DNA from: an uncultured Anaeromyxobacter sp.
GTDB lineage: Bacteria; Myxococcota; Myxococcia; Myxococcales; Anaeromyxobacteraceae
Assembly (NCBI GenBank): GCA_903855945.1
Contig: CAIOAK010000086.1
Coordinates: 1-42,151, forward strand
DNA length: 42,151 nucleotides
Reading direction: 5' to 3'
Shown here: positions 1 through 42,151 of the stretch, in pieces
How the letters are laid out: each line of letters starts with the position of its first letter
Position numbering within the stretch: position 1 is the first letter of the stretch
The notes under the pieces: model-generated
Told to the model about the DNA's origin: nothing
The model's database searches: none
The model's input: only the letters and a program-made list of their open reading frames with translations
Translations under genes and position numbers: made by a program

Positions 1-5
1 CCCAG

Positions 6-485
6 ATGCCCAAGGTCCCTGGCAGTCGTGTGCCCGGTCGTTCCGACCTCATCGCTCGTTTGGCCAAGGTCCGCGAGCTGTCCCAGAGCGGATCGAACGC
101 CGAGGCGCTCGTCCTCGCCAACTCAATCGCGGCGGAAGCGGCCACCCGGGGCCTCGCGCCGAGCATTCACCTGGAGTGGGTGCTCGCGGTCGTCAGCGAC
201 CGGGAAGGGATTTTGGAGGAGGCCGTTCGGCACTGCGTCAACGCCGTGGAAATGGATCCCCTCGACCCCGCCGCCGACAACTCGATGGACATCATCGCTC
301 ATCACGCCAACGACGTTTTGGTCTACTCGGCTCCGTGGGGGGCGCGTGGGTGGGCTCTCTTCAAGTTGATGACCGAGAATGGGTTGGCGAGCGAAGCCGT
401 CCAGGGTCTTGCTGACGAGGCGTCCTCGGGCGGGGCGCCCATGCCCACGGCGATCTTCGGGACGGCCACAAGAGGCGTGGCGTAG
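6..485 (+). CDS. Hypothetical protein, helical-repeat-like (mobile region)
   Basis: This 159-residue ORF was not recognised. It is rich in Ala, Leu and Glu, and the stretch at about residues 20-95 (AKVRELSQSG, then EEAVRHCVNAVEMDPLDPAA) reads like two degenerate TPR-type helix pairs, so a protein-binding role is possible but unproven. There is no signal peptide or membrane segment. The ATG lies 5 bases from the window edge, so an upstream start cannot be excluded. It is followed after 12 bases by another ORF with a clear ribosome binding site, and then by a recombinase gene, which looks like a three-gene unit of an integrated element. Its codon use is less strictly G/C-ending than that of the core genes downstream. 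Confidence 0.55.
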   Translation: MPKVPGSRVPGRSDLIARLAKVRELSQSGSNAEALVLANSIAAEAATRGLAPSIHLEWVLAVVSDREGILEEAVRHCVNAVEMDPLDPAADNSMDIIAHHANDVLVYSAPWGARGWALFKLMTENGLASEAVQGLADEASSGGAPMPTAIFGTATRGVA

Positions 486-497
486 GCCAGGAGCCCC

Positions 498-962
498 GTG
501 ACCTACTCGAAGCTCCCCACGGGCATTCACGCAGGCCGAACGCTCCCAGAGGTCATCCTGGCGTCCGAGGACCCCTCCTACGTGTACGGCGGGCTGGCGG
601 CGGGCGTCTTCACCGGCGCGCTCCTGGCCGAGGCCGAGGCTGTCACCGACCGTGCGTCCAGGATCCGGCTGCCGGGGGCCAAGGACGGTGACGTCGTCAT
701 GTACTACCGCCACGCCGGAGCCGAGAGCTTCGGGGGCTTCGCGGTCGTCTCGAAGAAGGAGGCCCGCAAGTGCGCCCCGTTCGCGGCGGCCCAGTCGGTC
801 GGCCTGGACCTCTCCATGGCGGGGAAGGTGGCGCCAAAGGATCCCAGGGGCGGGGCGATGGTGGTGTCGGGGCTGAAGGTGGCGGTGTGGGGAGAGTTGC
901 ATCCCCATCTCACAGCCGAGGACTGCGCGGTCTTCTTCGACGACGAGAGGAACTTCTTCTGA
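498..962 (+). CDS. Hypothetical protein with an ExoX-C/DUF3820-like N-terminal motif
   Basis: A 154-residue ORF starting at GTG 498, with AGGAG five bases upstream. Residues about 8-28 (GIHAGRTLPEVILASEDPSY) resemble the short glycine-lysine-type motif ending in DPSY of the exodeoxyribonuclease X C-terminal/DUF3820 family, which is common in phage and plasmid proteins. The rest was not recognised. The match is by eye and weak. The stop overlaps the start of the downstream serine recombinase (TGATG at 960-964), so the two are probably translationally coupled. It has no membrane segments. A function in element DNA metabolism is only a guess. Confidence 0.55.
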   Translation: MTYSKLPTGIHAGRTLPEVILASEDPSYVYGGLAAGVFTGALLAEAEAVTDRASRIRLPGAKDGDVVMYYRHAGAESFGGFAVVSKKEARKCAPFAAAQSVGLDLSMAGKVAPKDPRGGAMVVSGLKVAVWGELHPHLTAEDCAVFFDDERNFF

Positions 963-1549
963 TGCCGACCGCCGCCATCTACATCCGGGTCTCGACCGAC
1001 CGCCAGACCGTGGAGAACCAGAAGGCCGAGGTGCTCCAGTTGTGCAGGGCTCGCGGGTACGACCCTGTCATCTACGAAGAAGTGGAATCCGCCGCCAAGG
1101 CTCGCCCCGTACTCGACCGCCTGATGGCGGACGTGAGGGCCGCTCGGGCCCAGGCGGTGGTCGTGTGGGCTCTGGACCGCCTCCACCGCTCGATGACCGG
1201 GGCGATCAACATGGTCTTGGAGTGCGACCGCTTGGGAGTCCCCGTGATCTCGGTTCGGGAGGGCTGGCTGGATACCGGAGGTCCGATCCGCCCCCTCCTC
1301 GTGGCGATTTTCGGATGGGTAGCCCAGCAGGAAAGAGAGCGGCTCATCGAGAGGACGAAGGCGGGGATCGAGCGAGCCCGTCGCGAAGGAACGCCTATCG
1401 GGCGTCCTCCCGCGTCCAGAATCTTGCTTCACGGTGCCGCTGACCTTGTGGCGAACGGCATCGCGGTCGCCGAGGCTGCCCGCCGGAAGGGGCTGTCCCG
1501 CAGCACCCTCCAAAGGTTCCTCGCCGCCCAGAGAGAGTCGCGCCAGTAA
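962..1549 (+). CDS. Serine site-specific recombinase (resolvase/invertase family)
   Basis: A 195-residue small serine recombinase. The N-terminal catalytic domain begins AIYIRVSTDRQ, giving the nucleophile Ser11 and the neighbouring Arg9. The conserved ALDRLHRS segment supplies the two active-site arginines near residue 70, and a GWVAQQERERLIERTKAG helix leads into a C-terminal helix-turn-helix (AVAEAARRKGLSRSTLQRFL). The length fits the resolvase/invertase class rather than the large serine integrases. The family makes double-strand breaks with a covalent phosphoserine link and inverts or resolves DNA. I chose the ATG at 962 because it overlaps the upstream stop and begins immediately before the conserved beta-strand. 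No res or inversion site is recognisable in the window. Confidence 0.93.
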   Translation: MPTAAIYIRVSTDRQTVENQKAEVLQLCRARGYDPVIYEEVESAAKARPVLDRLMADVRAARAQAVVVWALDRLHRSMTGAINMVLECDRLGVPVISVREGWLDTGGPIRPLLVAIFGWVAQQERERLIERTKAGIERARREGTPIGRPPASRILLHGAADLVANGIAVAEAARRKGLSRSTLQRFLAAQRESRQ

Positions 1550-1678
1550 CCTCCCCCGCCAAGGAGCCCGGGGCCCTCTGAGATCTATAGGTATGGATAC
1601 GGATCTCGCTGACGCTGTCTCGGCCGCCCTCCCCGGATATCGGGGATGCGGGACGCCCTCCCAGGGGTCGGTCTAGCT

Positions 1679-2728
1679 ATGCCGTGGATGAAGTGGGACG
1701 GCGGCCGCTACTGGCTCAACGACATCGGTCACCGCACCTACTACCTCCGCCGTACCGTCGGGGGCATCCGGTACGACGTCAACACTGGGGCGACGACCGA
1801 CCGTGGGGCCTTGGAGCAGTTGAAGCGGTTCGAGGCGGACCCGTCCGCCTACCACCCCGCAGGACCTCACCGCGAGCCGCTGCGGCTCACCCCGGTCCTC
1901 ATCGACCAGTTCGTTCTATTCTCCGAGGTCGAGAAGCGGAACTCGAAGCCCTGGGTGAGGCGGCAGCGCAAGTGGCTCAACTGGTGGGCCGGACTGCTCA
2001 AGGGCACGGACCTGCGGCAGGTGAAGCTCGGGGAGCATGTCGTCCCGGCACTCGACTCCGTCAAGCTCGGTGGGCGCCGGGCTCGGGTCGCCACCCTCAA
2101 GGCGTTCTACTCCTGGCTCCAGAAGAGGCGCCACGCGATCAGCGCCGTCGAGAACCCCGTGGCGTCCTACGCCATCGCCCAGTCCACGCCGAAGCAGTGG
2201 ACCGTGACGCGGGTCATCCCCGAGGTCGACCATACAGCGACGCTGCTGGCCATCCGGCCGCACTGGATCCCCCATGTGATCCTGCTGCACGGGGTGGGTC
2301 TGCACATTTCGGAACTCCTTCGCTTCGCTCGCGCTGGGGAGATCCACGAGGACGGCACGGGTGGCGCGGTCCTGACGTTCCTCCACAAGTCCGGACGCCC
2401 TCATCTGACCAGGATCGAGCCCCACCTTCTCCAGCATGCCCAGGCGGTGCGGAAGGGAGGCGGCTTCAGCGAGTCCAGGCTCTACCGTGCCATCCGGGAT
2501 GCCTGCGGGAAGGCCGGGGTGCCCCGGTTCGGTCCGGGGAGCTACCGTCACACGTTCGCGACCCGGAAGACGATTGAGGGAGCCTTCGTGCAGTCCGTGT
2601 CTGACTACATGGGCCACCAGTCAGCGCAGACGACCAAGCGGTTCTACGCCACCCTCGCTGCGCCCCCCATTCCTCGCGGGCCGGGCAGCGCACCGCCTCC
2701 TGTGGTTGGTCAGGCCCCCGCAGCCTGA
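1679..2728 (+). CDS. Tyrosine recombinase/phage-type integrase, active site apparently altered
   Basis: A 349-residue integrase-like protein: an N-terminal arm region (about 1-60), a core-binding SAM-like domain (about 65-160) and a catalytic domain (about 170-335). The Lys of the beta-hairpin (LHKSGRPHL), the second Arg (Arg290 in SYRHTFAT), His313 (MGHQS) and the Tyr323 nucleophile (KRFYA) are all visible. The first catalytic Arg, normally in GLRxxEL, is His209 (GLHISELL, codon CAC), and the His/Lys three residues before Arg290 is Gly287. Loss of the first Arg normally abolishes strand cleavage, so the enzyme may be dead. I chose ATG 1679 because the protein then starts at the region I recognise; ATG 1646 is an in-frame alternative. 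The gene points at the 3' end of tRNA-Phe, the usual position for a tRNA-targeting integrase. Confidence 0.88.
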   Translation: MPWMKWDGGRYWLNDIGHRTYYLRRTVGGIRYDVNTGATTDRGALEQLKRFEADPSAYHPAGPHREPLRLTPVLIDQFVLFSEVEKRNSKPWVRRQRKWLNWWAGLLKGTDLRQVKLGEHVVPALDSVKLGGRRARVATLKAFYSWLQKRRHAISAVENPVASYAIAQSTPKQWTVTRVIPEVDHTATLLAIRPHWIPHVILLHGVGLHISELLRFARAGEIHEDGTGGAVLTFLHKSGRPHLTRIEPHLLQHAQAVRKGGGFSESRLYRAIRDACGKAGVPRFGPGSYRHTFATRKTIEGAFVQSVSDYMGHQSAQTTKRFYATLAAPPIPRGPGSAPPPVVGQAPAA

Positions 2729-2851
2729 CCGCTTGTTGCGGTCGCTCTCGGAGCCGATGGTAATACGGTGGGAATGGAGCCCGTCCTGCTCCCCGGCGTC
2801 CGAGCGCATGTCCACCCGCCCCGCTCCTCGCCTCCCGTCCGTCCAACGCCG

Positions 2852-2890
2852 AAAAAGCAAAAGACCCGCCAGACCTTGCGGTCGGACGGG
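2852..2890 (-). terminator. Rho-independent terminator of tRNA-Phe
   Basis: Read on the minus strand, an 11-bp stem (2890-2880 with 2875-2865; one G-U pair and one mismatch) closes a GCAA tetraloop. It is followed by a U-rich run, TCTTTTGCTTTTT. It lies about 30 bases beyond the 3' end of the tRNA-Phe gene and is oriented correctly to end its transcript. It also blocks tRNA transcription from running into the integrase. Confidence 0.85.
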
Positions 2891-2918
2891 CCCGTGATGT
2901 CGGCGCGAGATGTAGAAG

Positions 2919-2991
2919 TGCCTGGACCCGGAATCGAACCAGGGACACGGGGATTTTCAGTCCCCTGCTCTACCAGCTGAGCTATCCAGGC
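2919..2991 (-). tRNA. tRNA-Phe(GAA)
   Basis: The minus strand folds into a complete cloverleaf. It has a 7-bp acceptor stem GCCTGGA/TCCAGGC with discriminator A, a D-arm GCTC/GAGC, an anticodon stem GGGGA/TCCCC with loop CTGAAAA (anticodon GAA, phenylalanine) and a T-arm CCTGG/CCGGG with loop TTCGATT. The length is 73 bases, and CCA is not encoded (the next bases are CTT). The 3' end faces the integrase at 1679-2728, making this a likely attachment site. No second copy of the tRNA 3' end was seen in 1-2900, so the other attachment site would lie left of the window. Confidence 0.97.
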
Positions 2992-3030
2992 GTGCTGCCC
3001 GGCCGCCCTTGCGGACGACCGAGGGGGGCT

Positions 3031-3059
3031 GTTTTACGATCGCTCCCGGACGGACGCAA
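3031..3059 (-). promoter_or_regulatory. Promoter of tRNA-Phe
   Basis: On the minus strand there is a -35 element TTGCGT (3059-3054) and a -10 element TAAAAC (3036-3031), separated by exactly 17 bases, about 40 bases upstream of the tRNA 5' end. A GC-rich discriminator with a C-run follows, as is typical of stable-RNA promoters. It lies just beyond the stop codon of the coiled-coil gene. Confidence 0.6.
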
Positions 3060-3075
3060 GCCCGGATCGGCCGGC

Positions 3076-3771
3076 TCAGCTCCGGGGCACGGCGGTCAAC
3101 ACGGCGCGCCCGTCCCGGACGACCACCTTGAACTCCACCCGCTTCGCCTTGTACTTCGCGGCGATCTCGGGGGCCTGCTTGTTCACCGTGCGCGCGATCG
3201 ACTCGAGCGTCAGGCGCGACACGTCCTCGTTGCAGCTCCGCTTGGCCGACACGTAGGAGTCGAAGAGGTCGCGCAGCTCGGCGTCGCCCAGGACCGACGC
3301 CGGTGCGGGGGGGGGCGGCGGGGGGGCGGCCGGCTTCGCGACCGGCGCGGCCTCCACCTTCTGCCCCCGCGCCTCGGCCATCTTCCGGCGAACCTTCATC
3401 ACGTCGCGCCGGTAGGTGCCGGCCTCCTTCTCCCGGCCGGAGCGGAGCCAGAGCCGCTCGTAGGAGAGGTAGCGGGCGTGGAGGGTCTGGATGCGGAAGC
3501 GGATCCCGGCGTTCCGGGTGAAGGCGCTCCGGAGCCGCTCGACGTTCCGCTTCAGGTCGTCCCGGCGGCGGGAGGGCTCCATCCGATCGGCGCCCATGAA
3601 GTACATCTCGTACTTCACCTTGATCTCCTCGAGCTCCTCCTCGAGGGCGTCGAGCGCGCTGGCGAGCTGCTCGCTGGCGAGCTTCTCCTTCCCGGTCTCA
3701 CGTTCCGGGAGGAGGGGGTCCTGCGAGCCGGCGGCGCGCTGCCCGCCCGGCCTCTTCGGTGGAAGCGCCAC
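3076..3771 (-). CDS. Coiled-coil protein, MXAN_5187 C-terminal-domain-like
   Basis: A 231-residue soluble protein. Residues about 25-140 are highly charged and predicted coiled coil (SALDALEEELEEIKVKYEMYF, then many Arg/Lys). A Pro/Ala-rich linker with a run of six prolines follows (about 147-158), and then a compact C-terminal domain (about 160-231: LRDLFDSYVSAKRSC to KVVVRDGRAVLTAV). As I recall the family, this C-terminal domain matches the MXAN_5187 C-terminal domain of myxobacteria. The function is unknown to me. The start is GTG. It is the last gene of the ileS-lspA-lgt run, with 9 bases to lgt, so it may be co-transcribed with lipoprotein-maturation genes, but this does not establish a shared role. 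Confidence 0.75.
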   Translation of the reverse strand: MALPPKRPGGQRAAGSQDPLLPERETGKEKLASEQLASALDALEEELEEIKVKYEMYFMGADRMEPSRRRDDLKRNVERLRSAFTRNAGIRFRIQTLHARYLSYERLWLRSGREKEAGTYRRDVMKVRRKMAEARGQKVEAAPVAKPAAPPPPPPAPASVLGDAELRDLFDSYVSAKRSCNEDVSRLTLESIARTVNKQAPEIAAKYKAKRVEFKVVVRDGRAVLTAVPRS

Positions 3772-3780
3772 GCGGGGAGT

Positions 3781-4866
3781 CTAAGCCCGCCCCGGCAGCG
3801 CTGCCACGGCCGACCGGGCCAGGCGGCTGCCGACGAGCCACATGACGGCGCCGGTCGCGAAGATGCCGATCGAGACCCACTGACCGGTTCCCAGCCCCAG
3901 CCAGACCCCGCGCTCCACGTCGCCGCGGAAGGTCTCGGTGGTGGTTCGCAGCACGGCGTAGAGCATGAGCCAGGCGGCCATCACCTGGCCGTGGAAGTGC
4001 TTTCGCGGCCGCAGCCAGATGGACAGGAAGGCGAAGAGCAGCAGCTCGCCGAGCGACTCGTAGAGCTGCACCGGGTGGATGGGGAGCGTGTGCAGGTGGT
4101 CGGGCGCGATGAAGCGGGCCGGGTTCAGGCGCGCCGCCATCGACTGGAAGGCGAGCGACTCGGGGGGGAAGCGGGCCGCCCAGGGGAGCGCCGGCTCGCA
4201 GCTTCGCCCCCAGCAGCAGCCGGCGCTGAAGCAGCCGATGCGCCCCAGGAACTGCCCGAAGGCCACCGAGGGGATGAGGGTGTCGGCGTAGGGGAGGAAG
4301 CGCATCCGCTTCACCCGGAGGTAGACCGCGGCGGCCACCGCGGCGGCGATGAAGCCGCCGTAGAAGACCATCCCGCCCTCCCAGACCGCGAAGAGGCGCG
4401 GGATGCGTCCGATCCGCGTGACCACGAGCGCGTTCGCCCCGAAGTAGTCGCGCCAGTTCACCGCGATGAAGAAGAGCCGGGCCCCCACGAGCGAGGAGAC
4501 CAGGATCCAGAAGGAGAGGTCGCCCACGAGCTGCGGATCCTGCCCCTGCCGCTGCGCCTCCGTCTGTGCGAGCCAGATGGCGAAGACGAAGCCCAGCGCC
4601 AGCATGACCCCGTAGGTGTGGAGGGGCACGTCCACCCCGTCCCCCATCAGGCCGGAGCGCCAGGCGGCGAAGAGGGCGAGGAGCATGACGACGAGCGTCG
4701 CCTTGTCGGACCAGATGGCCTCCCCCCACGAGACCTTCCGGTCCTCCCGGGCCGCCTCGCGCCGGTGGAGGTAGGCCCGCCCCACCACCACCACGAGTCC
4801 CACCAGGAGGGCCACCACCCAGGTGATCCCGGGCGGGATGACGATGCGGAGGAGGATGGGGAGCAT
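3781..4866 (-). CDS. lgt: Prolipoprotein diacylglyceryl transferase
   Basis: Lgt transfers diacylglycerol from phosphatidylglycerol to the lipobox cysteine of prolipoproteins in the inner membrane. The 361-residue protein is a polytopic membrane protein with an extended N-terminus (about 60-70 residues longer than the E. coli enzyme, with an extra membrane segment). Recognisable features are HTYGVMLALGF near residue 85, the variant Lgt signature GRIGCFSAGCCWG (about 205-217; the E. coli form is GRIGNFING) and HPVQLYES with a following membrane helix. The ATG directly abuts the TAG stop of lspA, so first- and second-step lipoprotein processing enzymes are coupled. The TPR lipoprotein at 35787-36653 would be a local substrate. 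Confidence 0.95.
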   Translation of the reverse strand: MLPILLRIVIPPGITWVVALLVGLVVVVGRAYLHRREAAREDRKVSWGEAIWSDKATLVVMLLALFAAWRSGLMGDGVDVPLHTYGVMLALGFVFAIWLAQTEAQRQGQDPQLVGDLSFWILVSSLVGARLFFIAVNWRDYFGANALVVTRIGRIPRLFAVWEGGMVFYGGFIAAAVAAAVYLRVKRMRFLPYADTLIPSVAFGQFLGRIGCFSAGCCWGRSCEPALPWAARFPPESLAFQSMAARLNPARFIAPDHLHTLPIHPVQLYESLGELLLFAFLSIWLRPRKHFHGQVMAAWLMLYAVLRTTTETFRGDVERGVWLGLGTGQWVSIGIFATGAVMWLVGSRLARSAVAALPGRA

Positions 4867-5481
4867 CTACGCCTGAACCTCCGGCGCGGCGCCGGACTTC
4901 CCGGAGCCGGCGCGCTGCTCGTTGGGGGCGAGGAGGATCATCGCCACCCCCACCACGATGAGGGAGTCGGCCAGGTTGAAGATGGGCCAGTAGATGTCGG
5001 GGCGGTGCCACCAGTGCCACTGCACGAAGTCGATGACGTAGCTGCGGGCCAGCCGGTCGATGAGGTTGCCCACCGCGCCGGAGAAGATGAAGGCGAGCGC
5101 CACCTGCATGTAGCGCTGGTCCTCCCGGAGCCGCCGGAAGTACCAGAGGATGAAGCCGAGCGCGCCCAGCGTCATCACCACGAAGAAGCCGTGGCGGAAC
5201 CCGGCCGGGAGGTCGCGCAGCATGCCCCAGGCCGCGCCCGGGTTCTCGGCGTAGGTCATCCGCCACATCGGGTCCCACACCACGTGGGGAGGGCGGGCCA
5301 CGCTCTCCAGGTGGCTCGTGCCGTAGAAGGCCTTCACCTTGGCGTCGAGGGTGGAGGCGCCCAGCCGCTGGAAGGCGAAGGTGAGCCGGTCCACGGCCAG
5401 GAACTTGGTCACCTGGTCGCCCGCCACCATCACCGCGAAGATCGCGGCCAGGAGCGCCCAGCGGGACGGGCCCCTCGTCAT
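4867..5481 (-). CDS. lspA: Lipoprotein signal peptidase (signal peptidase II)
   Basis: A 204-residue aspartic membrane protease that removes signal peptides from diacylated prolipoproteins. Four hydrophobic segments are visible. Both catalytic aspartates sit in the family motifs GNLIDR (about residue 140) and FNLADS (about 170). The periplasmic region between the first two helices (about 30-80) is longer than in E. coli LspA. The ATG at 5481 overlaps the ileS stop codon (ATGA), which matches the conserved ileS-lspA arrangement and selects this start over the open frame that continues upstream. A Lys/Ala-rich C-terminal tail follows the last helix. Confidence 0.96.
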   Translation of the reverse strand: MTRGPSRWALLAAIFAVMVAGDQVTKFLAVDRLTFAFQRLGASTLDAKVKAFYGTSHLESVARPPHVVWDPMWRMTYAENPGAAWGMLRDLPAGFRHGFFVVMTLGALGFILWYFRRLREDQRYMQVALAFIFSGAVGNLIDRLARSYVIDFVQWHWWHRPDIYWPIFNLADSLIVVGVAMILLAPNEQRAGSGKSGAAPEVQA

Positions 5482-8252
5482 GCCAGCGCCCCCGCGCACT
5501 TCCCGCAGAGCGTGGGGTGGGCGGGATCCGTGCCACGGTCCTCGGCGAAGACCCAGCAGCGCTCGCACTTCTCGCCCCGGGCCCGCTCGACATTCACTGC
5601 GAGTGTACCATCGGCGAGGGCCACGCCCGAGACGATGAAGAGGGTGGGCAGCTCGTCCGCCGCGTCGCGCAGCAGCGCCAGCGTCTCCCCCTCGGCGGAG
5701 ACGGTCACCCGCGCCTCCAGCCCCGACCCGATGAGCTTGTCGCGCCGGGCCGCCTCGAGCGCCTTCAGCACCTCGGACCGGACCGCGAGCAGCCGCTCGT
5801 ACCGGGCGCGGAGCGAGGCCCCGTCGGCGGGGGCCTCGCGGCGGGGGAAGCCGGCCTCGAAGACCGTGGGGGCCTTCTCGCCGGGCAGGTACTTCCAGGC
5901 CTCGTGGGCCGTGAAGGAGAGGACCGGCGCCAGCATGCGGAGCAGGTCCTGCGCCACCCAGTGGAGCAGCGTCTGGGCGCTGCGGCGGGGCTTCCCGTCC
6001 CTGCGGGCGGTGTAGAGCCGGTCCTTCACCACGTCGAAGTAGACCGACGAGAGCGTGACCGACACGAACTCCATGGTGGCGTGGTAGGCCACGTGGAACT
6101 CGTAGTCGGCGTAGGCCTGGAGAACCGTGTCCTGCCACTCGACCATCTTCGCGCAGGCCCAGCGGTCGAAGGGCTCCATCTCCGCCACCGGCACGGCGTC
6201 CCGGGCCGGGTCGAAATCGGCCAGGTTCCCGAGCGCCCAGCGCACCGTGTTGCGGATCTTCCGGTAGCCCTCGGCGAGGCCGTCCAGGATCTGGCCGGAG
6301 ACCCGCACGTCGTCCCGGTAGTCGGAGGCGGCGACCCAGAGGCGCAGCACGTCGGCGCCGTACTTCTTGATGATCTCCTCGGGCGCCACCACGTTGCCCA
6401 CGCTCTTCGACATGGCCCGGCCCTGGCCGTCGAGGACGAAGCCGTGGGTGAGCACCGCCCTGTAGGGGGCGATGCCCCGGATGGCCATGGAGGTGAGCAG
6501 CGAGGAGTGGAACCAGCCGCGGTGCTGGTCGGACCCCTCCAGGTAGAGCCCCACCGGGAACTCGCTGTTGCGGCCGTGCTCGGCCACCGCCGCCCAGGAG
6601 ACGCCCGAGTCCCACCAGACGTCGAGGATGTCCTGCTCGCGCCGGAAGTCGGTGCCGCCGCAGGCCCCGCACTTTTCACTCTGAGTGAAGTAGGCCGGCT
6701 CGTGCCGGTACCAGGCCTCGATGCCCTCCTTCTCGAACTCGTCGGCCACCCGCCGCATGAGCGCCGGGGAGACGAGCGGCTCGTTGCACTTCTCGCAGTA
6801 GAAGACGGTGATGGGCACGCCCCAGGTGCGCTGGCGCGAGAGGCACCAGTCGGGTCGGTGCTCGATCATGTTGTAGATGCGGTCGCGGCCCCAGCGCGGG
6901 ATCCACTGCACCCGGTCGATCTCGGCGAGGGTGCGGGCGCGCAGCCCGTCGTGCTCCAGCGAGAGGAACCACTGGTCGGTGGCCCGGAAGACCACCGGCC
7001 GGTGGCAGCGCCAGCAGTGCGGGTAGCTGTGGCGGAGCGAGGCCTTCGGGTCGGAGAGCAGGTGCCCCGAGGCGTGCAGGTCGGCCACGATCTCGGCGTT
7101 GGCGGCGAAGATCTCCTTGCCGGCGTACTTGCCCGCCGCCTCGGTGAACCGCCCGGCGCCGTCCACCGGGTTCAGGACCTCGAGGCCGTACTTCATGCCG
7201 ACCTGGTAGTCCTCCTGGCCGTGACCCGGCGCGGTGTGGACGAGGCCGGTGCCGGCCTCCAGCGTGACGTGCTCGCCCAGGATGACCGGGCAGTCCCGGT
7301 CCATGAAGGGGTGGCGGTAGCGAAGCCCCTCGAGCTCGCGCCCCTCCATCGTGGCGAGCACCTTTTCGGGGTGGCGGAGCGACGTGCCGTCCAGGAGCTC
7401 GTCGGGCGCGACGGCGGCCAGGAAGGCGAGGAGCAGGTCCTTCGCCACCACGAGCAGCCGCCCGCCCAGGTCGTAGGCGACGTAGAGGAAGTCGGGGTGG
7501 GCCGAGACCGCCAGGTTGGCGGGCAAGGTCCAGGGGGTGGTGGTCCAGACGACCAGGCTCGCCTTGCGCCCGGCCAGCGCCGGCGCGGGCAGGTCGCCCA
7601 GAAGCTCGAAGGCCACGTGGATGGAGGGCGAGGTGTGCTCCTCGTACTCCACCTCCGCCTCGGCGAGCGCGGTGCGATCGGTGGTGCACCAGTAGACCGG
7701 CTTCTTGCCCCGGACGAGGTAGCCCTTCTCGGCCACCCGGGCGAGCGCCCGGACCGTGTCGGCCTCGTACCCCTTCGCCATGGTGGCGTAGGGGGTGTCC
7801 CAGCGCCCGAAGATGCCGAGCCGCTTGAACTCCTCCCGCTGCTTGTCGATCCACTTGCCGGCGTAGGTGCGGGCGGCCCCGATCACCGCCACGCGGTCCA
7901 TGTCCCGCTTCTTCGAGCCGAGCTCCTCGTCCACCTTCCGCTCGATGGGCAGTCCGTGGCAGTCCCAGCCGGGCTGGTAGTCGGAGACCTGGCCCGACAT
8001 GTTGCGGTACTTGACGATGAGATCCTTCAGGATCTTGTTGAGCGCGTGGCCGATGTGGATGTGACCGTTCGCGTAGGGCGGCCCGTCGTGGAGGACGAAG
8101 CGCTTGCCCCCCCTGGCCACGTTGGCGGCCACCAGGTTCTCGAAGATCCGGCCTGCCTCCCACTCCTTCAGGATCTCCGGCTCCCGCTGCGGCAGGTTGC
8201 CCTTCATCGGGAAGTCGGTCTTCGGCAGGTTGACGGTGTCCTTGTAGTCCAC
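5478..8252 (-). CDS. ileS: Isoleucyl-tRNA synthetase
   Basis: A class I aminoacyl-tRNA synthetase of 924 residues that charges tRNA-Ile and edits misactivated valine. HIGH lies at residues 66-69 (GHIHIGH), and KMSKS appears as AMSKS near residue 612. The editing domain lies between, and the C-terminus has a zinc knuckle (CERCW with CGKC). I chose GTG 8252 because DYKDTVNLPKTDFPMKGNLP is the canonical IleS N-terminus; the reading frame stays open a further 285 bases upstream without conserved sequence. A consensus-like promoter precedes it. The gene contains two copies of the 15-bp palindrome discussed in the findings (6675-6689, 5593-5607), each using otherwise rare codons (ACT, AGT, GAA; GGT, ACA, GCA, AAT). 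Confidence 0.98.
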   Translation of the reverse strand: MDYKDTVNLPKTDFPMKGNLPQREPEILKEWEAGRIFENLVAANVARGGKRFVLHDGPPYANGHIHIGHALNKILKDLIVKYRNMSGQVSDYQPGWDCHGLPIERKVDEELGSKKRDMDRVAVIGAARTYAGKWIDKQREEFKRLGIFGRWDTPYATMAKGYEADTVRALARVAEKGYLVRGKKPVYWCTTDRTALAEAEVEYEEHTSPSIHVAFELLGDLPAPALAGRKASLVVWTTTPWTLPANLAVSAHPDFLYVAYDLGGRLLVVAKDLLLAFLAAVAPDELLDGTSLRHPEKVLATMEGRELEGLRYRHPFMDRDCPVILGEHVTLEAGTGLVHTAPGHGQEDYQVGMKYGLEVLNPVDGAGRFTEAAGKYAGKEIFAANAEIVADLHASGHLLSDPKASLRHSYPHCWRCHRPVVFRATDQWFLSLEHDGLRARTLAEIDRVQWIPRWGRDRIYNMIEHRPDWCLSRQRTWGVPITVFYCEKCNEPLVSPALMRRVADEFEKEGIEAWYRHEPAYFTQSEKCGACGGTDFRREQDILDVWWDSGVSWAAVAEHGRNSEFPVGLYLEGSDQHRGWFHSSLLTSMAIRGIAPYRAVLTHGFVLDGQGRAMSKSVGNVVAPEEIIKKYGADVLRLWVAASDYRDDVRVSGQILDGLAEGYRKIRNTVRWALGNLADFDPARDAVPVAEMEPFDRWACAKMVEWQDTVLQAYADYEFHVAYHATMEFVSVTLSSVYFDVVKDRLYTARRDGKPRRSAQTLLHWVAQDLLRMLAPVLSFTAHEAWKYLPGEKAPTVFEAGFPRREAPADGASLRARYERLLAVRSEVLKALEAARRDKLIGSGLEARVTVSAEGETLALLRDAADELPTLFIVSGVALADGTLAVNVERARGEKCERCWVFAEDRGTDPAHPTLCGKCAGALA
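5593..5607. other. 15-bp palindrome copy A (in ileS, one mismatch)
   Basis: TTCACTGCGAGTGTA: a TTCAC half-site, 5-base spacer and GTGTA half-site. Read in the ileS frame it gives codons GGT ACA CTC GCA GTG AAT, four of them A/T-ending and unlike the surrounding codons. It is one of a dispersed family with consensus TTCAC-N5-GTGAA. Confidence 0.6.
6675..6689. other. 15-bp palindrome copy B (in ileS, exact)
   Basis: TTCACTCTGAGTGAA: both 5-base half-sites are perfect and symmetry extends to 6+6 around a 3-base centre. In ileS it is read as TTC ACT CAG AGT GAA, with three codons seldom used in this gene. Confidence 0.75.
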
Positions 8253-8292
8253 GTCGGGTCTCTTCTCCGGGCGGCTTGGCGGGGGATCGAGG

Positions 8293-8321
8293 GTTCTACC
8301 AGCGCCGAACCCCCCGATCAA
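8293..8321 (-). promoter_or_regulatory. Promoter of ileS-lspA-lgt
   Basis: On the minus strand there is a -35 element TTGATC (8321-8316), a 17-base spacer and a -10 element TAGAAC (8298-8293), about 40 bases upstream of the ileS GTG. The same TAGAA-type -10 appears before the FeS oxidoreductase and parA, which suggests a local consensus for the housekeeping sigma factor. Confidence 0.65.
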
Positions 8322-8340
8322 TGAAGGGATCTCCGGCCGG

Positions 8341-8370
8341 TTGCGCCCTCTCCGGAGCGCGGCGTAGGCT
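8341..8370 (+). promoter_or_regulatory. Promoter of the RimK-like gene, near-leaderless
   Basis: A TTGCGC -35 element (8341-8346), an 18-base spacer and TAGGCT (8365-8370). Only 9 bases separate the -10 element from the ATG at 8380, so transcription would begin at or a few bases before the start codon. No Shine-Dalgarno sequence is present, consistent with leaderless translation. Confidence 0.45.
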
Positions 8371-8379
8371 CGACCGGAC

Positions 8380-9324
8380 ATGCCACGGAACGGATCTCGT
8401 CCCGCCGCGAAGGCGCGCCGCCTCACGGTGGCCATCCTCTCCCGCAACCCGCGGCTCCACTCCACCCGGCGGCTCGTCGAGGCGTCGCGGGCGCTCGGGC
8501 ACCGGGTCCGGGTGCTCGACACCCTCCACTGCAACATGGTGCTGGCGCGGGCCCGACCGTCGCTCTTCTACCAGGGCGAGGAGGTCGGCCCCGTCGACGT
8601 GGTCATCCCGCGCATCGGCGCCTCCATCACCTCCTACGGGCTCGCGGTGGTGAACCAGTTCGACATGATGGGCGTGCCGGTGCTGAACGACGCCCTCGCC
8701 ATCGCACGCGCCCGCGACAAGCTGCGCGCGCTGCAGCTCCTCTCCCGCTACGGACTCGACATCCCCCGCACGGCGATGTGCCGCTTCCGCGACGAGGTGG
8801 CGCAGGTGGTGGAGCACGTGGGTGGGCTTCCCTGCATCATCAAGCTCATCCAGGGCACGCAGGGCGTGGGGGTCATGATCGCCTCCACCATGGACGAGGT
8901 GCAGGGGATGCTCGACACCTTCTGGGACCTCGGCCAGGAGATCCTGCTCCAGGAGTTCGTGGCCGAGTCGAAGGGGCGCGACCTGCGCGCGCTGGTCATC
9001 GGCGACCGGGTGGTGGCGGCGATGCGGCGCCAGGCCCGGACCGGCGAGTTCCGCTCCAACATCCACCGCGGCGGCAAGGCGCGGGCCGTGACCCTGACGC
9101 GCGAGTACACCGAGGCGGCGGTGAAGGCGGCCCGGGTCATCGGCCTCGAGGTGGCCGGCGTGGACATGCTCGAGTCGCGGGGCGGCCCGAAGATCATGGA
9201 GGTGAACAGCTCCCCGGGCTTCGAGGGGCTGGAGCGGGCCACGAAGAAGGACATCGCGCGGCTCTACGTGGAGCACGCCGTCGAGATGGCCCGGTTTCGG
9301 CAGGCGGTGCAGTTCAACAGTTGA
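8380..9324 (+). CDS. rimK: RimK-family ATP-grasp ligase
   Basis: A 314-residue ATP-grasp protein closest to RimK, which adds glutamate to the C-terminus of ribosomal protein S6. The N-terminal pre-ATP-grasp domain starts at LTVAILSRNPRLHSTRRL. It is followed by the nucleotide-binding region (CIIKLIQGTQGVGVMI, about residues 148-165), LLQEFVAESKGRDLRALVIG, and the metal-binding KIMEVNSSPGFEGLE near the C-terminus. About 20 basic residues precede the usual RimK start. ATG 8380 is the only good candidate, with a short-leader promoter in front. Its stop codon is embedded in the -35 element of the next gene. The actual acceptor (S6, a cofactor or another protein) cannot be told from sequence. Confidence 0.88.
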   Translation: MPRNGSRPAAKARRLTVAILSRNPRLHSTRRLVEASRALGHRVRVLDTLHCNMVLARARPSLFYQGEEVGPVDVVIPRIGASITSYGLAVVNQFDMMGVPVLNDALAIARARDKLRALQLLSRYGLDIPRTAMCRFRDEVAQVVEHVGGLPCIIKLIQGTQGVGVMIASTMDEVQGMLDTFWDLGQEILLQEFVAESKGRDLRALVIGDRVVAAMRRQARTGEFRSNIHRGGKARAVTLTREYTEAAVKAARVIGLEVAGVDMLESRGGPKIMEVNSSPGFEGLERATKKDIARLYVEHAVEMARFRQAVQFNS

Positions 9325-9351
9325 ACCGATTCCGGAATCAGGGGGTAGAAT
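9321..9351 (+). promoter_or_regulatory. Promoter of the FeS oxidoreductase gene, overlapping the rimK stop
   Basis: TTGAAC (9321-9326) overlaps the TGA stop of the RimK-like gene. A 19-base spacer leads to a strong -10 element TAGAAT (9346-9351), and the ATG follows after 9 bases. The geometry implies a leaderless or nearly leaderless mRNA; no ribosome binding site is visible in the C-rich gap. Confidence 0.55.
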
Positions 9352-9360
9352 CTCTCCCCC

Positions 9361-11376
9361 ATGAACCCCTGGATCACCGCGTTCCTGCTCCTCGCCGCGG
9401 GCGGCTTCTTCGCCTTCACGATGGTTCGCCGGCTGGCCCCGCTGGGCGCCTTCCGGAAGGACGACCGCTTCGACCGCGCCGGGGAGCGCCTCCGCGGGCT
9501 CCTGCGCTTCGGCCTGGGCCAGTCGCGCCTCCCCACCCGCGGGGAGGTCTGGCCGGGGCTGATGCACATCCTCATCTTCGCGGCCTTCGTCATCCTGGGG
9601 GCCCGCACCGTCACCCTCTTCGGCATGGGCTTCTCCCCCACGTTCCACCTGCCGCTGCTCGGGACGGGGACGGTCATCGGCGACGCCTACGGCTTCGTGA
9701 AGGACGTGATGGTGCTGCTCGCGCTCTTCGCGGCGCTGGCCTTCATCTGGCGCCGGATCGTGACCAAGCCCGATCGCGTCACCCGGAGCTGGGAGGGCGT
9801 GCTCATCCTGGGCTTCATCGCCGGCCTGATGGTCACCGAGATCCTCTTCGAGGGGGCGGAGCGGCTCGCGCTGCGGCAGGCCTGCAGCCTGGGCGCGCCG
9901 GCGGGATCGCTGGGCGCCTGGATGATGGCGGGGATCGACCCGGGCGTGGTCCACGGGATCGGGGTGGCCTCCTTCTGGCTGCACCTCGTCATCGTGCTGG
10001 TGTTCCTGAACTTCCTCCCCTTCGGGAAGCACTTCCACGTCCTCACCGCGCTGCCGGACGTCTGGTTCCAGCGGCTGCCGCCGCGCGGGGCGCTCCGCAA
10101 GCTGGACCTCGAGTCGGAGACCCCCGACTACGGTTCACGCACAGTGAAAGACCTGTCCTGGAAGGAGGCGCTCGACGCCTACTCCTGCACCGAGTGCGGC
10201 CGCTGCCAGACCTTCTGCCCCACCTACGTGACCGGCAAGCCGCTCAGCCACAAGGAGGTGAACCGGACGCTCCGCCGCCACATCCAGGACCGGGCGCCCG
10301 AGCTCGTGGCCATCGCTCGCGCCCCCGACGCCGCGGCGCGCGAGGCCGCCGCCGAGGCCCTCCCCGCGGTGGTGGGGAACGTGCTGCCCGAGGCCACCGT
10401 GTGGGCCTGCACCACCTGCGGCTGGTGCGAGACCGCCTGCCCGGTGCTCATCGAGCAGGTGCCCCGGCTCGTGGACCTGCGGCGTCACCAGGTGCTGGTC
10501 GAGTCGGCCTTCCCCGAAGAGGCGGCCCGCGTCTTCAAGAACATCGAGACCCAGGGCAATCCCTGGGGCATCGGCTCGAACCGGCGCGCCGAGTGGTGCG
10601 ACGACCTCGCCATCCCGCGCGCCGCCGAGGGGGACTTCGAGTGGCTCTTCTTCGTGGGCTGCGCCGGCGCCTTCGACGACCGGCAGAAGAAGGTGTCCCG
10701 CGCCATCGTGAAGATCCTGCGGGCGGCCGGGGTGAAGTTCGCCATCCTGGGCGAGGAGGAGACCTGCAACGGCGAGAGCGCGCGCCGGCTCGGCAACGAG
10801 TACCTGTTCCAGATGCAGGCCTCGGCCAACGTCGAGCTCATGAAGGGCTACGGGGTGAAGAAGGTGATCGCCCAGTGCCCCCACTGCCTCAACACCATCA
10901 AGAACGAGTTCCCCCAGTTCGGCGGGAACTTCGAGGTGGTGCACCACTCCGAGCTCATCGCGCGGCTGGTGGCCGAGGGGAAGCTCAAGCCGGCGGCGGC
11001 GAAGGCCTTCGAGGGGCAGCTCGTCACCTACCACGACCCCTGCTACCTGGCCCGCTGGAACGGGATCGCCGATGCGCCGCGCGCGTCGCTGGCGTCGGTT
11101 CCGGGGCTGCGGGTGCTCGAGATGGAGCGGAACCGCGAGCAGGGATTCTGCTGCGGCGCCGGCGGCGGCCGAATGTGGCTGGAGGAGAAGCTCGGCACCC
11201 GCATCAACCAGAACCGGGTCGAGGAGGCCGCACGTACGCTGGGTGAAAAGGGCGGCGTGGTGGCGGTGGGCTGCCCCTTCTGCCTCACCATGCTGAAGGA
11301 CGGCGTGGCCGAGCTCGGCAAGGAGGAGACCCTGCGGGTGGTGGACGTGGCCGAGATCGTGGCGGACGGTCTGTAG
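9361..11376 (+). CDS. Membrane FeS oxidoreductase: cytochrome b-like domain, two 4Fe-4S, CCG domains
   Basis: A 671-residue fused redox protein. Residues about 1-225 form a membrane domain resembling the nitrate-reductase gamma/HdrE cytochrome b, with several hydrophobic helices and candidate haem histidines. Two 4Fe-4S motifs follow (CTECGRCQTFCP near 277; CTTCGWCETACP near 358), then the CCG-type region of heterodisulfide-reductase HdrD/GlpC proteins (CPHCLNTIKNEF, CCGAGGGRMW, GCPFCLTML). This layout matches the membrane FeS oxidoreductases proposed to pass electrons from ETF to (mena)quinone (the DUF224 group named EMO). That role is inferred, and no etfAB genes are adjacent. The gene carries an exact copy of the 15-bp palindrome at 10134-10148. 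Confidence 0.88.
   Translation: MNPWITAFLLLAAGGFFAFTMVRRLAPLGAFRKDDRFDRAGERLRGLLRFGLGQSRLPTRGEVWPGLMHILIFAAFVILGARTVTLFGMGFSPTFHLPLLGTGTVIGDAYGFVKDVMVLLALFAALAFIWRRIVTKPDRVTRSWEGVLILGFIAGLMVTEILFEGAERLALRQACSLGAPAGSLGAWMMAGIDPGVVHGIGVASFWLHLVIVLVFLNFLPFGKHFHVLTALPDVWFQRLPPRGALRKLDLESETPDYGSRTVKDLSWKEALDAYSCTECGRCQTFCPTYVTGKPLSHKEVNRTLRRHIQDRAPELVAIARAPDAAAREAAAEALPAVVGNVLPEATVWACTTCGWCETACPVLIEQVPRLVDLRRHQVLVESAFPEEAARVFKNIETQGNPWGIGSNRRAEWCDDLAIPRAAEGDFEWLFFVGCAGAFDDRQKKVSRAIVKILRAAGVKFAILGEEETCNGESARRLGNEYLFQMQASANVELMKGYGVKKVIAQCPHCLNTIKNEFPQFGGNFEVVHHSELIARLVAEGKLKPAAAKAFEGQLVTYHDPCYLARWNGIADAPRASLASVPGLRVLEMERNREQGFCCGAGGGRMWLEEKLGTRINQNRVEEAARTLGEKGGVVAVGCPFCLTMLKDGVAELGKEETLRVVDVAEIVADGL
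10134..10148. other. 15-bp palindrome copy C (in the FeS oxidoreductase gene, exact)
   Basis: TTCACGCACAGTGAA, read in frame as GGT TCA CGC ACA GTG AAA. GGT, TCA, ACA and AAA are rare in this gene, whose other codons end almost entirely in G or C. It lies in the linker between the membrane domain and the first FeS motif, where protein constraint is probably low. Confidence 0.8.
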
Positions 11377-11395
11377 CCGCCGCTTCAGCGGCGGC
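11376..11395 (+). terminator. GC-rich hairpin between convergent genes
   Basis: A perfect 8-bp inverted repeat GCCGCCGC/GCGGCGGC with a TTCA loop begins at the last base of the FeS oxidoreductase stop codon. There is no T-run, so it is either a weak intrinsic terminator or an mRNA 3'-end stabiliser. It lies between convergent genes; mazF ends at 11440. Confidence 0.5.
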
Positions 11396-11439
11396 AGGAA
11401 CGGGACCCCGGAGCCGGGCGGCCAAGGGTGAGCCGGCGC

Positions 11440-11787
11440 CTATTCGCGGCCGAGCACGAGATCGATCCCTTCGAGAAGCAGTTCCAGATGCCGCCTCCCC
11501 AGGCGCCCGACGCGCTCGGCGAGCACGGCGCGGTCGAGCGTCACCATCTGCGACACGTTGGCGACCGAGTCGCGGGGGAGGCCGGTGGTGCGGGCGGGGA
11601 GCTCCACGTTCCCGGGCGCCTCGCCCCAGGCGAGGTTGCTCGTGAGCGGGACGCAGACGGCCGTGGCGATCCGGCTCCGGTTGAACGCGTCGCCCTGGAC
11701 CACCACGACCGGCCGGCGGAAGCCGGGTCCGGAGCCGACCGGGTCCGGAAGGTCGGCCCACCAGATCTCCCCCTGGGCGATCACCAC
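11440..11787 (-). CDS. mazF: MazF/PemK-family toxin (mRNA endoribonuclease)
   Basis: A 115-residue protein of the MazF/PemK fold. It has QGEIWWADLPDP at the N-terminus, FRRPVVVVQGDAFN, a VCVPLTSNL strand containing the conserved Thr/Ser, and the C-terminal VSQMVTLDRAVLAERVGRL. This family cleaves single-stranded mRNA and is neutralised by the cognate antitoxin. The GTG start at 11787 overlaps the last 7 bases of the antitoxin gene, the usual toxin-antitoxin coupling. The gene looks intact. Chromosomal core location next to conserved housekeeping genes is unusual but not unique for such modules. Confidence 0.9.
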   Translation of the reverse strand: MVIAQGEIWWADLPDPVGSGPGFRRPVVVVQGDAFNRSRIATAVCVPLTSNLAWGEAPGNVELPARTTGLPRDSVANVSQMVTLDRAVLAERVGRLGRRHLELLLEGIDLVLGRE

Positions 11788-12017
11788 TCCCCCCTGCGGA
11801 GCGCGGCGAACGCGGCGGCCCGGGCGAAGCCATCCTCGCGGGGGTCGAGCCGCTCGGCCACCCTGTCGAGGGCGCGGGTGATCTCCTCCGGATCGTGGCG
11901 CGCGAGGTACTCCTGCACCGCGTCCCGGTAGAGCTCGCTGCGGGACTTGGAGAGGCGCCGGGCCAGTCGATCGGCCTCGGCAAACAGGTCGTCGGGAAGG
12001 GAGATGGCCGTTTTCAT
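11781..12017 (-). CDS. mazE: Ribbon-helix-helix antitoxin (MazE-like)
   Basis: A 78-residue protein with an N-terminal ribbon-helix-helix DNA-binding domain (MKTAISLPDDLFAEADRLA, then SKSRSELYRDAVQEYL) and an acidic/Arg-rich C-terminal tail likely to wrap the toxin. The pair with the downstream MazF, and the 7-base overlap, identify it as the antitoxin and autorepressor. I chose ATG 12017 because the RHH strand begins at residue 3; the frame is open far upstream through the preceding gene. A perfect 5-bp inverted repeat spans the start codon, a probable operator. No Shine-Dalgarno sequence precedes the ATG. Confidence 0.88.
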   Translation of the reverse strand: MKTAISLPDDLFAEADRLARRLSKSRSELYRDAVQEYLARHDPEEITRALDRVAERLDPREDGFARAAAFAALRRGEW

Positions 12018-12028
12018 ACCGCTGGTAT
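12016..12028 (-). promoter_or_regulatory. Probable mazEF operator/-10 region overlapping the start codon
   Basis: ATACC-AGC-GGTAT on the minus strand is a perfect interrupted palindrome, and its distal arm contributes the first two bases of the ATG (12017-12015). TTATAC within the same block is a plausible -10 element, and transcription would then start at the ATG itself. RHH antitoxins typically bind such short repeats to autorepress. No convincing -35 element was found. Confidence 0.5.
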
Positions 12029-12049
12029 AACCGAACCGGAGAGGTCCCG

Positions 12050-12835
12050 CTACCCCCTCAACGCCCGCGCCGCCCCTTCCAGCCGCTCCCGCACCTCCCC
12101 CTCCAGCCGGTCGAGGTCGTTGCCCGACCTCGGGTCGGCGCCCACGCAGAGCAGGATGGCGTCCCAGGGCGAGGCGTCGCGATCGAGGGCCGCGTAGTCG
12201 ATGCTGCGCGGAACCGGCTCGCCGTCCTGCCCCGGCCGGAAGGCCCCGAAGAGCCCCTCCGATCCGGGCTCGAGCTCCTCCTTCAGCGCGAAGAGGCGGC
12301 GCAGCGCGCTGCGAACCTCGGGCCGGTCGAGATGGGTCCGGCCGGGTTTCTCGCCGGCCAGCCGCCCCACCGCCTCGAGCACGGCCCGCACGAAGGGGAC
12401 GTCGGTCACGACCAGGCCGTACAGGTGCGCGTCGGCGCAGACGACGTCGATCTCGTCGGCCTCCGCCTCGGTGAGCCAGGAGTGGCTGGGGCAGAGGAAG
12501 GTCTCGCAGATGGAGGCGTCGTAGACCCCCTCGTCGCGCAGGTCGGGCCCGCCGGTGGTGGCCGGGTGGGCGAGGCAGCCCACCCTCGTGCGCGCGGGGT
12601 CGAGCCAGCCGAGGAGCGGGCAGACCCGAACCGACGGGAAGAGGGGCGCGGGCTCCGTGGCGGAGAGGCGCCGCGCCGCCTCCCGGAAGGCATCCCGGGT
12701 GCGAGGCACGCCGGCGAGCGCGTCCGTCCGGGCGTCGAGCCGGGCGCGGATCTCGGCCTCCCCGTGGCCGTCGCGGTTGTAGAGCCCGCAGCAGGCGCCG
12801 CAGCTGGAGTGGGCACGCTGGCAGAGGGGATTCAT
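12050..12835 (-). CDS. Cysteine-cluster protein (YkgJ-like), function unknown
   Basis: A 261-residue cytoplasmic protein with ordered cysteine motifs. An N-terminal cluster CQRAHSSCGACCGLYN (residues about 5-20) is followed by CPLLGW (about 72), GCLAHP (about 86) and CETFLCP (about 110-116). This pattern resembles the YkgJ/CxxCxxxCC family of presumed metal- or FeS-binding proteins of unknown function. The C-terminal half is Glu/Arg-rich with no motif I recognise. It starts 34 bases downstream of tRNA-Gln on the same strand and 32 bases upstream of mazE, so it may be read through from the fabH-tRNA transcript. I cannot assign a function. Confidence 0.75.
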   Translation of the reverse strand: MNPLCQRAHSSCGACCGLYNRDGHGEAEIRARLDARTDALAGVPRTRDAFREAARRLSATEPAPLFPSVRVCPLLGWLDPARTRVGCLAHPATTGGPDLRDEGVYDASICETFLCPSHSWLTEAEADEIDVVCADAHLYGLVVTDVPFVRAVLEAVGRLAGEKPGRTHLDRPEVRSALRRLFALKEELEPGSEGLFGAFRPGQDGEPVPRSIDYAALDRDASPWDAILLCVGADPRSGNDLDRLEGEVRERLEGAARALRG

Positions 12836-12869
12836 GGCGCCCGCCGCCTTCAGGGCGAGCCGCGGTACC

Positions 12870-12943
12870 TGGCTGAGGCGGAAGGATTCGAACCTTCATA
12901 CGCGGATCCAAAGTCCGCAGTCCTGCCGTTGGACGACGCCTCA
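12870..12943 (-). tRNA. tRNA-Gln(TTG)
   Basis: The minus strand forms a full cloverleaf. It has acceptor TGAGGCG/CGCCTCA with discriminator G and an encoded CCA (12872-12870), D-arm GTCC/GGAC, anticodon stem GCGGA/TCCGC with loop CTTTGGA (anticodon TTG, glutamine) and T-arm GAAGG/CCTTC with TTCGAAT. The length is 74 bases including CCA. It starts only 16 bases after the fabH stop and has no obvious promoter of its own, so it is probably processed from the fabH transcript. CCA is encoded here but not in the tRNA-Phe gene of the same window. Confidence 0.97.
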
Positions 12944-12959
12944 AGGACCTTCCGGGGCA

Positions 12960-13955
12960 TCACCACCTCGCGAGCGCCGCACCCCAGGTGAACCCAGCGC
13001 CGAAGGCCGCCAGCGCCACCAGATCGCCCCGCTTCACTCCGCGTGCGGGTATGGCCTCGGAGAGCGCCAGCGGGATGCTCGCCGCGGTGGTGTTGCCGTA
13101 CTTCTGGATGTTGTTGAAGACCTGGTCGTCGCGCAGCCCGAGCGACCTCTGCACCGTCTCGGCGATGCGCAGGTTGGCCTGATGGGGGACGAGGACCTTG
13201 ATGTCGCTCGTCTGCAGCCCCGCCTTCGCGAGCACGCTGCGGACCACCTCGGGCATGCGCACGATGGCGTGCTTGAAGACCTTCTGCCCCTCCATGTGGG
13301 GGAAGATGGCCTCCGACTCCACCATCTCCTTCGTGATGCGCGGGCTGTGGATGGAGCCGGGGGCGTCGGCCCAGAGGTCCTTGGCGTGGCGGCCGTCGGC
13401 GTGGAGCTCGACCGCCAGCACGCCGCGGTCCGGATCGTCGGTGGCCTCGAGCAGCGCGGCGGCCGCCCCGTCGCCGAAGATCACGGTCACGTCCCGGCCG
13501 CGGGTGGAGACGTCGAGCCCGGTGGAGTGGGTCTCCGAGCCCACCAGCAGCACCTTCCGGTAGACACCGGCGCGGATCCAGGCGTCCACCACCGACAGGC
13601 CGTAGAGGAATCCGGAGCACTGGTTGCGGATGTCGAGCGCGGGCACGCCCGGGATCCCCAGCTTGGCGTTCAGGAAGCAGCCGTCGCCCGGGAACATGTG
13701 GTCGGTGGAGAGGGTGGCGAAGACGATGGCGTCGAGGTCCTCGGCCTTCCAGCCGGCCTGGTCGAGCGCCCGCTTCGAGGCCCGGAAGGCCATCTCGGAG
13801 GTGCCCAGGCCGGGCTCCACCCAGTGGCGCTCCTGGATGCCGGTGCGCTGGACGATCCACTCGTCCGAGGTGTCCATGTATCGGGTCAGCTCGGCGTTGG
13901 TGACGACGCGATCCGGGACGTAGGTTCCGATGGTGACGAATGCGGCGCGGGGCAT
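12960..13955 (-). CDS. fabH: 3-oxoacyl-[acyl-carrier-protein] synthase III family
   Basis: A 331-residue thiolase-fold condensing enzyme that starts fatty-acid chains by joining acyl-CoA to malonyl-ACP. The catalytic triad is intact: Cys113 (NQCSGF), His258 (PHQAN) and Asn288 (YGNTTAAS). The C-terminal GAGFTWGAAL signature is present, and the length is normal for FabH. It has a GGAG ribosome binding site and starts 22 bases after the DUF4239-like gene. No other fab gene is nearby, so a role in specialised lipid priming rather than general synthesis cannot be excluded. Two weak relatives of the 15-bp palindrome (13033-13047, 12978-12992) lie near its 3' end. The first forces ATA, GCA and GGA codons. 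Confidence 0.92.
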   Translation of the reverse strand: MPRAAFVTIGTYVPDRVVTNAELTRYMDTSDEWIVQRTGIQERHWVEPGLGTSEMAFRASKRALDQAGWKAEDLDAIVFATLSTDHMFPGDGCFLNAKLGIPGVPALDIRNQCSGFLYGLSVVDAWIRAGVYRKVLLVGSETHSTGLDVSTRGRDVTVIFGDGAAAALLEATDDPDRGVLAVELHADGRHAKDLWADAPGSIHSPRITKEMVESEAIFPHMEGQKVFKHAIVRMPEVVRSVLAKAGLQTSDIKVLVPHQANLRIAETVQRSLGLRDDQVFNNIQKYGNTTAASIPLALSEAIPARGVKRGDLVALAAFGAGFTWGAALARW

Positions 13956-13977
13956 GGTCTGCTCTCCTCGTTCGTGC

Positions 13978-14772
13978 TCACAGCCCGCCGAAGGGGCGTT
14001 CGGCGATCAGGTGGAAGCCATGCTCGGACGGGGTGACGTCCCCCTGGAACGGATGGTCGAGCGCCACGGTGACGAATACCACGAGCCCCACGAAGGCGGC
14101 CATGCAGCCCACCAGCGTGAGGTGGAGGGCGGCGTCGTCCACGGTGACGAAGAGCGTGGCCCCGGTGAGGGCCAGCGCGGCGCCCACCAGCAGCACGATC
14201 CAGACGACGGCCGGGAGCGAGTTGGCCGTGGCGTGGATGCGGGCCCGGCGGGCCTCCGAGGCGGTCGTCATCTGGCGCAGCGTCTCGGTGTGCATGAGCG
14301 TGTCGGCGAGGTTGTCCGGTTCGAAGTCGCCGATGAGCCGGTTGAGCGCCCCGAACCTGTACTTGGCCGCGGAGGGGTGCTTCCCGGCGCGCTGCTCGGG
14401 CCACTCCTTCTCGGCGACGTCCTTCGCGTAGGCCCGGATGATATCGTCCATCTGGCTTCGCATCGGCTCCGGGTAGAGGAGCGCCGCCCGCTGCAGCACC
14501 TCGAGAGAGGCCACCTCGCGGGACACCTTCTCGGTGGCGGACTGGTACTCGCTCCAGGCCCCCACGGCGGTGAGGCTCAGGATGAGGGTGTAGGCGAGCC
14601 AGATCTGGGTGCCGAAGTACTCGGCCTGATCGGAACTGCGGTGGAAGCGCTTCTGGAGCCGCTCCCGCACCGGGCCGAAGAGGATCATCCCCCCGAGCGT
14701 GACGGCCAGGAAGGACCCCACGGTGACGACGAAGACCCAGAGGAGCGGCAGCCGGAACAACCAGTCCATCAT
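13978..14772 (-). CDS. DUF4239/bestrophin-like membrane protein
   Basis: A 264-residue membrane protein. It has two N-terminal hydrophobic segments (LLWVFVVTVGSFLAVTLGGMI and QIWLAYTLILSLTAVGAW regions), a central soluble helical stretch (about 70-180) and two C-terminal segments (about 185-240). The pattern and the DHPFQG motif after the last helix match the DUF4239, or bestrophin-like, family whose function is unknown; channel activity is speculation. It lies 30 bases after gyrB and 22 bases before fabH on the same strand, so it is probably carried on the dnaN-recF-gyrB transcript. An SD-like GGAGG precedes the ATG. Confidence 0.82.
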   Translation of the reverse strand: MMDWLFRLPLLWVFVVTVGSFLAVTLGGMILFGPVRERLQKRFHRSSDQAEYFGTQIWLAYTLILSLTAVGAWSEYQSATEKVSREVASLEVLQRAALLYPEPMRSQMDDIIRAYAKDVAEKEWPEQRAGKHPSAAKYRFGALNRLIGDFEPDNLADTLMHTETLRQMTTASEARRARIHATANSLPAVVWIVLLVGAALALTGATLFVTVDDAALHLTLVGCMAAFVGLVVFVTVALDHPFQGDVTPSEHGFHLIAERPFGGL

Positions 14773-14802
14773 CTCGCCTCCGAGCCCCGGTGGGGGCGCC
14801 TG

Positions 14803-19889
<5,087 letters not shown>

Positions 19890-21272
19890 TCAAGAAATGA
19901 CGCTCGAGCGGAGCGTGTCCACGGCCTGACGGACCTCCAGATCGGCGAGGGAGAGCTCGTTCACCCGCTCGATGGCCGAGATGACCGTGGTGTGATCCTT
20001 CTTGTTGAACTTCTCGGCGATGGTCTGGAGCGTCTCCTTGGCGAGCTCGCGGCACAGGAACATCGCCACCTGCCGGGGAAGCGCCACCTTCTGCTCCCGG
20101 GAGGAGCTCGTGAGGCGCGCCACGGTGATGCCGTAATAGGCCGCCACGGCCTCCTGGATGCGCTCGATGGAGGGTCGGTAGCCGGGGGGAGGGATGACGT
20201 CGGAGAGCACGTCGCGCGCGAGGGGCACCGACAGGGGCTCCCCCTTCAGAGAGGCGAAGGCGGCCAGCCGCATGAGCGCGCCCTCGAGCTCCCGGACGTT
20301 CGACTTGATGTGGGTGGCGAGCAGCGAGGCCACCTCGTCGCCGAGGTCGATGCGCTCGGCCTGCGCCTTCTTCTTCAGGATGGCCGCCCGGGTCTCGAAC
20401 TCCGGGGTGTCGATGTGGACCCGCATCCCCCACTCGAATCGGGAGCAGAGCCGCTCCTCCAGCCCCTTCAGCTCCTTGGGGCTGCGATCGGAGGAGAGCA
20501 CGATCTGGACGTTCAGCTCGTAGAGGGTGTTGAAGGTGTGGAAGAACTCCTCGGCGGTCTTGTCCCGGCCGGCGAAGAACTGGACGTCGTCCACGAGCAG
20601 CGCGCCGCATTCCCGGTACTTCCGGCGGAAGTCGGCCATCGTGTTGCGGGAGATGGCGTCCACGAAATCGTTCGTGTAGCGCTCGGAGGTGACGATGGCG
20701 ACGCGCGATCCCGGGGAGTTCTCGTGGATGGCGTTGGCGATGGCGTGGAGGAGGTGGGTCTTCCCGAGGCCGGAGTCGCCGTGCAGGAAGAGCGGGTTCC
20801 AGGCCCTCCCGGGGGTCTTCGCGACCGCCTGGGCCGCGGCCACGGCGAAGCGGTTCGACTCGCCCACCACGAAGGACTCGAAGAGGTAGCGCGGGTTGGT
20901 GCGGGTCTCCCCGGGCACGGCCTGGCCGGACAGGGGGGGCGCGGCCGGATCCAGGGAGAGGGCGGGACGCGGCGGCGGGGAGGTGTCCACCACGAACTGG
21001 GTCCGGAGCGGAGCGCCCACCAGGGGCGGCACGAACTCGTCGAACCAGTCGCGGTAGTTGTCGTCCACGAAATCGCGGTGGAACGGGTCCGGCGCGCCGA
21101 TCTGGAGCCGGTCGCCGTCCAGGCCGAGGACGCGGAGCGGAGCGAACCAGCGTCGGTACAGATCCTCGCGCAGCCGGCCGCGCAGGTGCGCGTCGATGCG
21201 CCCCCAGAGTTCCAGCGCCGGGCCCTCGGCCCCTGCACCGGATGCCGCGTGGGCCACCCCAACGGTTGCCAT
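19890..21272 (-). CDS. dnaA: Chromosomal replication initiator protein DnaA
   Basis: A 460-residue AAA+ initiator. Domain I covers about residues 15-95. A variable Pro/Ala-rich linker follows, then the AAA+ core with Walker A GDSGLGKTHLL (near residue 164), Walker B LLVDDVQFF and the arginine-finger region. Domain IV carries the DnaA signature (ALPRQVAMFLCRELAKETL and KKDHTTVI) that reads the DnaA box. The ATG 21272 has a strong GGAGG nine bases upstream; the frame remains open to 21539 without conserved sequence. The leader contains a near-copy of the 15-bp palindrome at 21333-21347. Confidence 0.97.
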   Translation of the reverse strand: MATVGVAHAASGAGAEGPALELWGRIDAHLRGRLREDLYRRWFAPLRVLGLDGDRLQIGAPDPFHRDFVDDNYRDWFDEFVPPLVGAPLRTQFVVDTSPPPRPALSLDPAAPPLSGQAVPGETRTNPRYLFESFVVGESNRFAVAAAQAVAKTPGRAWNPLFLHGDSGLGKTHLLHAIANAIHENSPGSRVAIVTSERYTNDFVDAISRNTMADFRRKYRECGALLVDDVQFFAGRDKTAEEFFHTFNTLYELNVQIVLSSDRSPKELKGLEERLCSRFEWGMRVHIDTPEFETRAAILKKKAQAERIDLGDEVASLLATHIKSNVRELEGALMRLAAFASLKGEPLSVPLARDVLSDVIPPPGYRPSIERIQEAVAAYYGITVARLTSSSREQKVALPRQVAMFLCRELAKETLQTIAEKFNKKDHTTVISAIERVNELSLADLEVRQAVDTLRSSVIS

Positions 21273-21537
21273 CCCCTGATACCTCCACGACGAAAGACGA
21301 CGGCAGGGCCCCCGCGACGCGCGGAAGCGATGTTCACTGAGAGTGTTGAATGCCTGGACTGCGTGGACCGCGTGACGAACGTGCGACGAGACACTCTCTA
21401 GCGAAGGAGGAGGCCAGGGATCAAGTGCTCGTTCTCGTCTCGTGGCAGGCGCCGGAATTTCCTCGGGGAAGCCGGGAGGCCAGATCGGAGCCCAGCCTCC
21501 TTGACACGGCGCGCCCGATCGGGGAGGTTCCCGCGCC
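21273..21537. other. Divergent dnaA-rpmH intergenic region
   Basis: 265 bases separate the diverging dnaA and rpmH starts. The region contains a palindrome copy (21333-21347), an 8-bp inverted repeat GAGAGTGT (21339-21346)/ACACTCTC (21391-21398), and TTGACA at 21501-21506, a perfect -35 hexamer upstream of rpmH without a good -10 at 17 bases. No consensus DnaA box was found. It is a second candidate for origin-associated regulation because replication-linked gene direction switches here. Confidence 0.5.
21333..21347. other. 15-bp palindrome copy D (dnaA leader, two mismatches)
   Basis: TTCACTGAGAGTGTT, read on the minus strand as AACACTCTCAGTGAA, lies about 60 bases upstream of the dnaA ATG. 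One half-site is perfect, including the CAGTGAA form common to most copies; the other has two changed bases. It is one of only two copies outside a coding region. Confidence 0.5.
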
Positions 21538-21687
21538 ATGAAGAGGACCTACCAACCCAAGAAGGTGAAGCGAAACCGCACCCACGGCTTCCGGAGGCGC
21601 ATGAAGTCGGTCGGCGGGCAGAACGTGATCAAGCGGCGCCGCGCCAAGGGGCGCAAGCGCCTGGCGCCGAAGGCTGCGTCGAAGTAG
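21538..21687 (+). CDS. rpmH: 50S ribosomal protein L34
   Basis: A 49-residue very basic protein with the L34 signature ([19 protein letters not shown], then a run of Arg/Lys ending KAASK). It is too short for most ORF lists, but the sequence is unmistakable. GGGGAGG lies 8 bases before the ATG. It heads the conserved rpmH-rnpA-yidD-yidC block pointing away from dnaA, and the rnpA start follows after 19 bases. Confidence 0.98.
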
Positions 21688-21706
21688 CTCGTCGAGGCCG
21701 GATCCC

Positions 21707-22051
21707 GTGCGCTTCGGCAAGGCGGCGCGGATCCTGCGCCGCCGCGAGTTCCTGGCGATCCAGCAGCGCGGAGAGCGGCTGCACGCCGGAAAGCTCCTGA
21801 TCCTCGCCCTCCCGTCCGGCGGAGCGAGGGCGCGCATCGGCATCACGGTGCCGGGCAAGGTGGCGAACGCGGTGAACCGCAACCGGATCAAGCGCTGGGT
21901 ACGCGAGGCCTTCCGGGCCGTGGCGGCCGATCTGCCGCCGGTGGACCTGGTCGTGATCGCGCGCTCCGGGGCGACCGAGGTGGGGCTCTCTGGCGCCCAC
22001 TCCGCGTTCCGCGCCGCCCGCGACAGGCTGGCCCGCGGGGGAGCGCCTTGA
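21707..22051 (+). CDS. rnpA: Ribonuclease P protein component
   Basis: A 114-residue basic protein that binds RNase P RNA and helps it process tRNA 5' leaders. The family motif [14 protein letters not shown] (residues about 58-71) is present, with [15 protein letters not shown] near the N-terminus and the [10 protein letters not shown] strand. The start is GTG at 21707. Its stop overlaps the TTG start of yidD (TTGA), so translation is coupled. The RNase P RNA gene is not in this window. Confidence 0.96.
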
Positions 22052-22275
22052 CCGGAACGAGCCCGGCCGCCCTTCCGCTCGTCGGGATCGTGCGGGTCTA
22101 CCAGCGGCTCGTCTCGCCGCTGCTCCCGCCGTCCTGCCGCTTCTACCCGTCCTGCTCGGCCTACGCCGTGACCGCCCTGCAGCGGCATGGCGCGCTCGCG
22201 GGGAGCTGGCTCGCCGCCCGGCGGCTGGCCCGCTGCCATCCGTTCCACCCGGGCGGGCTCGACCCCGTTCCCTAG
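22048..22275 (+). CDS. yidD: Membrane protein insertion efficiency factor YidD
   Basis: A 75-residue protein of the YidD family. It has a short amphipathic N-terminus ([16 protein letters not shown]), the conserved cysteine motif [11 protein letters not shown] (about 32-42) and the C-terminal [14 protein letters not shown]. It assists YidC-dependent membrane protein insertion. It starts with TTG overlapping the rnpA stop. No transmembrane helix is predicted; association with the inner face of the membrane is the family norm. Confidence 0.95.
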
Positions 22276-22306
22276 GGATTCCATCGTTGAAGAAGGCAGG
22301 TACGAC

Positions 22307-23950
22307 GTGAACGACAGCAAGCGCATCATGTTCGCCGCCCTGGGATCGGTCGTGATCCTGTTCGCGTGGAACGAGTTCTTCATGCCCAAGAAGGGCAAGG
22401 ACGCGGCGGCCGCGAAGGCTGCGGTGACGGCCCCATCGGGTCCGGCCACGGCGGCTTCGGCCCCCGCGGCGGCGCAGGCCCCCGCCCCGGTCGCGCCGGT
22501 CCTCCCCGCCACGCCCGAGGAGACGGTGGTCCTCGAGACCCCCGAGTTCCGGGCCACCTTCACGAGCTGGGGCGGCGCGCTCAAGAGCCTGCGGCTGAAG
22601 GAGGAGACCTACCGGAGGCGCGGGAAGGGCGAGGTGCCCGACGAGCCCATCGACCTCGTGAACGTCCGCGAGGGCGAGCCCTGGCCGATGGCGACCCTGC
22701 CCTCCGCCGAGCTGGGCGGCGGTTCCGACGCGGGCACCGATCCGCTGGTCCGCGCCCCCATGCGCATCACGGCCCGGGACGGGAAGAGCGTCACCTTCGA
22801 GGGGCGCCTCGGGGCGCTCGACGTCCGCAAGACCTTCGCGGTCGGGTCGCGTCCCTACCAGATCGACGTGGAGCTCCAGGCGAGCGGCGGGGAGCGCCCG
22901 GGAACGCTCGCCATCCTCTACCCGGCCTTCCAGGCGCCCGACGCGCCGGCGGCGGGGTTCTTCTCGGGCGGCGAGGTCTTCGAGTCGGTGATCCCGGTCT
23001 GCCGGGCCGGCGACAAGACCGAGCGGTACGACGGAAAGGCACCGCTCCAGACCCTCCCCGGCGCGCCCGCCTGGATCGGCCTCGACCAGCACTACTTCGT
23101 CTCGGCGCTCATGCCCCAGTCCACCGACGGGAGCTGCTTCTTCGCGAAGCTCCCCGCGGCCGGGGAGAGCCTCTCCGGCCTGCGCATCCCGGTGGATCGC
23201 GCGGTGAAGGCCACCTACCAGATCTACGCGGGCCCGAAGCAGGTGGAGCTGCTCCGCGCCTACGGGCGGGGGCTCGACACGGCCATCGACTACGGCCCGG
23301 TCTCCAACTACTTCGCCTTCTTCGCCCGCATCCTGCTCTGGGTGATGAACAAGTTCTACTCCTTCGCCCACAACTGGGGCGCGGCCATCGTGCTGCTTAC
23401 ACTGCTGGTGAAGGCCCTCCTTTATCCACTGACAGTGAAGTCGATGATGTCGATGCAGGAGATGAAGAAGCTCCAGCCCAAGGTGGACGCCCTGAAGGCG
23501 AAGTACGGCGACGACAAGGAGAAGATGAACCAGGAGGTGATGCGCCTCTACCAGGAGCACAAGGTGAACCCGCTGGGCGGGTGCCTGCCCCTGCTCCTGC
23601 AGATGCCGGTCTGGCTGGCCCTCTACGCCACCCTGCAGACCTCGGTGGAGCTCTACCGGCAGCCCTTCCTGTGGGTGAAGGACCTGACGGCCTACGACCC
23701 CTTCTACATCCTGCCGCTCGCCATGGGCGTCTCCAGCTTCATCATGCAGAAGATCTCGCCGCAGCCGGCCGACAACGCCCAGGCCAAGATGCTGCTCTAC
23801 TTCATGCCGATCTTCTTCACCTTCATCATGCTGAAGCTTCCGGCCGGCCTGACCCTCTACATCTTCGTGAACAACCTCCTCTCCATCGCGCAGCAGCAGT
23901 GGATCATCCGCAAGGATCGAAAGGCCACCGCGGCCGCGGCCGCGTCCTGA
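22307..23950 (+). CDS. yidC: Membrane protein insertase YidC
   Basis: A 547-residue insertase of the Gram-negative type. It has an N-terminal helix (IMFAALGSVVILFAW), an Ala/Pro linker, a large periplasmic beta domain (about 75-340) and the five-helix Oxa1/YidC core at the C-terminus. In the first core helix (IVLLTLLVKALLYPLTVKS) the groove residue that is Arg in E. coli YidC is Lys. The GTG start at 22307 has AAGGCAGG just upstream and puts the first helix at the N-terminus. Its products include the Fo subunits encoded downstream. Two copies of the 15-bp palindrome lie 27 bases apart exactly in the conserved first core helix, with unusual codons (CTT, ACA, TAT, CCA). Confidence 0.97.
   Translation: MNDSKRIMFAALGSVVILFAWNEFFMPKKGKDAAAAKAAVTAPSGPATAASAPAAAQAPAPVAPVLPATPEETVVLETPEFRATFTSWGGALKSLRLKEETYRRRGKGEVPDEPIDLVNVREGEPWPMATLPSAELGGGSDAGTDPLVRAPMRITARDGKSVTFEGRLGALDVRKTFAVGSRPYQIDVELQASGGERPGTLAILYPAFQAPDAPAAGFFSGGEVFESVIPVCRAGDKTERYDGKAPLQTLPGAPAWIGLDQHYFVSALMPQSTDGSCFFAKLPAAGESLSGLRIPVDRAVKATYQIYAGPKQVELLRAYGRGLDTAIDYGPVSNYFAFFARILLWVMNKFYSFAHNWGAAIVLLTLLVKALLYPLTVKSMMSMQEMKKLQPKVDALKAKYGDDKEKMNQEVMRLYQEHKVNPLGGCLPLLLQMPVWLALYATLQTSVELYRQPFLWVKDLTAYDPFYILPLAMGVSSFIMQKISPQPADNAQAKMLLYFMPIFFTFIMLKLPAGLTLYIFVNNLLSIAQQQWIIRKDRKATAAAAAS
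23398..23412. other. 15-bp palindrome copy E (in yidC, one mismatch)
   Basis: TACACTGCTGGTGAA has one altered base in the left half-site. It is read as CTT ACA CTG CTG GTG AAG. It forms a pair with the copy at 23425-23439, 27 bases start to start. Confidence 0.6.
23425..23439. other. 15-bp palindrome copy F (in yidC, one mismatch)
   Basis: TCCACTGACAGTGAA, read as TAT CCA CTG ACA GTG AAG. Four codons in a row around it (CTT TAT CCA, then ACA) are atypical for this gene although the encoded residues (LYPLTVK) are conserved in the family. Confidence 0.65.
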
Positions 23951-23970
23951 CGCGGCCCTCGGAGACACGC

Positions 23971-24489
23971 ATGATCGGACCCGGCAGAGAGGAGGCGCCG
24001 CCGCCGCGCGAGGCCCCCGAGAAGGTGGCCCGGGCGCGCGCCTTCTGCAGCGAGCTCCTCGAGCGGCTGGGGGCGTCGGTGGACGTCGAGGTCCGCGAGA
24101 CCCCCGAGGCCATCGGCGTCTCGCTCACGCCCCGGTCCGGCAACGCCGTCGAGCTCGGCGGCGCGCTCGTCGAGGCGCTGCAGGCGCTCGTGAACCGCGT
24201 GGTGAATCCGCGGTCCGAGGGGCGCAAGTGGGTGAACCTGGAGGTGGGCGGTTTCCCGGAGGGAGCCGACCCGGCCACGCGCGCCATGGCGCTGCGGCTG
24301 GCCGAGGCGGCGCGGCGCACCGGACAGGTGCTGGCCGTCTCCCCCATGAGCCCCCGCGACCGGCGCGCCGTGCACCTCGCGCTTCTCGACGTCGAGGGGG
24401 TCTCCACCCACAGCGAGGGCGAGGGGATCTTCCGCCAGCTGCTGGTCGTGCCGGGCGCGAAGCCGAAGGCGCCGCCGGCGGGGGGCTGA
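23971..24489 (+). CDS. khpB: KH-R3H RNA-binding protein (Jag/KhpB family)
   Basis: A 172-residue protein with a KH type II domain (about 20-85: RAFCSELLERLGASVDVEV to ALVEALQALVNRVVN) followed by an R3H domain (about 95-160, ending PMSPRDRRAVHLALLDVEGVSTHSEGEGIFRQLLV). This is the Jag/KhpB architecture found after yidC in many bacteria. The N-terminal Jag-N domain of Firmicute proteins is missing, leaving a short charged lead. It is likely a general RNA chaperone-type binder acting in the cytoplasm. ATG 23971 is 20 bases after yidC; the weak upstream GGAG supports it. Confidence 0.92.
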   Translation: MIGPGREEAPPPREAPEKVARARAFCSELLERLGASVDVEVRETPEAIGVSLTPRSGNAVELGGALVEALQALVNRVVNPRSEGRKWVNLEVGGFPEGADPATRAMALRLAEAARRTGQVLAVSPMSPRDRRAVHLALLDVEGVSTHSEGEGIFRQLLVVPGAKPKAPPAGG

Positions 24490-24494
24490 CCGGC

Positions 24495-24707
24495 GTGGCC
24501 CGCGAGAAGACGCAGGACGAGAAGCTCTTCGCGGCCGCGGTGCTGCGCCGCTCCTTCGAGCTCTCCGGCGACGAGCAGCGGCAGGGCTACCGGTTCGTCT
24601 ACGACGGCGTGCTGCGCGACATGGGGCTCGACGACGAGGACGTGGTGGACTTCCTCCGGGGCCACTCCCTCGAGGTGGACGCGGCCATCGGGCGGCGCGC
24701 CCGGTAG
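24495..24707 (+). CDS. Small conserved-position protein of unknown function (70 aa)
   Basis: A GTG-started 70-residue ORF, 5 bases after khpB, running EKTQDEKLFAAAVLRRSFELS to DVVDFLRGHSLEVDAAIGR. It is acidic overall, probably all-helical, with no signal or membrane segment. I do not recognise a family. Its codon use is strongly G/C-ending like its neighbours, the frame is tightly fitted between khpB and rsmG, and it fills the place where mnmE and mnmG occur in many related gene orders. This supports a real gene. The role is unknown. Confidence 0.65.
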   Translation: MAREKTQDEKLFAAAVLRRSFELSGDEQRQGYRFVYDGVLRDMGLDDEDVVDFLRGHSLEVDAAIGRRAR

Positions 24708-24731
24708 GCGCCCCCGGCGCGACGAGGCACC

Positions 24732-25397
24732 GTGGACGCCCCCTTCGCCGAGACCCTCGCCGCCGGAGCCCGCGCGCTGGGGATCGATCTGGACGGGCGG
24801 CAGCTCGCCACGCTCGGGCGCTACGCCGACCGGCTGCTCGCCTGGAACCGCAAGGTGAACCTGACCGCCATCACCGATCCCGGCGAGCTGGCCGAGAAGC
24901 ACCTCGTCGACAGCCTCTCCCTCGCGCCGGAGGTCGGGGGCGCGGCCACCCTGCTCGACGTGGGCAGCGGCGCCGGCCTCCCGGGAATTCCGCTCGCCGT
25001 CCTCCTGCCCGGCCTCGACGTCACCTGCTGCGACACGGTGGCGAAGAAGGTGGCCTTCGTGAAGGCGGTGGCGGCGGAGCTCGACCTGCGGGTCCGCGGC
25101 GTGGCGGTGCGCGCCGAGGGGAATCCGGAGCGGGAGGGGCTGCCGCGCGCCGAGGTGGTGGTGAGCCGCGCCTTCGCCGAGCCGGGGACCTGGTTGCCGC
25201 TGGCGGTCCGCTACCTCGCCCCGGGCGGGCGGGTCCTCGCGACGCTGGGGCGCGAGTCGGACGAGGAGGCGCTGCGCCGGGCGGGCGAGGCGGCGGGACT
25301 CGAGCTCCGGTCGCTCCGGCGGCTCACCCTCCCCGTCTCCGGCGCGCAGCGTGGCGTGGCCACCTTCGCCCGAGCCGGCGGTCCAGGGTCCACCTGA
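24732..25397 (+). CDS. rsmG: 16S rRNA (guanine527-N7)-methyltransferase
   Basis: A 221-residue SAM-dependent methyltransferase that makes m7G527 in 16S rRNA. It shows [25 protein letters not shown] (the N-terminal signature), the SAM loop [16 protein letters not shown] (about 74-90) and VVSRAFAEP (about 138). The start is GTG at 24732. It is directly followed by two parS palindromes and parAB, the classical gidB-parA-parB arrangement. The region between its stop and parA is about 170 bases. Confidence 0.96.
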
Positions 25398-25408
25398 GTC
25401 CCGCTCCG

Positions 25409-25432
25409 CCGGTGTTCCACGTGGAACACCGG
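25409..25432. promoter_or_regulatory. parS: parS site 1 (centromere-like)
   Basis: The 16-bp core TGTTCCACGTGGAACA (25413-25428) is a perfect palindrome, and symmetry extends to 24 bp (25409-25432). It differs from the Bacillus-type parS only by C/G in place of T/A at the fifth pair. ParB binds such sites and spreads with CTP to build the segregation complex. Confidence 0.95.
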
Positions 25433-25452
25433 TCGCCTTCGACCCCGGGAGA

Positions 25453-25468
25453 TGTTCCACGTGGAACG
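25453..25468. promoter_or_regulatory. parS: parS site 2
   Basis: TGTTCCACGTGGAACG, with a perfect 14-bp palindrome at 25454-25467 and a single asymmetric flanking pair. It lies 40 bases from site 1, start to start. Both sites lie in the rsmG-parA gap, so ParB bound here could also repress parAB. Confidence 0.92.
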
Positions 25469-25565
25469 TCCTTCCCCTTCCCTGTCAGATCCCCCGGGCA
25501 TCCTTCCGTCGATCCGGGGTAGAACCCCTCCTCCGCACCACCCCCCCCCGAGGAGCGAGGAGAAC

Positions 25566-26348
25566 GTGGGACGCACCGTCACCATCGCCAACCAGAAGGG
25601 CGGCGTCGGCAAGACCACCACCGCCGTGAACCTGGCCGCGTCGCTCGCGGCCGGCGAGCAGCGCACCTTGCTCGTCGATCTCGATCCGCAGGGAAACGCC
25701 GGTTCGGCGCTGGGCGTGGCCCGCGACGAGGTGGAGGGGTCGGTCTACGACGTGCTGCTCGACGGGCGTGGCGTGGGCGACCTGGTGCGGCGAACCGAGC
25801 TGCGATTCCTCGACCTCCTGCCGTCGAGCCGCCACCTGGTCGGGGCCGAGATCGAGCTGGCCGGGGTGGAGCGGCGCGAGACCCGGCTCCGCGACGCGCT
25901 CGGCGCGGTGGCCCGGGACTACGAGCACATCATCATCGACTGCCCGCCGTCGCTCGGGCTCCTCACGCTGAACGGGCTCGTGGCGGCCCACGGGGTGATC
26001 GTCCCGCTCCAGTGCGAGTACTTCGCCCTGGAGGGGCTGGCCGACATCCTGCGCACCGTCGAGCTCGTGAAGGGCGACATGAACCCGGCCCTGGAGGTGG
26101 ACGGCATCCTCCTCACCATGTTCGGGCAGAACAACCTGGCCTCCCAGGTGGCCGCCGACATCCGGCAGCACTTCGCCGGCCGGGTCTTCGACACCATCAT
26201 CCCCCGGAACGTCCGGCTCTCCGAGAGCCAGTCCCACGGCAAGCCCATCCTGCTCTACGACGTGGCGAGCAAGGGCTGCCAGAGCTACCTGGCCTTCGCG
26301 CGCGAGGTGTCCCGCCGCGAGGCCCGTCGCGAGAGGAAGAACCCGTGA
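25566..26348 (+). CDS. parA: Chromosome partitioning ATPase ParA
   Basis: A 260-residue Soj/ParA-type ATPase that binds DNA non-specifically and moves ParB-parS complexes. The deviant Walker A KGGVGKTT (signature Lys11, Lys16), LLVDLDPQGNA (about 33-43) and Walker B IIIDCPPSLG (about 118-127) are intact. There is no N-terminal helix-turn-helix, as expected for chromosomal ParA. The GTG start at 25566 has GAGGAG upstream; the frame remains open to 25452 but that stretch overlaps parS and is not conserved. TAGAAC at 25520-25525 is a plausible -10 element without a clear -35. The gene overlaps parB. Confidence 0.97.
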   Translation: MGRTVTIANQKGGVGKTTTAVNLAASLAAGEQRTLLVDLDPQGNAGSALGVARDEVEGSVYDVLLDGRGVGDLVRRTELRFLDLLPSSRHLVGAEIELAGVERRETRLRDALGAVARDYEHIIIDCPPSLGLLTLNGLVAAHGVIVPLQCEYFALEGLADILRTVELVKGDMNPALEVDGILLTMFGQNNLASQVAADIRQHFAGRVFDTIIPRNVRLSESQSHGKPILLYDVASKGCQSYLAFAREVSRREARRERKNP

Positions 26349-27208
26349 CCCAACCCGGAAACCGGCGCCCGGCGCTGGGGCGCGGGATGGCGGCCCTGCT
26401 GCAGAACGCCGCCCCCCCCGCCCCGACCGGCCGCAGCATCCTGTCCCTCCCCATCGAGGCGGTGCAGCGGAGCGCCGTCCAGCCGCGCAAGCGCTTCGAC
26501 GACCGGAAGCTGGAGGAGCTGGCCGGCTCCATCCGCGACCACGGCGTCCTCGAGCCCATCCTGGTGCGTCGCGCCGGGACCGGGTACGCCATCGTGGCCG
26601 GCGAGAGGCGCTGGCGGGCCGCCCAGCGGGCCGGGCTGAAGGAGATCCCGGCGATCCTGCGCGAGGCGACCGACCAGGAGGCCTTCGAGCTGGCCCTCGT
26701 CGAGAACCTCCAGCGCTCCGACCTGAACGCGATGGAGGAGGCCGAGGCCTTCGACACGCTCACCCGCGAGCACGGCCTCACGCAGGAGCAGGTGGCCGAG
26801 CGGGTCGGCAAGGAGCGCTCCACCGTCGCGAACGCGATGCGGCTCCTCAAGCTGCCCGGCGACGTGCGGGACCAGGTCCGGGCCGGCGCGCTGGAGATGG
26901 GGCACGCGCGCGCGCTGCTCGGCCTCGAGAAGCCGGAGGCCATCCGGAAGGCGGCCCACCAGGTGGTCCGGGAGGAGCTGTCGGTCCGGGACACCGAGGC
27001 GCTCGTCCGGCGGATGCTCCGCGGGGAACGGCCGCCGGCCAGGGGCGCCGCCGACTCGGCCAACGTCCGGGCGCTGGTCTCCCGGCTGGAGCGGAGGCTC
27101 GGGACCCGCTGCCGCGTGGTGCAGCGGACCGCGCAGGCCGGCAAGCTGGAGATCGACTACTCCTCCCTGGCCGAGCTGGACGGGATCCTGGAGAAGATCG
27201 GGGCCTGA
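26345..27208 (+). CDS. parB: Chromosome partitioning protein ParB
   Basis: A 287-residue CTP-dependent DNA clamp specific for parS. It has an N-terminal ParA-interacting tract (RRPALGRGMAALL), the CTP-binding ParB/Srx domain with GERRWR at residues 86-91 and ENLQRSDLNAMEEA (about 120), a helix-turn-helix (LTQEQVAERVGKERSTVANAMRLLKLP, about 140-166) and a C-terminal dimerisation domain ending LEIDYSSLAELDGILEKI. The GTG overlaps the parA stop (GTGA). The two parS sites lie about 0.9 kb upstream. Confidence 0.97.
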   Translation: MTQPGNRRPALGRGMAALLQNAAPPAPTGRSILSLPIEAVQRSAVQPRKRFDDRKLEELAGSIRDHGVLEPILVRRAGTGYAIVAGERRWRAAQRAGLKEIPAILREATDQEAFELALVENLQRSDLNAMEEAEAFDTLTREHGLTQEQVAERVGKERSTVANAMRLLKLPGDVRDQVRAGALEMGHARALLGLEKPEAIRKAAHQVVREELSVRDTEALVRRMLRGERPPARGAADSANVRALVSRLERRLGTRCRVVQRTAQAGKLEIDYSSLAELDGILEKIGA

Positions 27209-27216
27209 CGGCCTCC

Positions 27217-27249
27217 ATGGCCCTTACGGGGGAACCCGAAAGGGGCCAT
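27217..27249 (+). terminator. Hairpin with a GNRA loop after parB
   Basis: Outer arms ATGGCCCTT (27217-27225) and AAGGGGCCAT (27240-27249, one bulged G) enclose CGGG-GGAA-CCCG with a GGAA tetraloop. This strong RNA hairpin begins 8 bases after the parB stop. It has no following T-run, so it is a weak terminator, a processing site or an mRNA stabiliser between parAB and the bactofilin gene. Confidence 0.5.
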
Positions 27250-27315
27250 CGGATGATGCTCCGCCTTCACACCCCGGTTGCCCGCTCCGCGGCAGGGGTG
27301 TAACCCTTCCCCGCC

Positions 27316-27711
27316 ATGGCCATGCTCAAGCGCGAAGAGACCTCGGGCGCAGCAGTGGGAAGCGACCTCAATGCCCTGCTCGGGCGCGGCTCCGAGTTCG
27401 ACGGCAAGCTCAGCTTCGAGGGGACGGTCCGCATCGACGGCCGATTCACCGGCACGGTGGTCACCACCGACACGCTCGTCGTCGGAGAGGGCGCGCACGT
27501 GAACGCCGAGATCACCTGCGGCACGCTCATCGTGCACGGAACGGTGAGCGGCAACGTGAAGGCGTCGGTGGTGGTGGAGCTGCATCCGCCCGCCCGCGTG
27601 AGCGGAAGCATCGAGACGGTCGCCCTGATCGTGCAGAAGGGCGTCTCCTTCAACGGCCAGTGCAAGATGGAGCCGCCCGCGCGCGCGGGCGGGCCCCTCC
27701 CCCTGAAGTGA
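27316..27711 (+). CDS. Bactofilin (polymer-forming cytoskeletal protein)
   Basis: A 131-residue bactofilin (DUF583). A short polar N-terminus (about 1-22) is followed by the right-handed beta-helix core: GSEFDGKLSFEGTVRIDGRFTGTV, then repeats built on V-x-G/G-x-V (LVVGEGAHVNAEI, LIVHGTVSGNVKA, ARVSGSIETVAL), and a short Pro-rich tail. Bactofilins self-assemble into non-polar filaments without nucleotide. In Myxococcus, BacNOP bactofilins with PadC bind ParAB and hold the origin regions, so the location directly after parAB suggests a similar job here (inference). A hairpin with ACACCCC/GGGGTGT arms (27269-27275/27295-27301) lies just before the ATG, and no clear ribosome binding site is seen. 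Confidence 0.93.
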   Translation: MAMLKREETSGAAVGSDLNALLGRGSEFDGKLSFEGTVRIDGRFTGTVVTTDTLVVGEGAHVNAEITCGTLIVHGTVSGNVKASVVVELHPPARVSGSIETVALIVQKGVSFNGQCKMEPPARAGGPLPLK

Positions 27712-27730
27712 CGGGCGCGCTCGCCGCGCC

Positions 27731-27745
27731 TTGACTCTGCGTGAA
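27731..27745. other. 15-bp palindrome copy G (intergenic, one mismatch)
   Basis: TTGACTCTGCGTGAA has one base different from TTCAC-N5-GTGAA. It lies 20 bases after the bactofilin stop. It could be mistaken for a -35 element, but no -10 follows at the right distance. Confidence 0.4.
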
Positions 27746-28025
27746 ACCCCTGCGCTCCCTCTTCGGGGTGAGAGCGCCGTCCTCCGTCCGGGGCATCCTC
27801 GAGGAGGTCGCGGGCCGTGGCCTGAACGGACGACCCGCTGGACGGTGCGCCCCGCTCGTGCGATCGAGCGCCCCGTCCAGCCCCGGAGGCGGACCGGGCT
27901 GCGGAATGGGCACAAAACAGTGTAATTACAAGATGTTAATTTGACATAAGAATACCCCATCGACAGCCCGCGGTGAGGCACATCCCCTCCCCCGTACACC
28001 CACACCCGCCGCCACCCCCAATCCC

Positions 28026-28055
28026 TTGACCGGTGCCCGGCCGGAATGCTAGTTA
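28026..28055 (+). promoter_or_regulatory. Promoter of atpHAGDC
   Basis: TTGACC (28026-28031), an 18-base spacer and TAGTTA (28050-28055) lie 11 bases before ATG 28067. Transcription would start about 5 bases before the ATG, giving a nearly leaderless first gene and excluding the upstream ATG 28046. The -10 match is weak. The A/T-rich block at 27911-27954 may carry upstream activator or second-promoter elements. Confidence 0.5.
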
Positions 28056-28066
28056 GCGGCCCCCCT

Positions 28067-28606
28067 ATGATCGTCGTCGCCATCGCCCGCCGATACGCCA
28101 AGGCATTGTTCTCGCTGGCGGATGAGCAGGGCCAAGTCGAGAAGTGGTCGAGCGGGCTGGATGCGCTCGGGCGGGCGCTCGCGTCCTCGCCGGAGCTCCG
28201 GGAGACGCTCACGAGCCCCCTCTTCGACAAGGACCAGCGGCGCGGAGTCGTCGCCGCGCTCGCGCAGATCCTCGAGCTCGACGAGACGCCGTCGAACTTC
28301 CTCCTCCTGCTCGCCGATCGGGATCGGCTCGCCTACCTGCCGGCGGTCATCCAGACCTTCCGCGATCTCTCCGACGCCCGGCTGGGCCGGATCCGCGCCA
28401 AGGTCCGCAGCGCCGTGCCGCTCTCGCCCGACGAGGCGAAGCGCATCGCCGAGAAGCTCGCAGAGGCCCGGAAGGTCGAGGTCATCGTGGAGGCGTCGGT
28501 GGACCCGTCGCTCCTGGGAGGCGTCGTCGCCCAGGTGGGAAGCCTGGTCTACGACGGTTCCGTCCGGTCGCAGCTCGAGGAGCTGCGCCGCGCCATGAAG
28601 CACTAG
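28067..28606 (+). CDS. atpH: ATP synthase F1 subunit delta
   Basis: A 179-residue peripheral-stalk subunit linking the F1 crown to subunit b. The N-terminal six-helix domain starts [22 protein letters not shown]. The C-terminal conserved segment [41 protein letters not shown] is typical. ATG 28067 is preferred over in-frame ATG 28046 because family members start two to five residues before the RRYAKAL helix and the promoter sits across 28050-28055. There is no Shine-Dalgarno sequence. It is the first gene of the F1 operon; in most bacteria b and c genes precede it, but here they are about 10 kb downstream. Confidence 0.96.
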
Positions 28607-32524
<3,918 letters not shown>

Positions 32525-32542
32525 CCGGGCAGGGGACCCCCA

Positions 32543-32944
32543 ATGGCCGCACTGACCCTCGAGATCGTCACCCCGGAGCGGCGCGTCGCCACGCTGCAGG
32601 CGGACGAGGTCCGCGCGCCCGGCGTGCTGGGCGGGTTCGGCATCCGCAAGGACCACACCCCCTTCATGTCGCAGCTCCAGCCCGGGCGGCTCACCGTGGT
32701 GGAGGGCGGCCGGGAGGTGCACTACGCGCTCGGCGGCGGCTTCCTGCAGGTGGCCGACAACAAGGTCATCGTGCTCGCCGACAGCGCCGAGGAGCGCGAG
32801 GAGATCGACGTGGAGCGCGCCCGGCGCGCCTTCACCGAGTCCACCGAGCGGCTCCGCAGCCTCGCCACGGGGGACGAGAACTACCCCACCGAGGCGGCCC
32901 GGGTTCGCCGGGCCACCGCCCGGCTCGAGGTCGCCGGACGGTAG
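32543..32944 (+). CDS. atpC: ATP synthase F1 subunit epsilon
   Basis: A 133-residue regulatory subunit of the central stalk. The N-terminal beta-sandwich (TLEIVTPERRVATLQADEVRAPGVLGGFGIRKDHTPF) and the GGFLQVADNKVIVLAD strand are typical. A C-terminal helical part (residues about 88-133) can extend to inhibit ATP hydrolysis. AGGGGA precedes the ATG. It is the last gene of the F1 operon, closed by an intrinsic terminator 33 bases later. Confidence 0.96.
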   Translation: MAALTLEIVTPERRVATLQADEVRAPGVLGGFGIRKDHTPFMSQLQPGRLTVVEGGREVHYALGGGFLQVADNKVIVLADSAEEREEIDVERARRAFTESTERLRSLATGDENYPTEAARVRRATARLEVAGR

Positions 32945-32977
32945 CTCCGGAACCCCGCAAAAGCTCCGCAAGGACGG

Positions 32978-33012
32978 GCCCCGCCGGCGTCGCGCCGACG
33001 GGGCTTTCTCAT
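32978..33012 (+). terminator. Intrinsic terminator of atpHAGDC
   Basis: A 12-bp stem (32978-32989 with 32993-33004; one mismatch) with a TCG loop is followed by TTTCTCATT. It separates the F1 operon from gyrA, whose promoter begins at the next base. Confidence 0.88.
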
Positions 33013-33040
33013 TGAAATTCCAGAAGGATTCGGCTAAACA
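33012..33040 (+). promoter_or_regulatory. Promoter of gyrA
   Basis: TTGAAA (33012-33017), exactly 17 bases, then TAAACA (33035-33040), immediately after the atpC terminator. The leader to ATG 33100 would be about 50 bases. It is among the best sigma-70-type matches in the window. Confidence 0.7.
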
Positions 33041-33099
33041 AGGGTATCGCCTCGGAGGGCCTGTCCGCCCCCGCGGAATGCCTCCCGGCGACCCCATCG

Positions 33100-35787
33100 A
33101 TGGCCGAAGAAAACCTTCCTCCCGTCCCCCCCGAGGCGCCTCCTCCCGAGGCCCTGCCGCCGGCTTTGCCCCCCGAGGCGCCGCGCCTGCAGGTCGCCAT
33201 CGAGGACGAGATGCGTCGCTCGTATCTCGACTACTCGATGTCGGTCATCATCGGCCGCGCGCTCCCCGACGTGCGCGACGGACTGAAGCCGGTGCACCGG
33301 CGCATCCTCTACGCGATGCACTCGGAGGGGCTGCACCACAACAAGCGCTACTCCAAGTGCGCCGGCGTGGTCGGCGAGGTGCTGAAGAAGTACCACCCGC
33401 ACGGCGACTCCGCGGTCTACGACGCGCTCGTCCGCCTGGCCCAGGACTGGAACCTCCGCTACCCGCTCATCGACGGGCAGGGAAACTTCGGCTCGGTGGA
33501 CGGCGATCCGGCCGCCGCCTACCGCTACACCGAGTCGCGTCTCGAGAAGCTCGCCGACTTCCTCCTCGCCGACATCGACAAGGAGACCGTGGAGTGGGCC
33601 CCCAACTTCGACGACTCCACCGTCGAGCCCACGGTGCTCCCGGCCCGGTTCCCCAACCTCCTCGTCAACGGCTCCTCCGGCATCGCCGTCGGAATGGCCA
33701 CCAACATCCCGCCCCACAACATGCGGGAGGTGATCGAGGCGGCCGTGCACCTGATGCGGAATCCCCGCGCCACGGTGGCCGACCTGATGCGCTTCATCCC
33801 CGGCCCCGACTTCCCCACCTGGGGAATGATCCTGGGTCGCGACGGGATCCGGCAGGCCTACGAGACCGGGCGCGGCAGCATCGTGATCCGCGCGCGGGCC
33901 ACCGTCGAGATCCACCCGAAGACCGAGCGCGAGGCGATCGTCGTCACCGAGATCCCCTACCAGGTGAACAAGGCGAAGCTCGTCGAGGCCATCGCCGACC
34001 TGGTGCGGGACAAGCGCATCGAGGGCATCAGCGACCTGCGCGACGAGTCCTCCCGCGAGGGCATGCGGGTGGTCATCGAGCTGAAGCGGGACGCGATGGC
34101 CCAGGTGGTGCTGAACAACCTCTACCAGCACACCACGCTCCAGACCTCCTTCGGGGTCACGCTGCTCTCCATCGACGGCGGGCAGCCGCGCATCCTCACC
34201 CTGAAGCAGATGCTGGAGCGCTTCGTCGCCCACCGGCGCGACGTGGTCACCCGGCGCACCCGCTTCGAGCTGAAGCAGGCCCGGGCCCGCGAGCACATCC
34301 TGCTCGGGCTGCAGATCGCGCTCGATCACATCGACGAGATCATCGAGCTCATCCGCAGGGCGCCGGACCGCGAGGCGGCCCGCACCGGACTCATCGAGCG
34401 CTTCGGCCTCTCCGAGCTGCAGGCCAAGGCCATCCTGGAGATGCAGCTGCAGCGCCTCACCGGGCTGGAGCGGCAGAAGATCCTCGACGAGCTGGCCGAG
34501 GTGCAGAAGCTCATCTCCCGGCTGCGGGAGATCCTGGCCTCCGAGACGGTGCTCCTCGACGTCATCGTCGGCGAGCTCGAGGAGGTGAAGGAGCTCTTCG
34601 CCGACGAGCGGCGCACCGAGATCCTGGGCGCCGCCGCCGACATCGACGTGGAGGACCTCATCAAGGAAGAGGAGATGGTGGTCACCGTCTCCCACGCCGG
34701 GTACGTGAAGCGGAATCCCGTCTCGCTCTACCGGGCCCAGCGCCGGGGAGGGAAGGGGAGGACCGGCGCCGCCACCCGCGACGAGGACTTCGTGGAGAGC
34801 CTCTTCGTGGCGTCCACCCACAGTTACGTGCTCGTCTTCTCCGATCGGGGGCGGGTCTACTGGCTCAAGGTGCACGAGATCCCGCAGGCCGGACGCTCCG
34901 CGCGGGGCAAGCCCATCGTCAACCTGGTGCAGCTCTCCCAGGGCGAGAAGGTGGCCGCCATCCTGCCGGTGCGCGATCTCCCCAACCCGACCAGCGCGGC
35001 GGTCGCCGAGGAGCCGGAAGGGGAGGGGGAGGGCGCCGTCGTCGCCGGAAGCGGCCAGTTCGTCTTCGCGGCCACCCGCCGCGGCCTCGTGAAGAAGACG
35101 CCGCTCGAGGCCTACGCCCGCCCGCGCCCGAGCGGGCTCATCGCGCTCTCCATCGAGGAGGGGGACAGCCTCATCGCCGTCCGCATCACCGACGGCTCGA
35201 GCCACATCCTCCTCTCCACCGCGCAGGGCATGGCCATCCGCTTCGAGGAGTCGGACGTCCGCTCCATGGGGCGCACCGCATACGGGGTGAAGGGCGTCAC
35301 GCTGGAGGAGGGGGACGAGGTGGTGAGCGCCGAGTCGCTTCCGCCCGCGGCCGAGGGCGTGGCCGCGCCCACCATCCTCTCCGTCACCGCGAACGGTTAC
35401 GGCAAGCGTTCCGAGCTCTCCGAGTACCGGACCCAGACCCGCGGCGGCAAGGGCATCATCACCATCAAGACCAACGAGCGGAACGGCGCGGTGGTGGCGG
35501 CCATGCCGGTGATCGACGGCGACGAGGTCATGCTCATCACGAACCGCGGCATGCTCATCCGCATGCCGGCGGGGCAGATCAGCGTCATCGGGCGGAACAC
35601 GCAGGGCGTCCGGCTCATCACCGTCGAGTCGCGCGAGGAGCAGGTGGCCGGCGTGGCCCGGGTGGCCGAGAACGTGGTGGTGGCCGGCGAGGCGTCCGAG
35701 GCGTCCGAACCCGCGCCCGACGAGCCCGGCGAGCCCGGCGAGGATCCGGAGGGCGGCCCGTCGAGCCCCGGAGGCGAGCCGGCCTGA
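33100..35787 (+). CDS. gyrA: DNA gyrase subunit A
   Basis: The 895-residue cleavage subunit of gyrase. An unusual Pro-rich lead (about residues 5-28) precedes [40 protein letters not shown]. The catalytic Tyr143 lies in [10 protein letters not shown]. Quinolone-pocket positions equivalent to E. coli 83 and 87 are the sensitive-type Ser104 and Asp108 ([10 protein letters not shown]). The GyrA-box QRRGGKG (547-553) marks a true gyrase rather than topoisomerase IV, followed by six-bladed pinwheel repeats. The last 30 or so residues are an acidic Pro/Glu tail. No Shine-Dalgarno sequence is clear. Its stop overlaps the next ATG (TGATG). Confidence 0.97.
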
Positions 35788-36653
35788 TGCGGCTCGCGCT
35801 CGCCGCGGGACTGCTCTCGCTCGGGCTCCTCGCCGCCGGGTGCAGCTCGCCCGACGCCAAGCTGGAGGCGGCGAACGCGCTTCGCCACCGGGGGCGCGCG
35901 GCCGAGGCCCTCTCGGCCTACCGCGAGATCCTGGGCGAGCTCGGCGACGGCACCATCCCCAGGTGGGAGACCGGCGTGCGGCTCCGCGCGCTTCGCTACG
36001 CGGCCGACGTCTCCTACCTCGATCTCGGCGACTACCAGGGTGCCATCGGCTACTACCGGCGCATCGTCTCCCTGTATCCGGGCAGCGAGGACGCCTGGAA
36101 GGCGCGGGCCTCCATCGGCGACATCTACGCCCAGCGGCTGGGGGACCGGCAGGCGGCGATCGCCCAGTACGCCGCCGTGGCGGGGAGCGATTCGAAGGAG
36201 GCGCCCCGCTTCCAGCTTCTCGTCGCCCGCCAGTACCTCGAGCTGCGCAACTTCGAGCAGGCCCGCACCGAGGCGCGGCTGCTCCGGGAGCGCTGGCCCC
36301 GGAGCCCCGAGGCCGACGACGCGCAGCTCCTCACCGCCCAGGCCTGGGCCCTCGAGGACCGGCCCGACGAGGCGCTCGGCGCCTTCCTGGCGGCGGTGGA
36401 GAGGCGTCCCCGCCCGGAGGTCGCGGCGGTGGCGCTGGAGGGCGCGGCGCAGATCCACGCCCGGGCCGGCCGCTTCGACAAGGCCATCGAGCTCTACACC
36501 CAGGCCATGCCTGGCAATCCCAACCCCGACGCGCTGCGGACCAGCATCGAGATGGTCCGGGAGCGACGGGAGGCCGCCAAGACCGTCACCCCGGGCGACC
36601 GCGACGCCGCCCTCGACCGCAACGTGCGCAGCAGGACCAAGGAGACCCCGTGA
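35787..36653 (+). CDS. Tetratricopeptide-repeat lipoprotein
   Basis: A 288-residue exported protein. A signal peptide with lipobox LAAGC (Cys19) predicts diacylation by Lgt and cleavage by LspA, both encoded in this window. The mature part consists of several TPR-like helix pairs ([91 protein letters not shown]), resembling outer-membrane assembly or tethering lipoproteins of the YbgF/BamD style, without a specific match. No Asp follows Cys19, so outer-membrane sorting is likely. It is translationally coupled to gyrA and hemL. Confidence 0.88.
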
Positions 36654-37942
36654 AGACCGATCTGTCCCGGAAGCTCTTCCAGAAGGCGCTCACCCTCTTC
36701 CCCGGAGGCGTGAACAGCCCGGTGCGGGCCTTCCGCAGCGTGGGGATGACGCCGCTCTTCATCTCCCGGGCGCGGGGCGCGCGCATCTTCGACGTCGACG
36801 GCAACGCATACCTCGACTACGTGGGCAGCTGGGGTCCGGCCATCCTGGGGCACGCCAACGCCGAGGTGATCCGGGAGGTGGACGACCAGCTCCGCGAGGG
36901 GTCGAGCTACGGGGCCCCCTCGCCCAAGGAGATCCTGCTCGCCGAGGCGGTGCGCGAGCGAGCCCCCTGGATCGAGAAGATGCGCTTCGTCTCCTCGGGC
37001 ACCGAGGCCACCACCGCCGCCATCCGGCTCGCCCGCGGCTTCACCGGGCGTGACGACATCCTCAAGTTCGACGGGTGCTACCACGGCGCCGGCGACGCGC
37101 TGCTCGTGAAGGCCGGCTCGGGAGTGGAGACGCTCGGGCTGCCCGACTCGCCGGGCGTGCCCGCCGACGTGGCCCGCCACACCCTCACGCTGCCCTACAA
37201 CGACCTCCCCGCGGTGGAGAGGCTGCTCGCCGAGCGCGGCTCCACCATCGCCGCCGTCATCGTCGAGCCGGTGGTGGGGAACATGGGCGTGCTCCTCCCC
37301 CGTCCGGGCTACCTGCAGGGGCTGCTCGCCGCCTGCCGCGAGCACGGCGCGCTCCTCATCATCGACGAGGTGATGACCGGCTTCCGCCTCGCGCCCGGTG
37401 GAGCCTGCGAGCTGTACGGCGTGCGCCCAGACCTCGTCACCTTCGGCAAGGTCATCGGCGGCGGCCTGCCGGTGGGGGCCTTCGGCGGCAGGCCGGACGT
37501 CATGGACCGGATCGCGCCGGCCGGCCCCGTCTACCAGGCCGGCACCCTCTCCGGGAACCCGCTCGCCATGGCGGCGGGCATCGCCACCCTCCGGCAGCTC
37601 GGCCGGGCGCAGTACGACCAGCTCGAGAAGCTGGGGAAGCGGCTCGAGGCCGGGCTCGTCGAGGCGGCCGGGGAGGCCGGGGCGAAGGTCCAGGTGAACC
37701 GGGCCGGCTCCATGATCACCGTCTTCTTCTCGCCCGACCCGGTCTTCGACGCGGCCAGCGCCCGCAAGGCCGACACGAAGAAATTCGCCAAGTATTTCCA
37801 GGTGATGCTCGAGAACGGCATCTACCTGCCCCCCTCCCAGTTCGAGGCGGCCTTCCTCTCGGTGGCCCACTCCGAGGAGGACGTGGACGTCACGGTGGCG
37901 GCGGCCCGGAAGGCCTTTGCGGAGGCCGCGGTGGAGCATTGA
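36650..37942 (+). CDS. hemL: Glutamate-1-semialdehyde 2,1-aminomutase
   Basis: A 430-residue PLP enzyme that makes 5-aminolevulinate for haem from glutamate-1-semialdehyde. Seen are [12 protein letters not shown] at the N-terminus, [20 protein letters not shown] (PLP-phosphate region, about 118-137), DEVMTGFR (about 240) and the PLP-binding Lys267 in [19 protein letters not shown]. The length is normal. The GTG overlaps the lipoprotein stop (GTGA), and its own stop is inside the -35 element of the Fo operon. The haem product would serve cytochromes such as the FeS oxidoreductase at 9361-11376 (inference). A 9/10 relative of the palindrome (37040-37054) uses ordinary codons and may be chance. 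Confidence 0.97.
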
Positions 37943-37967
37943 CGGGTGAGGGCGGGACTGCTATACG
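37939..37967 (+). promoter_or_regulatory. Promoter of the ATP synthase Fo operon
   Basis: TTGACG (37939-37944), exactly 17 bases, then TATACG (37962-37967). The -35 element contains the hemL stop codon TGA. The leader to ATG 38034 is about 60 bases and holds a strong hairpin. This is the best promoter match in the window. Confidence 0.78.
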
Positions 37968-37978
37968 GTTCCGCCCTT

Positions 37979-38009
37979 CCTCCCGGTATTCACAGGAGAA
38001 TCCGGGAGG
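37979..38009 (+). promoter_or_regulatory. Leader hairpin of the Fo operon mRNA
   Basis: Arms 37979-37991 and 37998-38009 pair over 12 bp with one bulged T, and the loop is ACAGGA. No T-run follows, so it is not an ordinary terminator. It lies between the promoter and the atpZ ribosome binding site (AAAGGA near 38019) and could stabilise the transcript or bind a regulator. Confidence 0.55.
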
Positions 38010-38033
38010 CGGGACAGCAAAGGACGACCCCCA

Positions 38034-38297
38034 ATGCCTCCCGACGATCGAGAGCGTCGCAGGCAAGAAGTGGAGGGGCTCTCGAGCCTGGCCTCCGCGT
38101 ACCAGAAGGCCGGGCCGTACATGGCAGCCTCCACGTCGCTCGTCGCGTCGGTGGGGCTGTTCACAGCACTGGGGTACTGGATCGACGGGAAGGTCGGCAC
38201 GAAGGGACCCTGGTTCCTCCTCGCCGGCGCCTTGCTGGGGATGGTCGGCGGGTTCGTGAGCTTCTTTCGGACGGTTCTCGGAAAGCGCGAAAAGTGA
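38034..38297 (+). CDS. atpZ: AtpZ/AtpI-type Fo accessory membrane protein
   Basis: An 87-residue protein. A charged N-terminus precedes two membrane helices (MAASTSLVASVGLFTALGYWI and WFLLAGALLGMVGGFVSFFRTVL), separated by a short GKVGTKGP loop. This is the AtpZ (putative Fo-ATPase subunit 1/AtpQ-like) family found at the start of Fo operons and thought to help ring assembly or Mg/Ca handling. An AAAGGA site lies 10 bases before the ATG. It overlaps the next gene by 4 bases. Confidence 0.88.
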   Translation: MPPDDRERRRQEVEGLSSLASAYQKAGPYMAASTSLVASVGLFTALGYWIDGKVGTKGPWFLLAGALLGMVGGFVSFFRTVLGKREK

Positions 38298-38665
38298 AGA
38301 GCCACATCGCCCTCGCCAGCCTCGTCGCCGCGCTCGCCATCGGGCTGGCGTTCCTGTCGGGTGACGCGCGCGATCCGGCCCTCGTCGGAGCGGCCATCGC
38401 CAGCGGAACCGCGCTCGCCTCCCTCTACGCCTTCGGCCACTTCGGGCAGGGCCCGAACCGCCCCATGCAGCGCGCCCTCGTCATCTTCGGCGTCACCTTC
38501 CTGGCCCGGCTGCTGCTCGTCGGCGCCGGGGTGGTCGCCGTGGTCCGCAACCACCAGAGCGTGATCGCCTTCGTGGTCGCCTTCTTCGTACCGTACTTCG
38601 TCTTCACCGCGATCGAGGGGAGCGCCGTCGCCTCCCTCGGGCGCGGAATGGGGAAGCCCGCATGA
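38294..38665 (+). CDS. AtpI-like membrane protein of the Fo operon
   Basis: A 123-residue protein with four hydrophobic segments ([77 protein letters not shown]), matching in size and topology the AtpI proteins that precede atpB and assist c-ring assembly. Sequence identity to classical AtpI is not obvious by eye, so no symbol is given. The GTG start overlaps the atpZ stop, and its own stop overlaps the atpB ATG, so three genes are translationally chained. Confidence 0.85.
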
Positions 38666-39720
38666 CGCTCGCCACCGTCGCCCTCGTCCTCGGACTGGCC
38701 CTCGGCCAGCACGCCCCGGCCCCCGCGGCCGATCCGCACGCCGCTCCTGCGCCCCACGGCAAGGTCGACGCCCACGGGGGCGGCCACGGCGGCGGCCACG
38801 AGGCCTCCCTGCCCGAGACGATGATGCACCACGTGGCCAACGGCTACGTCATCGAGTTCCCCGGCATCTGCCAGGGCGGCTTCCACTGGAACTGCGAGCT
38901 CGACATGGTCGAGGCCACCCACGGCGGGTGGAAGTTCCACGTGGGGCAGGCCACCATCGACATGACCCCGTCGAAGCACGTGATCATGATGCTTCTCTCG
39001 GCGGTCCTGGTGACGCTGCTCCTCGTCGTGGCGGCCCGCAAGCGGAGCCTGGTGCCGACGGGGCTCTACAACTTCGTCGAGCTGCTCGTGGAGTTCGTCC
39101 GCGGCATCGCCGTCAGCAACATCGGCGCGAAGGACGCCGACCGGTTCGTGCCGTACCTCGCCACGGCCTTCTTCTTCATCCTGGTCATGAACCTGCTCGG
39201 GCTCGTGCCCTTCATGGCCACGGCCACCGCCAACGTCTCGGTCACCGTCGCGCTGGCGCTGTTCACCTTCCTGGTCACCCAGTACGCGGCCATCAAGTCC
39301 ATGGGGATCGGCGGCTACCTGGCCCACATGACCGGCGGCGTGCCCAAGTCGCTCTGGTGGCTGTGGCCCATCATGATCCCGGTGGAGTTCCTGGGGCTCT
39401 TCACCAAGCCCTTCGCCCTCACCATCCGTCTCTTCGCCAACATGGTGGCCGGCCACTTCGTGATCCTGGCGCTGCTCGGCCTCATCTTCGCGGTGTCGGT
39501 CTGGGTGGCCCCGGTCTCGGTCGCGCTGGCGCTCGGCATCTTCCTGCTCGAGCTCTTCGTGGCCTTCGTGCAGGCCTACATCTTCACCATGCTCTCGGCG
39601 CTCTTCATCGGCGCCGGCCTCGTGCACCACGGGGACCACGACGACGACCACGGCCACGCCGAGCACGGCGAGGCCGACCACGCTTCTCACGCGGCCGGGA
39701 AGGCTCCCGGCCACGGGTAG
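38662..39720 (+). CDS. atpB: ATP synthase Fo subunit a, with His-rich tails
   Basis: The 352-residue proton-channel subunit. The essential Arg is Arg256 in [15 protein letters not shown], and the following helices ([24 protein letters not shown]) are canonical. Oddities: an N-terminal hydrophobic segment, likely a signal, is followed by a periplasmic His/Ala/Pro/Gly-rich stretch (about 17-47). An insert with two Cys ([14 protein letters not shown], about 68-81) precedes the first core helix. The C-terminus ends in an extended His/Asp-rich tail (about 322-352). The protein is therefore much longer than E. coli subunit a (271). The His-rich ends could bind metal or buffer protons; this is inference. 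Confidence 0.96.
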
Positions 39721-39799
39721 TCGAGCGCTTCACGCGCCACGGGACGAACGGGCGGCCCGTACAGCATCCGCCCCAGCACGAACGAACGGAAGACAGACC

Positions 39800-40030
39800 A
39801 TGAACCAGTTCTCCCTCGGGTACCTCGCTGCCGGCATCGGCGCCGGCATGGCCGTCATCGGTGCAGGCCTCGGCATCGGCAAGCTCGCCGCCGCCGCCAT
39901 GGACGGCACCGCCCGGCAGCCCACCGCCACCGGCGACATCCGCACCTCCATGATCATCGCCGCCGCCCTCATCGAAGGCGCCACGCTGTTCGCCGTCGTG
40001 GTCTGCCTGCTCCTCGCCATCGCCAAGTAG
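39800..40030 (+). CDS. atpE: ATP synthase Fo subunit c
   Basis: A 76-residue hairpin of two membrane helices forming the rotor ring. The Gly-rich first helix (GAGMAVIGAGLGIGKL) and the polar loop ARQPTATGDIR are standard. The ion-binding carboxylate is Glu59 in ALIEGATLF. The residue after it is Gly rather than the Ser/Thr of sodium-binding rings, so proton coupling is likely. A GGAAG site precedes the ATG. The 79-base gap after atpB contains a small GC-rich inverted repeat (ACGGG-CGG-CCCGT) that may influence the high translation needed for this subunit. Confidence 0.97.
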   Translation: MNQFSLGYLAAGIGAGMAVIGAGLGIGKLAAAAMDGTARQPTATGDIRTSMIIAAALIEGATLFAVVVCLLLAIAK

Positions 40031-40062
40031 CCGGGCGCCACGCGCGCCCCGGGAGAAGTCCG

Positions 40063-40590
40063 ATGAACGCCCTCGCATCCCCCGTGATCGCCGCCGGGAT
40101 CATGGATCTGAATCCCGGCCTGACGCTGTGGACGGCGATCACCTTCCTCTTCCTCATCCTCGTGCTGTGGAAGTTCGCCTTCGGTCCCATCGCGAAGATG
40201 CTGGCGGAGCGGGAGAGCACCATCCGCGACGCCATCGACTCGGCCCGCAAGGAGCGCGAGGAGGCGGAGAAGCTGCTCGCGCAGCAGAAGGACGCGCTCG
40301 TCAAGGCGCAGCGGGACGCAGCCGAGATCGCCAAGCGGAACCAGCAGGAGATGGAGGTCTTCCGCTCCCAGCTGACCGCGCAGGCCCGCAAGGAGGCCGA
40401 CGACCTCGTCGCCTTGGCGCGGAAGAGCATCGAGGAGGAGCGGAAGCTCGCGGTCGCGCAGCTGCGCGCCGAGGTGGCCGACCTGGCGGTTGCCGCCGCG
40501 GCCCGCATCGTGAAGTCGAGCCTGGACGAGAAGACCCAGCGCCAGCTCGTCGCCGAGTACATCCAGGATCTCCCCGCCGGACGGGCCTAA
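40063..40590 (+). CDS. atpF: ATP synthase Fo subunit b
   Basis: The 175-residue peripheral-stalk subunit. One N-terminal membrane helix (LTLWTAITFLFLILVLWKFAF, about 20-40) is followed by a long charged helix (KMLAERESTIRDAIDSARKEREEAEK to ARIVKSSLDEKTQRQLVAEYI) that dimerises along F1. Only one b-type gene is present in the window, so the stalk is presumably a homodimer unless a second gene lies elsewhere. GGGAGAAG precedes the ATG. It is the last gene of the Fo operon, followed by a perfect terminator. Confidence 0.96.
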   Translation: MNALASPVIAAGIMDLNPGLTLWTAITFLFLILVLWKFAFGPIAKMLAERESTIRDAIDSARKEREEAEKLLAQQKDALVKAQRDAAEIAKRNQQEMEVFRSQLTAQARKEADDLVALARKSIEEERKLAVAQLRAEVADLAVAAAARIVKSSLDEKTQRQLVAEYIQDLPAGRA

Positions 40591-40613
40591 CCCCGGACGT
40601 CGGTCCTCTTGCG

Positions 40614-40650
40614 GCTCCGGCGGACGCCCGTCCGCCGGAGCTTCGCTTTT
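40614..40650 (+). terminator. Intrinsic terminator of the Fo operon
   Basis: A perfect 12-bp stem (40614-40625 with 40630-40641) with a GCCC loop is followed by TTCGCTTTT. It lies between atpF and ychF, 22 bases before the ychF ATG. Confidence 0.93.
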
Positions 40651-40671
40651 CCCGGGAACGGATCGGAATCC

Positions 40672-41781
40672 ATGGGCCTTGCCATCGGAATCGTCGGGCT
40701 GCCGAACGTCGGCAAGTCCACCCTCTTCAACGCGCTGCTCGGCCAGGCGCAGGCCCAGGCCGCCAACTACCCCTTCTGCACCATCGACCCGAACGTGGGC
40801 ATGGTGCTGGTCCCCGACGAGCGGCTGCTCCGGCTCGCCAACCTCTTCCATCCGAAGAAGACCACCCCGACCACGCTCGAGTTCGTGGACATCGCCGGGC
40901 TCGTGGCCGGGGCGTCGAAGGGGGAGGGGCTCGGGAACCAGTTCCTCTCCCACATCCGGCAGGTGGACGCGGTGGCCCACGTGCTCCGCTGCTTCGCCGA
41001 CCCCGACGTGGTCCACGTGGGGGGCAAGGTGGACCCGCGCGGCGACCGGGACGTGGTCGAGACCGAGCTCATGCTGAAGGACCTGGAGCAGATCGAGAAG
41101 CGCCGGGAGAAGAAGCTCAAGGACGCGAAGGCCCCGGGGAAGCCCGGGGAGCTCGCAAAGGCGGAGCTGGTGGCGCTGGACCAGGTGACGGAGGGGCTGG
41201 ACCGGGGCGTGCCCGTGCGCCGTCAGGGGCTCGGTCCCGAGCAGCTCGCCGCCGTGGCCGACCTCTTCCTGCTCACCGGGAAGCCGGTGCTCTACATCGC
41301 CAACGTGGACGAGGCGCAGCTGGCCCGGGGGGACGACCCGCGGATCGCGGAGGTGCGGGCGCTGGCCGAGGAGGAGGGGGCGCGCTGGGTGGCCATCAGC
41401 GGGAAGGTGGAGGCGGAGCTGTCCGAGCTGCCGGAGGCGGACCGGGCCGAGTTCCTCCACGGTCTTGGGCTCGAGGAGCCCGGCCTGCACCGGCTCGTCC
41501 GTGCCGGGTACGAGCTGCTGGAGCTCTCGACCTTCTTCACTGTCGGTGAAGATGAATGCAGGGCCTGGACCATCCACAAGGGGATGACCGCGCCGCAGGC
41601 CGCCGGGACGATCCACACCGACTTCGAGCGGGGCTTCATCAAGGCCGACGTGCAGCGATGGGAGGAGCTCGTCCGGCTGGGGAGCGAGTCCGCGGTGCGG
41701 GAGAAGGGGCTGCTCCGCATCGAGGGCAAGGAGTACCGGGTGCAGGACGGCGACGTGGTGCACTTTCGATTCAACGTCTGA
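40672..41781 (+). CDS. ychF: Redox-regulated ATPase YchF (OLA1 family)
   Basis: A 369-residue Obg-related P-loop protein that prefers ATP. P-loop GLPNVGKST is at 9-17. G3 is DIAGLVAGASKGEGLGNQFL (about 68), and the G4 position reads NVDE instead of NKxD, the family hallmark that changes GTP to ATP specificity. A coiled coil (about 125-165) and a C-terminal TGS domain (about 285-369: FFTVGEDECRAWTIHKGMTAPQAAG) follow. ATG 40672 is chosen because the protein then begins MGLAIGIVGLPNVG; the open frame upstream runs through the terminator. An exact palindrome copy (41536-41550) lies at the TGS-domain junction. Confidence 0.97.
   Translation: MGLAIGIVGLPNVGKSTLFNALLGQAQAQAANYPFCTIDPNVGMVLVPDERLLRLANLFHPKKTTPTTLEFVDIAGLVAGASKGEGLGNQFLSHIRQVDAVAHVLRCFADPDVVHVGGKVDPRGDRDVVETELMLKDLEQIEKRREKKLKDAKAPGKPGELAKAELVALDQVTEGLDRGVPVRRQGLGPEQLAAVADLFLLTGKPVLYIANVDEAQLARGDDPRIAEVRALAEEEGARWVAISGKVEAELSELPEADRAEFLHGLGLEEPGLHRLVRAGYELLELSTFFTVGEDECRAWTIHKGMTAPQAAGTIHTDFERGFIKADVQRWEELVRLGSESAVREKGLLRIEGKEYRVQDGDVVHFRFNV
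41536..41550. other. 15-bp palindrome copy I (in ychF, exact)
   Basis: TTCACTGTCGGTGAA, read as TTC ACT GTC GGT GAA and followed by GAT GAA TGC. The run ACT, GGT, GAA, GAT, GAA is a local patch of A/T-ending codons in a gene otherwise ending almost entirely in G or C, although the encoded FFTVGEDE is a family motif. Confidence 0.8.
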
Positions 41782-41792
41782 GCTCGGTCGGG

Positions 41793-41897
41793 TCGCCTTC
41801 GGCGCCGCGTCCGTGGTGCCGCCGGCGGGGTGGGCGCACCGCTCCGAGCAGCACGTCCTCGGGTTCGAGTGTGCGCGGCCGTTCTGCGCCGGGGAAC
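41793..41897. repeat. Direct repeat, copy 1 (105 bp)
   Basis: Identical over 105 bases to 42047-42151; allowing one mismatch it extends four bases further left. It starts 11 bases after the ychF stop codon. It contains short hairpins (GCC-TTC-GGC; CTCG-GGTT-CGAG) and no motif of a known insertion sequence. Confidence 0.92.
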
Positions 41898-42046
41898 AAC
41901 GTGGTCCGGGCTTGCTCGCGTCCCGGCGCCCCTGCGGGCAGCTCGTCGCGTCGCGCCTCCCGCCGGCTGGCTCTCGTCGGGGCCGAAGACGACTCGAGCG
42001 AGCTCGCTTCGTGGGGAGATCCGGGCGGTGCGGCATCGTGTGCGGA

Positions 42047-42151
42047 TCGCCTTCGGCGCCGCGTCCGTGGTGCCGCCGGCGGGGTGGGCGCACCGCTCCG
42101 AGCAGCACGTCCTCGGGTTCGAGTGTGCGCGGCCGTTCTGCGCCGGGGAAC
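42047..42151. repeat. Direct repeat, copy 2 (at least 105 bp, cut by the window end)
   Basis: An exact copy of 41793-41897, with a 254-base period. It ends with the window, so the true repeat length and number of copies are unknown. It could be the second unit of a tandem array or a dispersed intergenic repeat. Confidence 0.9.

Follow-up and report, generated by a model that had tools for sequence, protein, structure and literature searches.

A lineage-restricted palindrome scattered through the genes of an Anaeromyxobacter genome, most simply explained as the site of a chromosome organiser

The two tandem palindromes in yidC of an uncultured Anaeromyxobacter sp. are real and are part of a set of ~250 near-identical 15-base copies, which are scattered in genes and are probably landing sites of a DNA-binding protein. 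The finding is larger than the initial annotation, which dealt with the yidC pair, had assumed: it concerns a lineage-specific, genome-wide, intragenic palindrome under selection at the level of the DNA, for which sites of a chromosome organiser are the simplest explanation. The more specific reading that we favor, in which the yidC pair belongs to a chromosome-wide, operator-like family that is bound by a dimeric or tetrameric chromosome organiser and was multiplied in one lineage, is one that we hold with about even confidence.

In the window, i.e., the whole stretch of 42,151 nucleotides that was analysed, yidC is located at 22187..23950 on the plus strand (Pfam 60KD_IMP and YidC_periplas); its start codon is uncertain, and translation may instead begin internally at 22307. 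The palindromes, to which no strand is assigned, lie at 23398..23412 (TACACTGCTGGTGAA) and 23425..23439 (TCCACTGACAGTGAA), close to where the conserved YidC insertase domain begins (Pfam match from residue 397), with a distance of 27 bases (~2.6 helical turns) from start to start. Because they have two mismatches and one mismatch, respectively, to the consensus TTCACT-N3-AGTGAA, both are imperfect. The initial annotation had pointed to unusual codons in this stretch, and this was borne out: the 14-codon window starting at 23398 ranked second lowest in codon commonness among 533 yidC windows, and CTT, ACA, TAT, CCA, and ACA each represent 1-4% of the codons for their own amino acid. It had also placed the pair close to dnaA, the start codon of which is indeed ~2.1 kb away; this proximity is not the main point because the palindrome is spread genome-wide, yet it is the near-origin sites that congeners have retained (see below). 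For the suggestion that the pair is a high-occupancy site, we found nothing in support.

The 15-bp consensus is bordered by ~3-4 bp of A/T-rich sequence on either side. In the genome to which the window belongs (G000; 4.07 Mb in 213 contigs), we counted 64 exact copies of TTCACT-N3-AGTGAA and none of the reversed control, and 175 places within two mismatches of TTCACTGNCAGTGAA compared with 3 for the reversed pattern. A de novo search of all 4- to 6-base half-sites with spacers of 0-12 bases in 442 kb of this genome (20 stretches, partly chosen for known sites, plus the window) returned TTCACT-N3-AGTGAA as the strongest spaced palindrome; it was first among the 6-base half-sites (16 found, 0.004 expected), as was TCACT-N3-AGTGA among the 5-base half-sites (20 found, 0.01 expected). 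In 196 kb that had not been picked for sites, there were 12 copies with at most one mismatch, compared with a mean of 0.1 for ten rearranged palindromes. Scaled to the genome, this corresponds to ~249 such copies (95% interval 129-434), or approximately one per 16 kb. Such an over-represented, sequence-specific palindrome spread across the chromosome is one feature of dispersed organiser sites of the matS/SlmA type. These would also be expected to be uneven along the axis from origin to terminus; counts per 20 kb look even, but the 213 contigs are unordered, and when one 20-kb stretch was compared with complete genomes of other genera, in which the gene order differs, its matches were scattered. 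A literature search for the motif letters and related words, largely without subscription journals, gave no match.

Among 80 copies with at most one mismatch, a selection rule by which part of the conservation is built in, CAC...GTG hardly varied, the outer TT varied slightly more, and the inner T was present in 88%, while the three central bases were nearly free and A/T was raised 1-3 bases outside the palindrome. At the same 80 sites, pairing between the flanks was near chance and no stem extended past the 15 bp, which argues that the copies are neither hairpins nor terminators. The half-sites have the same spacing as those in the operators of BldD and lambda repressor (TNAC-N5-GTNA, TCAC-N5-GTGA). 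We suggest that these palindromes would be bound by a sequence-specific protein in dimeric or tetrameric form, with one subunit per CAC/GTG arm.

To locate the copies relative to genes, we placed 50 of the 64 exact copies (17 plus 33). Of these, 46 were inside genes and 4 between genes. Based on our own gene calls, intergenic DNA makes up 36,181 of 638,469 bp, i.e., 94% of the sequence is coding; the share of intragenic copies is, therefore, that expected by chance, and there is no enrichment at promoters. A dispersed organiser would likewise be expected to have sites with no preference for promoters. Exact in-gene copies use frames 0 and 2 and never frame 1, in which the palindrome contains an in-frame TGA stop. 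The codons that spell the palindrome are rare: the mean log10 codon frequency was -1.42 at exact sites and -1.15 at sites with one mismatch, compared with -0.285 (sd 0.05) for the genes that contain them.

We compared these sites with the orthologous genes of the congener G001. At sites with one mismatch, 32 of 70 codons (46%) differed synonymously compared with 157 of 779 (20%) in the flanks (p = 7e-6), a difference that is inflated because the sites were chosen by their motif in G000; this choice has no bearing on the excess over control palindromes. Nonsynonymous differences were not raised (5/70, 7%, compared with 104/779, 13%). The four exact sites with orthologues in G001 had 54% synonymous differences compared with 25% in the flanks, and their nonsynonymous differences were somewhat raised (7/24, 29%, compared with 39/272, 14%; p = 0.07). 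Three exact sites that we aligned and inspected differed from G001 by substitutions and had no indels at the site. Compared with the congener, the copies have thus arisen mainly through synonymous changes. Together with the rare codons, this indicates that the DNA and not the protein is under selection. Such selection would override codon choice even in conserved housekeeping genes such as yidC, a tRNA synthetase gene, atpG, and ychF.

The excess of the motif is restricted to one lineage. Among 195 Myxococcota genomes searched, 37 contained any exact copy, and only G000, with its 64, had more than 12; G024 of family f2 had 12, and every other genome had at most 5. The congeners G001, G002 (74% complete), and G003 contained 0, 0, and 3 exact copies, respectively, and the remaining 20 genomes of the family contained none. 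A weaker excess was detected in G003 (122 kb), with 2 copies within one mismatch (control 0.0) and 11 within two (control 0.7). G001 (483 kb) had no copy within one mismatch and 18 within two, or 19 counting an overlapping locus (control 4.5). In 320 kb from other family genomes, mostly near yidC, we found 2 copies within one mismatch compared with 0.1 in controls, one in yidC of G008 and one at L061:10624 in G005, a genome of another genus, ~1.6 kb beyond yidC and apparently intergenic. G024, from another family, is possibly a second, weaker case. Based on simple gene calls, its copies (L127-L138) are mostly in genes, i.e., 10 or 9 of the 12, depending on the treatment of a copy at a gene start.

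The exact matches in Myxococcaceae were not counted as the same motif, because all 18 that were read are intergenic by our own gene calls and several are part of extended, terminator-like inverted repeats. We note that a hairpin-like repeat is present just after a HEAT-repeat gene in three Myxococcaceae genomes (L201:4001, L205:4001, and L211:4001); its TTCACT/AGTGAA arms are conserved and its loop varies, and in G116 it lies upstream of dnaA.

Matches to the pattern of the initial annotation gave 11 entries at 7 places in the window, compared with 0.19 expected from shuffled sequences. Besides the yidC pair, copies of the palindrome are located in a gene for a class I (Ile-type) tRNA synthetase (5593..5607, one mismatch, and 6675..6689, exact), in an iron-sulfur oxidoreductase gene (10134..10148, one mismatch; three mismatches in G003), in atpG (30404..30418, one mismatch, as in G001), in a ychF-like GTPase gene (41536..41550, one mismatch), and between dnaA and rpmH (21333..21347, TTCACTGAGAGTGTT, two mismatches). 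The last of these is 76 bp upstream of the called start of dnaA (19890..21257, minus strand; Pfam), and in G001 and G003, its arms are kept while the centre varies. The window also contains two parS-like sites before parA, TGTTCCACGTGGAACA and a one-base variant (25413-25428 and 25453-25468), and, on the minus strand, a gene for a MazF/PemK-like toxin with a ribbon-helix-helix antitoxin (11440-12017). TTCCAC-GTGGAA is also enriched in other sampled loci of the family, mostly near yidC.

A comparison of the 15-codon stretch in 30 yidC genes supports a constraint at the DNA level that is real in the genus (g1) and in part of genus g6 and is not family-wide. The four genomes of the genus have 4-6 A/T-ending codons in the stretch compared with 0.56-0.72 expected, and one or more sites within 1-2 mismatches are present in each. 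Copy 1 is within two mismatches in three of the four (G001 and G003 included) and is lost in G002 (four mismatches); copy 2 is retained in all four, with 1-2 mismatches in G001, G002, and G003. In two of the four g6 genomes, the position of copy 1 is occupied by TACACTCACAGTGAA (one mismatch), and the stretch has three A/T-ending codons. By contrast, no site within three mismatches was found in yidC of the remaining 11 genomes read from the family (genera g2-g5) or of 11 genomes outside the family. The proposal of synonymous conservation in yidC of the family, therefore, stands for the genus and for two of four g6 genomes, while outside g1 and this part of g6, the result is the one that was to speak against it.

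Copies near the origin are those kept between species. Among 33 copies with an orthologue in G001, which have up to two mismatches and, at two mismatches, include chance ones, all four in the window but only 2 of 29 elsewhere are kept within two mismatches in G001 (p = 0.0004). The four are the copy at 21333 upstream of dnaA, both copies in yidC, and the copy at 30404 in atpG. G003 retains three of four copies in the window (not the one at 10134) and one of three elsewhere.

One intergenic copy points to an operator. This exact copy (L008:17457 in G000) lies upstream of a 25-residue, lysine-rich, H1-like ORF that adjoins NFACT-type and SprT-like genes. We observed that this neighbourhood of NFACT-type gene, SprT-like gene, and tiny lysine-rich ORF (L008:14883-17500; G000 C15) is conserved and common to distant families. 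In family f7, in which the corresponding genes were identified by Pfam, copies are present upstream of the same kind of gene in three genomes, which had been fetched for their exact matches, and a fourth has a site with one mismatch, giving 4 of 10 f7 genomes read; five others with the H1-like ORF have no site within three mismatches, and in the incomplete stretch from G043, no H1-like ORF was found. By eye, a sigma-70-like promoter follows directly after the f7 operator. In many Anaeromyxobacteraceae, the H1-like gene is preceded by weaker TCAC-N5-GTGAA-like sequences, typically with three mismatches (partly by eye), and some family members have GTGAC-N4-GTGAA direct repeats there (by eye). 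An Rfam search of the region upstream of the H1-like gene gave no match, and the gap holds the lysine-rich ORF. Three further intergenic exact sites, which we checked as pointers to an autoregulated gene for the binder, were not beside an obvious regulator.

Based on these observations, we propose that the binder would act mainly as a nucleoid or chromosome organiser. An older role of the same protein may have been at the operator before the small lysine-rich H1-like gene and at a few places near the origin; in the G000 species, the sites would have multiplied by selected point changes, most of them synonymous. More tentatively, and with less confidence than in an organiser as such, this could be a spreading site system caught in the act, in which an ancestral binder of the H1 operator and near-origin sites gained ~250 sites in a single species, mainly by synonymous changes and at the cost of using some of the rarest codons, while sister species have 0-3 exact copies. 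The birth of a genome-wide chromosome code of the matS or SlmA type is hard to study, the known systems being old. Because the code is strong in G000 and absent or weak in its congeners, its birth would here be traceable in individual genes, for which synonymous codons serve as the record.

Ordinary transcription factor operators, of which a few intergenic sites would be functional and the intragenic copies either regulatory too or decoys, would fit the recurrence of the H1-like gene site in f7 near a predicted promoter as well as the copy upstream of dnaA that is kept in congeners. We consider this explanation rather unlikely, given that 46 of 50 exact copies are in genes without enrichment at promoters and that rare codons indicate selection on the intragenic copies themselves. 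Biased transformation could also have accumulated a DNA-uptake-type sequence with no function for the chromosome, and dispersed intragenic copies, A/T-rich flanks, and a lineage-specific burst are consistent with that; the dyad symmetry with a free centre, a density of only about one copy per 16 kb, and the presence of a related operator in front of a single specific gene in other genera make it improbable. That the pair in yidC is an origin-related element, such as a DnaA box cluster or an oriC signal, is in agreement with a distance of ~2 kb from dnaA and with the conservation of the near-origin copies. The genome-wide occurrence of the motif, however, already largely refutes this as its sole role, and 26 dnaA upstream regions from outside the family (two of only 5 and 208 bp) contain no copy within two mismatches, so that we regard an origin element as very unlikely. 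Even though both yidC copies are imperfect, an artefact of chance or codon composition is refuted by every control (reversed pattern, rearranged palindromes, shuffles, and congeners) and has a negligible probability.

A known candidate for the binder is CdbA of Myxococcus xanthus, a ribbon-helix-helix nucleoid protein that binds c-di-GMP. CdbA is described as essential, and most of its 569 ChIP peaks are located inside genes (PMC7156744; also PMC10313047), which matches the distribution of the palindrome. G000 encodes an orthologue (L016:9910-10140; PDB 6sbw, E = 3e-27), the first 15 residues of which are the same as in M. xanthus CdbA, and the direct repeats (GTGAC-N4-GTGAA) that precede the H1-like gene in some family members would also be in favor. 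However, the CdbA motif, compared here by its description in PMC7156744, is built as a direct repeat whose units are 4 bp apart, while the palindrome is an inverted repeat with a free centre of three bases. Moreover, Myxococcus relatives without an excess of the motif have an identical N-terminal DNA-contact stretch, and there is no TCAC-N5-GTGA palindrome in the 260 bp upstream of the 27 cdbA-like loci read, nor was a palindrome site found upstream of cdbA in G000. The direct-repeat motif, the unchanged contact stretch, and the siteless upstream regions make CdbA, although present, an unlikely binder of the palindrome. For DdiA, an XRE regulator of M. xanthus, the available text of PMC12288472 gives no motif.

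A chromosome organiser, the explanation that we prefer, has precedents in other bacteria. As described in PMC3116907, the SlmA sites of Escherichia coli (GTGAGTACTCAC) are short palindromes present in tens of copies, mainly in coding sequence, and SlmA is not a regulator of expression; they differ from the G000 palindrome, with its ~250 copies, in sequence and spacing as well as in number. The matS sites of MatP (GTGACRNYGTCAC) are a dispersed palindrome that, according to the same source, was recognized in silico when its protein was yet to be found; they occur only in the Ter region, whereas the G000 palindrome is present on many contigs, and the arms are GTGAC...GTCAC in matS and TTCAC...GTGAA here. 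The sites of CdbA share with the palindrome the order of bacteria (M. xanthus), the occurrence in hundreds, and, based on PMC7156744, the location mostly in genes, but CdbA recognizes its direct repeat with moderate specificity, while the G000 motif is a strict inverted repeat of one lineage. Finally, HIP1 of cyanobacteria (GCGATCGC) is described as a highly iterated palindrome that is over-represented in some genomes (PMC4390886). HIP1 is tied to DNA methyltransferases and lacks a free centre, whereas the G000 motif consists of two arms around a free centre and is slightly degenerate in its outer bases, and this degeneracy argues against a strict enzyme site such as a methyltransferase recognition sequence of the HIP1 type.
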